Source: Veillonella rodentium (GTDB taxonomy: Bacteria > Bacillota > Negativicutes > Veillonellales > Veillonellaceae). From it: a stretch of 64,000 nucleotides of DNA. The notes beneath the pieces are model-generated. The model was not told the origin of the DNA. It worked only from the letters and a program-made list of their open reading frames with translations, and searched no databases. Shown in pieces: positions 1 through 64,000 of this stretch. Both the position numbers and the translations under genes were made by a program. The stretch spans positions 1,007,501 through 1,071,500 of the forward strand of contig NZ_LT906470.1 in the NCBI RefSeq assembly GCF_900187285.1, given 5' to 3'. Each line of letters starts with the position of its first letter. Position 1 is the first letter of the stretch.

Positions 1-1
1 A

Positions 2-835
2 ACAGCTATTTTAATGGCTGCAGGCGATATGATCGGCGGAAGAAACGGCATGCTATTGATGTTCGTCATATCAATGGGGATGAATTTCATGTCCTATTGG
101 TACAGTGACAAAATCGTTCTTGCCCAATATCATGCACAGCCTGTAACAGCGCAATCAAATCCAAAATTGTACGGTATGGTCGAAAGATTGGCCAAAAACG
201 GCCAATTGCCTATGCCGAAGGTTTACATCATCCCCAGCGAGGTGCCGAATGCGTTTGCTACCGGCAGAAATCCGAGCAATGCGGCGGTAGCTGTTACGCA
301 AGGTATTCAACAGCTATTGACGGATGATGAACTTGAAGGCGTTCTCGGTCATGAATTAACACATGTTAAGAATCGCGATACGTTGATCAGTACGATTGCC
401 GCTATGTTGGCGGGTGCAATTTCAATGATAGCTCAGGTGTTGCAGTTTTCTGCTTTCATGGGCCGCGGAGACAGCCGAGATGGACAGGGAAGCAATCCTT
501 TAGCCCTCATCGGTATGATTATACTGGCACCTCTTGCTGCGGGACTCATTCAAATGAGTATCTCTCGAACTCGTGAATTTGCGGCTGATGAAGGCGGCGG
601 TGACATGTGTCGTAATCCGATGGCCCTGGCATCGGCTCTGGCTAAAATCGATTACTACTCCAAACATGGTGCATTACCTAATGCAAGTAATGCGACGGCA
701 CATATGTTTATCATCAATCCTATGGTCGGTATTGGTGAAAGTTTCAGTAATCTTTTCAGTACACATCCACGTACAGAGGAACGTATTGAAAAATTGAAAA
801 AACAAGCACAAAATTCTAAATACATTCAGCCTTAA
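2..835 (+). CDS. htpX: Protease HtpX homologue (M48), 5' end outside window
   Basis: Membrane zinc metalloprotease of the M48 family that degrades damaged or misfolded membrane proteins. The zinc motif HELTH (HExxH) is visible, followed later by the third-ligand region EFAADEGG. Hydrophobic segments flank the catalytic region (GMLLMFVISMGMNF near the start; LALIGMIILAPLAAGL in the second half). The frame is open back to the first codon of the window, and family members have another hydrophobic segment before this point, so the true start lies upstream and the internal ATG at 14 is not the real start. The stop is 13 bases before the ndk start, so cotranscription is likely. Confidence 0.93.
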   Translation, partial: TAILMAAGDMIGGRNGMLLMFVISMGMNFMSYWYSDKIVLAQYHAQPVTAQSNPKLYGMVERLAKNGQLPMPKVYIIPSEVPNAFATGRNPSNAAVAVTQGIQQLLTDDELEGVLGHELTHVKNRDTLISTIAAMLAGAISMIAQVLQFSAFMGRGDSRDGQGSNPLALIGMIILAPLAAGLIQMSISRTREFAADEGGGDMCRNPMALASALAKIDYYSKHGALPNASNATAHMFIINPMVGIGESFSNLFSTHPRTEERIEKLKKQAQNSKYIQP

Positions 836-848
836 CAGGAGGTAAGCC

Positions 849-1256
849 ATGCAAGAAACATTAGTTTTAATCAAACCGGATGGTGTAAAACGCCAATTAA
901 GCGGTGAAATTCTAAGCCGTTATGAACGTAAAGGTCTTGTGATTAAGGCATTAAAACTGCTACAGGTGCCTCGTGAACTGGCGGAAGAGCATTATGCGGA
1001 GCATAAAGACAAACCGTTCTTCGGTGAATTAGTTGACTTTATTACATCCGGACCTGTTCTTGCATTTGTTTTAGCAGGTGAAAATGCAATTGTATCTGTA
1101 CGTGCTTTAAACGGGGCTACTAATCCTGTAGATGCGGCCCCTGGCAGTATTCGTGGTGACTATGCTTTAACGATGGATTCCAATGTGGTTCATGCGTCCG
1201 ATTCTCCTGAATCGGCAGCGCGTGAAGTACATCTTTGGTTTCCGGAATATAAATAA
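849..1256 (+). CDS. ndk: Nucleoside diphosphate kinase
   Basis: Transfers the gamma phosphate of ATP to nucleoside diphosphates through a phosphohistidine. The N-terminal motif [13 protein letters not shown] and the active-site motif NVVHASDS, with the catalytic His, are both present. At 135 residues the length is normal for the bacterial enzyme. The RBS AGGAGG lies just upstream. The gene follows htpX by 13 bases. A cytosolic housekeeping role is well supported. Confidence 0.97.
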
Positions 1257-1323
1257 TTTTAACGTTCATATCATGTAACTCGTTTACATTCGTATCATGT
1301 TCTCTTTATAAGGAGGTATTTAT

Positions 1324-1839
1324 ATGGCTAGTAGTGTATATACTAAAACGGGTGATACCGGTACGACAGGTTTATATACGGGCGAAAGAGTACCGAAATC
1401 ATCATTACGAGTGGAAGCTTATGGTATAATCGATGAATTACAGGCCTTTATAGGTCTTGCCAGAGCGTATGCGGAAAATGCGCGAGTTCAAGTAGAATTA
1501 TATGATTTGGAACGTACATTATGGACGCTGATGGCGGATATCGCGAGCCTCAATAAGGCTCCGGATGTAACGGACCAACAGGTAAGGCATCTTGAAAAAG
1601 TGATCGATAAATTTGATGAGAAATTAGAACCTCTATCTAATTTTGTCGTTCCAGGGGATAAACGATCCTCTGCGTATTTGCATGTAGCGAGAACGATAGC
1701 ACGCCGTGCAGAACGAGCTTTATGGCGTGTATTAGATAGCGGCGAAAGCGTTCATGAATCGAATTTGCGATATTTAAACCGCTTATCGGACCTTTGCTTT
1801 ATCCTGTGCCGCGTAGAGGAAGAAATCGGAGCTGAATAA
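1324..1839 (+). CDS. pduO: PduO-type ATP:cob(I)alamin adenosyltransferase
   Basis: Adds the 5'-deoxyadenosyl group from ATP to reduced corrinoid, forming the Co-C bond of coenzyme B12. Family landmarks are the N-terminal ATP-binding TKTGDTGTT, the central RTIARRAERALW, and NRLSDLCF near the end. The 171-residue length fits a PduO-type N-terminal domain without the extra C-terminal domain. A strong RBS (AAGGAGG) precedes the ATG. It opens the B12 region but is separated from cobU by an oppositely oriented gene and a terminator. The sequence does not decide between de novo synthesis and corrinoid salvage. Confidence 0.93.
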   Translation: MASSVYTKTGDTGTTGLYTGERVPKSSLRVEAYGIIDELQAFIGLARAYAENARVQVELYDLERTLWTLMADIASLNKAPDVTDQQVRHLEKVIDKFDEKLEPLSNFVVPGDKRSSAYLHVARTIARRAERALWRVLDSGESVHESNLRYLNRLSDLCFILCRVEEEIGAE

Positions 1840-1841
1840 AT

Positions 1842-1871
1842 AAAAAAGCTATGTTTATACATAGCTTTTTG
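1842..1871. terminator. Bidirectional intrinsic terminator
   Basis: Stem AAAAAGCTATGT / ACATAGCTTTTT around a TTAT loop, with A-run and T-run on either side. It sits between the convergent adenosyltransferase gene and the leftward 111-residue gene and can serve both. Confidence 0.85.
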
Positions 1872-1884
1872 CTCGTTATAGACC

Positions 1885-2220
1885 TTATTGAGATATAGTT
1901 TGGTTTAATACATCTTGAGGGCTTGGGTAATAGAAGAAGATATGAGGAATTTCATATCTGAATTTTTCTCGTAATAAATCTGATAATGTCGCTTCAAAGC
2001 TGATGATTTTGTCAGCGCCAAAGTCGAAATCCTCCACGAGAACCAATAGTTGTGGTTCTACCTGCGGTGCATTATCTGGTAACGCCTCCGGAGGTAGAGG
2101 TACATTTACCACCACGCGTACGGTACCGATGTATTTACCTTGACCGTCGTCGATAGCTACTCGATAGGTATTATCCCATAAGGTGGCCATCATTTTTAAT
2201 TTCATATTCATAATTTCCAT
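1885..2220 (-). CDS. Hypothetical protein, 111 aa, within the B12 cluster
   Basis: I do not recognise a family. The frame has a good RBS (AAAGGAG) seven bases before its ATG and ends at a bidirectional terminator, so it is probably a real gene. The protein has no obvious signal peptide or membrane segment. It has a mixed beta-like pattern (alternating hydrophobics in IGTVRVVVNVPLP and QLLVLVEDFDF), a Pro-rich loop and an aromatic C-terminal stretch (IPHIFFYYP). It runs against the flanking cobalamin genes and is divergent from cobU, sharing about 60 bases of intergenic DNA. Position alone does not establish a role in B12 metabolism. Confidence 0.72.
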   Translation of the reverse strand: MEIMNMKLKMMATLWDNTYRVAIDDGQGKYIGTVRVVVNVPLPPEALPDNAPQVEPQLLVLVEDFDFGADKIISFEATLSDLLREKFRYEIPHIFFYYPSPQDVLNQTISQ

Positions 2221-2283
2221 AGTATCGCTCCTTTGTTATACTTATAATGATACTGAAATTATAAATTCTTGTATAGGTGCATT

Positions 2284-2862
2284 ATGAAATCCAGAATTAT
2301 CTTGTGTTCCGGTGGAGCACGTAGCGGAAAAAGTGAATTTGCGGAATCTTTAGCGCTTTCATTCGAAGGACAAAAGGCCTATGTGGCGACAGGGCAAGCC
2401 TTTGATGATGAGATGTCGGATCGAATCAAAAAGCATCAGGAGAGACGAGGGGCGTTATGGAGAAACTATGAAGTACCGCTTCATCTTGCATCATCATGGG
2501 ACGATATTTCCTCATCTGCTGATGTGGTGCTCATTGATTGTCTGACCATGTTTACCACGAATCATATGTTAAAACACGGCTCTATCACGGGACAAGAAGA
2601 TGTAAATGAGCTAGAAGCATCTATACTTTCAGAGTTACATACATTATTGAAGGCGATTCAATCAACGGAAGATAAGACCGTTATATTTGTTACGAATGAA
2701 ATCGGATTGGGTATTGTACCTGATAATAAATTGGCTCGGTATTTCAGAGATATTGCGGGGCGTGTTAATCGCGCGGTAGCCGATGCGGCAGACCAGTTAT
2801 ATTTGACGATTAGCGGTGTAACCATTGAATTAAAATCTCAGGAGGTTCATATAAATGGCTAA
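2284..2862 (+). CDS. cobU: Adenosylcobinamide kinase / adenosylcobinamide-phosphate guanylyltransferase
   Basis: Bifunctional enzyme that phosphorylates adenosylcobinamide and then transfers GMP to make AdoCbi-GDP. The P-loop CSGGARSGKSEFAE is at the N-terminus. The signature VTNEIGLGIVP, found in CobU/CobP, lies in the second half. The ATG at 2284 is chosen over an upstream TTG because AGGTG sits at proper spacing in front of it. The 3' end overlaps cobQ by 8 bases, which points to translational coupling. It is the first gene of the rightward cob operon. Confidence 0.94.
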   Translation: MKSRIILCSGGARSGKSEFAESLALSFEGQKAYVATGQAFDDEMSDRIKKHQERRGALWRNYEVPLHLASSWDDISSSADVVLIDCLTMFTTNHMLKHGSITGQEDVNELEASILSELHTLLKAIQSTEDKTVIFVTNEIGLGIVPDNKLARYFRDIAGRVNRAVADAADQLYLTISGVTIELKSQEVHING

Positions 2863-4372
2863 AAAAATCATGTTTCAAGGAACCAGTTCCAACGTAGGTA
2901 AAAGCATTCTGTGTACCGCTTTATGTCGAATTTTTTACCGCAAAGGGTATAAAACAGTTCCTTTTAAAGCTCAAAATATGGCCCTCAATTCATACGTTAC
3001 GAAATGGGGCGATGAAATCGGTCGTGCTCAGGTGGCACAGGCGGAGGCTGCCGGCATTGATCCGATCGTTCAGATGAATCCGGTTTTATTAAAACCTACA
3101 GGTAATCAGTCATCTCAAGTTGTTCTCATGGGAAAACCTGTAGGTGTATATAGCGCTAATGAATATCACACAAAATATTCATTAACTGCACTGGATAAGG
3201 TCAAGGAATCCATCGATTTTTTGAATTCCAATTTTGATATGATTGTCATCGAAGGGGCCGGAAGCCCTGCGGAAGTTAATCTCAAGGCTAACGACATCGT
3301 CAATATGCGCATTGCAAAGATGACTAATGCACCTGTTTATCTCATTGCCGACATCGACCGCGGTGGTGCTATCGCATCAATTGTAGGTACATTAGACTTA
3401 CTGGAGCCTGAAGAACGGAATTTAATTAAAGGCATTGTAATCAATAAGTTCCGCGGAGATATTAAGTTATTGGAACCGGCGTTGACATTTATAGAGGAAA
3501 AAACCGGTAAAAAGGTGGTCGGTGTTATTCCTGCTATTGAAAATCTTGATATTGATGAAGAAGATTCCGTAGCATTGGAGAATAAACACAACAGCGGCGG
3601 CAAGGACATTCAAGTTGTCGTTATACAGACCCCGAAGATTTCCAATTTTACGGATTTTGATGCGCTCAATTATGAACCGGATGTTTCAGTGCGCTTTGTA
3701 GGACCGGGAGACGTAATAGGCGAACCGGATCTCATCATATTGCCCGGTTCTAAAAATACCTTGGCGGATCTTACATATCTGCGAAATTCCGGCTTTGCTG
3801 AAGAGATTAAGAAGCTAGCTGCTGCCGGAATACCTGTTATCGGTGTATGTGGAGGGAATCAAATGCTCGGTAAGACGATTTTTGATCCGCATCACATGGA
3901 AGGTGATATCGATGAAGTAGAGGGCCTTGGACTCGTTGAATCGACAACGACCATGAAGGATCAAAAAACAACTCATCAGGTTCAATTCAACGCATCGAAC
4001 TTACAGTTTCTTAACGGCACCTATACGGGCTCGGATTTAGTAGGTTATGAGATTCATATGGGGGATACGACCCCGCTGGAAGATTCCGTTACAAGATGTT
4101 TTTCTATCACAAGTCGCAGTGAAACACCTGTACAGGTGGTGGACGGTTTTATTGATGGAAATCACCAGGTCATGGGAACGTATATTCACGGCATATTCGA
4201 TAATGACGAATTTAGACGTTTTATCATTAACCAATTGCGTGAACGAAAGGGATTGAAACCGCTGGATGTCGTATTCCATTATTTTGAACATAAGGATGCG
4301 GCATATAATCGCTTGGCTGATATCGTGGAAGAACATCTGGATATGAATTATATCATGTCTAATTTGAATTAA
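2855..4372 (+). CDS. cobQ: Cobyric acid synthase
   Basis: Glutamine-dependent amidation of adenosylcobyrinic acid a,c-diamide to adenosylcobyric acid. The N-terminal P-loop-like ATP-binding segment FQGTSSNVGKS belongs to the dethiobiotin-synthetase-like domain. The C-terminal class I glutamine amidotransferase has the nucleophilic Cys in VIGVCGGNQML and the catalytic His in GTYIHGIFDN. The 505-residue length is normal. It overlaps cobU and precedes cbiB by 14 bases. It acts earlier in the route than its neighbours, so the cell can at least take cobyrinate diamide forward. Confidence 0.96.
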   Translation: MAKKIMFQGTSSNVGKSILCTALCRIFYRKGYKTVPFKAQNMALNSYVTKWGDEIGRAQVAQAEAAGIDPIVQMNPVLLKPTGNQSSQVVLMGKPVGVYSANEYHTKYSLTALDKVKESIDFLNSNFDMIVIEGAGSPAEVNLKANDIVNMRIAKMTNAPVYLIADIDRGGAIASIVGTLDLLEPEERNLIKGIVINKFRGDIKLLEPALTFIEEKTGKKVVGVIPAIENLDIDEEDSVALENKHNSGGKDIQVVVIQTPKISNFTDFDALNYEPDVSVRFVGPGDVIGEPDLIILPGSKNTLADLTYLRNSGFAEEIKKLAAAGIPVIGVCGGNQMLGKTIFDPHHMEGDIDEVEGLGLVESTTTMKDQKTTHQVQFNASNLQFLNGTYTGSDLVGYEIHMGDTTPLEDSVTRCFSITSRSETPVQVVDGFIDGNHQVMGTYIHGIFDNDEFRRFIINQLRERKGLKPLDVVFHYFEHKDAAYNRLADIVEEHLDMNYIMSNLN

Positions 4373-4386
4373 CATAGAGGATTTAA

Positions 4387-5382
4387 ATGGAACAGTTAAC
4401 AATATGGCAATGGTTTACAAAATATAGTTTAGTTTGTATTCCTGTGTTAGCATTTTTATTGGATATCTTTATAGGCGATCCTAAAAGTAAATATCATCCG
4501 GTAGCGATTATCGGACGCATTATCTCCTTTTTTGAAGCCGTTCTTTACAAGGAAACCGATAATGATACAAAGAAATTATGGTACGGAGGTATTGCGGTAG
4601 GTCTTATTTTATTGATCGTATATATTCTCGCTTCGCTTATACTTTGGATTGGCGGCGTGATTCACGAATGGGTTTATTACGCCATTGAAGTACTTTTACT
4701 TTATATTTCTATTTCACCTCGTTCTTTAGCAGGAGCGGGCTTTGAAATCGGACAACTTTTAAAACATGGAAACATTGAAGGTGCCCGCCAACGACTATCC
4801 TGGATCGTAGGTCGTGATACAGCCGATCTTGATGAAGGTGAAATTACACGCGCTACGGTAGAAACAATTGCTGAAAATACAGTTGACGGTATCGTTGCAC
4901 CGCTATTTTTCTTCATCCTTGGCGGTTCGATGGGTGCTATTCTTTATAGAACCGCAAATACGATGGACTCCATGATGGGGTATAAAAATCAGAAATATCT
5001 ATTTTTCGGTCGTGTAGCGGCCCGTTTGGATGATATCTTAAATTGGATTCCGGCCCGTATTACATTTATTCTTCTAGTCATATCCGCATTTTTCCTACGA
5101 TTTGATGCAAAGTCGGCTTTAAAAATAGGATTTCGAGATGCCAATAAGCATCCAAGTCCAAATGGCGGTTATGCCGAAGCACCGGTAGCAGGAGCCTTAC
5201 ACATTCGTTTAGGCGGATACAATCAATATTTCAATAAAATGACCTTTCGCGAATATATGGGCGACCCTATTGAAGCTATGAATCGCAATCATATTACGAG
5301 ATCTATTTATATGATGTACTTTACAACATTGCTGATGGTTATTATCAGTACAGTTATAACCTATGGGATGATGGAACAATGA
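4387..5382 (+). CDS. cbiB: Adenosylcobinamide-phosphate synthase CbiB
   Basis: Integral membrane enzyme attaching aminopropanol (phosphate) to adenosylcobyric acid. Family motifs include DIFIGDPKSKYHPVAIIG at the N-terminus and the conserved GRDTADLDEGEI followed by ATVETIAENTVDG. Several hydrophobic membrane segments are present. The C-terminal NKHPSPNGGYAEAPVAGAL is also typical. The gene overlaps cobS by 4 bases (ATGA type). The neighbouring PduX-like kinase and CobD decarboxylase would supply its aminopropanol phosphate substrate. Confidence 0.95.
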   Translation: MEQLTIWQWFTKYSLVCIPVLAFLLDIFIGDPKSKYHPVAIIGRIISFFEAVLYKETDNDTKKLWYGGIAVGLILLIVYILASLILWIGGVIHEWVYYAIEVLLLYISISPRSLAGAGFEIGQLLKHGNIEGARQRLSWIVGRDTADLDEGEITRATVETIAENTVDGIVAPLFFFILGGSMGAILYRTANTMDSMMGYKNQKYLFFGRVAARLDDILNWIPARITFILLVISAFFLRFDAKSALKIGFRDANKHPSPNGGYAEAPVAGALHIRLGGYNQYFNKMTFREYMGDPIEAMNRNHITRSIYMMYFTTLLMVIISTVITYGMMEQ

Positions 5383-6272
5383 CACCTTTCTTTATTGCAT
5401 TGCAATTTTTAACACGTATAAAATTAGTAAACCAGACAGATTGGTCAGTAGAGGATTTCGGTAAATCCGTGGCCGCTTTTCCTTATGTAGGCTTGATTAT
5501 AGGATTATCCTTGGCTTTATTATACGGTATTTTGTCCTTATTTATACCCCGCATGCCCCTAATGCTGATCATCGTAGTAGCTGAGTTTCTGGTGACCGGA
5601 GGACTTCATGCGGATGGCTTGATGGATACCAGCGACGGATTGTTTTCCGGCCGTGAGCGGGAGCAAAAGCTTGAAATCATGAAGGATAGTCATGTTGGTT
5701 CATTCGGGGTCGTTGCCTTTATTTTTGTTACGCTTTTAAAATGGCAATTATTGGCGGCTATTCCATCCGCTGAATTTATTCCGATGGCACTTATCATGAT
5801 GCCTCTCATGAGTCGATGGACCATGGTATTCAGTATTCGAGCGTATCCTTATGCGCGTAAAGAAGGCATGGGCGCGGCCTTTGCAAATTTTGCCCCCAAG
5901 CATGTGATGCTATATAATACGATTTCTACATTCTGTATGCCTCTTATATTGCTTTTCATCGGCAGCATTTTGTATACCGTACTATATGGAATCTATGCGG
6001 TGATTTCCGTGCCTGATGTAGAATATATAGCAGGGTTAGGCATTTTGGTATACGCTACATTAGGTATTTTCCAAATCAATGTGGTAAGCATGATTATCGC
6101 TTATGTTATCAATATAGCTTTAAACGGATATATCGTAAAACAATTGGGCGGTACTACAGGCGATACATATGGTTTTGTTACAGAAGTGACAGAGGTATTG
6201 CTTTTATTTGTATATATCATCATTTTATCTATCTTATCCGCTACGGTTGCATCCAATCCAGCAGTATTTTAG
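5379..6272 (+). CDS. cobS: Adenosylcobinamide-GDP ribazoletransferase (cobalamin synthase)
   Basis: Joins AdoCbi-GDP to alpha-ribazole (phosphate) in the membrane, closing the nucleotide loop. The diagnostic motif GGLHADGLMDTSDGLFSGRE is present around residue 80, followed by the membrane segments expected of CobS. At 297 residues it is slightly longer than many homologues. It is translationally coupled to cbiB. The partner CobT, which makes alpha-ribazole phosphate, is not in this window. Confidence 0.94.
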   Translation: MTPFFIALQFLTRIKLVNQTDWSVEDFGKSVAAFPYVGLIIGLSLALLYGILSLFIPRMPLMLIIVVAEFLVTGGLHADGLMDTSDGLFSGREREQKLEIMKDSHVGSFGVVAFIFVTLLKWQLLAAIPSAEFIPMALIMMPLMSRWTMVFSIRAYPYARKEGMGAAFANFAPKHVMLYNTISTFCMPLILLFIGSILYTVLYGIYAVISVPDVEYIAGLGILVYATLGIFQINVVSMIIAYVINIALNGYIVKQLGGTTGDTYGFVTEVTEVLLLFVYIIILSILSATVASNPAVF

Positions 6273-6333
6273 AATGTAAATCACAAAGTATTTACCTCCG
6301 GCCTAATATTAATGCATTTGATGAAAGGAGTTC

Positions 6334-7212
6334 ATGGTGACCTATTATGTGAGAGCCCCCGGTACATGTGGAGAATTTCTCCAAGGGTCCATTGATGGAC
6401 AGTCCTTTTTAGTGACTTGTCCCATAAATCGATACTCCTATGCATTAAGCGATGTGAAACATCCTTTTTATAATTACTTTTGTTCCCTGCAACCAAAATC
6501 AGCTCGTGCCAGACAACTTGTTTTAGATAGAAACCAACAGGATAAAATGGATACATCAGTATATGTGAGATCGGACATTTTACAAGGAAAGGGGATGGCA
6601 TCCAGTTCCGCTGATATCGCCGTTACGGCCATGGCGACAGCCCTTGCAATACATCGTGAATTATCATTTAAAGAGCTGGAGCGTATCTGCTTAACCGTTG
6701 AACCTACAGATGCTTCGTTTTATCCGGGAATTACGCAATTTGACTATTTTAAAGGGACTATATCCGAACATTTAGGTATGTGTCCCCCCTTAAACATTCT
6801 CGTTTTTGATGAAGGCGGCAGTATCGATACGATTGCTTTCAACCGACAGGATGATTTAACGGAAAAAATCAAGGAGAAAGAACCAATTATAAAAGAATCA
6901 TTGGATCTTTTTAAACGAGGATTAAAGACCCATGATATTAATCTTATCGGGCAAGCCGCTACATTGAGCGCCTTCGGCAATCAACGAATTCTATATAAAC
7001 CTGATTTATACAACTTTCACGATATCGGTGTACATTATCATAGTGTCGGTACTATTATCGCTCATAGCGGTACTATTATGGGCTTATTATTTCCCGTTGA
7101 TTATCGCGGTATTGATGATTGTAAGCATGAAATCATGCGAACTTTACCACATCTAACGTATGTAGATACTGTAGAAACAACCAATGAGGGATTGACCTAT
7201 ATCAAGCGATGA
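6334..7212 (+). CDS. pduX: GHMP kinase, PduX-like L-threonine kinase
   Basis: A GHMP-superfamily kinase that by context makes L-threonine O-3-phosphate, the substrate of CobD. The N-terminal PGTCGEFLQG is typical of PduX. The glycine/serine-rich ATP loop GKGMASSSADIAVTA corresponds to GHMP motif 2. An AAAGGAG RBS lies close to ATG 6334; the GTG one codon later has better spacing, so the exact start is uncertain. It sits between cobS and cobD, as expected for making the aminopropanol arm of B12. Confidence 0.88.
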   Translation: MVTYYVRAPGTCGEFLQGSIDGQSFLVTCPINRYSYALSDVKHPFYNYFCSLQPKSARARQLVLDRNQQDKMDTSVYVRSDILQGKGMASSSADIAVTAMATALAIHRELSFKELERICLTVEPTDASFYPGITQFDYFKGTISEHLGMCPPLNILVFDEGGSIDTIAFNRQDDLTEKIKEKEPIIKESLDLFKRGLKTHDINLIGQAATLSAFGNQRILYKPDLYNFHDIGVHYHSVGTIIAHSGTIMGLLFPVDYRGIDDCKHEIMRTLPHLTYVDTVETTNEGLTYIKR

Positions 7213-7242
7213 AAATAAAGTTTATAACAGAAAGAGAATATT

Positions 7243-8373
7243 ATGTCAGATATACATGGGGGCAATATTTTTAAGTTTGCCCATGAACAACGTATTGAAC
7301 CGTATGAAGTTATCGATTTCAGCGCTAATATTAATCCGTTAGGACCTAATCAGAAAGGACTTGATGCGCTACATAAACGATTGCGGTATATTAATCATTA
7401 TCCGGATGCTACAAATGACGATGTATTAAATGCGATTGCCGATACATATGGCGTAGATAAAAACCAGATCGTTGTGGGGAACGGAGCGGCTGAACTGCTC
7501 TACGCGATTTGTCGTCTGCCGAATTATACAGGGGCATTTGTTCCAGCGCCGGGATTTTCTGAATATAAAGAAGCTTTGGAGGCCAGTCATATTCCGGTCC
7601 GTGATATATTCTATCGATCCCGTATCGATGATAATGGTGTACCGTATTTTGAGATACCTTATTTAGCATTAGAAACATTTTCGGCAGAATTAAAGGGGCA
7701 GGACGGTAGAGTTATCGTTTTCCTGGGGAATCCAAATAATCCGGACGGAACTTTACTTGATATCAACCATATACGTATCCTTGCCGGTATGTTAGCCGAT
7801 GCAAGCAGTCTGCTCGTCATCGATGAGTCATTTATAGATTTTGTTGGAAATGATATGCTTCGTGATAATGAGCAATCCATGCGACAGCTCATTAATGAAT
7901 TTGATAACATCATTATAGTTCATTCCTTTACTAAATTTTATGCCGTGCCGGGGCTAAGAATCGGTGCTGTATTTGCAAATCCGAATATCATTAAACAGCT
8001 ACAATCTTTTATTCCAGCCTGGTCTGTCAATACTTTGGCACAGGCCTATCTGGAGGCAGCCCTCAATGATTCCGATTACGTAAAACGAACAAAATCCGAC
8101 TTACAGGACGAACAGAAGTTTATGTATCAAAGTTTGTCGGCTATAGAAGGCATTACGGTATATCCGCCATCAGCGAACTTCATGCTGTTACACATTGAGA
8201 GAGACGGTATTACAGCGGATTCGATCAATGAAGTTTTGAAGAAGCATAACATGATTGTGCGTAATTGTGACAACTATGAAGGACTGGGTAATCAATGGAT
8301 TCGTCTGGCTATCAAGGACCATGAATCAAATGTGGCCGTATCAGGTATAATGGAAGAAATATTTAAGACATAG
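7243..8373 (+). CDS. cobD: Threonine-phosphate decarboxylase (PLP, HisC-like fold)
   Basis: Decarboxylates L-threonine phosphate to (R)-1-amino-2-propanol phosphate. It is a fold-type I PLP enzyme. The Schiff-base lysine lies in HSFTKFYAVPGLRIG, and the N-terminal FSANINPLGP is typical of the CobD/HisC group. The FLGNPNNPDG segment contacts the cofactor. HisC aminotransferases are close relatives, but the location between a threonine kinase and cobC supports CobD. The RBS is weak (AGAAAGAG). Confidence 0.92.
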   Translation: MSDIHGGNIFKFAHEQRIEPYEVIDFSANINPLGPNQKGLDALHKRLRYINHYPDATNDDVLNAIADTYGVDKNQIVVGNGAAELLYAICRLPNYTGAFVPAPGFSEYKEALEASHIPVRDIFYRSRIDDNGVPYFEIPYLALETFSAELKGQDGRVIVFLGNPNNPDGTLLDINHIRILAGMLADASSLLVIDESFIDFVGNDMLRDNEQSMRQLINEFDNIIIVHSFTKFYAVPGLRIGAVFANPNIIKQLQSFIPAWSVNTLAQAYLEAALNDSDYVKRTKSDLQDEQKFMYQSLSAIEGITVYPPSANFMLLHIERDGITADSINEVLKKHNMIVRNCDNYEGLGNQWIRLAIKDHESNVAVSGIMEEIFKT

Positions 8374-8381
8374 GAAAATAT

Positions 8382-9020
8382 ATGAAAACGTTATATATCG
8401 TTCGTCACGGTGAAACTGACTGGAATAAGATGGGAAAATATCAGGGTATCACTGATGTTCCTTTGAATAAAAACGGGTTGGCACAGGCTAAGGCTTGTGG
8501 TGAGGCTCTCAGTCATGTACACTTTGACAGAATTTTATCAAGCGATTTATCGCGTGCATTGGTGACGGCCGAATCGATTCGACAAGAGCAGTCGATACCG
8601 ATCACGACTGATAAACGATTGCGGGAATTAAACTTCGGAGATTGGGAGGCTTTATTGTTTTCAGAAATTGAAGAACGTTGGCCCGGTTTAATCGATGAAA
8701 TGTATTTAAAACCTCATATTGTCAGAGTTCCAAATGGTGAAAGCTTTAAGGAATTACAGGAGCGCGCATGGGCAGGACTGGAAGATTTTATCTCCGCTAA
8801 TGACGAAGAGGAAACATTACTCATTACTTGTCATGGCGGCACCATTCGGACATTGTTATGCAAATTGCTGGATATCTCCATTAGTCATTGCTGGAATTTC
8901 AGTCAAGGCAACACGGCGATTAATCGTGTCTTTTACAATGGCATGGGTGAATTCGATCATAATATACTGAACCTATTGAATGATACGGCTCACGTAGATA
9001 CGTTACAGGGACATCAGTAA
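8382..9020 (+). CDS. cobC: Alpha-ribazole phosphatase / histidine phosphatase
   Basis: Histidine phosphatase superfamily member. The N-terminal RHGETDWN carries the catalytic phosphohistidine, and the second His is in TCHGGTIRTL. At the end of a cob operon the expected role is dephosphorylating alpha-ribazole-5'-phosphate or adenosylcobalamin-5'-phosphate. Phosphoglycerate-mutase-like enzymes share these motifs, so the substrate is inferred from context. The stop codon overlaps the rsuA-like start by one base. Confidence 0.87.
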   Translation: MKTLYIVRHGETDWNKMGKYQGITDVPLNKNGLAQAKACGEALSHVHFDRILSSDLSRALVTAESIRQEQSIPITTDKRLRELNFGDWEALLFSEIEERWPGLIDEMYLKPHIVRVPNGESFKELQERAWAGLEDFISANDEEETLLITCHGGTIRTLLCKLLDISISHCWNFSQGNTAINRVFYNGMGEFDHNILNLLNDTAHVDTLQGHQ

Positions 9021-9718
9021 TGAGACTTGATAAACTATTGGCCAATAAAGCCTACGGCAGTCGCAAGGAAGTACATCAAATTATCAAAGATAAACGTGTA
9101 TCTGTGAATGGGATAGTGGCAACAAAAAAAGATATGCATATTGATCTGGATTCGGATAATATCACTGTTGACGGGCAACCGGTTAATAGTACGCAGGCAT
9201 ACTATATTAAGTTTCATAAGCCGAAAGGGTATGTGACAGCTGTGGAAGACCCGATGCATCCTGTCGTGATGGATTTACTGCCGCCTGAATTTCGGAAGAT
9301 GGGCGTCGTCCCCGTAGGACGTCTTGATAAGGACACGGAAGGCCTTCTGTTATTGACTAACGACGGTATATGGGGGCATTCTATCATAAACGGTCATAAA
9401 CATATACCAAAGGTATACTATGTTGAGTATGACGGTACATTATCAGCTGACGGATTGCAGCGCATCCGTGAGGGAATTGTATTAGGTGACGGAACGATCT
9501 GTAAACCGGCTGAATTAGAAATTCTTTCGCAAAACACTTTGCACATAACAATCGAAGAGGGAAAGTATCACCAGGCAAAACGCATGATCGGTGCTGCGGG
9601 AGGAACGGTAACTTATTTAAAGCGCCTTTCCATCGGATCTGTTGATTTAAACGGTATCGAGACGGTCGGATCCATGCTGGAATTAACCCCATCAGAGGTG
9701 GACGCATTTAAAAAGTAG
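9020..9718 (+). CDS. rsuA: Pseudouridine synthase, RsuA/RluB family
   Basis: Isomerises a uridine in rRNA to pseudouridine. The N-terminal S4 RNA-binding domain is MRLDKLLANKAYGSRKEV and following residues. The catalytic Asp is in VGRLDKDTEGLLLLTNDG. The 232-residue length and the single S4 plus catalytic layout fit the RsuA branch (16S U516), but RluB, RluE and RluF cannot be excluded from sequence reading alone. The start overlaps the cobC stop codon, so it is likely cotranscribed with the cob genes despite an unrelated role. Confidence 0.9.
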   Translation: MRLDKLLANKAYGSRKEVHQIIKDKRVSVNGIVATKKDMHIDLDSDNITVDGQPVNSTQAYYIKFHKPKGYVTAVEDPMHPVVMDLLPPEFRKMGVVPVGRLDKDTEGLLLLTNDGIWGHSIINGHKHIPKVYYVEYDGTLSADGLQRIREGIVLGDGTICKPAELEILSQNTLHITIEEGKYHQAKRMIGAAGGTVTYLKRLSIGSVDLNGIETVGSMLELTPSEVDAFKK

Positions 9719-9782
9719 CATGAAATCCTATTCAATATAGGCAATTTATGGTAATATTAGATGTACTTTATAGACTAGGAGC

Positions 9783-10862
9783 ATGATTATGAACGGATTA
9801 AATCGGCTACAGCAGTATATTAAAGAACAAGAGTTAACAGGTGTTATTTTAGTGAGTCCTACAAATCTTCACTATTTTGCAGGATTTACAGGATCTACTG
9901 GCTTTGCGGTTATCACCTCGGAAAAAGCGTTTATGATTACCGATTTCAGATATACCGAACAGGCTCAAATGCAATGTGAGGGGTATGAGGTAATTCAATA
10001 TGAAACGACTGTTATGGATTCTCTTGTAGATATTTGCAACGATAATCATATTCATGAGGGATTTTTCGGTATAGAAGGTAAATATATGCCTGTCGATACA
10101 TATGAGACCTTATGTGATACGTTGGATGAACGGTTTAATTTTACGTCTATTAATTTTGCTAAGCTTCGTGCCGTAAAGAGAGAAGATGAGCTCGATTTAT
10201 TGCGGAAAGCTGCCAGGATTGGGGAAGACGCATTTTCCGCATTATTACCGCAATTAAGGGTCGGTATGACAGAAAATGAGGCGCGAATCGTCTTAGAAAC
10301 GGAAATGCTAAAGCGCGGTTCGGAAGAACCGTCTTTTGCGACCATCGTCGCTTCAGGCAAACGCTCCAGTATGCCTCACGGTGTAGCCAGTGATAAGGTA
10401 ATTGAAATCGGAGATTTTGTGACCTTTGATTTTGGTGCCGTATATAAGGGGTATCATTCCGATATGACCCGAACCATAGTTATGGGACCGGCGTCAGATG
10501 AGCAAAAAAAATTGTACAGTATCGTATTGGAAGCACAAAAAAGAGGTGTTGCCGCAGTTCGAGCCGGTATTACAGGCAAAGAACTGGATTCGGTTTGTCG
10601 TGACTATATACGTGATAAAGGTTATACCAAGGAGTTTAACCATGGGACCGGTCACGGTGTAGGGCTTGAGATTCATGAGGAACCGGTAGCCAATCCGAAA
10701 TCCGATACGGTATTTGAAGAAAATATGATCATTACGGTAGAACCGGGAATTTACATATCCGGTGTTATCGGATTGAGAATAGAGGATAGTGTCATCGTCA
10801 AATCTGACGGCTATGAGGTGTTGACACACAGTCCGAAAGAGTTAGTTGAAATAGGTATTTAA
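9783..10862 (+). CDS. Xaa-Pro aminopeptidase (M24B)
   Basis: Metal-dependent aminopeptidase removing residues before proline. A creatinase-like N-terminal domain comes first. The pita-bread catalytic domain follows, with metal ligands visible in FDFGAVYKGYHSDMTR (two Asp), HGTGHGVGLEIHEEP (His), TVEPGIY (Glu) and IEDSV (Glu). The 359-residue length matches the Firmicute PepP/PapA-type enzyme. The next gene is efp, 15 bases downstream. This pairing is very common in Firmicutes and fits the proline-related role of EF-P. GAGCATG precedes the second ATG (9786), so the start may be one codon later. Confidence 0.93.
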   Translation: MIMNGLNRLQQYIKEQELTGVILVSPTNLHYFAGFTGSTGFAVITSEKAFMITDFRYTEQAQMQCEGYEVIQYETTVMDSLVDICNDNHIHEGFFGIEGKYMPVDTYETLCDTLDERFNFTSINFAKLRAVKREDELDLLRKAARIGEDAFSALLPQLRVGMTENEARIVLETEMLKRGSEEPSFATIVASGKRSSMPHGVASDKVIEIGDFVTFDFGAVYKGYHSDMTRTIVMGPASDEQKKLYSIVLEAQKRGVAAVRAGITGKELDSVCRDYIRDKGYTKEFNHGTGHGVGLEIHEEPVANPKSDTVFEENMIITVEPGIYISGVIGLRIEDSVIVKSDGYEVLTHSPKELVEIGI

Positions 10863-10877
10863 AAGGAGAAGAGTTAG

Positions 10878-11435
10878 ATGATTTCCAGTAATGATTTTCG
10901 TCCAGGTGTAACCGTTGAAATTGACGGTAATGTATGGCAGATAGTTGACTTTCAACACGTAAAACCCGGTAAAGGTGCGGCATTCGTGCGTACAAAAATG
11001 AAAAATTTGCAAACCGGTTCCGTAGTTGAACGTACATTCAATGCCGGTGAAAAAGTGCCTAAAGCACATGTTGATCGTCGTCGTATGCAATACTTGTATG
11101 AATCCGACGGTGCTTATACATTCATGGATAACGAAACCTATGATCAAGTTGAATTGAATGTTGAACAATTAGGTGATGCTAAAAATTTCCTTCTCGAAAA
11201 TATGGAAGTTTCTATCATGTTCTTCCAAGGTATCGTAATCGGTCTTGATTTGCCTGTAGCTGTGGAACTTCGTGTTGTTGAAACAGATCCCGGCATCCGT
11301 GGCGATACTGCAACGGGCGGTAACAAACCGGCTGTACTCGAAACCGGCTATACTGTAAAAGTACCTCTCTTTATTGAAGTAGATGATGTACTTCGTATTG
11401 ATACTCGTACAGGTCAATACATCGAACGCGCCTAA
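10878..11435 (+). CDS. efp: Elongation factor P
   Basis: Binds stalled ribosomes and relieves polyproline stalling. The N-terminal ISSNDFRPG is conserved, and the tip loop [15 protein letters not shown] carries Lys at the site modified in many species. The conserved C-terminal [29 protein letters not shown] completes the third domain. At 185 residues the length is exact for the family. A strong RBS (AAGGAGAAG) is present. No efp modification gene is seen nearby. Confidence 0.97.
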
Positions 11436-11510
11436 TACGTTTTGATATGTATTGGGGACAGATCTTTTCATGGAATTTTATTCCCCATATATCGTAACAT
11501 TTACACTATG

Positions 11511-11558
11511 AGCACTTGTCGTCTATGTAATTATATATAGGGGATAAGTGCTTTTTTA
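11511..11558 (+). terminator. Probable intrinsic terminator after efp
   Basis: Arms AGCACTT and AAGTGCT enclose an AT-rich loop of about 25 bases and are followed by TTTTTT. It ends immediately before the Asp23 start region, so some read-through into the next operon is possible. Confidence 0.65.
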
Positions 11559-11572
11559 TGAAAGAGGCCAGT

Positions 11573-11953
11573 ATGACTAAAAAAAATACTGAACTAGAAT
11601 CTGGAAAAATTAAGATCAGTGATGATGTGTATGCCACCATTGTTACCATTACCGCTTTGGATACTAAGGGTGTTCATCATATGAGCTCCACCTTTAACGA
11701 TGGAGTAAATACCCTACTTCGTCGCAAAACCGATCATGAAGGCGTTAAGATATCTTTTAATGATGAAGGTGCGATTGCGGTTACATTATATGTGTGCATT
11801 CAATACGGATATCGAATTCCTGATGTAGCTTTGCGATTACAGGAACGTATTAAAACAGCATTGGTATCCTATACTGAAATTGAAGTACAAACTATTGATA
11901 TTGTTGTACAGGATATCGTTTTTGACGATCTTGTACCCACACCTCAGACATAG
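11573..11953 (+). CDS. Asp23/Gls24 family protein (first copy, YqhY-like)
   Basis: Small cytosolic protein of the Asp23/Gls24 (DUF322) family. The family pattern is seen in GKIKISDDVYATIVTITALDTKGVHHM and the later VSFN-like ISFNDEGAIAVTLYVCIQYGYRIPDVA segment. The ATG at 11573 is preferred because AGAGG lies upstream; the ATG at 11558 sits in the terminator T-run. A paralogue follows at once, then nusB. In Bacillus the Asp23-family gene yqhY occupies the same place before nusB and has been linked to acetyl-CoA carboxylase control. That role here is only inference. Confidence 0.85.
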   Translation: MTKKNTELESGKIKISDDVYATIVTITALDTKGVHHMSSTFNDGVNTLLRRKTDHEGVKISFNDEGAIAVTLYVCIQYGYRIPDVALRLQERIKTALVSYTEIEVQTIDIVVQDIVFDDLVPTPQT

Positions 11954-11962
11954 GAGGTATCT

Positions 11963-12358
11963 ATGACTTCAGATAATAAACTAAATTATGGACTCGATGT
12001 GGATACTATTAACATTGCCGATTCGGTTATTATTGATGTGGCGACTAAAACGCTGGGAACTATCCCGGGGATTCACTCGTTGAGCCCCCGTTTTTATGAT
12101 GAACTGGTAGAAGGTATTACACATGCCTTTGGTCAACGTAATTTACCGGGGATTAACGTAAAGCATCGCAAAGGATTTTTAGAGGTCAATATATATATTA
12201 AAGCTCTATATGGATATAATCTCATCGACTTGTCCAAACAGTTACAAATAGAAATACAACAGACCTTAAAAAATATGCTCGATCTTGACCATGTAAAGGT
12301 GGATGTACATATTGAAGGGATTGTGAAAGAAAAGGAGCCGACTTCACATGGGAACTAA
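11963..12358 (+). CDS. Asp23/Gls24 family protein (second copy)
   Basis: Second member of the Asp23/Gls24 family in tandem. Recognisable pieces are NIADSVIIDVATKTLGTIPGIHSL at the N-terminus and KGFLEVNIYIKALYGYNLIDLSKQLQ in the second half. The two copies have diverged clearly, so this is not a recent duplication. AGGAGG precedes the ATG. The 3' end overlaps nusB by 11 bases, so the two are probably coupled. Function is unknown; the pair may form hetero-oligomers. Confidence 0.82.
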   Translation: MTSDNKLNYGLDVDTINIADSVIIDVATKTLGTIPGIHSLSPRFYDELVEGITHAFGQRNLPGINVKHRKGFLEVNIYIKALYGYNLIDLSKQLQIEIQQTLKNMLDLDHVKVDVHIEGIVKEKEPTSHGN

Positions 12359-12752
12359 AAAAAATCGACGAGAAGCCCGTCAATATGCTTTTCAATTATT
12401 ATTTGCCAATGAATTTCATACCGATCAAGTGGATGTACAATTTCCTGAAGGGGATGTACCGAAAGCCATGAATATGGAATATGCTAAGTCAATAGTACAG
12501 GGCGTATTAGCAAATCAAAATAATCTGGATCAACAATTACAACCATTTTGCAAAAGCCGGAAGGTTGAACATCTGGATAAGGTGGATCGCACAATTTTAC
12601 GATTGGCCCTTTGGGAAATGACAAATGATAAAGAATCATTGGAGCCCTCCATTGCTATCAATGAGGCGGTTCAATTGGCAAAAGTTTTCGGGTCCGATGC
12701 ATCCTATAAGCTGGTAAACGCCATACTGGATGCATACAATAAGAGCAAGTAA
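12348..12752 (+). CDS. nusB: Transcription antitermination factor NusB
   Basis: RNA-binding component of the rRNA antitermination complex with NusE. The N-terminal RREARQYAFQLLFANEF and the C-terminal PSIAINEAVQLAKVFGSDASYKLVNAILD are classic NusB segments. The 134-residue length is typical. It starts inside the second Asp23 gene and its stop codon overlaps the next start by one base, so it is embedded in a tight operon. Confidence 0.95.
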   Translation: MGTKKNRREARQYAFQLLFANEFHTDQVDVQFPEGDVPKAMNMEYAKSIVQGVLANQNNLDQQLQPFCKSRKVEHLDKVDRTILRLALWEMTNDKESLEPSIAINEAVQLAKVFGSDASYKLVNAILDAYNKSK

Positions 12753-13696
12753 TGAAGCGTTATTATTTAGGTATCGATACGAGTTGCTATACGACCAGTT
12801 GCGCTATTGTCGACAACAACTTCAATATTGTCGGAGAAGCGCGAAAACTCCTCCATGTAAAAGCCGGCGAACGAGGGCTGCAACAATCAAATATGGTATT
12901 TCAACATACGAGAGCATTACCCGATTTAATCAAACAACTTCCCAAGGTATCTATCGAAGGTATCGGTGTCAGCGGATTTCCTCGCCGTGAAGAATGTTCT
13001 TATATGCCGGCATTCATGGTGGGGTTGGGACAAGGACAGACATTAAGCTATTTGATGGATGTGCCGCTTCATATCTTTTCCCATCAGGAAAATCATATCC
13101 TGGCGGCTTTACGGAATATAAAGACTATACCGACAGAGCCGTTTTTGGCATTACATTTATCGGGCGGTACAACGGAACTCGTTCATTGCCGATATGAAGG
13201 AAACGGTATGTTTACATCTCATATCATCGGCGGATCTAAAGATTTACAGGGCGGTCAATTTGTGGATCGTATCGGTGTCGCGATGGGACTGTCATTTCCT
13301 GCCGGACGCGAACTAGAATTACTCGCATTACAAGCTGAATCCTACAATTCATTGCCGTCCTCTGTAAAAGAGGGATGGATCAGTTTTGCCGGTCCTTGTA
13401 GCGCCGCTATGAGGCGGATTGAGCCAAATGTGGATAAGTCTGATCTGGCGCGTGCCGTCTTTTCATGTATCGGCAATTCTTTGGAAAAAATGTTTACCTA
13501 CCATTTAGAGAAATATCCGGTAAGAACACTCGTTGCGGTGGGTGGAGTCATGAGTAATTCCATTTTACGAAAACGGCTCGAACAATATTGTAAACGTCAA
13601 CATATACAATTACATGTAGCAGATCCTCGGTTTTCCGTTGATAATGCGACAGGTAATGCATTCGGGGCGGCTTTTTTACAAGAGGTTATCATATAA
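12752..13696 (+). CDS. TsaD/Kae1-family paralogue (M22-like)
   Basis: ASKHA-fold protein of the Kae1/TsaD group. It starts with YLGIDTSCYTTSCAIVD. The metal-binding HQENH (HxxxH) and the later Asp in VDNATGNAFGAAF are present, as is the ATP-contacting LHLSGGTTELV. It is 314 residues, shorter and more divergent than a standard TsaD, and the location between nusB and xseA is typical of a clostridial/Negativicute paralogue rather than the main tRNA t6A enzyme. The main tsaD is expected elsewhere with tsaB and rimI. The substrate is unknown. Confidence 0.8.
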   Translation: MKRYYLGIDTSCYTTSCAIVDNNFNIVGEARKLLHVKAGERGLQQSNMVFQHTRALPDLIKQLPKVSIEGIGVSGFPRREECSYMPAFMVGLGQGQTLSYLMDVPLHIFSHQENHILAALRNIKTIPTEPFLALHLSGGTTELVHCRYEGNGMFTSHIIGGSKDLQGGQFVDRIGVAMGLSFPAGRELELLALQAESYNSLPSSVKEGWISFAGPCSAAMRRIEPNVDKSDLARAVFSCIGNSLEKMFTYHLEKYPVRTLVAVGGVMSNSILRKRLEQYCKRQHIQLHVADPRFSVDNATGNAFGAAFLQEVII

Positions 13697-13698
13697 TC

Positions 13699-14922
13699 GT
13701 GAATGTGTTAACTATTACGCAATTAAACAACTTAATAAAACGGACCTTGGATCGCGAATATCTGCTGAAAAACGTCTATGTAAGCGGCACTATTATCAAT
13801 GCAAAGCGGCATAGCAGCGGTCATATGTATTTCTCATTAAAGGATGAGGAGTCCGCTATCGATGTAACCATGTGGTCCAGTACAGTCATGCAAAAAGGGC
13901 TTGCCTCATCTATTCAAAACGGCTTGTTGGTAACTGTGAAAGCATCCGTAAACTTTTATAATAAAATGGGGCGTTTAAATCTGATCGCATCGGATATGCA
14001 GATAGGGGAAAAGAGTCCGTTACAGCTTGAATTTGATGCATTAAAAAAGGAATTAACAGCATTAGGATATTTTGATGACAGTCATAAACAGCCTCTGCCG
14101 TATATGGCAAAGTGTATCGGCATCGTCACATCTCAATCGGGCGCGGTACTGCATGATATATTGTACGTGAGTAAAAAGCGTAATCCGCTGGTACAATTTA
14201 AATTGTATTCCGTGCCGGTTCAAGGACCGGCAGCAGGACCCGTTATTGCCAAAGGTATTGCCGCTGCTGATGCGGATCCAGATGTAAACGTAATTATTGT
14301 CGGGCGTGGCGGCGGATCTATGGAGGATCTATGGTGCTTCAATGACCGTGCTGTGGTGGAGGCGATTTATAAAGCCCATACGCCTATCATTTCAGCCGTG
14401 GGACATGAGACGGATTATACATTATGCGATTACGCAGCAGATGTCCGCGGGGCCACGCCAAGCCATGCGGCGGAATTATCGGTTTTACCGCTTACGACAT
14501 TACAGGAACAGTTACTGGAGAAAGAAGAATTCCTACATCAGTTCATACAATATACGTTACAACAAAAAAGAACGGATTTAACCGTACTGTTTAATCGTAA
14601 GCTGGGGATTCCGGCCCTTCAATTTTTACATAAACAGAAGACACTGTTGCAACAGCTTTCACAATCGATGAATACATCGGCAGTTGAAGCCTGTCGTACA
14701 GAACGTCATAATTTAGCATTACTGGCTCAGCAAATGGAATCACTTAATCCATTGCACATGATGCTGAAAGGCTATGCTAAAGTTGAACATAAAGGACAAT
14801 CGGTTACATCCGTATCACAGGTACAGCCTAAAGATAATATCCGTATTATATTGTCAGACGGTAATGTATCTGCCACGATTAAGGAGGTGCATATAGATGA
14901 GCGCATCACTGAAAAGTTATGA
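13699..14922 (+). CDS. xseA: Exodeoxyribonuclease VII large subunit
   Basis: Large catalytic subunit of exonuclease VII, which degrades single-stranded DNA. An N-terminal OB fold (YVSGTIINAKRHSSGHMYFSLKDEESAIDVTMW) is followed by the catalytic core containing VTSQSGAVLHDIL, GRGGGSMEDLWCFND and SAVGHETDYTLCD, then a coiled-coil C-terminus. At 407 residues it is normal. It uses a GTG start with GAGG upstream. It overlaps xseB by 26 bases, in keeping with coupled subunit production. Confidence 0.95.
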   Translation: MNVLTITQLNNLIKRTLDREYLLKNVYVSGTIINAKRHSSGHMYFSLKDEESAIDVTMWSSTVMQKGLASSIQNGLLVTVKASVNFYNKMGRLNLIASDMQIGEKSPLQLEFDALKKELTALGYFDDSHKQPLPYMAKCIGIVTSQSGAVLHDILYVSKKRNPLVQFKLYSVPVQGPAAGPVIAKGIAAADADPDVNVIIVGRGGGSMEDLWCFNDRAVVEAIYKAHTPIISAVGHETDYTLCDYAADVRGATPSHAAELSVLPLTTLQEQLLEKEEFLHQFIQYTLQQKRTDLTVLFNRKLGIPALQFLHKQKTLLQQLSQSMNTSAVEACRTERHNLALLAQQMESLNPLHMMLKGYAKVEHKGQSVTSVSQVQPKDNIRIILSDGNVSATIKEVHIDERITEKL

Positions 14923-15103
14923 GAAAAAATATAAAGCATTAGAAGAAATCGTTAAAAAATTAGATGAAGGAGACATGACAATCTCTGAATTATTGACGCA
15001 GTATAAAAAAGGGCTCACCTTGGTAAAAGAATGTGCGGTCATGTTAGATTCCGTAGAAACTGAGGTCCAACAGATTATCGAAGAGGTTCGCATCAGTGAA
15101 TAA
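14897..15103 (+). CDS. xseB: Exodeoxyribonuclease VII small subunit
   Basis: Small helical subunit of exonuclease VII. The pattern KYKALEEIVKKLDEGDMTISELLTQYKKG is diagnostic. At 68 residues it is the usual size. The start lies within xseA with AAGGAGG in front of it. The stop is 10 bases before the ispA start, so it belongs to the same operon. Confidence 0.94.
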   Translation: MSASLKSYEKKYKALEEIVKKLDEGDMTISELLTQYKKGLTLVKECAVMLDSVETEVQQIIEEVRISE

Positions 15104-15113
15104 GGAGATTCAT

Positions 15114-15992
15114 ATGTTCAAAACATACTTGGAATCGAGTAAAAACAATATTGAACAATGGCTCGAAGAAATATTGAAGAGTCCTAACGCAGAATATGCA
15201 CCGCTCTATGAATCCATGGAATATAGTCTTATGCAAGGCGGTAAACGTATTCGCCCTATACTGACCAAGGCTGTTCTTGAAATGTTTGATAAGAACCCTG
15301 CGGATTATAAAGAGTTTCTCTGCGCTATGGAATGCATTCACACGTATTCCTTAATTCATGATGATCTACCTGCCATGGATAATGATGACTATCGTCGCGG
15401 TAATTTGACAAATCACAAAGTTTACGGTGAAGGAATGGCAATTCTTGCCGGAGACGGCCTCTTAACCTATGCATTTCAGTTAATGGTTTCCAATAAAGCT
15501 GCCAGCGCAGAGCAGAGAATCAAAGCTATTGGCTGTGTCGCTAAAACGGCAGGTCCCGAGGGTATGGTAGGGGGGCAGGCCTTTGACTTGTTGAGCGAAA
15601 ATCGGCATATCCCGCTGGAGGAACTGAAGGTCTTACATCGAGGCAAGACAGGAGCACTGTTTAATGCCGCTGTTGAACTGGGGCTCATTTTAGGAGATGC
15701 GGATGCAGATACATATCAGGCTTTTATGGAGTATGCCAATTGTTTAGGATTGCTATTCCAAATAACCGATGATATCCTAGATGTAACAGGTACGATAGAG
15801 GAACTCGGTAAAACGCCAGGAAGCGATATTCGACAACACAAGTCGACCTATGTATCATTACTGGGTCTCGAAGGGGCGATACGACAGGCCCATATGGTCG
15901 GCAAACAGGCACATGATGCATTGAAGAGCGTCGCTTATGATACCGACATCCTTGAATCGTTAATTGATTATCTGTTAGAACGAACAAATTAG
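15114..15992 (+). CDS. ispA: Farnesyl diphosphate synthase (polyprenyl synthetase)
   Basis: Condenses isopentenyl diphosphate with allylic diphosphates to give geranyl and farnesyl diphosphate. The first Asp-rich motif is DDLPAMDND and the second is DDILD; GGKRIRP is also present. ATG 15114 is chosen because AAGGAG overlaps the xseB stop at the right distance; an upstream GTG would encode the RBS. The size (292 residues) fits IspA rather than longer-chain synthases. Location after xseAB is a common Firmicute order. Confidence 0.94.
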   Translation: MFKTYLESSKNNIEQWLEEILKSPNAEYAPLYESMEYSLMQGGKRIRPILTKAVLEMFDKNPADYKEFLCAMECIHTYSLIHDDLPAMDNDDYRRGNLTNHKVYGEGMAILAGDGLLTYAFQLMVSNKAASAEQRIKAIGCVAKTAGPEGMVGGQAFDLLSENRHIPLEELKVLHRGKTGALFNAAVELGLILGDADADTYQAFMEYANCLGLLFQITDDILDVTGTIEELGKTPGSDIRQHKSTYVSLLGLEGAIRQAHMVGKQAHDALKSVAYDTDILESLIDYLLERTN

Positions 15993-16022
15993 AGAGGTTT
16001 ATACCTGATATAGGTACATGGA

Positions 16023-16505
16023 ATGATTGATATATTGCTACAAACAGCACATAATTATATAGCTCAGGCCGCATTTTGGGGCTGGTTTTCCGCACAGGCC
16101 ATCAAATTTATATGGCAGTTAGTGCGTTTTCGTCGATTGCGATTCGAACGGCTGGTAGGATCGGGAGGATTTCCAAGTTCTCATACATCCTTTGTCATTG
16201 CTACCACGACGGCAATATTTTTAAAACATGGAGGCGTATCGGATTTATTTGTCCTTTCTCTGGTGTTCTCTATTGTCGTCATGTATGATGCATCCGGTGT
16301 ACGATTAGAGGCGGGGCGTCAAGCACAGATCCTGAATCAGATTGTGGACTACTTTTCGAAACGTAATATACCGGTCGTTATAACCAGAAAGGAAGCCCTA
16401 AAGGAATTACTGGGACATACGCCGGTTGAAGTATTCGGCGGATTGATTCTCGGTATTCTCGTAGCGTATATTCAATTTTATTATGTGTATAATGGTGTCA
16501 TATGA
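16023..16505 (+). CDS. Divergent PAP2-family membrane protein (YuiD-like)
   Basis: Small integral membrane protein of the divergent PAP2 family. The landmark GSGGFPSSHTSFVIATTTA matches the PAP2 phosphatase motif, with YDASGVRLEAGRQAQILNQIV and LLGHTPVEVFGGLILGI further on. Three or four hydrophobic segments are visible in 160 residues. The enzymatic activity is not established for the family. It overlaps tlyA by 4 bases. Confidence 0.86.
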   Translation: MIDILLQTAHNYIAQAAFWGWFSAQAIKFIWQLVRFRRLRFERLVGSGGFPSSHTSFVIATTTAIFLKHGGVSDLFVLSLVFSIVVMYDASGVRLEAGRQAQILNQIVDYFSKRNIPVVITRKEALKELLGHTPVEVFGGLILGILVAYIQFYYVYNGVI

Positions 16506-17305
16506 GTACTAAAGAACGATTAGATGTGCTTCTTGTCAACCGGGGACTTTTTGAAAGCAGAGAAAAAGCGAAGGCCGCTATCATGGCAGGCCTTATCTTT
16601 ATGGATACTACACGTATCGATAAGGCGGGGACAAAGATTCCTGTAGATGCCGATATTCACGTTAAAGGAAACACTTTGCCGTATGTAAGCCGCGGGGGGC
16701 TTAAATTGGAGAAGGCTATCAAAATGTATCCCATCAATCTGCAGAATGCGGTCATGGTTGATATCGGGGCCAGCACGGGCGGATTTACGGATTGTGCATT
16801 ACAAAACGGTGCTACGAAGGTTTTCGCAATCGATGTGGGATATAATCAATTAGCTTGGAAATTACGCCAGGATCCTCGCGTTATCAATATGGAAAAGCAG
16901 AATATTCGCACCGTCACAACGGAGCAATTAGGCGAACAAGTTGATTTTATATCCATCGATGTAGCTTTTATTTCTCTTGATAAAGTATTGCCGGTGGCAA
17001 CCACGTTATTAAAGGCGGAAGGCTCTCTTGTTGCCTTGATTAAGCCTCAGTTTGAAGCCGGTAAGGAAAATGTAGGTAAGGGCGGCATCGTTCGAGATGA
17101 AGCTGTTCATAAGGATGTATTACGAAGAATATTACATGTCGCTTTTGATTGCGGTCTTTATCTCTACGGCTTAACGTATTCTCCCATCAAGGGAATGGAA
17201 GGTAATATTGAGTTCTTAGGATATTTTAAGAAAAGTAAAGAAGGAGCTTTGCCGATAGATGACGAATTGATAAATTGTGTCGTAAGTGAAGCTCATTCAT
17301 TATAG
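16502..17305 (+). CDS. tlyA: TlyA-family rRNA 2'-O-methyltransferase / hemolysin-like
   Basis: An N-terminal S4 RNA-binding domain (KERLDVLLVNRGLFESREKAKAAIMAG) is fused to an FtsJ-like SAM methyltransferase domain with DIGASTGGFTDCAL. Homologues methylate 16S and/or 23S rRNA at cytidine 2'-OH; some are described as hemolysins. The length of 267 residues is normal. It starts with the ATG of an ATGA-type overlap with the divergent PAP2 gene and ends 10 bases before nadK. Confidence 0.92.
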   Translation: MSTKERLDVLLVNRGLFESREKAKAAIMAGLIFMDTTRIDKAGTKIPVDADIHVKGNTLPYVSRGGLKLEKAIKMYPINLQNAVMVDIGASTGGFTDCALQNGATKVFAIDVGYNQLAWKLRQDPRVINMEKQNIRTVTTEQLGEQVDFISIDVAFISLDKVLPVATTLLKAEGSLVALIKPQFEAGKENVGKGGIVRDEAVHKDVLRRILHVAFDCGLYLYGLTYSPIKGMEGNIEFLGYFKKSKEGALPIDDELINCVVSEAHSL

Positions 17306-17315
17306 GAGATATACT

Positions 17316-18200
17316 ATGCGTATCGGATTTTTTCCAAACATGGGAAAAAGCAATATTATGGCAGTCTTAAAAATGGCGGCTCATATTTGTAAAGAAGAAC
17401 AGATTGAAGTTTTTTTGCCGGATGACTTGGAATCCGATGCACCTGCTCGAGTGTTACAAATTCCAAAAACAAATATCTTACCGCGTCCTGATATATTCAA
17501 ACAGATTGATATCGCATTCAGCTTTGGTGGAGATGGCACAATCATCCATTTGGCGCGTCAAATTTATCCTTATAAAGTACCCGTATGCGGTATTAACCTA
17601 GGCGAATTGGGCTTCTTAAATCAGATTGAGGTTCATCAGCTACAAAGTCATATAAAACGTATAGCTCAAGGTGATTATAATATTGAAAAACGGGGCCACT
17701 TATATGCATATATAGATCGCAATAATGGCGATGAAGAAGAATTAGTCCCTATTATTAATGAAATCGTTATCACCCGTGCGGAACCGGCTAAGATGGCTCG
17801 CATCAATATGTCCGTTAATAATCAACATACGCAAATGTATCCTGCTGACGGATTGATTATCGCATCAGCTACGGGGTCCACCGGCTATAACCTTTCGGCA
17901 GGAGGTCCGATTATGAAGCCGGATAACCGATCGATTATCGTCACACCTGTGGCACCTCATTTGATTCAGGGCATATCCATGGTCCTTGAAGAAGATGATA
18001 CCATTCAAATCACGATGCCGGAACGGGAGCCGCAACTTCATATCTGTATTGATGGTACCTTTGATTATACTTTTACAAATCAGGAAGTACTGCATATCAG
18101 TTCAAATCCCGTATATTGTCTGTTCGTTCGCTTTAAAGATCAATGTTTTTTTGGCACCTTATTTAAGAAACTGGCATCACGCAGGGATGAGCTTTTATAA
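17316..18200 (+). CDS. nadK: NAD kinase
   Basis: Phosphorylates NAD to NADP. The catalytic GGDGT motif is in SFGGDGTIIHLAR, and the second conserved block ASATGSTGYNLSAGGPI follows. The ATG at 17316, with AGGAGA upstream, is preferred to an upstream ATG at 17286 that would overlap the tlyA end. The size of about 294 residues is normal. Operon position after tlyA and before a methyltransferase, argR and recN follows the usual Firmicute order. Confidence 0.95.
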   Translation: MRIGFFPNMGKSNIMAVLKMAAHICKEEQIEVFLPDDLESDAPARVLQIPKTNILPRPDIFKQIDIAFSFGGDGTIIHLARQIYPYKVPVCGINLGELGFLNQIEVHQLQSHIKRIAQGDYNIEKRGHLYAYIDRNNGDEEELVPIINEIVITRAEPAKMARINMSVNNQHTQMYPADGLIIASATGSTGYNLSAGGPIMKPDNRSIIVTPVAPHLIQGISMVLEEDDTIQITMPEREPQLHICIDGTFDYTFTNQEVLHISSNPVYCLFVRFKDQCFFGTLFKKLASRRDELL

Positions 18201-18226
18201 TATACATTCTCAAGGGAGATGTTTTT

Positions 18227-18802
18227 ATGATAAATATTAATAATGCCGTTCAATTTCAACATCTCATATGGGATCGCGTTATGACGAATGCCAAAGTCGT
18301 AGTCGATGCGACTTGCGGAAACGGTCATGATTTATTATATCTGGCTGAGCGTGCACAAAAAGGATGTCACTTGTACGGTATTGATATTCAAATGCAGGCC
18401 ATTAATGCCAGTAAAGAATTGCTGCGGTCTAACGGAATTGCCCAGGACGTGAGTCTCACATTTATTCATAGATCTCACGACAAAGCGTTATCAGAAGATA
18501 TTAAGGATAACGATATTGATCTGATGATTTTTAATTTAGGATATTTACCAGGAAGTAATCATCAAATTATAACTGAACCGCATCATACCATTAATGCCAT
18601 TCAAGAAGGTCTGGAAAAATTAGATAACTCCGGAGTTATTACGGTTGTTGCTTATCCTGGAACGGAAGAGGGGTTAGCAGAAAAAGAATACTTGCAATCG
18701 TATTTAAAAAAATTGAATCAGAAGCTGTATAATGTATGTCATTGGCAGCCGATGAATCAGGTAAACCAGCCCCCTGAATTATTTATTTTACAGAAGCGAT
18801 AG
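18227..18802 (+). CDS. mnmM: tRNA mnm5s2U34 methyltransferase MnmM (YtqB family)
   Basis: Class I SAM-dependent methyltransferase of the YtqB family, reported to perform the last step of mnm5s2U34 formation in tRNA where MnmC is absent. The SAM-binding segment VVVDATCGNGHDLLYLA and the family motif FNLGYLPGSNHQIIT are visible. At 191 residues it is the usual size. A clear terminator follows. Older annotations call it an rRNA methylase. Confidence 0.88.
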   Translation: MININNAVQFQHLIWDRVMTNAKVVVDATCGNGHDLLYLAERAQKGCHLYGIDIQMQAINASKELLRSNGIAQDVSLTFIHRSHDKALSEDIKDNDIDLMIFNLGYLPGSNHQIITEPHHTINAIQEGLEKLDNSGVITVVAYPGTEEGLAEKEYLQSYLKKLNQKLYNVCHWQPMNQVNQPPELFILQKR

Positions 18803-18844
18803 TGTATTTGTTATTATTAATAACTTTAATGCATATATAACTAA

Positions 18845-18871
18845 TAAAAGACCCGAGAACGGGTCTTTTAT
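18845..18871 (+). terminator. Intrinsic terminator after mnmM
   Basis: Perfect stem TAAAAGACCCG / CGGGTCTTTTA with a short AGAA loop, 42 bases after the mnmM stop. It ends the long rightward operon. Confidence 0.9.
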
Positions 18872-19116
18872 TTATACATTGGTATATAGTAATTCTTAAA
18901 TTATTAATTTCGTATAAATAGATGAATACTATAGGCTATGCATTTATAGCTAATCAGTATATTGAATGTTAACAATATTTTAAATATTAGTATAATATGC
19001 ATAAGACGTATACTATATGCGATATATACCATATATTAATTATGAATATATGGTATAATAATAAATAGAAAGATACTATTCTCTTTTATGTGCAGGTTTA
19101 AAAAAGGGAGTTCAAC
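18872..19116 (+). promoter_or_regulatory. AT-rich argR promoter region with palindrome
   Basis: A very AT-rich stretch. A 12-base inverted repeat (TATACCATATAT at 19025-19036, ATATATGGTATA at 19046-19057) overlaps a TATAAT -10 candidate at 19054-19059. The TATGAAT within the loop and right arm is reminiscent of half an ARG box, so autoregulation by ArgR is possible but unproven. AAAGGGAG lies in front of the argR ATG. Confidence 0.5.
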
Positions 19117-19572
19117 ATGAAACGTTATCGCTATAACAAAATTAAAGAAATCGTACAGTCTAAGGCGATTGAGACCCAGGAAGAATTGGCAGCGGCCTTA
19201 TTAGAAGAGGGGATTGAGGTAACACAGGCTACCGTTTCCAGAGACATTAAGGAACTGATGTTAATCAAAATCCCTACAGGTGATGGGCATTATCGATATG
19301 CATTATCTCCGGAGGAAAACGTAGTTCTTTCTCGCAGCCGCATCAATCGATTATTCCAAGATTCTCTAATCAAAGTAGATCACAGTTTAAACCAAGTCGT
19401 GCTACATACAATTCCGGGTTCAGCTCAATCTGTTGCATTTTCTATCGATCATGCAAAATGGAATGAAATCATCGGTACCTTAGCCGGGGATGATACAATT
19501 TTGTTAATTGCCAAAACGGAAGCGGAAGTTCCTGCAATTTTAGCTAGAATTCAAGATTTAATGAAGGACTAA
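19117..19572 (+). CDS. argR: Arginine repressor ArgR
   Basis: Arginine-responsive hexameric regulator. An N-terminal winged helix contains the conserved QATVSRDIKELMLIKIP. The C-terminal oligomerisation and arginine-binding domain includes IPGSAQSVAFSID and GTLAGDDTILLIA with the Asp pair that binds arginine. The 151-residue length is normal. It has its own promoter region with a palindrome and sits 2 bases before recN, a conserved pairing in Firmicutes. Confidence 0.95.
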   Translation: MKRYRYNKIKEIVQSKAIETQEELAAALLEEGIEVTQATVSRDIKELMLIKIPTGDGHYRYALSPEENVVLSRSRINRLFQDSLIKVDHSLNQVVLHTIPGSAQSVAFSIDHAKWNEIIGTLAGDDTILLIAKTEAEVPAILARIQDLMKD

Positions 19573-19574
19573 AT

Positions 19575-21239
19575 ATGTTGACGCAAATGAGCATTCATAA
19601 CTTTGCGTTGATTGAGCAAATGAATATTTCATTTAACGATGGTATTACTATCTTTACCGGCGAAACTGGGGCAGGGAAGTCCATTCTTATGGATGCCTTC
19701 AGTATCCTTTTAGGAGAGCGCGCAAGTAGCGAGTTTATTCGTCACGGTAAAGATAGTTTTGTTATAGATGGAATATTCGACATCGCCAATCACAAAAGTA
19801 TACAAGAATTATTGGAAGCGAAAAATATTATTGTCGAAGACGATGATTTGATACTATCTCGATCATTTAACAAGAACGGTAAGTCTACGATTCTTGCAAA
19901 TGATCAGCCCATACCGCTTAAAGCACTTAAGGAAATCGGACAGTGTTTGGCGGATATTCATGGTCAATATAGTAATCAACGCCTATTGCAGGCCGATACG
20001 CATCACGAATACTTGGATACATATAATACGGAAGGCCGGAGGGCTTATAAAAAATATGTAGAGGCTTATAAGGCTTATAAGGAAGCAAAGCGAGAGGTGG
20101 ATCATTTACAGGAAAATATGGCGGAACGAGCTCGCGAACTTGATATGTTACGATATCAAATCGACGAGATTGAGGATGCAGGTCTTACGGTAGGCGAAGA
20201 TACAGCTATTTCTGAAGAACTTAAACGCCTCGATAGCTTTGAACATATCGATAAGGTCCTCGGTTCCTGTTATGATGCATTTTATAACGGTCGGCAACCA
20301 CTACTCGATACGGTGAATTCAATCAAGATAGAGGTCAATGATCTCCTTAAATACGATGAATCTTTAAAAGATGTATCCGAAATGGTAAATTCGGCTTACT
20401 TTCAATTGGAAGAAGCGGCTCAATCGCTAGATCGCTATAGAGATAATATCAGCTATGATGAGGAACGTTACAAATTCTGCCAGGATCGCGATACTACAAT
20501 CTATGGATTGAAGAAAAAATACGGTGAAACCGTTGAGGATATCCTAGCTTATGAGGACAAGGCGCAGGCTCGACTTGAGGAATTAGAACATTTGGTATTC
20601 GCTCAGGATAAATTGGAGGAGCGTTTACATCAAACTGAAAGTAAGGCAAAAGCAGCCCTTATTGAATTGGAAAAAATCCGTTCAAAAAATGCAAAGATCA
20701 TCACTGCTGCATTGCAGAAAGAATTGGTCGACCTCGGCATGCCTAAAGGAAATATAGAATTTCAAATCGTTCAATCCGATGAATTGACGGCTTTGGGCGC
20801 AGCATCCATCGAATTACTGTTTACAGCGAATAAAGGGGAGCAGTTATTACCGCTTCATAAGGTAGCTTCCGGCGGTGAACTGGCGCGTATAGCATTGGCT
20901 TTCAAATCGGTATTTCGTACCGATACATACAAAACGATGGTATTCGATGAAATTGATGTGGGCATCAGCGGCGATATTGCTCTAAAGGTAGCTGAAAAAA
21001 TCTTGGGTTTATCAAAAACGAATCAGGTGTTTTGTATTACACACTTACCGCAGACGGCAAGTATTGCGAAACAGCACTATCATTTATCCAAGATAGAACA
21101 GGATGATCGAACTGTATCAACATTAGCGGTTTTAAACAGTAAAGAACGGGTTATACAGATAGCATCAATGATGTCAGGTCGCAGTATGTCCGAGACGGCA
21201 TTAGCGGCGGCACAGGAACTAATTGACCATTTTCATTGA
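19575..21239 (+). CDS. recN: DNA repair protein RecN
   Basis: SMC-like ATPase acting early in double-strand break repair. Walker A GETGAGKSILMDA lies near the N-terminus; a long coiled coil fills the middle. The C-terminal signature SGGELARIALAFK and Walker B MVFDEIDVGISG are intact, as is FCITHLPQTAS. The 554-residue length is normal. It is cotranscribed with argR. No LexA-type box is evident directly in front of it. Confidence 0.96.
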   Translation: MLTQMSIHNFALIEQMNISFNDGITIFTGETGAGKSILMDAFSILLGERASSEFIRHGKDSFVIDGIFDIANHKSIQELLEAKNIIVEDDDLILSRSFNKNGKSTILANDQPIPLKALKEIGQCLADIHGQYSNQRLLQADTHHEYLDTYNTEGRRAYKKYVEAYKAYKEAKREVDHLQENMAERARELDMLRYQIDEIEDAGLTVGEDTAISEELKRLDSFEHIDKVLGSCYDAFYNGRQPLLDTVNSIKIEVNDLLKYDESLKDVSEMVNSAYFQLEEAAQSLDRYRDNISYDEERYKFCQDRDTTIYGLKKKYGETVEDILAYEDKAQARLEELEHLVFAQDKLEERLHQTESKAKAALIELEKIRSKNAKIITAALQKELVDLGMPKGNIEFQIVQSDELTALGAASIELLFTANKGEQLLPLHKVASGGELARIALAFKSVFRTDTYKTMVFDEIDVGISGDIALKVAEKILGLSKTNQVFCITHLPQTASIAKQHYHLSKIEQDDRTVSTLAVLNSKERVIQIASMMSGRSMSETALAAAQELIDHFH

Positions 21240-21264
21240 CTAAAAGCGTATAATTTCTTATACT
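21236..21264 (+). promoter_or_regulatory. Promoter of the lysine-riboswitch operon
   Basis: TTGACT at 21236-21241 and TATACT at 21259-21264 are separated by 17 bases. This would start transcription just before the lysine aptamer. The -35 box overlaps the end of recN. Confidence 0.6.
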
Positions 21265-21279
21265 AATTATATTAACTAA

Positions 21280-21521
21280 ATAAATTGGTAGAGGAGCGAG
21301 TATAAAGAGTAATCATGAGGAGCCGGCATGCATTGAATCATGATAAAAGGGATGCTTGCCGAAGTTCGATGATTGCCAAAACATCGTTCTGGTTGTCTAT
21401 TTAATAAGTGGATGACTGTCATCAATACATTATTGGTGGAGTGCTATCATTGATCTTTTAGTATTAGTTATATTATTTGTATAAACTATGAGGCCAGTGG
21501 ATACTTCCACTGGCCTTTTTG
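21280..21521 (+). promoter_or_regulatory. Lysine riboswitch (L box) with terminator
   Basis: Conserved L-box pieces in order: GGTAGAGGAGCG, AGTA, GAGGAGCCGG, AAAAGGGATGCTTGCCGAAG, CTGGTTGTC, and a closing GGTGGAGTGCTATC. The expression platform ends in the hairpin GGCCAGTGGA / TCCACTGGCC followed by TTTTT at 21492-21520, just before the dapB RBS. Lysine binding is expected to favour this terminator and shut off dapB-asd-dapA. Confidence 0.92.
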
Positions 21522-21533
21522 GGAGGGGGATAT

Positions 21534-22331
21534 ATGATTCGAGTAACGGTAAACGGTGCCGGCGGCAAAATGGGCCGTGAAGTGGTCAAAGCGGTACATA
21601 ATGATTCCGAATTAGCTTTGGTAGGCGGTATCGATCCTACAAAATCAGGTCAGGATATAGGCACAGTAGCGGGTATTGAACCTTTAGGTATTACCATGAA
21701 TTCTTCTGTGGATGAGATCTTAGGTGATACAAAACCTGATGTAATCGTCGATTTCACGAGTCCTGCAGTTATCTACGAAAACGCAAAAAAAATGCTCGCT
21801 GCCGGTATTCACGTTGTAATCGGTACAACAGGTTTAACGGCGGTACAGCGGGATGAGCTCGATGTAATCGGTCGTAAACATAATGCAAACTGTCTGGTGG
21901 CACCTAACTTTTCACTCGGTGCCGTTATGATGATGAAGGTATCCTCTGAGTTGGCACCTTATTTTCCGAATGTGGAAATCATTGAATTGCATCACAATCA
22001 CAAATATGACGCACCGTCAGGTACTGCAATTCTGACAGCGAAATTAATTAATGATGCTAAACTGGCGGCACAGGTTACAGCTGATGAGGATTTGACACGT
22101 GAAAGTTTACCCGGTGCACGCGGTGCCAAGGTGGATGATGTAACGATACACAGTGTGCGCCTACCCGGTTATGTGGCACATCAACAAGTCTTATTCGGCG
22201 GGTACGATGAAACATTGACCGTACGCCATGACAGCTTAAGCCGTTTATCCTTTATGCCGGGTGTTGTACTGGCTTGTAAAAAGATAGCTTCTGTGCCGGG
22301 CTTAACATACGGATTGGAGCATTATTTATAA
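21534..22331 (+). CDS. dapB: 4-hydroxy-tetrahydrodipicolinate reductase
   Basis: Reduces hydroxytetrahydrodipicolinate with NAD(P)H in the lysine/diaminopimelate pathway. The Rossmann motif VNGAGGKMGREV and the active-site ELHHNHKYDAPSGTA are present. ATG 21534 is chosen because GGGAGGGG lies at good spacing and the upstream in-frame TTG falls in the terminator. First gene after the lysine riboswitch. Length is about 265 residues, normal. Confidence 0.96.
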   Translation: MIRVTVNGAGGKMGREVVKAVHNDSELALVGGIDPTKSGQDIGTVAGIEPLGITMNSSVDEILGDTKPDVIVDFTSPAVIYENAKKMLAAGIHVVIGTTGLTAVQRDELDVIGRKHNANCLVAPNFSLGAVMMMKVSSELAPYFPNVEIIELHHNHKYDAPSGTAILTAKLINDAKLAAQVTADEDLTRESLPGARGAKVDDVTIHSVRLPGYVAHQQVLFGGYDETLTVRHDSLSRLSFMPGVVLACKKIASVPGLTYGLEHYL

Positions 22332-22354
22332 TATATAATCAAGGAGACATGTTC

Positions 22355-23386
22355 ATGAAAAAACCAAATCTTGCAATTCTTGGTGCAACCGGTGCTGTAG
22401 GGGCCGAATTTATTACACTGATCGAAGAGCGAAACTTTCCTTATGAAAACCTTAAATTATTAGCTTCCGCACGTTCCGCCGGTACTGAATTAACGGTAAA
22501 CGGTAAAACATATGTAGTTGAGGAGGCAAAGCCTGAGTCCTTTGAAAATATCGATATTGCACTGTTTGCAGGTGGTTCAATTTCTAAAACATTAGCACCG
22601 GAGGCGGCTAAACGAGGTGCCATCGTCATCGATAACTCAAGTGCATTCCGAATGGATCCTGAAGTACCGCTCGTGGTGCCGGAAGTTAATCCGGAGGATA
22701 TTTTGAAACATAAAGGCATCATCGCTAACCCGAACTGTTCCACTATTATCATGAGCTTAGGATTGAAACCGCTACATGATATTTCTCCAATTAAACGTAT
22801 CATTGTAAGTACATACCAAGCCGTTTCCGGGGCCGGCAAGGAAGGTATTGAAGAGCTTGAAAATCAAGTTAAACAATATACGGCAGGCGAGGAAATGACG
22901 GCTAATTTGTTACCAACAGGATCGGCACCGAAACATTATCCCGTAGCTTTCAATTTATTACCACAAATAGATGTTTTCCTCGATAATGATTACACTAAAG
23001 AAGAAATGAAGATGGTTTATGAAACTCAAAAAATTCTTCATGACGATTCGATTCAAGTGGTTCCGACTACGGTACGTGTACCTGTATACCGTTCGCACTC
23101 TGAATCCGTATTAGTGGAAACTGCAGAACCTGTATCTGTTTCAGCTTTCAAGGCGGCATGTGAAAAATTCCCTGGACTACAGGTAAAGGATAATCCGGCG
23201 GAACAAATTTATCCTATGCCACTATATACATCTAATAAAAACGACTGTGAAATCGGTCGTATCCGTAAAGACTTATATAACGATAAGGCAATGAACTTTT
23301 GGATTGTAGGGGACCAAATACGTAAAGGCGCTGCATTAAACGCTTTACAAATTGCCGAATACTTGGTGGAAAAACAAGCATTCTAA
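22355..23386 (+). CDS. asd: Aspartate-semialdehyde dehydrogenase
   Basis: Makes aspartate semialdehyde, the branch point for lysine, threonine and methionine. The N-terminal AILGATGAVGAEF nucleotide-binding loop, the catalytic Cys in NPNCSTIIM and the YQAVSGAGKEG motif are seen. ATG 22355 is preferred over the ATG at 22349 because AAGGAG ends only two bases before the latter. Second gene of the lysine-riboswitch operon. Confidence 0.96.
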   Translation: MKKPNLAILGATGAVGAEFITLIEERNFPYENLKLLASARSAGTELTVNGKTYVVEEAKPESFENIDIALFAGGSISKTLAPEAAKRGAIVIDNSSAFRMDPEVPLVVPEVNPEDILKHKGIIANPNCSTIIMSLGLKPLHDISPIKRIIVSTYQAVSGAGKEGIEELENQVKQYTAGEEMTANLLPTGSAPKHYPVAFNLLPQIDVFLDNDYTKEEMKMVYETQKILHDDSIQVVPTTVRVPVYRSHSESVLVETAEPVSVSAFKAACEKFPGLQVKDNPAEQIYPMPLYTSNKNDCEIGRIRKDLYNDKAMNFWIVGDQIRKGAALNALQIAEYLVEKQAF

Positions 23387-23410
23387 TTATCGATCAGGGG
23401 GAGGACAGAT

Positions 23411-24301
23411 ATGAAAACCTTCGGACGTGTATTAACAGCTATGGTTACGTCATTCAATGAGGATGGATCTGTAAATATTCAAAATTGCATTTCAATTGCA
23501 AATTATTTATTAGATCATGGCTCGGATGGTTTAGTCGTATGCGGTACAACAGGTGAAAATCCAACAATATCCAGAGAGGATAAATTGAGACTCTTCTCGG
23601 CAATTGCCAAAGAATGCGGTCACAAGGGATCAATTATCGCTAATGTGGGATCAAATGACACGGCAGGATCTGTAGACTTTGTAAAAGAAGTGTCAATGAT
23701 TCCTGGAATTGATGGTTTACTCGTAGTTGTTCCATACTATAATAAGCCAAATCAGCAGGGACAATATTTACATTTTAAAGCTATCGCCGAGGCGACTACA
23801 TTGCCTATTATGGTGTATAATGTACCGGGGCGAGTAGGTACCGGTATTTTTCCAAATACTTTAGCCCGTTTACATAAAGAATATCCGCATATTTGTGCAA
23901 TTAAAGAAGCAAGCGGTAATTTAATGATCGCTTCTGAAATTAAACGATTATTACCGGATCCGTCCTTTATGCTCTATAGCGGAGATGATGGTTTGGCATT
24001 ACCGATTTTATCCGTTGGCGGATGTGGTGTCGTATCCGTTGTTGCCCATGTAGCCGGCACGGATATCAATGCTATGATTCAGGCTTTTGAAGCAGGGCAT
24101 AATCACGAAGCGATACGTATTCATCAGACTTTGGCTGAAATTACAAAAGCCATGTTTATTACAACAAATCCGATTCCTGTAAAATATGCAGTTCGTAAAC
24201 TTGGTTTGCCTGCAGGTGCATTTAATTTGCCTATGTGTGAACCATCAGAAGAAGAAGCAGCTTATATAGATAAGGCGCTAGCTGAGTATAACGAGCAGTA
24301 A
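23411..24301 (+). CDS. dapA: 4-hydroxy-tetrahydrodipicolinate synthase
   Basis: Class I aldolase condensing pyruvate with aspartate semialdehyde. CGTTGENPTISREDK, the tyrosine-containing VYNVPGRVGTGI and the Schiff-base lysine in CAIKEASGN are all present. The length of 296 residues is normal. It ends the dapB-asd-dapA operon and is followed by a terminator, so lysine feedback through the upstream riboswitch should control it. Confidence 0.96.
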   Translation: MKTFGRVLTAMVTSFNEDGSVNIQNCISIANYLLDHGSDGLVVCGTTGENPTISREDKLRLFSAIAKECGHKGSIIANVGSNDTAGSVDFVKEVSMIPGIDGLLVVVPYYNKPNQQGQYLHFKAIAEATTLPIMVYNVPGRVGTGIFPNTLARLHKEYPHICAIKEASGNLMIASEIKRLLPDPSFMLYSGDDGLALPILSVGGCGVVSVVAHVAGTDINAMIQAFEAGHNHEAIRIHQTLAEITKAMFITTNPIPVKYAVRKLGLPAGAFNLPMCEPSEEEAAYIDKALAEYNEQ

Positions 24302-24335
24302 ATATTTCTTCGCCCATTTAAATAGAGAACAATTT

Positions 24336-24372
24336 ATAGCCGTCATTACAGATGTAGTGACGGCTATTTTTG
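24336..24372 (+). terminator. Intrinsic terminator after dapA
   Basis: Stem ATAGCCGTCA / TGACGGCTAT with a 12-base loop, followed by TTTTT. Confidence 0.9.
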
Positions 24373-24454
24373 TGTATATATTTATGATCCTATAAAGGAC
24401 CTAATGGACTTTCAAATTTATATAATTACAAATTCTCGAATTAATTTTAAATTA

Positions 24455-24586
24455 TGATATAATCTGACGTGGAGATAGTATTTTTAACTATACTCTAGTC
24501 TACTGTTAATTTCATGATAAACAGAATGATTGTGAAAATCAGAACCGACCTGATGGCGGATACATTTATTACACAAGGAGTTTAAC
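24455..24586 (+). promoter_or_regulatory. panD promoter and leader
   Basis: An extended -10 element (TG at 24455, TATAAT at 24458-24463) has no good -35 box. It would give a leader of about 115 bases. The leader has small inverted repeats (ATAGT / ACTAT near 24475-24492; ATCAG / CTGAT near 24538-24554) but matches no riboswitch I know. CAAGGAG precedes panD. Confidence 0.45.
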
Positions 24587-24988
24587 ATGATACTAACAAT
24601 GCTGAAAGGCAAAATTCACAGAGCTACGGTAACACAAGCCGAACTTGATTATGTAGGGAGCATTACTATTGATATAAATCTATTGAATGCATCCGGAATA
24701 CGAGAATATGAGCAAGTTCAAATCGTAGATATTAATAATGGTGCACGATTTACCACGTATACCATAGCAGGCAAACCCGGTAGCGGGGTAATCTGTCTTA
24801 ACGGAGCGGCCGCACGAAATGTGCAGGTAAATGATAAAATCATTATTATGTGTTATGCACAAATCGATGAGCATGACATTGAGAGTCATAAACCTCTCGT
24901 TGTATTTGTAGATGAAAAAAATAAGATAAGTCATATAAGAAACTATGAAAAACATGGTTTATTAGTTGATCAAAATAACGGTAATTGA
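24587..24988 (+). CDS. panD: Aspartate 1-decarboxylase (pyruvoyl enzyme)
   Basis: Makes beta-alanine from aspartate for pantothenate. The self-cleavage site Gly-Ser is in YVGSITID near residue 25, where Ser becomes the pyruvoyl group. The N-terminal [16 protein letters not shown] and the later LNGAAAR motif are typical. The 133-residue length is slightly longer than the usual 115-127. It is followed by panC. Confidence 0.95.
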
Positions 24989-25067
24989 TTATAGCTGTAA
25001 TTGATTGAAAATACAGTAGACTGTATAGGACTATCTTCGATTCTATAAATTGACGGAGGATACTTTC

Positions 25068-25913
25068 ATGAACGTTATAAACACAGTACATGATGTACGA
25101 TCACTTGTAAATAAGTGGAGAAAAGAAGGCTATACAATCGGTTTTGTACCGACGATGGGGTATCTGCATGAAGGACATGCCGCACTGATGCGTCGAGCCC
25201 GTGCGGAAAACGATAAGGTCATTGTATCAATCTTTGTAAATCCTGCTCAGTTCGGAGAAAATGAAGATTTAGATGCGTATCCGCGTAATCTTGAGGGTGA
25301 TACAAGCTTATGTGACTCTATAGGTATAGATGCTATTTTTGCACCGGATGCAACCGAGATGTATCACAATCCAAAGGCATTTGTGGATATTATCGATCTA
25401 TCTAAAACCCTATGCGGTGTTACGCGACCGATTCACTTTAAAGGCGTTTGCACTGTTGTGAGTAAACTATTTAATATAGTGCAGCCCAATAACGCTTACT
25501 TTGGACAAAAGGACGCGCAACAGCTGGCTATTATCCGTAAAATGGTAGAAGACTTAAATTTTCCGGTTACAATTATAGGTGTTCCTATCGTAAGAGAGGA
25601 GGACGGATTAGCCAAATCATCGCGCAATACATACTTATCTCCAGCAGAACGAAAAGCGGCTACCATATTATATAAATCCATACAGGTAGGTCAAACTACC
25701 ATAGCCCCCGGCAGTTCAACTAGTTCCATTATCCATGCTATGACAGATGTAATCAATACAGAACCTTTAGCCGACATTGATTATGTCTCGATTGTTGATG
25801 CCGTCACAATGCAGCCTGTTGATACAATAGATCGACCTGTATTAATCGCCTTAGCGGTATACATTGGTCATACACGCCTTATTGATAACTTTTCCTATGA
25901 ATTACATCAATGA
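25068..25913 (+). CDS. panC: Pantothenate synthetase
   Basis: Joins pantoate and beta-alanine with ATP. The nucleotidyltransferase motif VPTMGYLHEGHAALM (HIGH-like) and the second signature KSSRNTYLS are intact, as is the conserved FGQKDAQQL. ATG 25068 follows GGAGGA at good spacing. The stop overlaps the RBS of panS. panB is not in this window. Confidence 0.96.
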   Translation: MNVINTVHDVRSLVNKWRKEGYTIGFVPTMGYLHEGHAALMRRARAENDKVIVSIFVNPAQFGENEDLDAYPRNLEGDTSLCDSIGIDAIFAPDATEMYHNPKAFVDIIDLSKTLCGVTRPIHFKGVCTVVSKLFNIVQPNNAYFGQKDAQQLAIIRKMVEDLNFPVTIIGVPIVREEDGLAKSSRNTYLSPAERKAATILYKSIQVGQTTIAPGSSTSSIIHAMTDVINTEPLADIDYVSIVDAVTMQPVDTIDRPVLIALAVYIGHTRLIDNFSYELHQ

Positions 25914-25921
25914 GGTGTTAT

Positions 25922-26842
25922 ATGAATATCATGGTATCCATTAATCGTTTCGTATCAAAATATATAATCTTATTGATCTTAGGCTTTTCATGTATCGCAT
26001 ATATGATACCTGATTATTTTATATGGGCCATATCCTACACGCCATATTTACTGGGAATAGCTATGTTTGGCATGGGCCTTACCATCAGTCTGAAAGATAT
26101 AGAGGGCATCATTAAGCATCCCAAATATATTTGTATAGGGGTTATTGCGCAATATACGATTATGCCTTTGAGCGCTTTACTGTTATGTCATATATTTGTT
26201 CTACCTGCGGATATTTCGATAGGAATTATTCTGGTCGGATGCTGCCCGGGTGGAACCGCCAGTAATGTCATAACCTATCTTGCCCGTGGTGATGTAGCTT
26301 TATCTGTGGGAATGACCATAGCCTCAACCATATTGGCACCGCTTGTAACGCCATTACTCATTCTATATCTTGGTGGAGCATGGGTCCATATAGAGTTATT
26401 ACCCATGATGATTACGACGGTAAAAGTTGTCTTACTGCCTATCATACTGGGAGGCGTCGTACAATGGATAAGTAAATCACATATACGGGAAATCAGATCC
26501 ATCAGCCCTATACTATCCATATTTGCTATCGTTCTGTTAATAGCTGCGATCATCGCTATTAATAGGGATAAAATACTGATTTCCGGGTTACTGACTTTAA
26601 CCGTGGTAGGAATCCATAATATAATGGGACTTATTTTGGGGCTGAGTGTAGGTAAAATTTTTCAACTGGAACACGACAAAGCTACGGCACTCGCCATAGA
26701 AGTGGGGATGCAGAACAGTGGGCTGGCCGTTACATTAGCAGCCACCAATTTTGCAATGAATCCGTTAGCGACTTTAGCCGGCGCCCTATTCAGCGTATGG
26801 CATAATGTATCAGGATCAGTCTTTGCCAGTCTGCGTAGATAG
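25922..26842 (+). CDS. panS: BASS-family transporter, PanS-like
   Basis: Bile-acid:sodium-symporter superfamily membrane protein with about nine or ten hydrophobic segments. Typical motifs are GMGLTISLKDIEGI early, GCCPGGTASNVITYLARGDVALS in the middle and EVGMQNSGLAVTLA in the second half. ATG 25922 has GAGGTG upstream, overlapping the panC stop. PanS homologues move the pantothenate precursors ketopantoate and pantoate, and the position right after panD-panC supports that use here. Transport direction and substrate are inferred. Confidence 0.82.
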   Translation: MNIMVSINRFVSKYIILLILGFSCIAYMIPDYFIWAISYTPYLLGIAMFGMGLTISLKDIEGIIKHPKYICIGVIAQYTIMPLSALLLCHIFVLPADISIGIILVGCCPGGTASNVITYLARGDVALSVGMTIASTILAPLVTPLLILYLGGAWVHIELLPMMITTVKVVLLPIILGGVVQWISKSHIREIRSISPILSIFAIVLLIAAIIAINRDKILISGLLTLTVVGIHNIMGLILGLSVGKIFQLEHDKATALAIEVGMQNSGLAVTLAATNFAMNPLATLAGALFSVWHNVSGSVFASLRR

Positions 26843-26851
26843 GGTAAAAAC

Positions 26852-26900
26852 AAAAATGTTGGAATGATAACTCTTACTCGAGACATTCCAACATTTTTTA
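26852..26900 (+). terminator. Intrinsic terminator after panS
   Basis: Fifteen-base stem AAAAATGTTGGAATG / CATTCCAACATTTTT, ending the pan operon and facing the leftward lexA gene. Confidence 0.88.
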
Positions 26901-27011
26901 TTTATATAGTATATAGAGTATTATATTGTAAAAATATTGTTTAAAGGTATTTTTTAGATATCATTTAAAAATATTATCGTTTAAAGATATTCATCAGGCA
27001 TATTTTTAACA

Positions 27012-27683
27012 TTAAATACGATCTCGTACTAGACCGATAACTAAACCTTCAATATGGCAATCATCAACGATGATAGGGTCAAAATCATCATTTTCCGGCT
27101 GTAAGCGAATATGTCCGTTTTCTTTATAAAAACGTTTAACCGTCGCTTCATCATCGATGCGGGCAACGACAACATCGCCATTATTCGCTGTATTCTGATG
27201 GCGTACAATAAGCATATCGCCTTCATACATGCCGATATTCATCATTGATTCCCCTTGAACGCGGAGCATAAAGCAATCGGAATCACCAGTTAATTGTACA
27301 GGTAAAGTCAATGTAGTCTCTAAATTTTCGACAGCCGTAATAGGCATGCCGGCTTGTACAGTCCCGATAAGAGGCACCTGCTTGAGTCCGGCACCGAGAA
27401 ATTCAAAATTATCGGAGCTGGAAGTTTTGTTACCGCTGACGGAAATATTTGGTTTTATATCCTCTAATACGGTAATTGCCCGATTTTTATTCGGATCACG
27501 CTTAATATAACCGAATTTCTCTAACGCATTGAGATGAGACTGTACCGTAGAAGTGGAGCTGAGGCCTACATGTGTACAAATTTCACGAACTGTAGGGCAA
27601 CGGTATTCATTATGTAAAGAATCCTTAATAAAATCTAGTATACGTCGCTGTTTTGTATTTATATCTGTTGCAGGGCGTCTCAC
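27012..27683 (-). CDS. lexA: LexA repressor
   Basis: SOS repressor that self-cleaves on RecA filaments. An N-terminal winged helix includes CPTVREICTHVGLSSTSTVQSHL. The cleavage site Ala-Gly is in VQAGMPI. The catalytic Ser is in VQGESMMNIGM and the Lys in DEATVKRFYKE. It uses a GTG start with GGAGG upstream. It is divergent from a YneA-like gene, as in Bacillus. The linker contains a Ser/Asn-rich stretch, slightly extended (223 residues against about 205 in Bacillus). Confidence 0.96.
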   Translation of the reverse strand: MRRPATDINTKQRRILDFIKDSLHNEYRCPTVREICTHVGLSSTSTVQSHLNALEKFGYIKRDPNKNRAITVLEDIKPNISVSGNKTSSSDNFEFLGAGLKQVPLIGTVQAGMPITAVENLETTLTLPVQLTGDSDCFMLRVQGESMMNIGMYEGDMLIVRHQNTANNGDVVVARIDDEATVKRFYKENGHIRLQPENDDFDPIIVDDCHIEGLVIGLVRDRI

Positions 27684-27811
27684 GGGGCTACCTCCAATGT
27701 CTTAATATCTTCGATACAGTAAAATAGGTCATCTTATCATGTTATAAAAATAGAAATTACATCATTAATATCATCTTATAGGTCTATTATAGATAAAATT
27801 ATAATTTTTTG

Positions 27812-27888
27812 CAAACATTTGTTCTGAAAAGACTTGACCGAACATTCGTTCGCATGCTATTATTAACATGTAAACAAACAAATGTTCC
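27812..27888 (+). promoter_or_regulatory. SOS promoter with three LexA-type boxes
   Basis: A perfect Firmicute-type box CGAACATTCGTTCG lies at 27839-27852. It sits inside the 18-base spacer of a promoter with TTGACC (27834-27839) and TATTAT (27858-27863). Two weaker boxes, CAAACATTTGTTCT (27812-27825) and CAAACAAATGTTCC (27875-27888), flank it. The arrangement predicts tight LexA repression of the rightward gene and probably of lexA itself. Confidence 0.88.
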
Positions 27889-27922
27889 TAAATTTATGTT
27901 CGATATAAATGTGAGGTATGAG

Positions 27923-28231
27923 ATGAAACAGATTATGATAATGGTAGGGATGTGCTTAACAGTATTATTTGGATATCATATGACAAATCCTGCAGTGCAG
28001 ATTAATCCGCATGCTGTACGTGAGGTAAAAGTACAAGCGGGGGATACCATGTGGGATATTGCGGCGCGTACAGCTCATACGGATATGGATGTACGGGAAG
28101 TAGTATATGCCATGAAGGAATTAAATAAAATTGACGATTCCGGTACACTCGTTCCCGGTACGGTATTAAAGGTACCGACTAATCTTAAAGGTAGTCCAGT
28201 TAGAGCTTTGGACTATGTGGCTCAAAACTAA
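27923..28231 (+). CDS. yneA: YneA-like SOS cell-division inhibitor with LysM domain
   Basis: 102 residues from ATG 27923, which has GAGG six bases upstream. A single N-terminal membrane segment (MIMVGMCLTVLFGYHM) is followed by a LysM domain (VQAGDTMWDIAARTA through GTVLKVP). Size, topology, divergence from lexA and an overlapping SOS promoter match Bacillus YneA, which delays division after DNA damage. Frames extending upstream into the promoter have no support. Function is inferred from architecture and context. Confidence 0.85.
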   Translation: MKQIMIMVGMCLTVLFGYHMTNPAVQINPHAVREVKVQAGDTMWDIAARTAHTDMDVREVVYAMKELNKIDDSGTLVPGTVLKVPTNLKGSPVRALDYVAQN

Positions 28232-28258
28232 ATATATATGGAATTATATGTTCCACAC

Positions 28259-28295
28259 AAAAAGCAGCCAGTTACAAAACCGGCTGCTTTTTGTT
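28259..28295. terminator. Bidirectional terminator between yneA and the recombinase gene
   Basis: Stem AAAAAGCAGCC-G / C-GGCTGCTTTTT with A- and T-runs on both sides, between two converging genes. Confidence 0.88.
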
Positions 28296-28321
28296 ATATT
28301 ATTATATTTTGGTTGAAATCA

Positions 28322-29332
28322 TTATTTAAATCGTTTCTCAAAAATTGTGGCAATCGGATTATCTACAAACTTATTGGCCTCGTTAATATATCTACGTACC
28401 ATATTAACGCTGTGATGGCGTGTTTGGCGCATGATATTACGTTCTTCTACGCCATAAGCTGCAGCCGTAGTAGCAAATCCGTGACGCAAGCTATGAGCAC
28501 CATACATGGCCGGATCAAGACCAATAAGAGATACATATTTTTTTACAATCTCCGCAATCATTTTATCGGAAATAGCATTTTTACGAATATTCATGTTCTT
28601 TGTAAAACCTCTAAAAACCGGCCCTTCTGTAATCCCAGCTGCTCGAAGCCATTGCTGTAAGGCGCGTACTGCATCGAGAGGTGACCCGGGAATAGATGGA
28701 ATTGCTACCACCGCGCCTTGACCTTCCTGATCCGCCTTTGAGGACTCTATAAAAATCTCCAATCCTTGAGGGGAAAACTGTAAATTTTCTATTGTTAAAG
28801 CCGCTATTTCACTGCGTCTAAAAGCCCCCATAAAACCGATCAGTAAGATAGCTTTATCCCGCAATAACTGCAGCTCAGGCATATCGAGCTTATCCATACA
28901 ATCTAAAATATCTTCAATATCTTCCAGTAATACCGGGGTTTTCCCCTGTTGGAATGTACCTTTTAATCGACGAATACCGCGAAGTGCCTGCTTTACAATG
29001 GGGGCCATACAGGGATTTTCTCCAATGCCTGAAGCATTATAATTTTCTGAAATGGCACTGATTCTACGTGATATAGTATTTGCCTTTGCATAATCCGCTA
29101 AATCATTGATATAGTTTACGATTGTTTCCGGTGTAGCAGGGAAATAAGATACCTTTTGATACGTGCACCAGTCTACAAAATCTTTCCAATCCGATTCATA
29201 GGCGTCTACCGTATTTTCCGCCTTGGATAACAAAATACTTTGCTTTGCTTTCATAGAAAGTTTAGTACTGTTCATAAGGGCATCATTATGACGTAAATAA
29301 AAATGTTTCTGTTGTTCCTTGGATCCTGACAT
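28322..29332 (-). CDS. Tyrosine recombinase / integrase-family protein
   Basis: Site-specific recombinase with an N-terminal SAM-like core-binding domain (KAENTVDAYESDWKDFVDWC) and a catalytic domain. Catalytic residues are visible in GAFRRSEIAAL (Arg), AHSLRHGFAT (His-x-x-Arg), RHHSVNMVRRYI (His and nucleophilic Tyr). ATG 29332 with AAAGGTGA upstream is preferred to an upstream frame extension. No phage genes, att repeats or excisionase are seen beside it, so it appears free-standing. It is not clearly XerC or XerD. The substrate site is unknown. Confidence 0.87.
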   Translation of the reverse strand: MSGSKEQQKHFYLRHNDALMNSTKLSMKAKQSILLSKAENTVDAYESDWKDFVDWCTYQKVSYFPATPETIVNYINDLADYAKANTISRRISAISENYNASGIGENPCMAPIVKQALRGIRRLKGTFQQGKTPVLLEDIEDILDCMDKLDMPELQLLRDKAILLIGFMGAFRRSEIAALTIENLQFSPQGLEIFIESSKADQEGQGAVVAIPSIPGSPLDAVRALQQWLRAAGITEGPVFRGFTKNMNIRKNAISDKMIAEIVKKYVSLIGLDPAMYGAHSLRHGFATTAAAYGVEERNIMRQTRHHSVNMVRRYINEANKFVDNPIATIFEKRFK

Positions 29333-29442
29333 TAGTTCACCTTTTACCTTACATGTATACTCTAATTGTATCATAGAATAACTTTTCATATGCTATAATA
29401 TAAGGAATACAAATACTAATCAGGGAGAGTCATATAGGATTT

Positions 29443-30765
29443 ATGAACAGGAAATATCTTTTATTATGTGCCATCATACTGACTATTAATACCAGTGGTT
29501 GCACGTATATACCGACAGAACATGTATCATACGGCGTGTATTATAACGATATGAATTTATCCAATACGCCAAAGGATGAGCTGAAAAATCGTATTACTGA
29601 ATTATTTAATGCTACATCTCATACGGTAACTATCGATATTGGACAGACCAGCAAACAGGCATCATATAATGATCTCGGCATTAATGTCGATACGGAGACA
29701 TTGGTGAAAGCGATTTCAACATATGGCTACGAAGATGATTTATGGACACTCATTAATCATCGTTTCCATGCGTTATATTACGGACAGCACTTTGAAATAC
29801 AATACAAGCTGGATGAGGTGAAGAGCAGAACCTATTTATCGGAGTTAGCAAAGACTATTGATACACCCGGTCATGACGCATATCTATCAGTAGAAGGCGG
29901 TCAGGTTGTCATGCATCCCGGGAAAGAAGGCAAACGGATCGATATTGATGCTACATTACAGCAAATTAAAGACAATATAGCTGCAGGAAATACCATAACG
30001 CATATAGATATGGTTTATACTACGAAAAATACAATAAAAGTAACGGATCAGGACATTAAGCCTTTAACTGCGGTTTTAGCGTCCTATACGACGAATTATG
30101 ATGCCAATAATACGAGTCGTACGCATAATATTCAGTTGGCCTCCGATAAAATCAACGGCACCTTATTAAAACCAGGTGAAGTATTCTCCTTCAATAAAAT
30201 TGTAGGGGAGCGTACACCAGAAGCCGGGTATGATGATGCACCGGTTATGATTAACGGTAAACTCGTACCCGGAGTCGGTGGCGGCATTTGCCAGGTGAGT
30301 TCCACAATATTTAATACCGCTTTATTATCCGGTATGACAATAGTTGAGCGTACGCCGCATTTTGAGCCTGTCGGATATATTCCGGCCGGTCGTGATGCCA
30401 CCGTCGCATGGTGCTATTTGGACTTTCAGTTTAAAAATCCATATCAGCAATCCGTATATATCATAAGTGTGATAGGCCGAGGAACATTGACGATATATAT
30501 CATCGGTACACCTCAGGACAAGCCCAAAGATGTATCCATATATGTAGGTGATCGAAAGGAAATTCCTAATAAAACGATTAACAAGGTGGATCCATCAATC
30601 AAAGAAAATCAGACGCAGGAAGGCCATATCGGTCTATCGATGAATACATATCGACAAATTACCTATGGCAACGGTGTCAGTCAAACCGATGTGTACGAGT
30701 CCGTATATGATCCGGTAGATACGATTATTACGACAAGATCGGCTCAATCCGTAAAAAAACATTAA
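29443..30765 (+). CDS. VanW-family lipoprotein
   Basis: Starts with a short signal peptide and a lipobox-like Cys (NTSGCTY), so it is probably lipid-anchored outside the inner membrane. An N-terminal peptidoglycan-binding-like (PG_binding_4) region covers about residues 30-200. The VanW domain follows, with the diagnostic NGTLLKPGEVFSFNKIVGERT and PGVGGGICQVSSTIFN. The C-terminal part carries a G5-like or linker stretch. Function of VanW proteins is unclear; a cell-wall role is assumed from the domains. Confidence 0.86.
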   Translation: MNRKYLLLCAIILTINTSGCTYIPTEHVSYGVYYNDMNLSNTPKDELKNRITELFNATSHTVTIDIGQTSKQASYNDLGINVDTETLVKAISTYGYEDDLWTLINHRFHALYYGQHFEIQYKLDEVKSRTYLSELAKTIDTPGHDAYLSVEGGQVVMHPGKEGKRIDIDATLQQIKDNIAAGNTITHIDMVYTTKNTIKVTDQDIKPLTAVLASYTTNYDANNTSRTHNIQLASDKINGTLLKPGEVFSFNKIVGERTPEAGYDDAPVMINGKLVPGVGGGICQVSSTIFNTALLSGMTIVERTPHFEPVGYIPAGRDATVAWCYLDFQFKNPYQQSVYIISVIGRGTLTIYIIGTPQDKPKDVSIYVGDRKEIPNKTINKVDPSIKENQTQEGHIGLSMNTYRQITYGNGVSQTDVYESVYDPVDTIITTRSAQSVKKH

Positions 30766-30785
30766 TTAAAGATTTCATTAATTAT

Positions 30786-30833
30786 AGCCTGAACTATTGA
30801 CCATACGTTATAAATAGTTTAGGCTATTGTTTG
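30786..30833 (+). terminator. Intrinsic terminator after the VanW gene
   Basis: Arms AGCCTGAACTATT and AATAGTTTAGGCT (one mismatch), followed by ATTGTTTG. The T-run is weak. Confidence 0.6.
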
Positions 30834-30949
30834 TACTCGTAAATGAGATAGTAATATAAATTAGTTGTAAAAGAACCGAATAACGAGAAATAATTTGAAT
30901 ATATATCATTCTCACTCTTTCTCATTTGGTTATGATATGAGAGGATACT

Positions 30950-31567
30950 ATGGACGCAATATTACAATTTGATCACAACTTGATTTTCTATGTACATGAC
31001 CACCTTGTATATAGTTTTTTAACGCCTATCATGGCATTCTTGTCAAAAATAACCGGTAGCGGTATTTTATGGATTATAATCGCTTTATTATTGATGATTC
31101 AGAAAAAATATCGCGTATTAGGCATTGCAATCATCATTGCATTAGGATTTGTACTTATTATCGGTGACCAAGGTTTAAAACCGCATGTAGCAAGATTAAG
31201 ACCATTTGTAGATTTTCCGGAAGTTACGGTACCGTCGATTTCAGCATTGCCATTAGCTAACACGTATTCATTCCCGTCAGGACATACCTTTGGTTCATTT
31301 GCATCAGCCATGACCATTTACCTAGGGTTGGGTCAAATCGCGCCTCAGAAGCGATATTTAGGAATTATAGCATTGATTGTATCGTTAATCGTAGGATTTT
31401 CAAGAGTATATCTGTTTGCACATTATCCGACAGATGTATTAACTAGCTTAGTACTAGGCATCATTATAGGCTGTATAGCTTGGAAGCTTGCACGAATCGG
31501 TTGGGACTGGTGGACTAACCGTCACAAAGATGTAGAATACGAACCCTATACATTTAAACGTAAATAA
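30950..31567 (+). CDS. PAP2-superfamily phosphatase (undecaprenyl-PP phosphatase-like)
   Basis: Integral membrane phosphatase. The three PAP2 motifs are visible: KPHVARLRPF (K-x6-RP), PSGHTFGSFA (PSGH) and SRVYLFAHYPTDVL (SR-x5-H-x3-D). Five or six hydrophobic segments flank them. The expected substrates are undecaprenyl pyrophosphate or phosphatidylglycerol phosphate, both with active sites outside the membrane. Promoter region contains TATGATATG-type AT-rich DNA and AGAGGA precedes the ATG. It is followed by a hairpin terminator. Confidence 0.9.
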   Translation: MDAILQFDHNLIFYVHDHLVYSFLTPIMAFLSKITGSGILWIIIALLLMIQKKYRVLGIAIIIALGFVLIIGDQGLKPHVARLRPFVDFPEVTVPSISALPLANTYSFPSGHTFGSFASAMTIYLGLGQIAPQKRYLGIIALIVSLIVGFSRVYLFAHYPTDVLTSLVLGIIIGCIAWKLARIGWDWWTNRHKDVEYEPYTFKRK

Positions 31568-31590
31568 GTTATAAAACGCATAATATAAGT

Positions 31591-31617
31591 GATTGGGCCA
31601 TTAGAGCCCAATTTCTT
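31591..31617 (+). terminator. Intrinsic terminator after the PAP2 gene
   Basis: Stem ATTGGGC / GCCCAAT with a 7-base loop followed by TTCTTT. Confidence 0.75.
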
Positions 31618-31624
31618 TAATATA

Positions 31625-31661
31625 AATTACTTCCGATAATATATCGTTATCGGAAGTAATT
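31625..31661. repeat. Perfect 15-bp inverted repeat
   Basis: Arms AATTACTTCCGATAA (31625-31639) and TTATCGGAAGTAATT (31647-31661) with a 7-base spacer. No T-run follows on the plus strand, so it is not a standard terminator in that direction. It lies between the PAP2 terminator and the small ORF at 31892. Confidence 0.8.
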
Positions 31662-31891
31662 AAAAACAAAAGAAAACTAACCAATATTTTAATAAGCCAG
31701 TTTTTATTTATAAAGTTCACGGTATTTATATTACACCTAAAAGATTCCTTATCTATCAATGAATTATTTGTTTCATATAATTCATCAATAACAATTGGCA
31801 TAAATTGTTATTGAATTTAATTGGATTCAATTGTAAAATAGTCATATAAATTATCTAAATTACTCATATCAACTCTTACGGAGGTTTTTAT
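31662..31891 (+). promoter_or_regulatory. AT-rich region with successive inverted repeats upstream of a small ORF
   Basis: Three inverted repeats follow one another: ATGAATTAT / ATAATTCAT (31759-31785), CAATAACAATT / AATTGTTATTG (31786-31813, perfect, 6-base loop) and TTGAAT / ATTCAA (31811-31830). A strong RBS GGAGG lies just before the small ORF. A leftward frame of 66 codons across 31601-31801 lacks an RBS and is not called. Confidence 0.5.
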
Positions 31892-32041
31892 ATGTGCTGG
31901 TGCGAAGTTGTAACAAAAGCTAAACTAGGTAGTCTTAAACGTCTCGGTCAAGGTATGGAGGCTTCCCTGCATTTTATGGCGGAAACGGTTTTACTGCTCA
32001 GCTGTTTACGCGTTGTTGTCCGTTGGGTCTTTGGAATCTAA
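31892..32041 (+). CDS. Small unknown protein, 49 aa
   Basis: ATG at 31892 is preceded by a good RBS (CGGAGG, spacing about 8). The peptide starts MCWCEVV, has a basic middle (KAKLGSLKRLGQG) and ends in a hydrophobic stretch (ETVLLLSCLRVVVRWVFGI). It is Cys-containing, basic and probably membrane-associated at its C-terminus. It is followed by tandem repeats and a very strong terminator, so it is likely its own transcription unit. I do not recognise it. A type I toxin, a signalling or small membrane peptide, or a decayed gene end are all possible. Confidence 0.5.
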   Translation: MCWCEVVTKAKLGSLKRLGQGMEASLHFMAETVLLLSCLRVVVRWVFGI

Positions 32042-32079
32042 CCTATAATATAATCTAACCTATAATATAATCTAACCTA
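32039..32079 (+). repeat. Tandem 17-bp repeat, 2.4 copies
   Basis: Unit TAACCTATAATATAATC at 32039-32055 and 32056-32072, then TAACCTA at 32073-32079. The TAA stop of the 49-residue ORF is the start of the first unit. Each unit contains TATAAT. Confidence 0.85.
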
Positions 32080-32127
32080 GTCTTATAATATTCAGATATA
32101 TTTATACTATGAAAATTTAATTAAAAT

Positions 32128-32184
32128 AAAGCACCTGGATTAATCATATTAATATCGATATGATCAATCCAGGTGCTTTTTTAT
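32128..32184. terminator. Strong terminator after the 49-aa ORF
   Basis: Long stem AAGCACCTGGATT-A-ATCATAT / ATATGAT-C-AATCCAGGTGCTT with a single mismatch, followed by TTTTTT; A-run on the other side, so it may work for the converging gene too. Confidence 0.9.
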
Positions 32185-32296
32185 TTAATGCTTATTTACT
32201 GTTTTATTTGATAACAAATGAGAATACATGACGGCTTATTCAATTTATATTGATCTATCAATAATGACTCTTAATGAAATACTGCCTAAAAGAAAT
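32185..32296. other. Intergenic, nothing recognised
   Basis: AT-rich spacer between the terminator and the stop of the leftward DUF4241-like gene. I see no further gene or clear structured element. Confidence 0.5.
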
Positions 32297-33043
32297 CTAA
32301 TTTGTTTTATATGCTTCTGTACAATCAATGAAATCCATGATAATTTGGCATATCTTACCATCTTTATCAAATGCCCAATATACAGGATATAAACCATCTC
32401 CAAATCCCGATTGAATCATGGGAATCGATAATTCCGTATTAGGAATCGTGAAATTAATCCAATCCCCTTTTGATCGTTGGTATCTTGGATAAGCCAACGC
32501 ATTCAGCTGAAAAAGAGTACTATAGTAATCATCATATATATTTTTTTCAGGATTCTGTTGATGCCAATCCTTATAGAACATATCATAAGCTTGTATTGTC
32601 GCTTCATCAACAATTGTTGCTAAGCCCGCTTCAACGGGAAATCCTACATAGCTGTCCTTATTCAGTTCGTCAAGATTCTCAGACCCTTTTAAAGCCAATT
32701 CATAGTAAACCGGTTCATTAGCGGTAAAAATGACACGAGTAGCTACATAACGAAATGTATTCTGCTCAAATTCAGCTACCTTAGTCTCTAATAAATAGGT
32801 TCCGGGTTCTACGGTCCGAACATATGTATCGGGCATATGAGGCAACATAATAAGCGGATCACAACATGTAAGTTGACCTGTTGGAAAATTTACCGTCCCC
32901 ATAGGTAATGTAAATAAAGGTTTTCCCATCAGTTCATCCCGATTAAATAAATCTTGATAATCAACGGTAGGTTTCCATACGCCCTCCGAGCCTAATCGAT
33001 TAAAGGTATCTATCCAATTTTGAGGAATCTCTTTGATATTCAT
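32297..33043 (-). CDS. DUF4241-like protein
   Basis: 248 residues, no signal peptide or membrane segment. The central GTYLLETKVAEFEQNTFRYVATRVIF and VGFPVEAGLATIVDEATIQAY, with the C-terminal SGFGDGLYPVYWAFDKDGKI, resemble DUF4241 proteins as I remember them, where a GDG-YPVYWG-type segment is conserved near the C-terminus. Function is unknown. AAAGGAT is a weak RBS upstream. It stands alone, 60 bases downstream of the HAD gene on the same strand. Confidence 0.7.
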   Translation of the reverse strand: MNIKEIPQNWIDTFNRLGSEGVWKPTVDYQDLFNRDELMGKPLFTLPMGTVNFPTGQLTCCDPLIMLPHMPDTYVRTVEPGTYLLETKVAEFEQNTFRYVATRVIFTANEPVYYELALKGSENLDELNKDSYVGFPVEAGLATIVDEATIQAYDMFYKDWHQQNPEKNIYDDYYSTLFQLNALAYPRYQRSKGDWINFTIPNTELSIPMIQSGFGDGLYPVYWAFDKDGKICQIIMDFIDCTEAYKTN

Positions 33044-33103
33044 GTGTATCCTTTCTAAACAGGTAAATAATCTTTCTATTATGTATATGTTACATTATAT
33101 AAT

Positions 33104-34000
33104 TTAGTAACTCTTTTCAGCCTCTTGTTTATCTTTTACATATTGGCGTTCAAGAGCTTCATAAGCGGCAGTTTTATCGATAATCTGCCTAACTATCGTG
33201 TCAAGATGTGAGCTTTCACTATAGTCGGCCGGCGCATAATACCGTATACGATGATGGCGCATCATTTTATAGACTTTATCTTTATTCTGCACTTCCGGAT
33301 CATACACACCGATGGAATGACCGCCGTTAGCATTAACAAGGCTCATACAAGGAATATCCGTATCGCTGTCACCGATATAAATCATATTGCGAAACGGTAC
33401 GCGCTGTTCCTCAGGCTTGAGATAGTCATTAACACGAGGATCGTTGATATCGAGCACACCTTTTTGAATGCGGAATAAAAACTGTGTTTTATTTGTATAA
33501 TTAATGGCTTGTGCAGGCCATGTGGCAACGCCCTTATCATCGAACAGGAACGCACTGGCATATATTTTGGTGAAAGCCCCCTCTTTTGCCATTTCCGTAC
33601 CTTCAATCATTTCCTTCAGTCCCGATGAAATAATGTAATGTTCAATACATACGCCCTTTTCCGCTCCGTATTGTCGAATTCGTTCAAACCAGGTTCGTAC
33701 ACCGTCATATAATTTCACCTTAGCGCCATAAGCTGCTAACAACTCCTTTGTAAGAAATTGTTTACCATATGATTTAGTGGCCATCATATACATATAGGCT
33801 AAATTATTATCCATATCGTGCTGCTTGTCTAGTCCGTTCGATTCCTTCCAAAACGCATCCACATCAATATCCAGGGATTGAATATATCCCTGAGCCTGCA
33901 TATCGTCAGGCGTCAATGTCTTATCAAAGTCATAACATATGGCCAATACAGGTTTAGAATTATTTTCTTGTTGTTCTTCAGTTCTCTCTCGTGTAATCAT
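33104..34000 (-). CDS. HAD-superfamily phosphatase
   Basis: Haloacid dehalogenase-like hydrolase. Motif I is YDFDKTLTPDDM with the nucleophilic Asp, motif II probably ISSGLKEMIEG, and motif IV YIGDSDTDIPCMSLV. The overall layout is phosphoserine-phosphatase-like (PSPase type) but the substrate is unknown. At 298 residues it is longer than SerB and has a charged C-terminal tail. It starts 15 bases downstream of the DUF1848 gene stop, so the two form a short operon. Confidence 0.86.
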   Translation of the reverse strand: MITRERTEEQQENNSKPVLAICYDFDKTLTPDDMQAQGYIQSLDIDVDAFWKESNGLDKQHDMDNNLAYMYMMATKSYGKQFLTKELLAAYGAKVKLYDGVRTWFERIRQYGAEKGVCIEHYIISSGLKEMIEGTEMAKEGAFTKIYASAFLFDDKGVATWPAQAINYTNKTQFLFRIQKGVLDINDPRVNDYLKPEEQRVPFRNMIYIGDSDTDIPCMSLVNANGGHSIGVYDPEVQNKDKVYKMMRHHRIRYYAPADYSESSHLDTIVRQIIDKTAAYEALERQYVKDKQEAEKSY

Positions 34001-34015
34001 ACAGCACCTACTCTA

Positions 34016-34954
34016 CTAGAATAAAGAATCTTGTGTATATGGTTCATCGATAATCCAACTCGTTTCATTACTCATTCGAATTATGTCACCTGTTAAGACA
34101 TGTCCCAACAGTAAACTTGAATCAGGATCGTGACGCAGTCGATTTCGTCGTACCGCTTCTTGATTAGTGTTGGCATAACAGTACCTACAAAGATGACTGC
34201 AACTGTCATAAGCACCGATATCCCCGTGCAAGTAACAACTACACTCGGGCCGAGCCGGTGTACGTTTAGGCGCCTTCAACTTAACACGCCACGCCCGTTC
34301 ATAACAATCGAGAGTCAAACATCCGGAGGTATTTGCTCCTATATTGAAAAATATAGGCCCTTCCCCGCAGGTCTTAAGCTCCATATGATGAGCCTTCGCA
34401 ATTGATACGAATTCACCGATGAGCTTCATCTGTGTCTCTATATCCGGACGGTACCCATCAGGAAAATTCTGAGCTACCTTATCGAACATATCTATAAAAC
34501 TGACCACAACCGTATCAGTGTATCCTTCAAGCATTTTTGCCATTTTATGAAAGCTTTCACAGTGATAATCAAAGGTATAGGCATGAGTTAACATAATCGG
34601 ATCATACCTCCACACCATAGATTGAGGATTTAAAAGCATACTGATTTTCTTAAATCCTGCAATGACCGTTTCATAAGGCGGCACAAAGGGTTCAATATCG
34701 GTTCCGTACGGTGTTATAGTCATGTGCCAATATTGACGATAAGGGTCGATTACATCCATATAAGGTATGAAGGGACCCGGATTTTTTGTACAAAAGGCTA
34801 TGCCGTCCACTATATCGGGATTAATTCTGTAACGCGTTATCAATTCGGGATGATACGGATTGCGTACATCTACATACCCTTCACGTATACGATTTGCAAA
34901 CCAGAGGCCGTAAAAGGCGGGAATATCCGTGCGCTGTCCCGTTTGTAAAATCAT
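34016..34954 (-). CDS. DUF1848 protein with C-terminal Cys cluster
   Basis: Family of unknown function. Typical segments are MILQTGQRTDIPAFYG at the N-terminus, VDGIAFCTKNPGPFIPYM, ITPYGTDIEPFVPP and WRYDPIMLTHAY. The C-terminus has a cysteine cluster, CSCYLHGDIGAYDSCSHLCRYCYAN, where CSHLCRYC resembles the CxxxCxxC Fe-S motif of radical-SAM enzymes. ATG 34954 is chosen for the GAGGAG RBS. It leads an operon with a HAD phosphatase. A nucleic-acid or nucleotide repair role has been guessed for such proteins but nothing here proves it. Confidence 0.82.
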   Translation of the reverse strand: MILQTGQRTDIPAFYGLWFANRIREGYVDVRNPYHPELITRYRINPDIVDGIAFCTKNPGPFIPYMDVIDPYRQYWHMTITPYGTDIEPFVPPYETVIAGFKKISMLLNPQSMVWRYDPIMLTHAYTFDYHCESFHKMAKMLEGYTDTVVVSFIDMFDKVAQNFPDGYRPDIETQMKLIGEFVSIAKAHHMELKTCGEGPIFFNIGANTSGCLTLDCYERAWRVKLKAPKRTPARPECSCYLHGDIGAYDSCSHLCRYCYANTNQEAVRRNRLRHDPDSSLLLGHVLTGDIIRMSNETSWIIDEPYTQDSLF

Positions 34955-35188
34955 GTACTCTCCTCTTATCACAAGCTCTCAGCAAATTTACGAATTAATT
35001 TATGATTCTTACATAATAATCGATACCATAAAGCCGTTTGATTTCTATCGATTCGAAATATAACAGTATTATAGCATAAAGATTAGATGTCTTTCATGAA
35101 TGATTCTTTATAAATTTATGTGATATTTCTTGTATAGTTCATATTCAATCTATGATACTATATATAATATACATAAAAAGGAAGAGCT

Positions 35189-35938
35189 ATGAACGATATA
35201 TTTAACCATCATACTCCTACGGAGGAGGATAAAACATTTATTACATCATACTGGAGCGAGCGCGCTCATGATTTCAGTGCTTTACGTGCTAAGGAGCTTA
35301 ACAGTACAAAGTTAAATCTATGGCGTAATGAACTGATGAGTCATCTGAATAAGTTAGGTTCAAATCTACATATATTGGACATCGGATGCGGGACCGGTTT
35401 TTTCAGTATCATTCTGTCAGAGCAAGAACATGAAGTTCACGGTATCGATATTACACCTGATATGATTCATGAGGCCAACTCATTAAGTAAATCATTGGCC
35501 TGCAACGCTACATTTTTCGTTATGGATGCTGAGCATTTAACCTTTGATGATGAGATCTTTGATGTTGTAGTAGCACGTAATGTAACATGGAATTTACCGA
35601 ATCCGGATCATGCCTATAAAGAATGGCTTCGCGTATTGAAACCCGGAGGACTGTTGCTCAATTATGACGCGGAGCACGCTAGAAATCATCATCACTTGCC
35701 CGCATCTGTGCACAATGCACACGAACATATCAGACCTGAATTACTCGATAAATGCCATACTATATACCATATGTTAGAAATTTCATCCTTTCAACGCCCC
35801 CGTTGGGATACAGAATTACTCAATACATTAGGGGTTACATCTGTCACCGTTGATCCGACAGTAGGACCTCGCATCTACAATGAAGAAGACGAATTTTACA
35901 TTCCCGTACCCATGTTCTTGGTAAAAGCAGTTAAATAA
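35189..35938 (+). CDS. Class I SAM-dependent methyltransferase
   Basis: Methyltransferase with motif I ILDIGCGTGFFSIIL, motif II around VHGIDITPDMI, and motif IV in DVVVARNVTWNLPNP. No membrane segment. The 249-residue length fits a UbiE/COQ5-like (Methyltransf_11) small-molecule enzyme, but the substrate cannot be told. AAGGAAGAG precedes the ATG. It is divergent from the DUF1848 gene and followed by a terminator. Confidence 0.85.
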   Translation: MNDIFNHHTPTEEDKTFITSYWSERAHDFSALRAKELNSTKLNLWRNELMSHLNKLGSNLHILDIGCGTGFFSIILSEQEHEVHGIDITPDMIHEANSLSKSLACNATFFVMDAEHLTFDDEIFDVVVARNVTWNLPNPDHAYKEWLRVLKPGGLLLNYDAEHARNHHHLPASVHNAHEHIRPELLDKCHTIYHMLEISSFQRPRWDTELLNTLGVTSVTVDPTVGPRIYNEEDEFYIPVPMFLVKAVK

Positions 35939-35960
35939 AGTAAGCCTCTATATAATACAA

Positions 35961-35998
35961 AACCCACTCTACAATGATCATGAGTGGGTTTTCTTTTT
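35961..35998 (+). terminator. Terminator after the methyltransferase gene
   Basis: Stem AACCCACTC / GAGTGGGTT with a 12-base loop and TTCTTTTT. Confidence 0.85.
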
Positions 35999-36073
35999 AC
36001 TGTTGATTATCCGTAATGATAGAATCAACAAAGGTATAGTTCACGATAAATTATATTTTAGGATTGGCCGCTT

Positions 36074-37363
36074 CTAATTACTAAAATAAGCTTGAGCCTT
36101 ATTGATTTCAGCTTTTAATTTTTCCTCATCAATAGTAAGCAGTTCCTTATCTTTCATAAGAATTTTACCACCTACAATTGTGGTATTGGCATCAGAGCCG
36201 TTAGCGGAGTATACAAGTGCGGCTAAATCATTGTAGCGAGGCATCCAGTGCATGCCCGATACATCATATAATACAATATCAGCACGATAACCTGTTTTCA
36301 AAAGTCCTAAATCATTATACCCTAACGCCTTTGCACCTTCTACAGTCCCCATAGCCCATGCAACTTGCGCGGGAATAGCTTTAGGGTCGTATAGACGAGC
36401 TTTATGAAGGGTCGCCGCTAAACGGACTTCTTCAAGCATATCCGCATTGTTATTAGAAGCGGAGCCATCGGTTCCAAGACCTACGGTAATACCTTTGGCA
36501 ATCATTTCAGGAACAGGGGCGATGCCGCTTGCCAATTTCAAATTGGATTGAGGATTATGGGCAACGGCTACATTATTTTCAGCCATAATGTTCATATCTT
36601 CGTCGGTCACATGTACACAATGCGCCGCCAATGTCGTATTCCAGAAGAGTCCTAAATCATACATATGAGCAATCGGTGTTTTACCGGTTGCTTTCATCAC
36701 ATTCTCCACTTCCCCCTTTGTTTCGGATAGATGCATGTGAATGCCGCAATTGAGCTCATGTGATAAAGCGATAACCTTTTCCATGTATGCATCGGGACAT
36801 GTATAGGGTGCATGAGGTCCCAGTAAAACCTTGATACGATTATTATCGAATCCGTTCCAAGTGCGATATAAATCCGTATTTTCCGCCAATGCCTGGTCTG
36901 CTGTCGGAGAAACACCGGCAAGCCCGCGAGACAGTACGGAACGTATCCCCGTTTCCTTCACCACCTCCGCAGTCGTATTCATAAAGAAATACATATCGCT
37001 GAAAGTAGTCGTGCCGGATCGTAACATTTCCGCTATGCCCAGCTGTGTGCCGCAACGCACATAATCATCGTTTAATTTGGCCTCTGTCGGCCAGATTGCA
37101 TTTTCCAGCCAGTCCATCAATTCCAAATCATCCGCGTAATTCCTAAACAGCCCCATCGCAATATGAGTATGAGTATTTACAAGGCCAGGTGCGGCCAACT
37201 GCCCCTTCCCATCCAGAGTTTCCTTCGCATTTGCTTTCACGCTTGAGGCTTCATCATCGGTTAGAATTGATGTGATATAGCCATTTTCAATTTCAATGGC
37301 GTGATTTTTAAGAACCCCCTCATCGGTGAGGATGTCCACATGGGTAATTAATAAATCGGACAT
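36074..37363 (-). CDS. mtaD: 5-methylthioadenosine / S-adenosylhomocysteine deaminase
   Basis: Amidohydrolase removing the 6-amino group of MTA and SAH, giving methylthioinosine and S-inosylhomocysteine. Metal ligands are visible in NTHTHIAMGLFRN (HxH), HMHLSETKGE (His), and LGTDGSASNNNADM (Asp). Length of 429 residues matches the MtaD/TrzA group. It is the last gene of the operon mtnP-mtnA-ahcY-mtaD. Other members of the family deaminate different adenosine-type compounds, but the operon supports this substrate. Confidence 0.92.
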   Translation of the reverse strand: MSDLLITHVDILTDEGVLKNHAIEIENGYITSILTDDEASSVKANAKETLDGKGQLAAPGLVNTHTHIAMGLFRNYADDLELMDWLENAIWPTEAKLNDDYVRCGTQLGIAEMLRSGTTTFSDMYFFMNTTAEVVKETGIRSVLSRGLAGVSPTADQALAENTDLYRTWNGFDNNRIKVLLGPHAPYTCPDAYMEKVIALSHELNCGIHMHLSETKGEVENVMKATGKTPIAHMYDLGLFWNTTLAAHCVHVTDEDMNIMAENNVAVAHNPQSNLKLASGIAPVPEMIAKGITVGLGTDGSASNNNADMLEEVRLAATLHKARLYDPKAIPAQVAWAMGTVEGAKALGYNDLGLLKTGYRADIVLYDVSGMHWMPRYNDLAALVYSANGSDANTTIVGGKILMKDKELLTIDEEKLKAEINKAQAYFSN

Positions 37364-37442
37364 AATATCTCCTTTAAGTTAACATTGCAACATAAGCCTT
37401 TTCTAAGCATTTACAGATTTCGCTCTAGCAGAACTAAATCTA

Positions 37443-38687
37443 TCAATTCACCTTTGTCAAATAATCGATTTGCTCCTGTGTTAACGTGTCCAAATTATAT
37501 CCCATGGAATATAATTTGATTTTTGCAACTTCCCTATCCAGTTCATGAGGTAATACGTACACTTTTGCTTCCATATTGGCACCGTTATGCAAAATATGTT
37601 CCGCTGCCAATGCCTGCATAGCGAAAGATAAATCCATAATTTCAGCAGGATGACCATCTCCGGCCGCAAGGTTTACGAGTCGACCTTCAGCTAATACATA
37701 TAGTTTGCGACCGTCAGACATCGTATATCCTTCAATATTTTGACGTACACGTTCATGACTTACAGCAACCTCCGTGAGATCCTTTACATTCACTTCGCAA
37801 TCAAAGTGACCTGCGTTACACATGATAGCCCGATCTTTCATCACTTCATAATGTTCTTTTACGATAACATCTTTACAGCCTGTTACGGTACAGAAAATAT
37901 CCCCCACCTTGGCGGCCTCAATCATAGGCAATACGGTAAAACCGTCGAATACAGCTTCAATCGCCTTGATTGGATCCACTTCGGTTACGTATACATGGGC
38001 ACCGAGTCCCTTGGCACGCATGGCAACACCCTTGCCGCACCATCCATATCCGGCAACGACGACATTTTTGCCCGTTACGGTAAGATTCGTCGTACGCATG
38101 ATGCCGTCCCATACGGATTGTCCCGTACCATAGCGATTATCAAAAAGATATTTACAATTCGAATCATTGACGGCAATCATAGGGAACGTCAACTGTTTTG
38201 CATGTTCCAATGCATATAGACGATGTACACCTGTCGTTGTTTCCTCACTGCCGCCTATGAGACGTTCCTTTGCATCCTGGCGCGAAGTATGTAATAAATT
38301 TACAAGATCTCCACCGTCATCGATAATAATATGAGGTTTGTGATCAAGTGCCTTATGAAGGAAATTGAAATATTCTTCATCCGTACAATCATACCAGGCG
38401 TATACGGTAATTCCCATGTCTACGAGCCCTGCCGCCACATCATCCTGAGTGGATAACGGATTAGAACCTGTTACGATAACATCGGCACCGCCTCGTTTTA
38501 ATACGGTTGCAAGATATGCGGTTTTAGCCTCTAAATGAATACTTACCACGATGGTTTGTCCTTTGAAAGTCTGTTCTTTCTCAAAACGATCGCCCAATGT
38601 ATTCAATGTAGGCATAAAATTGGAAACCCATTCAATCTTCTTGCGTCCTTCAGGAGCAAGATTAATATCTTTGATCAACGACTGCAT
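37443..38687 (-). CDS. ahcY: Adenosylhomocysteinase
   Basis: Reversibly hydrolyses SAH to adenosine and homocysteine using bound NAD. The NAD-binding motif [18 protein letters not shown] and the preceding catalytic block [22 protein letters not shown] are intact. The length of 414 residues is the shorter form that lacks the extra ~40-residue insert. It lies between mtnA and mtaD in the same operon, so MtaD and AhcY could compete for SAH. Confidence 0.95.
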
Positions 38688-38740
38688 AATATCTACCTCT
38701 ATAAAATTTCTTATATAAATCTATGAAAAAACGAATACAA

Positions 38741-39805
38741 TTATTTGTTATGTACAATATGGCGCAATTTACCGATAGATTCCTCAAAGTCAGGTGTAAG
38801 AACGCCTTCTTCCGTGATGATGGCCGTAACCAATTCATGGGGGGTCACATCAAAAGCGGGATTGAGTACATCTATGCCTTCCGGTGCAGTTTGTACGCCG
38901 TGGAATGATGTAACTTCATAATCATCTCGCATTTCAATGGGAATGTAACTACCATTTTTTAAGGTAAAATCAAATGTACTGTACGATGCAGCCACATAGA
39001 ACGGAATATTATGGAATTTAGCGAGAACAGCCAATCCATAAGTGCCGATCTTATTCGCTACATCGCCTTTTGTGGTAATACGGTCCGCACCGACAATTAC
39101 GGCATCAATTAATCCTTGTTGCATAGCATAAGCCGCCATATTATCCGTCTCCAATGTAACGGGAATACCGTCTTCATATAATTCAAAGGCTGTGAGACGT
39201 GCCCCTTGAAGTAACGGACGCGTTTCGTCCGCATAAACGCGTTCCAACTGACTTTTTTCATGTAGTTTGCGAATGACACCCAATGCCGTACCTACTCCGC
39301 CTGTAGCTAATGCCCCCGCATTGCAATGCGTCAGAATACGTAAATTGCGCTGCCCTTCAAATAAAGAGGCCCCGGCCTCGGCCATACGTCTGTTAAGTCC
39401 TACATCTTCTTTATGAATCAATTCGGCTTCTGCTGTAATAATTTTTATAATGTGCTCCATGTCAGATGAAGTTTTAGCCTCAGCTTTCACCAGGTTTACA
39501 ATGCGCTCTACGGCCCATGCCAAATTAATGGCGGTAGGACGTGTTTCCTTAAGATTTTCACTAAAGTCATAAAAAGTAACTAACTGCTCGTTAAACGGAG
39601 CATCAAGTCTTGCTGCCTCCATAGCCGCCAAAATAAGTCCATAGCCGGCAGCAACGCCGATAGCCGGAGCCCCGCGAACACGAAGCATTTTAATCGCCTC
39701 TGCCACCTGACGCCAGTCGGTGCAGTTAATATATGAAATCTCTGTAGGTAATTTCGTCTGATCCAATAAGATTAAAGTAGACTCTTGCCACTCAATATTA
39801 TTCAT
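38741..39805 (-). CDS. mtnA: Methylthioribose-1-phosphate isomerase
   Basis: Converts 5-methylthioribose-1-phosphate to methylthioribulose-1-phosphate in methionine salvage. The RVRGAPAIGVAAGYGL motif, THCNAGALATGGVGTALGVI with the catalytic Cys, and VGADRITTKGDVANKIGTY are present. It is homologous to eIF2B subunits, but these motifs are the MtnA type. Length of 354 residues is normal. No downstream MtnB, MtnW, MtnX or MtnD genes are in this window. Confidence 0.95.
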   Translation of the reverse strand: MNNIEWQESTLILLDQTKLPTEISYINCTDWRQVAEAIKMLRVRGAPAIGVAAGYGLILAAMEAARLDAPFNEQLVTFYDFSENLKETRPTAINLAWAVERIVNLVKAEAKTSSDMEHIIKIITAEAELIHKEDVGLNRRMAEAGASLFEGQRNLRILTHCNAGALATGGVGTALGVIRKLHEKSQLERVYADETRPLLQGARLTAFELYEDGIPVTLETDNMAAYAMQQGLIDAVIVGADRITTKGDVANKIGTYGLAVLAKFHNIPFYVAASYSTFDFTLKNGSYIPIEMRDDYEVTSFHGVQTAPEGIDVLNPAFDVTPHELVTAIITEEGVLTPDFEESIGKLRHIVHNK

Positions 39806-39835
39806 AGATCCCCCTTTGTACGGTTCAGAACCTTA

Positions 39836-40630
39836 TTATAATTTAAAGCCGCCGTATTCATGCATACGATTATGTGCATCATAGCGGGCATCCACATCGA
39901 TAACATCAATGGCACCCAGAATAAGAGATTTAAGTTGTGATGCCATATTCGCCATCATTTCAACCACTTCTCCATGCGTTAAGACATCTTCGGAAATTCC
40001 TGCTGCATAATTTGTAATCATAGAAATTGTGGAATATGCTATTTCCGCCTCATTTGCGAGATTTACTTCAGGTATATTTGTCATACCTACCGTATCGCCA
40101 CCAAGCATGTGGAACATCTTAATTTCGGCCGGCGTTTCAAATCGCGGGCCCTCTGTGCATACATAGGTCCCGCCGTTATGAATAGATAAGCCTTGTTCTG
40201 TGCCGACCTTTTCCAGAATGTCCCGCAATTCCGGACAATATGGATTAGTTACATCCAGATGAGCCACCGGACGATCACCACCTTCATAAAATGTGGTGAT
40301 GCGGTTTTTGGTAAAATCTAAGAATTGGTCCGTTAATACAAAATGACCGGGTTTAAAGTTTTCGTTTAATGAACCTACTGCGGTCGTAGAAATGATAAAG
40401 GTAACACCTAATTTTTTTAAACCCCAAATATTAGCACGATAATTTATCTTGTGCGGAGGAATCGTATGATCTTTACCATGTCGGGCCACAAAAATAACGG
40501 TCTTTCCGTGGTATGTACCTTGTACATAATCAATTTCACCATATGGTGTCATTAATGATTCTTCATGAATATTTTCAAAGATAGATGGATCGTATACACC
40601 GGTACCGCCGATTACACCAATTGCACTCAT
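39836..40630 (-). CDS. mtnP: MTA/MTI phosphorylase (probably methylthioinosine type)
   Basis: Trimeric PNP-family phosphorylase that releases a purine base and 5-methylthioribose-1-phosphate. The GTGVYD phosphate loop, RHGKDHTIPPHKINYRAN and TEGPRFETPAEI motifs fit MtnP. In human MTAP two Asp residues in the segment TDYD contact the adenine amino group; here the same place reads TNYAAG (Asn207, Ala209). That matches 6-oxopurine recognition, as reported for Pseudomonas methylthioinosine phosphorylase, and agrees with MtaD in the same operon. It is the first gene of the operon, after a terminator. Confidence 0.88.
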   Translation of the reverse strand: MSAIGVIGGTGVYDPSIFENIHEESLMTPYGEIDYVQGTYHGKTVIFVARHGKDHTIPPHKINYRANIWGLKKLGVTFIISTTAVGSLNENFKPGHFVLTDQFLDFTKNRITTFYEGGDRPVAHLDVTNPYCPELRDILEKVGTEQGLSIHNGGTYVCTEGPRFETPAEIKMFHMLGGDTVGMTNIPEVNLANEAEIAYSTISMITNYAAGISEDVLTHGEVVEMMANMASQLKSLILGAIDVIDVDARYDAHNRMHEYGGFKL

Positions 40631-40681
40631 AGTAACCTCCTGTAATTAATACATGTTCGTCTTTATTGTCTCACAGAATAG

Positions 40682-40716
40682 AAAAAGAGGCTATACCAAA
40701 AGCCTATAGCCTCTAT
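40682..40716 (-). terminator. Terminator after hslO
   Basis: On the minus strand, stem AGAGGCTATA / TATAGCCTCT followed by TTTTTC. It separates the rib-hslO transcript from the mtn operon. Confidence 0.82.
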
Positions 40717-40740
40717 ATTTTATAATCATCTTTACAGGTC

Positions 40741-41619
40741 TTATTGTATAAGACCTTTCGAGCTGAACATCTCTTTCAGTTCCTCACGGCTGAAATGATA
40801 TTTTTCATTACAGTAATGACATACAAGTTCTGTCGTTTCGTCTTCTAGAAGAGCCTTTTTATCTTCTTCACGTAATGTCATAAGAACACCGGCAAAACGA
40901 TCTCGACCGCAACGACATTGAAAATGAATCGGTTCATTATATACTTCATTAACAGTCAGTCCGTCGAGCACTCGTTCTACAAGGCCTGTACCATCCGGAT
41001 GAGCCTTTAAATATTCAGTTACAGGGCCTAATTCGTTGATGTTTTTTTCTACCTGTGCTAATGCCGTATCCGTTGCATCCGGTAAAGCCTGTACGATAAA
41101 TCCGCCGGCTACAACCGTGTGATAATCAGGGTCAACCAATACACCAAGACTGATAGTTGACGGCACCTGTTCAGAGGCATACAAATAATAAGCCAAATCC
41201 TCCGCCACCTCACCACTTTGGATAGGACTGGCGGATGTATAATCCTGTGCAAGCTGTGTGAAACGAGTCACCTGCACTTCGCCATTATGACCAACCGCCG
41301 CACCTACATCAAGCTTTCCTTCATATTTAAGCGGTACATCCACATGTGGTTCATCTACGTAGCCGCGCACCGTGTTATCCGAAAAAGCATCCACATGGAC
41401 AACGCCAAGAGGCCCATCACCTTTAATGCGAAGACTTACATTTTCATGGTTCTTGAAGTCTCCGGCTAACAGAATGGCCCCTGTTATGGCACGACCTAAT
41501 GCAGCCGTCGCAACCGGCCATAAATCATGACGTATGCGTGCCGTTTCAACCGTATCCGTTGTAACGGCCAATGACATACGGACCCCTTCACGAGTGGTAA
41601 AACGTTTTATATAATCCAT
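40741..41619 (-). CDS. hslO: Hsp33 redox-regulated chaperone
   Basis: Holdase chaperone switched on by oxidation. The zinc-binding C-terminal cysteines are CRCG (CxC) and CHYC (CxxC). The N-terminal DYIKRFTTREGVRMS and the central GDGPLGVVHVDA are typical. Length of 292 residues is normal. It follows ribH by 23 bases on the same strand, so it could share the FMN-controlled transcript. In an anaerobe this chaperone would protect against oxidants. Confidence 0.94.
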   Translation of the reverse strand: MDYIKRFTTREGVRMSLAVTTDTVETARIRHDLWPVATAALGRAITGAILLAGDFKNHENVSLRIKGDGPLGVVHVDAFSDNTVRGYVDEPHVDVPLKYEGKLDVGAAVGHNGEVQVTRFTQLAQDYTSASPIQSGEVAEDLAYYLYASEQVPSTISLGVLVDPDYHTVVAGGFIVQALPDATDTALAQVEKNINELGPVTEYLKAHPDGTGLVERVLDGLTVNEVYNEPIHFQCRCGRDRFAGVLMTLREEDKKALLEDETTELVCHYCNEKYHFSREELKEMFSSKGLIQ

Positions 41620-41642
41620 TCCAGTATTTCCTGCACATTCTA

Positions 41643-42104
41643 TTAGATTTGATCAATAAGGTTAACCATTTCGATAGCGCCCATAGCACAATCATATCCT
41701 TTATTACCCGCCTTGGTACCGGCACGTTCGATAGCTTGTTCAATATTTTCTGTCGTAACGACACCGAACATTACAGGAATACCTGTTTCCAGAGAAACAT
41801 GAGCAATGCCCTTTGCCACTTCATTACATACATAATCATAATGGCTTGTAGCACCGCGGATAACGGCGCCTACACAAATTACGGCATCATAACGTCCGGA
41901 CAAAGCCGCTTTTTTAGCAATTAACGGAATTTCATAAGCACCGGGAACCCAAATTACAGTGATATCTTCCTGTTTTACATCATGACGTAATAAGCAGTCC
42001 TCTGCACCGCCGATCAACTTTGTCGTAATAAATTCGTTAAAACGGGAACCGATAATAGCAAATTTTTTACCGGCACCTAATAAATTACCTTCTTGAACCA
42101 TCAT
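41643..42104 (-). CDS. ribH: 6,7-dimethyl-8-ribityllumazine synthase
   Basis: Condenses the pyrimidine and butanone-phosphate precursors to lumazine. The RFNEFIT segment, [36 protein letters not shown] and [12 protein letters not shown] are diagnostic. Length of 153 residues is normal. CAGGAGG precedes the ATG. It is the last rib gene of the riboflavin operon. Confidence 0.96.
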
Positions 42105-42170
42105 GTTATATCCTCCTGTATTTTTTCAAAAGAATTTTTATTATACGAATAGTGTTGAAGCCGATATGAG

Positions 42171-43373
42171 TTAATTCTCTAACATATGACCCATTTTCTC
42201 TTCTTTTGTTTTTAAATAGCCTGCATTAAATTTATTCGCGGCAATGATGAGCGGCACTCGACTATTTACATCGATCCCCCAATGCTCCAGTCCATGGCGT
42301 TTTTCCGGATTATTCGTCAACAGACGAATGCTCTTGATGCCCAAGAAACGGATGATTTGAGCCGCCAATGAATATTCGCGCATATCTGCAGGAAAACCTA
42401 ATTGCTCATTAGCCTCCACCGTATCAAGACCTTGCTCCTGTAATGCATAGGCCTTAATCTTATTGGTTAATCCTATACCACGGCCTTCCTGTCGCATATA
42501 GACAACTACGCCTTTGCCTTCTTTCTCAATGGCACGTAATGAGTGATCTAGTTGCTCACCACAATCACAGCGTTTTGAACCGAATACGTCACCCGTCAGA
42601 CACTCTGAGTGAATACGTACGAGAACGTCATCACAGTTCTGTACATCGCCCTTAACGATTGCCAAATGTTCTTTGTGATCTAATTCATTCTTAAATACAA
42701 AGATATTGAAATCACCGAATTTTGTGGGCAATTTGGAGCAAGCTCCAAGTTCTATCATATCTTCATGTTGCTTACGATATTCGATAAGTTCTGCAACGGA
42801 TGCGATTTTAAGATCATGTTTCTTTGCAAATGACAACAAATCCGGCAAGCGGGCCATATCACCGTCATCCTTTGTTATTTCACAGATAACGGCTGCCTCC
42901 TGTAGCCCGGCCAGGCGGCAAAGATCAATAGATGCCTCTGTATGGCCTTGACGAACTAAAACGCCTCCCTCTCTGTAGACAAGCGGGAACACATGTCCAG
43001 GTCGACGGAAATCTTCCGGTTTGGCATTCGGGTCTAACAATTTTTGAATCGTATACGCCCGTTCCGCCGGCGATACGCCCGTTGTGGTATCTACATGATC
43101 CACGGTCACTGTGAAAGCCGTCTCGTGATTATCCGTATTTTTAGATACCATCGCAGGAATGCCAAGCTTCTCAAGAGCTTCGCGACGCATCGGCGTACAC
43201 ACGATGCCGCGTGCATATTTGACCATGAAGTTAATATTTTCCTGACTGGCAAATTCAGCGGCGATGATGAGGTCGCCTTCATTTTCGCGGCTTTCATCAT
43301 CAACGATGATAACAGGTTTACCGACCTTTAGGTCCTGTAAAACCTCCTCAATAGAATGTAATTGTTCACTCAT
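42171..43373 (-). CDS. ribBA: Bifunctional DHBP synthase / GTP cyclohydrolase II
   Basis: An N-terminal RibB domain makes 3,4-dihydroxy-2-butanone 4-phosphate (motif VDDESRENEGDLIIAAEF, RxGHTEASIDL). A C-terminal RibA domain opens GTP (HSECLTGDVFGSKRCDCGEQL with the zinc Cys residues; RQEGRGIGLTNK). The 400-residue length fits the fused form. It is in order after ribD and ribE. Confidence 0.97.
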   Translation of the reverse strand: MSEQLHSIEEVLQDLKVGKPVIIVDDESRENEGDLIIAAEFASQENINFMVKYARGIVCTPMRREALEKLGIPAMVSKNTDNHETAFTVTVDHVDTTTGVSPAERAYTIQKLLDPNAKPEDFRRPGHVFPLVYREGGVLVRQGHTEASIDLCRLAGLQEAAVICEITKDDGDMARLPDLLSFAKKHDLKIASVAELIEYRKQHEDMIELGACSKLPTKFGDFNIFVFKNELDHKEHLAIVKGDVQNCDDVLVRIHSECLTGDVFGSKRCDCGEQLDHSLRAIEKEGKGVVVYMRQEGRGIGLTNKIKAYALQEQGLDTVEANEQLGFPADMREYSLAAQIIRFLGIKSIRLLTNNPEKRHGLEHWGIDVNSRVPLIIAANKFNAGYLKTKEEKMGHMLEN

Positions 43374-43393
43374 GGGAACACTCTCCTTATTAC

Positions 43394-44050
43394 TTATATA
43401 AATCCATTCTCTACCAGGAGGGAATGCATTGATTTTTCTTCTTTATCTTCAGTCGGTTCAACACCGATATTCATAAAATGACGTATATAACGTCCCGCAA
43501 TATCCGTTTCCAGGTTCACCTCCGTACCGATATGAGCAGTACCTAGTATAGTTTCACTCAATGTATGAGGGATAATGGATACGGAAAAATTACTGTCTGT
43601 ACGTCGCATAACGGTAAGGCTGATGCCATCTATAGTAATAGAACCTTTATAAATGACATAATCCATAACGGATGTCGGTGCATCAATAGTAAAAATTACG
43701 GCATTGTCCGTTTGCTCACGGTTGATAATACGTCCTGTCCCGTCCACATGACCGGCCACAATATGTCCACCGAACCTACCGTTTGCCGGCATGGCACGTT
43801 CCAGATTGACCGGTTGATGAACCTTCAGATTTGTAAACGTCGTCATCTTAATCGATTCGGGCATAACATCAGCGGTGAACACGTCATCTCCGATTGTTCT
43901 AGCCGTCAGGCATACCCCGTTGACCGCTACGGAATCGCCTATTTTCAAATCATCAAAGATCTTTTTACCCCGTATTGTTATGGCTAAGGATTTAGGGCCT
44001 TTTTTTATGTTTTCAACACGTCCGATTTCTTCAACGATTCCCGTGAACAT
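43394..44050 (-). CDS. ribE: Riboflavin synthase alpha subunit
   Basis: Dismutates two lumazines to riboflavin. Two repeated barrel domains are seen, starting MFTGIVEEIGRVENI and repeating with GHIVAGHVDGTGRI. The start is placed at 44050 because AAGGAGGGG lies just upstream and MFTGIVEE is the universal N-terminus; longer in-frame extensions run into ribD. It overlaps ribD by 20 bases. Confidence 0.95.
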   Translation of the reverse strand: MFTGIVEEIGRVENIKKGPKSLAITIRGKKIFDDLKIGDSVAVNGVCLTARTIGDDVFTADVMPESIKMTTFTNLKVHQPVNLERAMPANGRFGGHIVAGHVDGTGRIINREQTDNAVIFTIDAPTSVMDYVIYKGSITIDGISLTVMRRTDSNFSVSIIPHTLSETILGTAHIGTEVNLETDIAGRYIRHFMNIGVEPTEDKEEKSMHSLLVENGFI

Positions 44051-45242
44051 AAGCGCCCCTCCTTCCCTGACGATACGCCTCGATACGAATATTATTATCA
44101 ATCACCGTCGATTTCGTGAAAGTTAACCGAGGTGAACCGTCTAAACTTTCAAAACCTCTGCCGCCTACAGCCGGTGTCGCATCGGTGCCACCGATAATCG
44201 TATCACCGATATAGGTAACAATCTTATCAAAGTTCTTCGTTTCTACAAAGGAACTGATGATGGCGGAGCCCCCTTCGACTAAAAGAGATGTATATCCTAA
44301 ATTGCCCAGTTTTGTGAGAACATCATCAATAGATAATTTCTTTATATCGATGAGAATATCCGTTTTATGACTCTTACGTGTAGATGTGGTCTCTATAACC
44401 GTAATAATCGCCCCTGCATTTTCAAGGGCCTTAATGCGTTCCTTAGGACAACCGTCAGATACGAAAATATGCACCGACCGCTCCTTCACATCAAAAATAC
44501 GACTTGTAACAGGCGTCCTACCCAAACTGTCCAGAACGATAACATCCGGTTGATGGACCGGAATGGGACTATTGAGAATATCATTATCCAGCAAGGCATT
44601 ACCTAATTCTTCATCACTAAGACGACAGTTCAGCTGCGGATCATCGGCCAATACCGTACCGATGCCGATAAGCATCGCATCATGTGTGGCTCGCAATACG
44701 TGACCGTCACGCCGTGATGATTCATTTGTAATCCATTGAGATTGACCTGTAAAAGTGGCGATTTTACCATCTAATGACATGGCGCTCTTTAAGGTGACAA
44801 AGGGTTTACCCGTTTGAATATAAGTAAAAAAGTGCTCATTCAATTCACTGCATTCGCATAAACAAACTGGGGATACTATCTCGATACCTGCCTCTTTCAA
44901 CATAGTAATCCCCTTACCTGATACGAGCGGATTCGGATCAGTACTGCCGATAACAACTCGACGTATACCGGATTCAATAATACGTAATGCACATGGAGGG
45001 GTCTTGCCGTAATGAGAACAAGGCTCCAATGTTACATATAAAGTTCCACCCTCTGCCCGATCTCCGGCTTGATCCAAAGCATGAACCTCCGCATGGGCGG
45101 TCCCCGCTTTATGGTGATACCCTTCACCTACTATTTCATTATCTTTTACAACTACGGCCCCTACCAGCGGATTGGGTGCCGTATGGCCTGCGGCCAATTT
45201 TGCCAGTGCAATGGCGCGTTTCATATATACTACGTCATCCAT
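44031..45242 (-). CDS. ribD: Bifunctional riboflavin deaminase/reductase
   Basis: An N-terminal CMP/dCMP-type deaminase domain has the zinc motif HAEVHAL and PCSHYGKTPPC. A C-terminal reductase domain includes SLDGKIATFTGQSQWITN and LLVEGGSAIISSF. The length of 403 residues is normal. ATG 45242 has AGGTGA upstream. It is the first gene after the FMN riboswitch. Confidence 0.95.
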   Translation of the reverse strand: MDDVVYMKRAIALAKLAAGHTAPNPLVGAVVVKDNEIVGEGYHHKAGTAHAEVHALDQAGDRAEGGTLYVTLEPCSHYGKTPPCALRIIESGIRRVVIGSTDPNPLVSGKGITMLKEAGIEIVSPVCLCECSELNEHFFTYIQTGKPFVTLKSAMSLDGKIATFTGQSQWITNESSRRDGHVLRATHDAMLIGIGTVLADDPQLNCRLSDEELGNALLDNDILNSPIPVHQPDVIVLDSLGRTPVTSRIFDVKERSVHIFVSDGCPKERIKALENAGAIITVIETTSTRKSHKTDILIDIKKLSIDDVLTKLGNLGYTSLLVEGGSAIISSFVETKNFDKIVTYIGDTIIGGTDATPAVGGRGFESLDGSPRLTFTKSTVIDNNIRIEAYRQGRRGAYVHGNR

Positions 45243-45255
45243 CACATATCACCTC

Positions 45256-45431
45256 AATAAAAAAAGGACTATATGCATAGTCCTTCGGGTCATCATAAAT
45301 AGCACATACCTATTATGTGCTCCGTCTTTTCTCATCCAGACTCTACTGTCGGTATCGGAATTACACCGATTCATACCTATAAGGCTCGCGGACTATACCG
45401 CCGGTAAGGAATTTCACCTATCCCCAAAGAC
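45256..45431 (-). promoter_or_regulatory. FMN riboswitch (RFN element) with terminator
   Basis: On the minus strand the aptamer shows GGTGAAATTCCTTACCGGCG, TAGTCCGCGAGCC, GAATCGGTGTAATTCCGATACC, and GACAGTAGAGTCTGGATGAGA, closed by GTCTTT / AAAGAC (45324-45431). A hairpin AGCACATA / TATGTGCT (45301-45321) follows, then the terminator AGGACTAT / ATAGTCCT with a T-run (45258-45286) just before ribD. FMN should repress the rib operon. Confidence 0.95.
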
Positions 45432-45603
45432 TCATCTATTTTGTTTATAAATTAATAGTAACACTTTTATAAGCCTTATGCAAGGATAAGACAATTGTAA
45501 CATTTCTCACATAATTAGTATTTGAACAGGTTTAGTATAGATTATATGGTTTAATAAATCATTATTTTGATATTTATTATTATATATAGATATAGGTGAT
45601 AGT

Positions 45604-47346
45604 ATGGCAAAAAAACGTATTTCAGATGTTCTAATAGAAGTTCTTGCCGATACGGGTATAGAACGTATTTATGGTATTACAGGAGACAGTCTGAACTCTG
45701 TAAACGATAGTTTGCGTCGCAACGGTAAGATTGCGTTTGAACATGTACGCCATGAGGAAACTGCAGCCTTTGCCGCCGGTGCTGAAGCAGGATTAACGGG
45801 CAAACTCACAGTATGTGCGGGTAGCTCCGGTCCAGGAAATTTACATTTAATAAACGGTCTATTTGATTGCCATCGCAACCGTGTGCCCGTATTGGCGATT
45901 GCCTCTCACATCCCCCAGTCTGAAGTCGGTTTGAGTTACTTTCAGGAAACACACCCGGAAAATCTGTTTAAAGAGTGCTCCTGCTTCTGTGAACTGGTAT
46001 CAAGTCCTAAACAAATGCCGGAAATCTTATTCCGAGCCATGAATGCGGCCGTAGGCAATCAGGATGTTGCGGTTATTGTCCTTCCTGGAGATATTGCAGT
46101 TATGGAAATGGAAGTTGATGAATTATCGGTATGGCATCATCCTAAATTACCTCATATCATCCCGCAACGAAGTGATATAGAAGAAATGGCAGCTCATCTT
46201 GAGTCCGGTAAGCGTATTACCTTATTCTGCGGTGCCGGTTGTGAAGGCGCTCATGACGAAGTTGTGGAATTGGCTAAACGTTTACAGTCCCCTGTTGTAC
46301 ACGCTTTCAGAGGCAAAGAATGGGTGGAATGGGACAATCCGTATGATGTAGGTATGACGGGTTTATTGGGATATACATCAGGATATCGCGCTATTGAACA
46401 ATGTGATACCCTTGTCATGCTCGGCACAGATTTTCCGTATCGTCCCTTCTATCCTGAAAACGCGAAGGTTGTTCAAATCGATAGAGATTCTGGCGCCTTA
46501 GGGCGTCGTGTTCCTTTAACACAGGGAATCATAGGCAATGTGAAGGATACCTTGAAGGAGTTGTTACCACTGATTTCTCAACGTGACGACACGGAATTTA
46601 TCGATACAATCCGCAAGGCATATAAAAAATTCCGCTCCGATCTTGACAGCTATGCCGTGGCAGAACCGGACGGTGTAGCTATTCACCCTCAATATTTCGT
46701 GAACCGTCTCAATACATTAGCTGCTGAGGATGCAATTTTTACCTTTGATGTGGGAACTCCTGTCATTTGGACGGCACGGCATCTGAAAACCAATGGTAAA
46801 CGCCGCATTCTAGGATCCTTTAATCATGGGTCCATGGCTAATGCTATGATGCATGCCATAGGGGCGCAGAATGCCTGTCCGAATCGCCAGGTCATCTCCC
46901 TCTCCGGCGATGGTGGTTTTACGATGATGATGGGTGAAATGCTTACACTTAAACAGTTAAATCTTCCTGTGAAAGTATTTGTATTCAACAACGAGGAACT
47001 GAGCTTTATCGCTATGGAAATGAAGGCCTCCGGATATCTTGACTACGCAACGGATTTCGTAAATCCGGACTTTGGAAAACTGGCTGAAGCCGCCGGCATT
47101 AAGGGTATCAGCATTGAAAATTCCAGTGAGGTAGACGAAAAAATAAAGGAAGCACTCAACCATAACGGACCTGTTATCATCAATGTGCGCGTCGATAAAC
47201 AGGAACTTGCTATGCCTCCTAAGATTGCATACCAGCAAGCTAAAGGATTCAGTAAATATTTGATTAATGCAATTCTTGACGGTCGCGGTACGGAACTCAA
47301 AGAAATGGCAAAAACAAACTGGATGAAATATAAATCCTTATATTAA
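45604..47346 (+). CDS. poxB: Thiamine-diphosphate-dependent pyruvate oxidase (PoxB-like)
   Basis: ThDP- and FAD-dependent enzyme oxidising pyruvate to acetate (quinone-linked, PoxB) or acetyl phosphate with hydrogen peroxide (SpxB). The N-terminal RIYGITGDSLN, the catalytic Glu region HVRHEETAAFAAGAEA, and the ThDP motif LSGDGGFTMMMGEMLTLKQLNLPVKVFVFNN are present. The 580-residue length fits either type. AGGTGA precedes the ATG. The sequence does not decide the electron acceptor. Overlapping the 3' side is the left end of the IS. Confidence 0.88.
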   Translation: MAKKRISDVLIEVLADTGIERIYGITGDSLNSVNDSLRRNGKIAFEHVRHEETAAFAAGAEAGLTGKLTVCAGSSGPGNLHLINGLFDCHRNRVPVLAIASHIPQSEVGLSYFQETHPENLFKECSCFCELVSSPKQMPEILFRAMNAAVGNQDVAVIVLPGDIAVMEMEVDELSVWHHPKLPHIIPQRSDIEEMAAHLESGKRITLFCGAGCEGAHDEVVELAKRLQSPVVHAFRGKEWVEWDNPYDVGMTGLLGYTSGYRAIEQCDTLVMLGTDFPYRPFYPENAKVVQIDRDSGALGRRVPLTQGIIGNVKDTLKELLPLISQRDDTEFIDTIRKAYKKFRSDLDSYAVAEPDGVAIHPQYFVNRLNTLAAEDAIFTFDVGTPVIWTARHLKTNGKRRILGSFNHGSMANAMMHAIGAQNACPNRQVISLSGDGGFTMMMGEMLTLKQLNLPVKVFVFNNEELSFIAMEMKASGYLDYATDFVNPDFGKLAEAAGIKGISIENSSEVDEKIKEALNHNGPVIINVRVDKQELAMPPKIAYQQAKGFSKYLINAILDGRGTELKEMAKTNWMKYKSLY

Positions 47347-47383
47347 TGATTAACTTTACAATTTAATCCTGCAAATCTTTCAA

Positions 47384-47500
47384 AAGGGGCTGTAACAAAA
47401 CAGCCCCTTTCTACTAAAAATAGCTATTAGTTGATTATATACAATCAACTAATAGCTATTTTTCTGTATTTTATAAGGAAAAAGGGTCCCGAAGGACCCA
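47384..47500 (+). repeat. Three successive hairpins in the left end of the IS
   Basis: GGGGCTGT / ACAGCCCC (47386-47407) with TTTCT; then a perfect 21-bp stem whose outer half is AAAAATAGCTATTAGTTG (47416-47463); then GGGTCC-CGAA-GGACCC (47484-47499). These would block transcription entering from poxB, and the first can serve as the poxB terminator. Confidence 0.8.
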
Positions 47501-47521
47501 TTCCATTGGTATAATTTAAGT

Positions 47522-49129
47522 ATGAAAAAGAACCACACCAATAAATTTAATTATACCAAACTAGCGATGCCTCGCCAACTAGTTTTACCATTGGAATATG
47601 GCCTTTTGATAAAAGAAATAGCGCCTGTGCGGTTACTCGATGCTGTATTGGAGGAATTAGACTATACAGAGTTACAGCATTTGTATTCTCCTAACGGGAG
47701 AAAATCTAAAGTTCCACCGCACATTCTGTTTAAGATTTTTGTCTATGCTATGTCCAACGGCGTGTATTCTACACGTATGATCCAACAACAATGCGAGGAA
47801 AATATTAATTATATGTGGCTACTACAAGGTTATGCTACCCCCAGTCATATGACGTTTCAACGATTTTTTGCACGTTGTACGCTAGATATACTCATGAATT
47901 TATTTTCGCAGATAATGGAAACGATTGCGAGACGTGACACACTAACCTTTAATGAAGTATTTATTGATGGGACCAAGCTAGAAGCTAATGCCAATAAATA
48001 TACGTTTGTATGGCGTAAAGCTGTAGAGAAAAAGCTATCTATGTTACCCACTAAATTATCTGTACTCAAGCAAGATATCTGGAATGAATTGGGCTTAGAT
48101 GCATTTTATATGAACGATGAATTTGTATATACCTTTTTAGCTAAAGAAATTGAAGTACGGCATATGGTGTTGGTACAAGGGAAAGGCAAGCATAAAACAC
48201 CGTTACAACGTTTGTACGAACGAGCAGAATCCTTATATGAGAAGCGAAAAGAATACGAACAGCAATTGTATATTATGGGTGAACGTAACAGTTACTCTAA
48301 AACGGATCCTGATGCTACGTTTATGCGTATGAAAGAAGACCATATGCGTAATGGACAGCTTAAGCCTGCTTACAATATACAATTGGCTGTTCATTTTGAA
48401 TATATTATGGGAGTTGGTGTATTCCCTAATCCTAATGATACCAATACATTAATTCCGTTTGTACAACAATTAGAACGACTTCACACACAACATTTCAAAT
48501 ATGTAGTGGCAGATGCCGGCTATGATAGCCATGAAAACCTAACGTGGTTAAAACACAACCAGTATCTATCTTGTATAAAACCACAGTATTATGAAAGACA
48601 AAAGACTAAGGTATGGACTACCGATATTGGTAAAGCTCGTAATATGCAATATATACCGGAAGAGGATTCGTTTATATGTGCTAAAGGGCGCCAATTAAAA
48701 TATGCCTATACACGTAACATTAAAAAGAAAACAGGATTTGTATCTGAGCGAAAGGTATATATTTGTGAATCCTGTAACCGATGTGGATACAAAAAAGACT
48801 GCCAACCGTATGCGAAACAGACAACAGTAAATCCTATAAAGAGAATTGAGATTACCCCTGCTTATGATGCCGTATTGGCAGAAAACCAACGTAGACTGCT
48901 TAGTGATACAGGTGTCCAATTGCGGATTAACCGCTCCATTCAAGTGGAAGGTACATTTGGTGTCTTAAAACAGGATCTTGGATTTAGACGTTTTTTACAT
49001 CGAGGGACTGGTAAAGTACATAAAATGTTGTACCTATTAGCGATGGGATTTAATCTTACAAAACTACACAACCGAATACAAGCAGGACGAATTCATACAA
49101 CAGTATTCACCGTAAAAGGAACTGCTTAA
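47522..49129 (+). CDS. IS1182-family transposase
   Basis: DDE transposase of 535 residues. The first Asp is in VFIDGTKLEANANKYTF, the second in YVVADAGYDSHENLTW and the Glu in IQVEGTFGVLKQDLGFRRFLHRG. The N-terminal domain has the usual PPHILFKIFVYAMSNGVYS. A Cys-containing zinc-ribbon-like part (ICESCNRCGYKKDC) sits between the second Asp and Glu. There is no clear RBS; a TATAAT lies only 6 bases before the ATG, so translation may be kept low. The frame is intact. Confidence 0.92.
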   Translation: MKKNHTNKFNYTKLAMPRQLVLPLEYGLLIKEIAPVRLLDAVLEELDYTELQHLYSPNGRKSKVPPHILFKIFVYAMSNGVYSTRMIQQQCEENINYMWLLQGYATPSHMTFQRFFARCTLDILMNLFSQIMETIARRDTLTFNEVFIDGTKLEANANKYTFVWRKAVEKKLSMLPTKLSVLKQDIWNELGLDAFYMNDEFVYTFLAKEIEVRHMVLVQGKGKHKTPLQRLYERAESLYEKRKEYEQQLYIMGERNSYSKTDPDATFMRMKEDHMRNGQLKPAYNIQLAVHFEYIMGVGVFPNPNDTNTLIPFVQQLERLHTQHFKYVVADAGYDSHENLTWLKHNQYLSCIKPQYYERQKTKVWTTDIGKARNMQYIPEEDSFICAKGRQLKYAYTRNIKKKTGFVSERKVYICESCNRCGYKKDCQPYAKQTTVNPIKRIEITPAYDAVLAENQRRLLSDTGVQLRINRSIQVEGTFGVLKQDLGFRRFLHRGTGKVHKMLYLLAMGFNLTKLHNRIQAGRIHTTVFTVKGTA

Positions 49130-49143
49130 ACTAAGAAAAATGC

Positions 49144-49281
49144 AAATAGGCCTAATGGCCTATTTAGGTGCGTCTAAAAACAAAAAACACCAAGAAAATC
49201 TAGGATTTTATAAACCTAATTTTCTTGGTATTTCTTATATTGTAAAGGGACTGCAACTAGAATGTGGTAAAACCACATTCT
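49144..49281 (+). repeat. Hairpins in the right end of the IS
   Basis: AAATAGGCC / GGCCTATTT (49144-49165, transposase terminator), ACCAAGAAAAT / ATTTTCTTGGT (49189-49229) and AGAATGTGGT / ACCACATTCT (49259-49281), the last abutting the right terminal repeat. Confidence 0.75.
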
Positions 49282-49352
49282 GTTACAGCCCCTTTTGTTG
49301 ATTAATTTAACAATTGTATACGCTGATAAAGTCCTATATCTATTATTGTTTA

Positions 49353-49526
49353 TTAACGATAATAATCGTCCTCGTAATCGTCTTTATGTCTTATTTCGTC
49401 GATCTGCGAGGGAGTCAACAGATTACCGTCCTCATCGACATATTCTCCAAATTCATTAAAATACACACCCGGGATATCCGATGAATACAGATTAAGATCA
49501 AAAGACTTTAATAATTCACTAACCAT
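49353..49526 (-). CDS. Small acidic protein downstream of polC, 57 aa
   Basis: From ATG 49526, with GGGAG upstream, the peptide starts MVSELLKSFDLNLYSS and ends in a very acidic, Tyr-rich tail (KDDYEDDYYR). A TTG at 49550 would add eight residues. I do not recognise it. It lies 61 bases after the polC stop and before the IS, so it may be cotranscribed with polC. Asp/Tyr-rich tails can be natively unfolded. A real gene is likely but not certain. Confidence 0.55.
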   Translation of the reverse strand: MVSELLKSFDLNLYSSDIPGVYFNEFGEYVDEDGNLLTPSQIDEIRHKDDYEDDYYR

Positions 49527-49586
49527 TCTTTCTATCTCCCATCTGTCCAAAGATTTGATATTTTTATAGTGCGTAGTAAGTTCAGA

Positions 49587-52500
49587 TTACGCCCCGAAGA
49601 GTGACATTTGTTCGTCTTCAGGCAATTCACCACAGCATTTGAGGTCTTTCATAAGATCAATGATAGTATTAGATACTTTACAACGTCGTTGCAAGTCCTT
49701 CAAGGACGTAAACGGTTTTTGTTCCCGTTCCTCTACTATGGCATCAGCAACCTTCTCACCCAATGAATCAATAGCTAAAAACGGCGGTAATAAGGCACCG
49801 TCCTTAATACTGAAGCGTCGAGCCTGCGAGTGCTGTATATCAACATTGCTGAATCGATAGCCTCGCTGGTACATTTCCATCGATACTTCTAAAGCGGACA
49901 TAAGATCTTTTTCTCTCGGGCCGGCAGCTTTATCCAGAGCTTTTATCCGATTAAATTCAGCTAACTGGGTCTTAAGGTCCCCTGTCATAATTCGTAAATC
50001 AAAGGCCTTCGCCCGAATAGAGAAGTACGCCGCATAAAATGCAAGCGGATGATAAACCTTAAACCATGCGATACGGAACGCCATCATTACATAGGCCACC
50101 GCATGGGCTCTGGGGAATAAATAAGAAATCTTTTTACAGGATTCAATAAACCATTCCGGAATATTATTATCTCGCATTTCCGCTTCAAATTCCGTCGTTG
50201 CCTCACCTTGTTTATTCCGCTTTTCAATACCCTTACCTTTACGGACATTTTCCATAACAAAAAAGCTATGTTTCCTGTCCATACCGCGATGAATAAGAAA
50301 GTTCATGACGTCATCACGGGTAGAAATAGCTTCATTCAATTTACAGGTTCCATTTTTAATGAGATCCTGTGCATTATCAAGCCATACATTAGTACCGTGA
50401 GAAAATCCAGAAATACGAACCAAGTCGGAAAATGTTTGTGGTCTTGAATCCTCAAGCATACCGCGTACGAATTTCGTCCCGCATTCCGGTACAGCAAGGC
50501 TCGCCACCTGATCCCCCTGTAATTGTTCGGGTGTTAATCCGATTCCCTCCGTAGATGAGAAGAGACTCAATGTCTTCGGATCATCAAACGGTATCGTTTT
50601 CGCATCTATACCTGTTAAATCCTCTAACATCCGAATAATAGTCGGATCATCATGGCCGAGAATATCAAGCTTCGTCATACGCCCTTCGATAGAGTGATAA
50701 TCGAAATGTGTTGTAATAACACCGCTATCCTTTTTATTCGCCGGATATTGAATCGGCGTAAAATGATGCACATCCATATCACGAGGACATACCATGATCC
50801 CCCCCGGATGTTGTCCCGTCGTATTCTTAACATTTGTGAAGCCTTTGGCAAGATTCTCGAAAAAACCGTTTCGAGCCTGTATTCCACGCACTTCGGCATA
50901 TTTTTTTACATAACCGAAAGCCGTTTTATCCGCAATAGTACCAATGGTACCTGCTTTAAATACATTATCACGTCCGAATAGTTCCTCCGTATATTTATGG
51001 GCCTTTGCCTGATAATCACCGGAAAAATTAAGGTCGATATCAGGTACCTTATCCCCTTCAAATCCGAGGAAAATAGCAAACGGAATATCGTGACCGTTGG
51101 TTTCTAGATCATGACCGCATTCAGGACATTGTTTACGAGGCAAATCAAATCCGCCCGCATATTCGCCATTTTCAAAGAATTGCGACCACTTGCAATGCGG
51201 ACATACATAATGGGGAGGCAACGGATTAACCTCCGTGATTTCTGACATGGTAGCCGCAAAGGATGAGCCTACGGATCCACGGGAACCAACAAGATACCCG
51301 TCATCAAGTGATTTTTTTACCAACTTATGAGCGATATAGTACAATACGCCGTATCCATTGGTAATGATACAGTCCAGTTCATAGTCCAGACGCTCCTGTA
51401 CGACACGTGGCAACGGATCTCCGTAAATCGCCTTCGCATTGCGATAACACATTTCTGTAAAAGCCTCATCGGCACCTTCGATTTTCGGTGAATATGTTCC
51501 GTCAGGAACAGGCTTAATCTCTTCGATACTGTCATTGATAGCTCGTGTATTCGTTACGACTACTTCATAGGCTTTTTCCGGAGTCAAATAAGGGAATGAT
51601 GCCAACATTTCATCGGTTGTACGCAAATGCAGGTCCGGTTGCTCATCAGCATCAGGATAGCCGCATGCGGTAAGCATAATTTCACGATAGATTTTTTCCT
51701 CCGGATGCAAGTAATGTACGTCACAAGTAGCGCATACAGGTTTATTCAATGCTTCACCAAGCTCTATAACAGTCTTATTCATGTCGATAAGAGCTTGTTC
51801 GTCAGGCATCAATCCTTTACGAACCAGGAAGGTATTATTCGTATGCGGTTGAATTTCCAGATAATCATAGAAGGACGCGACTTGTAGCAATTCTTCTTTC
51901 GTCGCCCCTCGAACGATGGACTGCATCAGTTCACCGGCTTCACAGGCGGAGCCGATAATGATTCCCTCTCTATGTTCTTCAATGACGGAACGAGGAATAC
52001 GAGGACGAACCTTGTAATGTTCCAGATGAGAAATAGAAATCATCTTATAGAGATTACGAAGACCTACCATATTTTTCGCCAACAGAATAATATGATATCG
52101 TTTATCCTTAACCTTCGGTTTCTTCTTATCTAATACAGGCTCTTCATCACGTTCTACGGTAGCATCATCAATGAGATATCCTTCCACACCGTAAATTACC
52201 TTAACGCCCAATTCCTTACCGAGGGCTTGCGCTTCAGGAAATGCCTGTACTACACCGTGATCAGTAATGGCCACGGCCGGATGACCCCATTTTTTTACGG
52301 TTTTAAAGAGATCTTTAACGGAAACGAGAGCGTCTTTATCACTCATCTTCGTATGTAAATGTAACTCGACTCGAGAATCCGGACGGTCTTCCGAACGTTC
52401 AAAGGTACGATCCACTTCTTTAATACTACGGATAGATAAAACAAAATCTTTATCGAAGCGCTCTTCATAGGCCACATTTCCCTGTACCATAACGGTTTTA

Positions 52501-53399
52501 AGACCTTTAAGCTGCTTTAATAATTTATCGCCATCCTCAGGGGAATCTGTAAATTTGATAAATTTCATGCTATTCGTTTTATCGCAGATACTGCCAGAAA
52601 CAATGGATTTTCCTGTCCGCGTATCCCGTTTTTCAAGTCCTACAAATACGCCTTCGAAAATAACACTGTTTTCATTGGACTGAACGGACATAATCGAAAC
52701 CGGATCTCCGTCAAAGCGTGGACCTACAATCATACCTTCGTCAGGAGGCATCTCCTTCGATGCACGACGAGGATATTTTCCGTCTCCATTACAAGCCTTT
52801 ACAGCCCCTTTTGAATTCCTCCCTTTAGATGACAGAGATTTCGTGCCGGATTTCTTTTGACCACTGCTGATAGATGCAACCGTATTACCTTGCGTTGATG
52901 CCGCTGCAGTTTGTGATGGCATCACAATGGGACTATTGTCAAAATACCCTAATTCTACGGCCTCGACGAAAGGAGCAAAATCGTCTTCATCATATTCATC
53001 GTAACAGTCTCGATGACTCTCCGTTTCCGAATCCTGTATGCCTGCAAATGATTGCCCGTATTTAGGACGCAATGCGGCTTCTTCCTCTTCCCGACGAGCT
53101 TCCGCCTCCTCAATCCATTCACCGGCACCACAGCCGCCACCGTAATAATACGTGTCTAGTCCTTCTCCTGTTTCAGTGTCAACCTTCCAGGCAAAGCAGC
53201 AAGCCGTATCTGTATTTGTAGGAATAGCATCAAAGGAAATATTTTTTTCCTCATACCATCTAGTCAATCGCTCACGAAGACTTAACAATGTTGTAAAAGC
53301 TGAATCTGCAGCTTGAATGGTGACTTGTTGACTATGGCAGTTCACATAAAACGAAGATTTTTTATTCTGTTTTGGTACAACACGATAACGTACTTTCAT
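49587..53399 (-). CDS. polC: DNA polymerase III PolC-type, lacking the exonuclease insert
   Basis: Replicative polymerase alpha subunit of the Firmicute PolC type. The order is: unusual N-terminal region (1-230) with an acidic/low-complexity stretch at about 95-145, an OB fold (about 230-330), PHP from residue 343 (RVELHLHTKMSD), palm with PDIDLNFSG and LDILGHDDPT, a zinc-binding CPHC / CPECG pair, and a C-terminal HhH part. Normal PolC has a DEDD 3'-5' exonuclease inserted in PHP, starting after VEGYL. Here residues 411-434 are only a short charged linker (DDATVERDEE...), then RYHIILLAKN continues. So this 1270-residue protein probably has no intrinsic proofreading. Gene order comEC-holA-polC is leftward. 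Confidence 0.95.
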   Translation of the reverse strand: MKVRYRVVPKQNKKSSFYVNCHSQQVTIQAADSAFTTLLSLRERLTRWYEEKNISFDAIPTNTDTACCFAWKVDTETGEGLDTYYYGGGCGAGEWIEEAEARREEEEAALRPKYGQSFAGIQDSETESHRDCYDEYDEDDFAPFVEAVELGYFDNSPIVMPSQTAAASTQGNTVASISSGQKKSGTKSLSSKGRNSKGAVKACNGDGKYPRRASKEMPPDEGMIVGPRFDGDPVSIMSVQSNENSVIFEGVFVGLEKRDTRTGKSIVSGSICDKTNSMKFIKFTDSPEDGDKLLKQLKGLKTVMVQGNVAYEERFDKDFVLSIRSIKEVDRTFERSEDRPDSRVELHLHTKMSDKDALVSVKDLFKTVKKWGHPAVAITDHGVVQAFPEAQALGKELGVKVIYGVEGYLIDDATVERDEEPVLDKKKPKVKDKRYHIILLAKNMVGLRNLYKMISISHLEHYKVRPRIPRSVIEEHREGIIIGSACEAGELMQSIVRGATKEELLQVASFYDYLEIQPHTNNTFLVRKGLMPDEQALIDMNKTVIELGEALNKPVCATCDVHYLHPEEKIYREIMLTACGYPDADEQPDLHLRTTDEMLASFPYLTPEKAYEVVVTNTRAINDSIEEIKPVPDGTYSPKIEGADEAFTEMCYRNAKAIYGDPLPRVVQERLDYELDCIITNGYGVLYYIAHKLVKKSLDDGYLVGSRGSVGSSFAATMSEITEVNPLPPHYVCPHCKWSQFFENGEYAGGFDLPRKQCPECGHDLETNGHDIPFAIFLGFEGDKVPDIDLNFSGDYQAKAHKYTEELFGRDNVFKAGTIGTIADKTAFGYVKKYAEVRGIQARNGFFENLAKGFTNVKNTTGQHPGGIMVCPRDMDVHHFTPIQYPANKKDSGVITTHFDYHSIEGRMTKLDILGHDDPTIIRMLEDLTGIDAKTIPFDDPKTLSLFSSTEGIGLTPEQLQGDQVASLAVPECGTKFVRGMLEDSRPQTFSDLVRISGFSHGTNVWLDNAQDLIKNGTCKLNEAISTRDDVMNFLIHRGMDRKHSFFVMENVRKGKGIEKRNKQGEATTEFEAEMRDNNIPEWFIESCKKISYLFPRAHAVAYVMMAFRIAWFKVYHPLAFYAAYFSIRAKAFDLRIMTGDLKTQLAEFNRIKALDKAAGPREKDLMSALEVSMEMYQRGYRFSNVDIQHSQARRFSIKDGALLPPFLAIDSLGEKVADAIVEEREQKPFTSLKDLQRRCKVSNTIIDLMKDLKCCGELPEDEQMSLFGA

Positions 53400-53401
53400 C
53401 T

Positions 53402-54379
53402 TTATCCTTTATACCCACAATAGGTCATACATAAATCTCTAAATCGCCATATATCGCCTTTACTGCTGCGACTGTCAAGTATAATCTCGTACAGCCCCTT
53501 CAGTAAGGCACGTAATGCCTTAATCGATATACGTGAACTCGCTTCATAGGCCAGCTTGATCGGATACGGCTTAAAAGACGAATTATTATCCTTACATAGA
53601 TTTTCGACAGCTTTTACGGACATGCCGGCCTGACGACATTCGCTGACGAGCAGCTGAAGACGTAATTGACCTTCAATATAGCTCATGGCGCGGTCCAGTT
53701 CCTTATAACTGAACATAAACGGAAACAGCTCCAATAAGGTATTGACATCGCGTTTCAATAACGCTTCCTTAAAAGCGAAAATATTTTTTGCTCCGTAGTC
53801 ACTGCTGTTTTCCTCAAGAAACTTTTCCGTAATGACCCGTTCACCCGTAATTTGTAAAAAATATCTGTCAAACTCGGTTCGCATAAAAGAAACCGGAACA
53901 TTCTGCCACAGCTCTATGAGATGAGACACATATTCCTGTGCATCAGGAGTTAGTTTAAATCCCTGAGACGTGCAATATTGATGTATCCACATCACAAGGT
54001 CGGCCCCTTCAAGACGTTTACACTGATGATTGGAAATCCTCTCCAAAATCTCTTTATTCTGCTTGATTCGCTTGTCGATCATATCGTGATAGATAAGCAC
54101 TATGGGATTATCACCTTTATAATCTATGAGTAGTTCATATAAAGGTGTCCATGCATCGCTATTTTTACCGCTTTTACGAATAATAGGCAGGTTTACAAGG
54201 CAAAATACCTTCTGATCCCCAAACAATGAATCCTCACAAAGTTGTTCACTGATTTTCTGTGGCCCCGCCTCATCATCGAGTACCACTACGGGAAGGTCCG
54301 GATATGTAGCGAGAAATTTTTGTTTTTCTTCTTCTATCAGCTGCGGTTCATCACCGTAGATAAGATAAATTTGCGCCAT
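53402..54379 (-). CDS. holA: DNA polymerase III delta subunit
   Basis: Clamp-loader delta subunit. The N-terminal AQIYLIYGDEPQLIEEEK, LFGDQKVFCLVNLP and the helical C-terminal part typical of HolA are present. The size (325 residues) is normal. ATG 54379 has AAAGGGGG upstream and is preferred to the frame start inside comEC. It is next to comEC as in Bacillus and lies 2 bases before polC. Confidence 0.92.
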   Translation of the reverse strand: MAQIYLIYGDEPQLIEEEKQKFLATYPDLPVVVLDDEAGPQKISEQLCEDSLFGDQKVFCLVNLPIIRKSGKNSDAWTPLYELLIDYKGDNPIVLIYHDMIDKRIKQNKEILERISNHQCKRLEGADLVMWIHQYCTSQGFKLTPDAQEYVSHLIELWQNVPVSFMRTEFDRYFLQITGERVITEKFLEENSSDYGAKNIFAFKEALLKRDVNTLLELFPFMFSYKELDRAMSYIEGQLRLQLLVSECRQAGMSVKAVENLCKDNNSSFKPYPIKLAYEASSRISIKALRALLKGLYEIILDSRSSKGDIWRFRDLCMTYCGYKG

Positions 54380-54390
54380 ATATCCCCCTT

Positions 54391-56589
54391 TCACAGATGT
54401 ACATCACCTATAAATTTATATCCTAATATGTGAATATGTTCATCAGACGGATCTACATCACGCATAGCGCCATGAGCGCTACCGAACAATATTTCACTGC
54501 GTGGAGCCTGAACGAACAGCTCATCGATGACATGAGACCGACTTGTTATAAAAACCGTATGAATCTCATCATTTAATTGTAGATTTTTTTCCGCTCTTTG
54601 TCCATTATATACCATAATTTGTGCCATATGATTTTGATATAGCACAGCAGATTTTCCATTACTGTGAAAGTATATAGCCTCCACGTCACGAGGCTTTACA
54701 CCATAGGCACGAACAGCATTATAAATGTAATATTCATTGAGGGTCACCTTAATATTATCCGGTGCATCAATATATATAAATGCTTTCTCATGATTTGGCG
54801 TTATGCATAGCAAAACATTACACTGCTTCATCGGTATGTAATGAAGAATAGTATCTTTATGATATTGCATCGATATAAAGGAAAGTATATATGTAGAAAT
54901 CATTAAGACAGAACAAAGAAAAATTAATTTTCCAGACCGATTCGTTTCCGGTTCTAATAAATAAGTAAAGACATAGAGGAGAACATAATATAAATAAACA
55001 CAACAAGGCTCCATCATACCGATCCAGATCAAGCCGATATGACTATGACTCAGCAAATAATTTATATATAAGAAACTGCGCAATAAGAAGTCTATCATGT
55101 ACCACAATAAGGGTATCGTCACAATATAACTGATTAATACGGTACAGACTATACACATGATAGCTATATCTAATAACGGCGCTACTATACAGGCCGCTAT
55201 AATACCTACAAGGCTTATATAATGAAAGTAATATAACTGTAACGGCAATATTAATAGTTGCGCCGACAGGTATAGAACCACGGGTGCTTTCAACCACGAC
55301 GGCAGCCATTGAATACGCTGATATAACGTGGTTCCCCATAACAGTAAACCGTAAGTGGCCCCAAAGGATAATTGAAAGCTCACATCCAGTACGGATAAAG
55401 GGTCATATATGATGCAACATATGGCACAGATACACAAAGCCTGTTTCGCCTGGTAAAAACGACCTTTTATATATGCAATACACAGTAGTAAACTCATCAA
55501 TGTAGCACGTACCACCGGGGCACTGCCGCCGACAATAGCGCAATAAAGAATCGCCATACACACACCGACTATAAGACAGGTTCGTTTTTTCAGTCGTAAG
55601 AGACGTCCTATTCCGTAAACTAGTGCAAGAAGCAAGGCTATATGTGAACCTGATATAGATAGAATATGAATGAGTCCCGTATAGGCAAAACTTTTCATCG
55701 TTTCTTGGCCCAGTTCATTATAATGACCACCGAGAAATAACGCCTGAGCCAGAACTTTAGCGGTTCCTGTCATCTGTTGACCTATTTGCGTGTCCACAGA
55801 CTGTCGCACGATGCCGCAACTATGCAAACACCATCGATGTACCTTGACCGTTACACTCTCTGCGTATCGAAATGTCTGAATATCCTGAATCGATGCTATG
55901 CGATACATAGCATCATACATACGCCCCGTCTGAAAATTACTGATATATCGACCACGCCAGTTAATACGCCCCTCTTCCTCCACCATAAACAGAGATTTCG
56001 GTTCGCCTGTGACGACGGCTATATCACCTAAGCATGGCTTTATTTCAGAATCTATCACCTTTGTATATACAGTTATGCCCCCTTTCCCCATTGTATATAC
56101 ATCCTTAGCCGTCTCTTTAAAGGGGTGGACCTTTTTAATCTCAATATCATATTTGTAATACGAAGTATCATGAAGAACCGTTTCCTCCGGTGCAGACGTA
56201 ACGATTCCCAAGTATTCTCCTTCCTGATGTAAATAATAGGGTTCATACGCATTGTAATCCAGAATAACTCTGGATATATGCCAATACGCTACAAAACTGC
56301 TGACAACCATAATTATGATAGCTAAAAGAAAATGTCTGACGGAACATCCTTTCCATACCGTTTTCACCACTGTTATACACATGTATCCGGCGCAAACGGC
56401 CACTATGTAATACATATTCTGCAATATAACATAATGCTGTCCGTAACCTGATATGATGCCGCATATCATAGCGCATAAAATGAGATGAGCCCATATGCTA
56501 TGGGTAATCATATGTGATGAGGGTATGTGACGCTTCTTATTGTCAAATCGTAATCTTGTCGTGAATTTTCTTAAACAGTCCTTCCCCAA
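54391..56589 (-). CDS. comEC: ComEC/Rec2-family DNA-uptake channel, degenerate C-terminal domain
   Basis: Inner-membrane channel for transformation DNA. A ComEC-type N-terminal (OB-like) part is followed by the competence core: ALFLGGHYNELGQETMKSFAYTGLIHILSISGSHIALL, and multiple membrane segments. The C-terminal metallo-beta-lactamase domain is short (residues 583-732) and lacks the HxHxDH motif; only traces such as YGVKPRDVEAIYFHS remain. The start may be TTG 56589 (GGAGG upstream, overlapping comEA) or ATG 56511. It overlaps holA by the frame ends. Confidence 0.87.
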   Translation of the reverse strand: MGKDCLRKFTTRLRFDNKKRHIPSSHMITHSIWAHLILCAMICGIISGYGQHYVILQNMYYIVAVCAGYMCITVVKTVWKGCSVRHFLLAIIIMVVSSFVAYWHISRVILDYNAYEPYYLHQEGEYLGIVTSAPEETVLHDTSYYKYDIEIKKVHPFKETAKDVYTMGKGGITVYTKVIDSEIKPCLGDIAVVTGEPKSLFMVEEEGRINWRGRYISNFQTGRMYDAMYRIASIQDIQTFRYAESVTVKVHRWCLHSCGIVRQSVDTQIGQQMTGTAKVLAQALFLGGHYNELGQETMKSFAYTGLIHILSISGSHIALLLALVYGIGRLLRLKKRTCLIVGVCMAILYCAIVGGSAPVVRATLMSLLLCIAYIKGRFYQAKQALCICAICCIIYDPLSVLDVSFQLSFGATYGLLLWGTTLYQRIQWLPSWLKAPVVLYLSAQLLILPLQLYYFHYISLVGIIAACIVAPLLDIAIMCIVCTVLISYIVTIPLLWYMIDFLLRSFLYINYLLSHSHIGLIWIGMMEPCCVYLYYVLLYVFTYLLEPETNRSGKLIFLCSVLMISTYILSFISMQYHKDTILHYIPMKQCNVLLCITPNHEKAFIYIDAPDNIKVTLNEYYIYNAVRAYGVKPRDVEAIYFHSNGKSAVLYQNHMAQIMVYNGQRAEKNLQLNDEIHTVFITSRSHVIDELFVQAPRSEILFGSAHGAMRDVDPSDEHIHILGYKFIGDVHL

Positions 56590-57109
56590 TTCCCTTCACC
56601 TCCTTGATGCCTTCAATGGACGTAAAAGGTCCCTTTTGATTACGATACTCCTCTATGCGTTTTGCCGTGGCGGGGCCGATTCCCGGCAATGTATCAAGAT
56701 CTTTAATTGTAGCCGTATTGATATTGATTTTTTTACCTCTCAACAACATTTCAGGATTACCGTGAAAGTTAAATACCACATGTACATGGGCCCCTCCACT
56801 GACACTATCAGCCATATTCAGCGAATCCACATCGGCATACGGCAGCAATCCTCCTGCAAGTGTAATCAGATCACCTACCGTCGCATTATCTTCTATTTCA
56901 TAAAGTCCAGGCGTAATAACGGCGCCGCTCACATAGGCAACAGGCTTATGGTTATTGTCTGCCGTTATCGTTGCCATCTCCTGATTAACTTCATCACCAC
57001 CTGGCAATACATTGCCCCCATCTGTTATAATAGGCCATAGGAAATAAATTCCTACTAAAACACACAGGATTAATATAGGTATCATAAATCGTTTCAACCG
57101 TTCTCTCAT
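56543..57109 (-). CDS. comEA: ComEA-family DNA receptor
   Basis: One N-terminal membrane segment (MIPILILCVLVGIYFLWPI) is followed by an SLBB-like domain (AYVSGAVITPGLYEIEDNATVGDLITLAGG) and a C-terminal helix-hairpin-helix DNA-binding domain (INTATIKDLDTLPGIGPATAKRIEEYR). 188 residues from ATG 57109, which has AGGAGG upstream. It is the first gene of the comEA-comEC-holA-polC run. A long hairpin lies just upstream. Confidence 0.93.
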   Translation of the reverse strand: MRERLKRFMIPILILCVLVGIYFLWPIITDGGNVLPGGDEVNQEMATITADNNHKPVAYVSGAVITPGLYEIEDNATVGDLITLAGGLLPYADVDSLNMADSVSGGAHVHVVFNFHGNPEMLLRGKKININTATIKDLDTLPGIGPATAKRIEEYRNQKGPFTSIEGIKEVKGIGEGLFKKIHDKITI

Positions 57110-57146
57110 AATGCACCTCCTATGTAAGGATTTCCTTATGAAAGAA

Positions 57147-57190
57147 AAAAATCCTGCCGGTGACACTATTGGTCACCTCGGCAGGATTTT
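57147..57190. terminator. Long hairpin upstream of comEA, possible attenuator
   Basis: Stem AAATCCTGCC / GGCAGGATTT with inner GGTGAC / GTCACC. On the minus strand it is followed by TTTTTTTC, a good intrinsic terminator, located about 40 bases before the comEA ATG. On the plus strand the T-run is shorter. The location can serve either read-through control between divergent genes or attenuation of comEA. Confidence 0.75.
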
Positions 57191-57221
57191 CGCGATTGAT
57201 ATCGAATATAAGGAGGATTGT

Positions 57222-58451
57222 ATGAATCAAGATACATTACGAAAATACGCCCGTACATTATTACAGTCCGGCGTTAATTTACAAGAGAACCAAACACTCA
57301 TCGTTTCAGTAGATGTGGAAAATAAAGATTTTGCCGTCATCGTCACGGAAGAAGCGTACCGGCTAGGCGCTAAAGAGGTTGTAGTAAATTGGCGCTCTTC
57401 CCTGATTACACGACAACGCTTATTGCATGCAAAAGCGACTGTATTGGAGAATCCGGCTGACTGGATTCCTATATTCTATGAACAATACCTAGACGATAAA
57501 GCAGCCTTTTTATCATTAATCAGTGCAAATCCTAATGCACTTACAGGTATTCCGACCGAACGAATTTCACTGCAATCTCGAAATCTTAACAAGGTATTAT
57601 CCTTCTATCATGCGGCGATTATGAATTCTACTGTCACCTGGTGCGTTGCATCCGTACCTACGGTACTATGGGCTGATTTATTAGGCTATAAGGGTACCGA
57701 TGAAGAAAAAATCGACCAGTTATGGCAGACCTTATTAAAACTATGCCGTATCGAAGATATAGAGCCTAAAGATACGTATAAACATCATATGGCTAAATTA
57801 CGTCATCGCCGTGAAGCATTAAACAAGCTGGATCTGAAAGCATTGCACTATACCTGTGAAAACGGAACCGATTTACTGCTTGAACTGCCGGAAGGCCATA
57901 TTTGGCAAGGCGGTGAAGAACATTCCAAAGATGGCACTGTTTTCAATGCCAATATCCCGACAGAGGAAGTATTCTCGGCACCGCAATATAATGGCGTCAA
58001 CGGTGTTGTATACAGTACAAAACCGCTCATCTACCAGGGCAATACGATTTCCGATTTTTCCTTTACGTTCAAAGAAGGCAAAATCGTGGAATATACGGCC
58101 AAAGATGGGCTCGATGTGCTGAAAGAATTAGTGGAAACGGACGAAGGTTCACTATATTTAGGTGAAGTCGCCTTAGTCGATCATTACAGCCCAATTAGCC
58201 AGTCCAACCAGATTTTCTATGAGACTCTATTCGATGAAAATGCATCCTGTCATCTAGCGATCGGTGCAGCCTATCCGACATGCCTCAAGGATAGCGACGG
58301 TTTATCAGAAGAAGAATTAAAAGCGCGCGGTTTAAATCATTCCTTAACACATGTGGACTTCATGATCGGTCATGAAAAAATGAACATCAAAGGTTATACA
58401 CATGATGGACAGAAGATAGATATTATGGTAGATGGTCACCTGCAATTTTAA
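57222..58451 (+). CDS. M29-family aminopeptidase
   Basis: Metal-dependent aminopeptidase of the AmpS/PepS/AmpT type. MNQDTLRKYARTLLQSGVNLQ starts the protein. Metal-ligand regions include LGEVALVDHYSPISQSNQIFYETLFDENASCHLAIG and LTHVDFMIG near the C-terminus. ATG 57222 has AAGGAGG at ideal spacing; longer frames read through a hairpin. Length is 409 residues, normal. It is divergent from comEA and otherwise unlinked to its neighbours. Confidence 0.92.
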   Translation: MNQDTLRKYARTLLQSGVNLQENQTLIVSVDVENKDFAVIVTEEAYRLGAKEVVVNWRSSLITRQRLLHAKATVLENPADWIPIFYEQYLDDKAAFLSLISANPNALTGIPTERISLQSRNLNKVLSFYHAAIMNSTVTWCVASVPTVLWADLLGYKGTDEEKIDQLWQTLLKLCRIEDIEPKDTYKHHMAKLRHRREALNKLDLKALHYTCENGTDLLLELPEGHIWQGGEEHSKDGTVFNANIPTEEVFSAPQYNGVNGVVYSTKPLIYQGNTISDFSFTFKEGKIVEYTAKDGLDVLKELVETDEGSLYLGEVALVDHYSPISQSNQIFYETLFDENASCHLAIGAAYPTCLKDSDGLSEEELKARGLNHSLTHVDFMIGHEKMNIKGYTHDGQKIDIMVDGHLQF

Positions 58452-58456
58452 TATAA

Positions 58457-58545
58457 TAAACCCTATCTATTGAATGATATGAACCTCTCAAATGGATAAT
58501 CCATTAAAAGGAAGTTATCATAAAAATATCAACAGATAGGGTTAT
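58457..58545. terminator. Long nested hairpin between converging genes
   Basis: An outer stem of AACCCTATCT / AGATAGGGTT, extended by TTGA / TCAA, encloses about 60 bases. Inside are ATGATA / TATCAT and AATGGAT / ATCCATT stems. It lies between the M29 peptidase and dCMP deaminase stops and probably serves as a terminator for both. Confidence 0.65.
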
Positions 58546-58582
58546 TTATTTTATATCGTCGAATAATCAGTTATATCGTATC

Positions 58583-59062
58583 TTACAAAGTAATATTTAA
58601 AGTCCGTCCAGTAGCCTGATATTCAATGATATCTACACCGGCCGTTTTCAGCATGCGTTTAGAGGCTTTAACCTCCTTTGTATCCTTGTAGAGATCATCT
58701 CTATATATTACAGCCTTGATACCGCTTTGAATAATTGCTTTGGCGCATTCATTGCAGGGAAATAAAGTTACATAAATTTTAGAACCTTCTAGCGAGCCTC
58801 CACGATAGTTTAAAATCGCATTCAGTTCACTATGAACAGTGTAAAAGTATTTATTATCGTCCGCTGTCTCCCGTTCCCATGTGAAATCATCATCACTACA
58901 GTTTAACGGCATTCCGTTATAGCCGATGGACAAAATCTTGTTATCATTGCTTACAATACAGGCTCCGACCTGTGTATTCGGATCCTTTGAGCGTTGTGCC
59001 GCTAAAATGGCAACCCCCATGAAGTATTCATCCCAAGTAATATAATCACTGCGCTTTGCCAT
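58583..59062 (-). CDS. comEB: Deoxycytidylate deaminase (ComEB-like)
   Basis: Zinc-dependent deamination of dCMP to dUMP. Zinc ligands are in HSELNAIL (His-x-Glu) and PCNECAKAI (two Cys). The DPNTQVGACIV and YNGMPLNCSDDD segments are typical. At 159 residues it is normal. In Bacillus the homologue lies between comEA and comEC; here it sits 1.5 kb from comEA with the M29 gene between. Its role is dTTP supply, not necessarily competence. Confidence 0.92.
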   Translation of the reverse strand: MAKRSDYITWDEYFMGVAILAAQRSKDPNTQVGACIVSNDNKILSIGYNGMPLNCSDDDFTWERETADDNKYFYTVHSELNAILNYRGGSLEGSKIYVTLFPCNECAKAIIQSGIKAVIYRDDLYKDTKEVKASKRMLKTAGVDIIEYQATGRTLNITL

Positions 59063-59079
59063 GCTTACCTCACTTAAAT

Positions 59080-59112
59080 AAGCCCCCTTCTACCTATGTA
59101 GTTGGGGGCTTA
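59080..59112 (-). terminator. Terminator after leuS
   Basis: Stem AAGCCCCC / GGGGGCTT with a 16-base loop. On the minus strand it is followed by ATTTAAG, a weak T-run. Confidence 0.7.
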
Positions 59113-59140
59113 CATGTTTAAACAAATAGTATATCGTTAT

Positions 59141-61609
59141 TTATTTTACAACGATATTTACGAGTTTACCGGGTACGTAAATAACCTTTACGATATTTTT
59201 ACCTTCTGTAAATTCCTGAACACGGCTGGACTCTTTAGCCATAGCCTCTAATTCTTCCTTCGTTATATTTACAGAAACAGTTAATTTATCACGTACTTTG
59301 CCATTAACCTGTAACACGACCTCCACTTCGTCTACAACGAGAGCGGATTCTTCATATACAGGCCAGCTTTCAGTATGAATGGATGTAGTTTCCCCCAATT
59401 CATGCCACAATTCCTCTGTCATATGAGGAACAAACGGTGCCAAGAGAAGCAATAAGGAATGCGTCAATTCATTCGCCAATACACTATTGATGGACCCTGC
59501 CTTATCCTTGTGAGCATACATCGCATTTACAAGTTCCATAATAGCGGAAATCGCCGTATTGAAGTTGAAGTTGTTATCAAGGTCTTCCGTAACCTTTTTG
59601 ATAACGCGGTGCAATTCACGACGCAATGCCACTTCGTCTTTTGTAAGCTCACCTGCATTATGTTTCTGGGCTTCCGTATGATATGCATCTACAATACGCC
59701 ATACACGACCTAAGAAACGATACGACCCTTCAACACCTTGATCGGACCAATCGAGATCACGATCCACAGGCGCTGCAAAAAGGATAAACAGACGAGCGGT
59801 ATCGGCCCCATATGTGTTGATGATTTCCTCAGGAGATACCACATTACCTTTGGACTTAGACATCTTGCTGCCTTCTTTAAGCACCATACCTTGTGTCAAT
59901 AGTCCGCGGAACGGTTCATTTGATTCGATAAGACCTAAATCGTGAATAACCTTCACAAAGAATCGGGAATATAACAAATGCAGGATAGCATGTTCGATAC
60001 CGCCGATATACTGGTCAACATTCATCCAGTAGTTAGCAATTTTCTTATCGAAAGGCGCCTTACCGTTTTTCGCATCCGTATATCTCAGGAAATACCAGGA
60101 AGAATCGATAAATGTATCCATCGTATCGGTCTCACGACGTGCGGGGCCTCCACATTTCGGACAGGTTGTATTCAGGAAGCTTTCAGACGTCGCCAACGGA
60201 GATACGGCGCCTGATTCGAATTTAACATCCTCAGGCAAAAGTACAGGCAAATCTTCTTCGGGAACGAGCTGTTCACCACATGTTTCGCAATATACGACAG
60301 GAATCGGCACGCCCCAATAGCGTTGACGGGAAATCAACCAGTCGCGAAGACGGAAATTGACTTTACCTTCACCGATGCCTCTTTCATGGAGGGCTGCGGT
60401 AATATTTTTACGGGCCTCTTCAGAGGTTTGGCCGTTAAATTCGCCGGAATTTACCAATATACCATCTTCATGATACCATTCCTGCCATTTTTCAAGGCTG
60501 TACGCTTCACCGTCACGGGCAACGACCTGTTTAATCGGCAAATCATATTTATGAGCGAACTCCCAGTCACGTTCATCATGTGCAGGGGAACCCATGACAG
60601 CGCCGGTACCGTAATCTACCAGTACATAGTTTGCAATCCAAACCGGTACCTGTTCACCGGACATCGGGTTTACGGCATAAGACCCGGTAAACATACCTTC
60701 TTTCGGAGCCTCTGTAGAGGTACGATCGATATCGCTCATGTTGCGCATCCGCGTGATGAATGCTTCCAGTTCCGCCTTATTCGGAGCCGTTTCAATCAAG
60801 CGTTCCACATAAGGATGTTCAGGGGCCAGCACGACATAGCTGACGCCGTAAATCGTATCTACCCGCGTAGTATATACGGAAATACGTTCATTAATGGACG
60901 GCACATCAAAAGAAAACTCAGTACCTTCGGACCGGCCGATCCAGTTTTTCTGCATCAACTTAACGCGCTGAGGCCAGTGATCGAGCGTATCCAAATCAGC
61001 CAATAGACGATCGGCATATTCGGTGATTCGCAAGAACCATTGAGATAAATCCTTTTTTTCCACCGGATTGTCACAACGCCAGCATGCACCGTCGATAACC
61101 TGTTCGTTCGCTAATACCGTATGACATGTTTCACACCAGTTTACTTTTGCTTCTTTTTTATAGGCCAATCCTTTCTTATAAAATTGTGTAAAGAACCATT
61201 GTGTCCATTTATAATAGTCTTCTTTGCATGTCGCTACTTCGCGGTCCCAATCATACGACAAGCCGAGGGCTTTTTGTTGTAATTTCATGTTCTCGATGTT
61301 ATCAAGAGTCCATGTTTTCGGTGCAATACCGTGCTTGATAGCCGCATTTTCTGCAGGCATACCAAAGGAATCCCACCCCATCGGATGTAATACATTAAAG
61401 CCCTTCATTTTTTTGAAACGGGCTACAACGTCACCGATAGAATAGTTACGCACATGCCCCATATGCAAATTTCCCGATGGATATGGGAACATCTCGAGTA
61501 CATAATACTTTTCCTTGGATTCATCATATTCTGTCTTAAAAGTATGGTTTTCCTCCCAATACTTCTGCCACTTTTTCTCAATATCTTGGGCTACATATTT
61601 TTCGTTCAT
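59141..61609 (-). CDS. leuS: Leucyl-tRNA synthetase
   Basis: Class I aminoacyl-tRNA synthetase. The HIGH-type motif is in [20 protein letters not shown] in SKMSKSKGN, and the editing domain includes TRVDTIYG. A zinc-binding CETC / CWRCD pair is present. ATG 61609 with AGGAGG upstream gives 822 residues. No T-box leader is evident in the short upstream region. Confidence 0.97.
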
Positions 61610-61700
61610 GTAGGGCCTCCTAAACAATGGCAATCTTAACAATTTGCCGATTTCTAATTAATATTTTTATTTTACTACTTACTATGAAAGCAGTCAAACT

Positions 61701-63242
61701 CTAGCGTCTTACGACTTGTATCGCATCCTGTTCTAAGCGTTTCTTTTCCGCTTTGGCCTTGGCAGCTTCTTCTTTTGCTTTACGCTTTGCTTCTTTCTTA
61801 GCAGCTTTTTCCTTCGCCTTTTCTTCTAAACGTTGTTTATAGGCATCTACCTTTGATAATGATTTCTTCTCTGTTTTTACCGGTTCATTAACTATAGCAT
61901 CAGCAGATTTAGGTACACCTTTTCCCAAATCTCTTTGCTGAATCATGGAAATGGTCGATTCATCTTCAAAACCTTTACGCCATGCTGCAAAACCGCCCAG
62001 GTTCATTTCTTTAATAAGGTCCAACTTAAATCCTAATGAAGTATTATCTTCAAACCAGATACGGTCATGACTGCTGCCTCTAGGAATCGATAAATAATAC
62101 AGTTTTAACTGGTCATCCCATTGCATTTGATCTTTATATGCGGAAAAATATTGTGCTGTATTTCGCATAGGTAAGGTTTCAGCCTTGGCATATCCGTTTG
62201 TATCCCGCCATAGACGCATATAAAACGGAATACCGAGTACAAGCCTGTTCGACGGTATTTCATGAATCATTTTTTCCACATTTTTCCGCACCCATGGATA
62301 GCTTGATACAGGTCCGGCAAAGGTACTTTTTGCCCACGTTTCATCATATGCCATAAGAACCACATAATCTACCGTATCGGCAAAAGCCTTGCGATCATAG
62401 ACCAAAGACCATTCAGGGCTGTTAGAGTAACCGGTTACATCAATAGATGATTTAATATTATACTGATGTAGATAACTCGACAAATACGCTACGAATTTTG
62501 TCAATCTCTCCCGGTCGACATAATTGATATTTTCAAAATCAAAATTATATCCGTCAAAACCATATATATATGCATATTGTACGAGATTATGGGCATATTT
62601 TTTCCATAATGCTTCATTTGCCAAAATACCGCTCGTAAAACCCGGATCAAATCGATTCGTAATCAATGGCCAGACGTGATAGCCATTCTTTTTATAGGCT
62701 TTCACATAGTCGATACTAACATTAGGGCTTGATTCGATACCTGTACTATGTAGTTTAAACCAGCTCGGGGAAATGATGTTATCTCCACTGGTGTTAAGTT
62801 TTGTTCGATACGGAGCCCCTTCCGTAGGCCACGGATCGAAAACCCAAGCTAACGGTGTTTGTAATGTATACGATTCCTTAACATCTGCCGTATCAGCACC
62901 GGGACTCAAAGTGATGCTGTCCTGATTCTTTGTATAGCTGACCCCCAACATCGCTGCACCGGATTCGATATCCACATAATTAGCTCCGTTAACCTTTGTT
63001 ATCGGTAATTTAACGGGTTCCCCCACATTAAAAGGATTGATAAAGATCGTGTTACCTTTTAGTTCCAATTGAGGTACATAAACGGTATAGGATGTTTTAT
63101 ATTGATTCGTCTCATAACGACGTGTAGTGGTATTCAAATACTGATCCAGCGGTACCAAGACCTCCGCTTGCACTGCAGTAGTAGCTAATGCGGACAATAC
63201 CAATGCTGTTAATGATCGAATAATTTTAGATTTACGGAACAT
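61701..63242 (-). CDS. Secreted GH18-domain protein with Lys/Ala-rich tail
   Basis: A signal peptide (LTALVLSALATTAVQA) is followed by a Cu-amine-oxidase-N-like domain (about residues 25-125) and a GH18-like catalytic domain containing DGYNFDFENI, the DGxxxDxE motif with its catalytic Glu. After the domain a Lys/Ala/Glu-rich coiled coil (KEKAAKKEAKRKAKEEAAK) forms the C-terminus. Similar proteins act on peptidoglycan or spore walls, but here the substrate is unknown. At 513 residues it is complete. Confidence 0.86.
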   Translation of the reverse strand: MFRKSKIIRSLTALVLSALATTAVQAEVLVPLDQYLNTTTRRYETNQYKTSYTVYVPQLELKGNTIFINPFNVGEPVKLPITKVNGANYVDIESGAAMLGVSYTKNQDSITLSPGADTADVKESYTLQTPLAWVFDPWPTEGAPYRTKLNTSGDNIISPSWFKLHSTGIESSPNVSIDYVKAYKKNGYHVWPLITNRFDPGFTSGILANEALWKKYAHNLVQYAYIYGFDGYNFDFENINYVDRERLTKFVAYLSSYLHQYNIKSSIDVTGYSNSPEWSLVYDRKAFADTVDYVVLMAYDETWAKSTFAGPVSSYPWVRKNVEKMIHEIPSNRLVLGIPFYMRLWRDTNGYAKAETLPMRNTAQYFSAYKDQMQWDDQLKLYYLSIPRGSSHDRIWFEDNTSLGFKLDLIKEMNLGGFAAWRKGFEDESTISMIQQRDLGKGVPKSADAIVNEPVKTEKKSLSKVDAYKQRLEEKAKEKAAKKEAKRKAKEEAAKAKAEKKRLEQDAIQVVRR

Positions 63243-63411
63243 TGAATCTCCTAACTCTAGTCTCTTTCAAAGAGCATAATAACAATTCTTATATTATACC
63301 ATATTTATTTAGATTCACAGACATGTGTTGTCATCAGCACATATGTACACTATAATTTAAATTATACATTTTAAAAATATATAATAACGATAAAAGTATA
63401 AGGAGATTTAT

Positions 63412-64000
63412 ATGCATCAATATTTATTTTTTATTGGGGATTTCCCGATCAGAGCCTATGGAGCCATGTTAGCATTGGCCATCTTATGCGGAGCCTCTGT
63501 AGCCTATGTTTTACTAAAAAAAGACGGCCGCGGCTGGCATGAACACATCGTGGATTTCTCAATTACCGTCGCCGTTGCGGGGCTCATCGGAGCACGTCTC
63601 TGGGATGTGTTTTTTTTCGATTGGGATTATTACGGAAATCATCTTTTGGAAATACCCTTCGTTTGGCAAGGCGGCATGGCTATTCAAGGCGGTGTTGTCC
63701 TCGGTACGATTGCCGGTTACTGGTATTTACGAAAGAATAAGATCGATTTCTGGGCTTTCGGGGATATTTTTGCGCCGGCCCTTATCTTAGCACAGTCTGT
63801 AGGACGCATGGCCAACCTGTTAAACGGCGACGCCTTCGGCCATCCTACAGGGGGAAATTTCGGTATTATTTATCCTGAAAGCACCCTTGCTTATCGAACA
63901 TACGGTAACCAACCATTATGGCCTGCAGAGGTATGGGAAGGACAAATCGATATTCTCATCTTTGTAGCGTTACTGTTATTCAGCTCGTTTAAACATGCTA
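63412..64000 (+). CDS. lgt: Prolipoprotein diacylglyceryl transferase, 3' end outside window
   Basis: Transfers diacylglycerol from phosphatidylglycerol to the lipobox Cys. The N-terminal IGDFPIRAYGAMLALAI, GLIGARLWDVFFF, and the signature GRMANLLNGDAFG are visible. AGGAG precedes the ATG by 7 bases. The frame is open to the window edge (196 codons seen). The loop that reads HGG in E. coli reads IQGG here, so the usual His is Gln. Confidence 0.94.
   Translation, partial: MHQYLFFIGDFPIRAYGAMLALAILCGASVAYVLLKKDGRGWHEHIVDFSITVAVAGLIGARLWDVFFFDWDYYGNHLLEIPFVWQGGMAIQGGVVLGTIAGYWYLRKNKIDFWAFGDIFAPALILAQSVGRMANLLNGDAFGHPTGGNFGIIYPESTLAYRTYGNQPLWPAEVWEGQIDILIFVALLLFSSFKHA

Follow-up and report, generated by a model that had tools for sequence, protein, structure and literature searches.

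The textbook PolC carries a proofreading DEDDh exonuclease (Exo) inserted in its PHP domain. To our knowledge, replication by PolC together with DnaE1, the arrangement of Clostridia and Negativicutes, has seen scarcely any experimental study. A PolC variant without Exo has been known since 2013; in the portion of the survey by Timinskas et al. cited here, Exo-less proteins made up 6% of PolCs and were confined to Clostridia and Negativicutes, save one extra copy in Thermotogae (PMC3919608). The proofreaders of PolC plus DnaE1 systems have been described in a 2026 survey (PMC12926913). In Mycobacterium tuberculosis DnaE1, the PHP exonuclease relies on nine metal ligands, the Exo of PolC is inserted in a loop lining the PHP active site, and this loop measures 29 residues in M. 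tuberculosis DnaE1 and 18 in Taq (PMC5636811). For PolC itself, the PHP domain of the G. kaustophilus enzyme has a mutated ligand and no exonuclease activity (PMC5636811), and all metal-coordinating residues have been noted in the PHP domain of PolC1 from the Negativicute Sporomusa ovata (PMC4632017). In the literature on PHP proofreading no demonstration of exonuclease activity was found for any PolC PHP domain, and a literature search for PolC activity in Veillonella found no publication.

The window analysed here, a 64,000-nucleotide stretch of the Veillonella rodentium genome, carries on its minus strand polC (49587–53399), encoding a PolC-type DNA polymerase III alpha subunit without the Exo insertion. 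The frame is uninterrupted (1270 amino acids, zero internal stops), and the protein scored well above the cut-offs of both NCBIfam equivalog models for PolC, with 1469 bits for NF001688 (cut-off 873) and 1350 bits for TIGR01405 (cut-off 1043). The match to each model fell into two parts, of which the principal one began past the Exo segment. Pfam identified PHP, palm/NTPase, fingers and HHH domains in that order, and no RNase_T/DEDD domain was found in the protein by the same search. The PHP domain itself (about residues 344–590, 51630–52370; PF02811 at residues 345–517, extended by alignment to PolC and DnaE) is uninterrupted. The palm catalytic motif KVPDIDLNFSG (residues 784–794, 51018–51050) includes PDIDLNF, which is invariant in Exo-bearing and Exo-less PolCs, and is accompanied by the second palm motif, GSRGSVGSS; the protein ends in a clamp-binding-type motif, EQMSLF (residues 1263–1268, 49596–49613). 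Its PolC counterpart in Veillonella denticariosi is 98% identical. Just downstream of polC lies a 535-amino acid ORF resembling a DDE transposase (47522–49129, plus strand).

At the site where Exo would be inserted, the window protein has a linker of residues 411–434 (52100–52169, minus strand), which matches the DnaE-type PHP active-site loop in the alignment. It falls between E406 of GVEGYL and H436 of RYHIILLAKN, which are separated by 29 residues, against 198–216 in Exo-bearing PolCs; the DEDDh exonuclease that most PolCs have at this site is about 212 residues long. The initial annotation had described an intact frame with OB, PHP and palm regions in which this linker replaced the inserted exonuclease, and the unbroken ORF, the Pfam domains and the structural match described below all agree with it, as do the linker coordinates. 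All nine PHP metal ligands were recovered by alignment, giving the complete set HHDHEHCDH, in agreement with the pattern HHDHEH[C/H]DH of alpha subunits with PHP-type proofreading: H347, H349 and D356 in HLHTKMSDKD (52332–52361), H381 in ITDHG (52257–52259), E406 in GVEGYL (52182–52184), H436 in RYHIILL (52092–52094), C486 in GSACEAG (51942–51944) and D560 and H562 in TCDVHYL (51714–51722), all on the minus strand.

An AlphaFold2 model of residues 230–1270 had a mean pLDDT of 87.6, and residues 419–429, within the linker, formed its only internal segment with a pLDDT below 50. The model matched the G. kaustophilus PolC structure 3f2b from the OB domain, which lies N-terminal to PHP, to the end of the protein (Z 45.7, rmsd 2.6, 988 residues), as compared with Z 31.6 for M. 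tuberculosis DnaE1 (5lew). The 3f2b construct, in whose sequence Exo is skipped, was crystallised with DNA; the PolC core therefore folds without Exo. A further explanation, that a deletion or assembly error had removed Exo in the window genome only, had been raised by the initial annotation as a point to check. The source genome is a single contig of 2.04 Mb with 99.98% completeness, and the independent assemblies of 13 further Veillonella genomes show an identical architecture, with PolC frames of 1221–1294 amino acids and the same gap. These data exclude an assembly error or a spurious indel; nothing was found in favour of an artefact, and its probability is negligible.

The Exo-less state of the window PolC is class-wide in Negativicutes, and Exo-less PolC is common in the phylum. 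Alignment with other Negativicutes PolCs, as proposed at the outset, showed the state to be common to the 13 congeners and the rest of the class. In a search of 300 Negativicutes genomes, the full-length PolCs among the matches listed were unbroken across the linker, with frames mostly of 1170–1320 residues; an Exo-bearing PolC (genome G319) was instead matched by this query in two separate pieces. The segment between E406 and H436 is bimodal in length among the aligned PolCs, with 12–39 residues in Exo-less and 198–216 in Exo-bearing proteins, and a single Exo-less outlier has a low-complexity segment of 84 residues. A spread sample of the phylum was then scored, whereby Exo-bearing proteins matched the whole profile (frames typically 1380–1510 residues) and in Exo-less ones the match started after the Exo segment. 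PolC exceeded the model cut-off in 144 of the 199 genomes; counted by hand from the tabulated matches, these comprised 81 Exo-less and 56 Exo-bearing proteins, 1 with a decayed Exo and 6 that were truncated.

To follow how Exo came to be absent, an unrooted tree of 79 PolC cores was built with the insertion site left out. Exo-bearing and Exo-less proteins were intermixed, requiring 9 parsimony changes, at least 3 of them forced by strongly supported branches. A single clade of all Exo-less PolCs fitted worse by 157.7 lnL units, and one origin of the Exo-less form was rejected by the AU test (p-AU 8.1e-5). Exo segments were intact in 40 of the 42 examined. One of the exceptions, L137, retains an Exo remnant of 198 residues in which the catalytic DEDHD has become AAGAE, i.e. 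a dead Exo; in L138, of the same genus code and 90.6% identical in the PolC core, Exo has been deleted and 39 residues remain, and a member of the same family code, L146, has an intact Exo. The second dead Exo (L235, catalytic residues NVEG-) is from an uncultured Clostridiales MAG. Because the trees are unrooted, loss rather than gain was argued from the homologous insertion position and from these dead-Exo intermediates. The simplest reading of the sequences is that Exo was shed repeatedly, as a secondary loss, and the view that the Exo-less PolCs of the phylum have all simply kept the ancestral form was rejected, since both dead Exos argue for loss. Some deep lineage may nevertheless have lacked Exo from the start, the trees being unrooted. 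The lineage of the window PolC would have lost its DEDDh insertion long ago, with what remains at the insertion site probably being a DnaE-like PHP active-site loop.

With Exo absent, the initial annotation had left a choice between a separate DnaQ-like protein and no proofreading. The absence stands, but the choice was incomplete, as the PHP site with its nine intact ligands had been overlooked. The complete nine-ligand site is present in 107 of 113 scorable Exo-less PolCs. Of 30 Exo-less genomes, a selection in which many lack any relative of the stand-alone exonuclease described below, 14 had no RNase_T/DEDD family match, several of these being single-contig assemblies, so proofreading cannot in general be assigned to a separate DnaQ. 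The PHP sites of PolC and DnaE1 were both intact in 14/14 of these genomes, and among the known kinds of replicative proofreader PHP is therefore the only one found there; from this we infer the same role for the window PolC. The best explanation, and a probable one, is that the window protein is a functional PolC that lost Exo long ago and whose own trinuclear-metal PHP exonuclease would proofread PolC products, in the way seen for M. tuberculosis DnaE1 and for the alpha subunit of Thermus Pol III. DnaE1, encoded in the same genome, would provide a second proofreader through its own PHP site, which is intact in 28/28 Veillonellaceae genomes, and in this family some assistance may come from a stand-alone DEDDh exonuclease tethered to the clamp. 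Part of the ligand conservation could be due to the metals having a structural role.

A clade within the family of the window PolC has changed further. In six species of one genus code (L031–L036; genomes G070, G175, G132, G151, G163 and G124), PolC is Exo-less and the aligned PHP ligands read HHNHEHCNH, with D-to-N changes at two positions. These changes equal D23N and D226N of M. tuberculosis DnaE1, each of which alone abolishes exonuclease activity (PMC5636811). The palm motifs and the DnaE1 PHP site are intact there. In this clade PolC has persisted with a PHP site that is no longer canonical, so strict dependence on PHP proofreading is not universal. With Exo deleted and these two ligands changed, there is a somewhat better than even chance that PolC in these Veillonella-related species (VA137, VA139, VA142, CHU740, 3310 and 3891; genus code g3) is without any working exonuclease, with proofreading of PolC-copied DNA either wholly in trans or absent; if so, the exonuclease centres of PolC have been shed successively in Veillonellaceae. 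This D-to-N double loss is the part of the results that a specialist may not expect. Two genomes of the genus (G163 and G175) also encode an additional DnaE-like polymerase (L268 and L269), 35–36% identical to DnaE1.

In the same clade PolC evolves faster and DnaE1 not clearly so, with outgroup-to-tip distances of 1.14–1.16 versus 0.79–0.98 in relatives for PolC and of 1.04 versus 0.89–1.02 for DnaE1. This asymmetry would fit a division of labour in which PolC is not the main replicase and does not proofread, the genome being copied by DnaE1 with its intact PHP site. The DnaE1 PHP site was intact in every genome checked, and DnaE1 as replicase was raised for PolC plus DnaE1 systems in the cited portion of Timinskas et al. 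(PMC3919608). However, the palm motifs and PHP ligands of PolC hardly vary among Exo-less lineages; this would not be expected of a dispensable enzyme that does not proofread, and we consider this division of labour improbable.

The initial annotation had also allowed for an exonuclease elsewhere in the protein and had suggested looking for a stand-alone DnaQ-like enzyme. A genome-wide PF00929 search found three DEDD domains, none of them in PolC: an insert in a UvrD-like helicase, a KapD-like protein and a stand-alone DEDDh exonuclease of 209 amino acids with a C-terminal QMSFF (G000:C1:489418–490044; L002 1489–2118, plus strand). The helicase is UvrD/PcrA-like (L001 868–3456, minus strand; G000:C1 about 1833939–1836527), has its DEDDh domain inserted at about residues 490–660, and frames of comparable size are found repeatedly in Negativicutes. 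The 209-amino acid exonuclease has D8, E10, D93, H146 and D151 invariant in 20 sequences. It is not a relocated PolC Exo, a candidate origin rejected on scores of 215 bits for PRK06195 against 79 bits for PolC Exo.

This enzyme is a possible accessory proofreader, and it could be supposed to do the whole task in trans, tethered to the sliding clamp through QMSFF, a sequence reminiscent of sliding-clamp motifs. The enzyme is present, with conserved DEDDh residues, in 28/28 Veillonellaceae genomes, and the tail, which is similar to the C-terminal EQMSLF of PolC itself, is kept as Q[ML]SFF in 22/28 although the linker ahead of it has diverged. Its best curated family, however, is PRK06195, at 215 bits well under the cut-off of 373; relatives outside Veillonellaceae lack the Q[ML]SFF tail, and the protein itself is missing from many Exo-less genomes. 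The tail reads QDTFF or QDAFF in the clade with the mutated PHP site, where the need should be greatest. Proofreading mainly by this route appears unlikely, if less so than DnaE1 as the sole main replicase, and proofreading by the PHP domain of PolC is preferred.

The initial observation was thus correct and its interpretation incomplete; the variant it described was already known, and the case for PHP proofreading is one of conservation. It yields a testable proposal, namely that PHP may suffice for PolC without DEDDh proofreading and that an intact PHP site allows Exo to be lost. The window family and its relatives form a natural series (Exo present, dead or deleted; PHP intact or mutated) for apportioning the mutation rate among proofreaders. 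For PolC annotation and the development of PolC inhibitors, an Exo domain is not to be assumed in this phylum.

The window protein is filed as an Exo-less PolC variant. It is kept inside PolC because published surveys, on the evidence of the cited portion of Timinskas et al., keep Exo-less members there (PMC3919608); a DEDDh Exo in PHP is a hallmark of typical PolC architecture, not of the PolC clade. The variants in that portion resemble it in having OB, PHP, Pol3 and HhH domains, no Exo in PHP, a co-resident DnaE1 and the same taxa, but made up 6% of PolCs there (PMC3919608), against 81 Exo-less to 56 Exo-bearing in the phylum sample here. Repeated loss of Exo, with a dead-Exo PolC beside a deleted-Exo sister, is new here; repeated loss, dead-Exo intermediates and a tally of PHP and DnaQ were not found in the same portion of that survey (PMC3919608). 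The 209-amino acid exonuclease shares the DEDDh active site of E. coli DnaQ (epsilon) and PRK06195-type exonucleases but differs in its length and QMSFF tail, and no alpha-binding segment was identified in it. Canonical PolCs (B. subtilis and G. kaustophilus 3f2b) share the domain order, palm motifs, C-terminal clamp motif and fold of the window protein, which differs from them in having no DEDDh insertion; D560 is intact in the window protein, against one mutated PHP ligand in G. kaustophilus PolC (PMC5636811). With M. tuberculosis DnaE1 and Thermus Pol III alpha it shares the nine ligands and a PHP loop that has no insertion and is similar in length (PMC5636811), but it is a PolC by sequence, and its PHP exonuclease is a predicted one.
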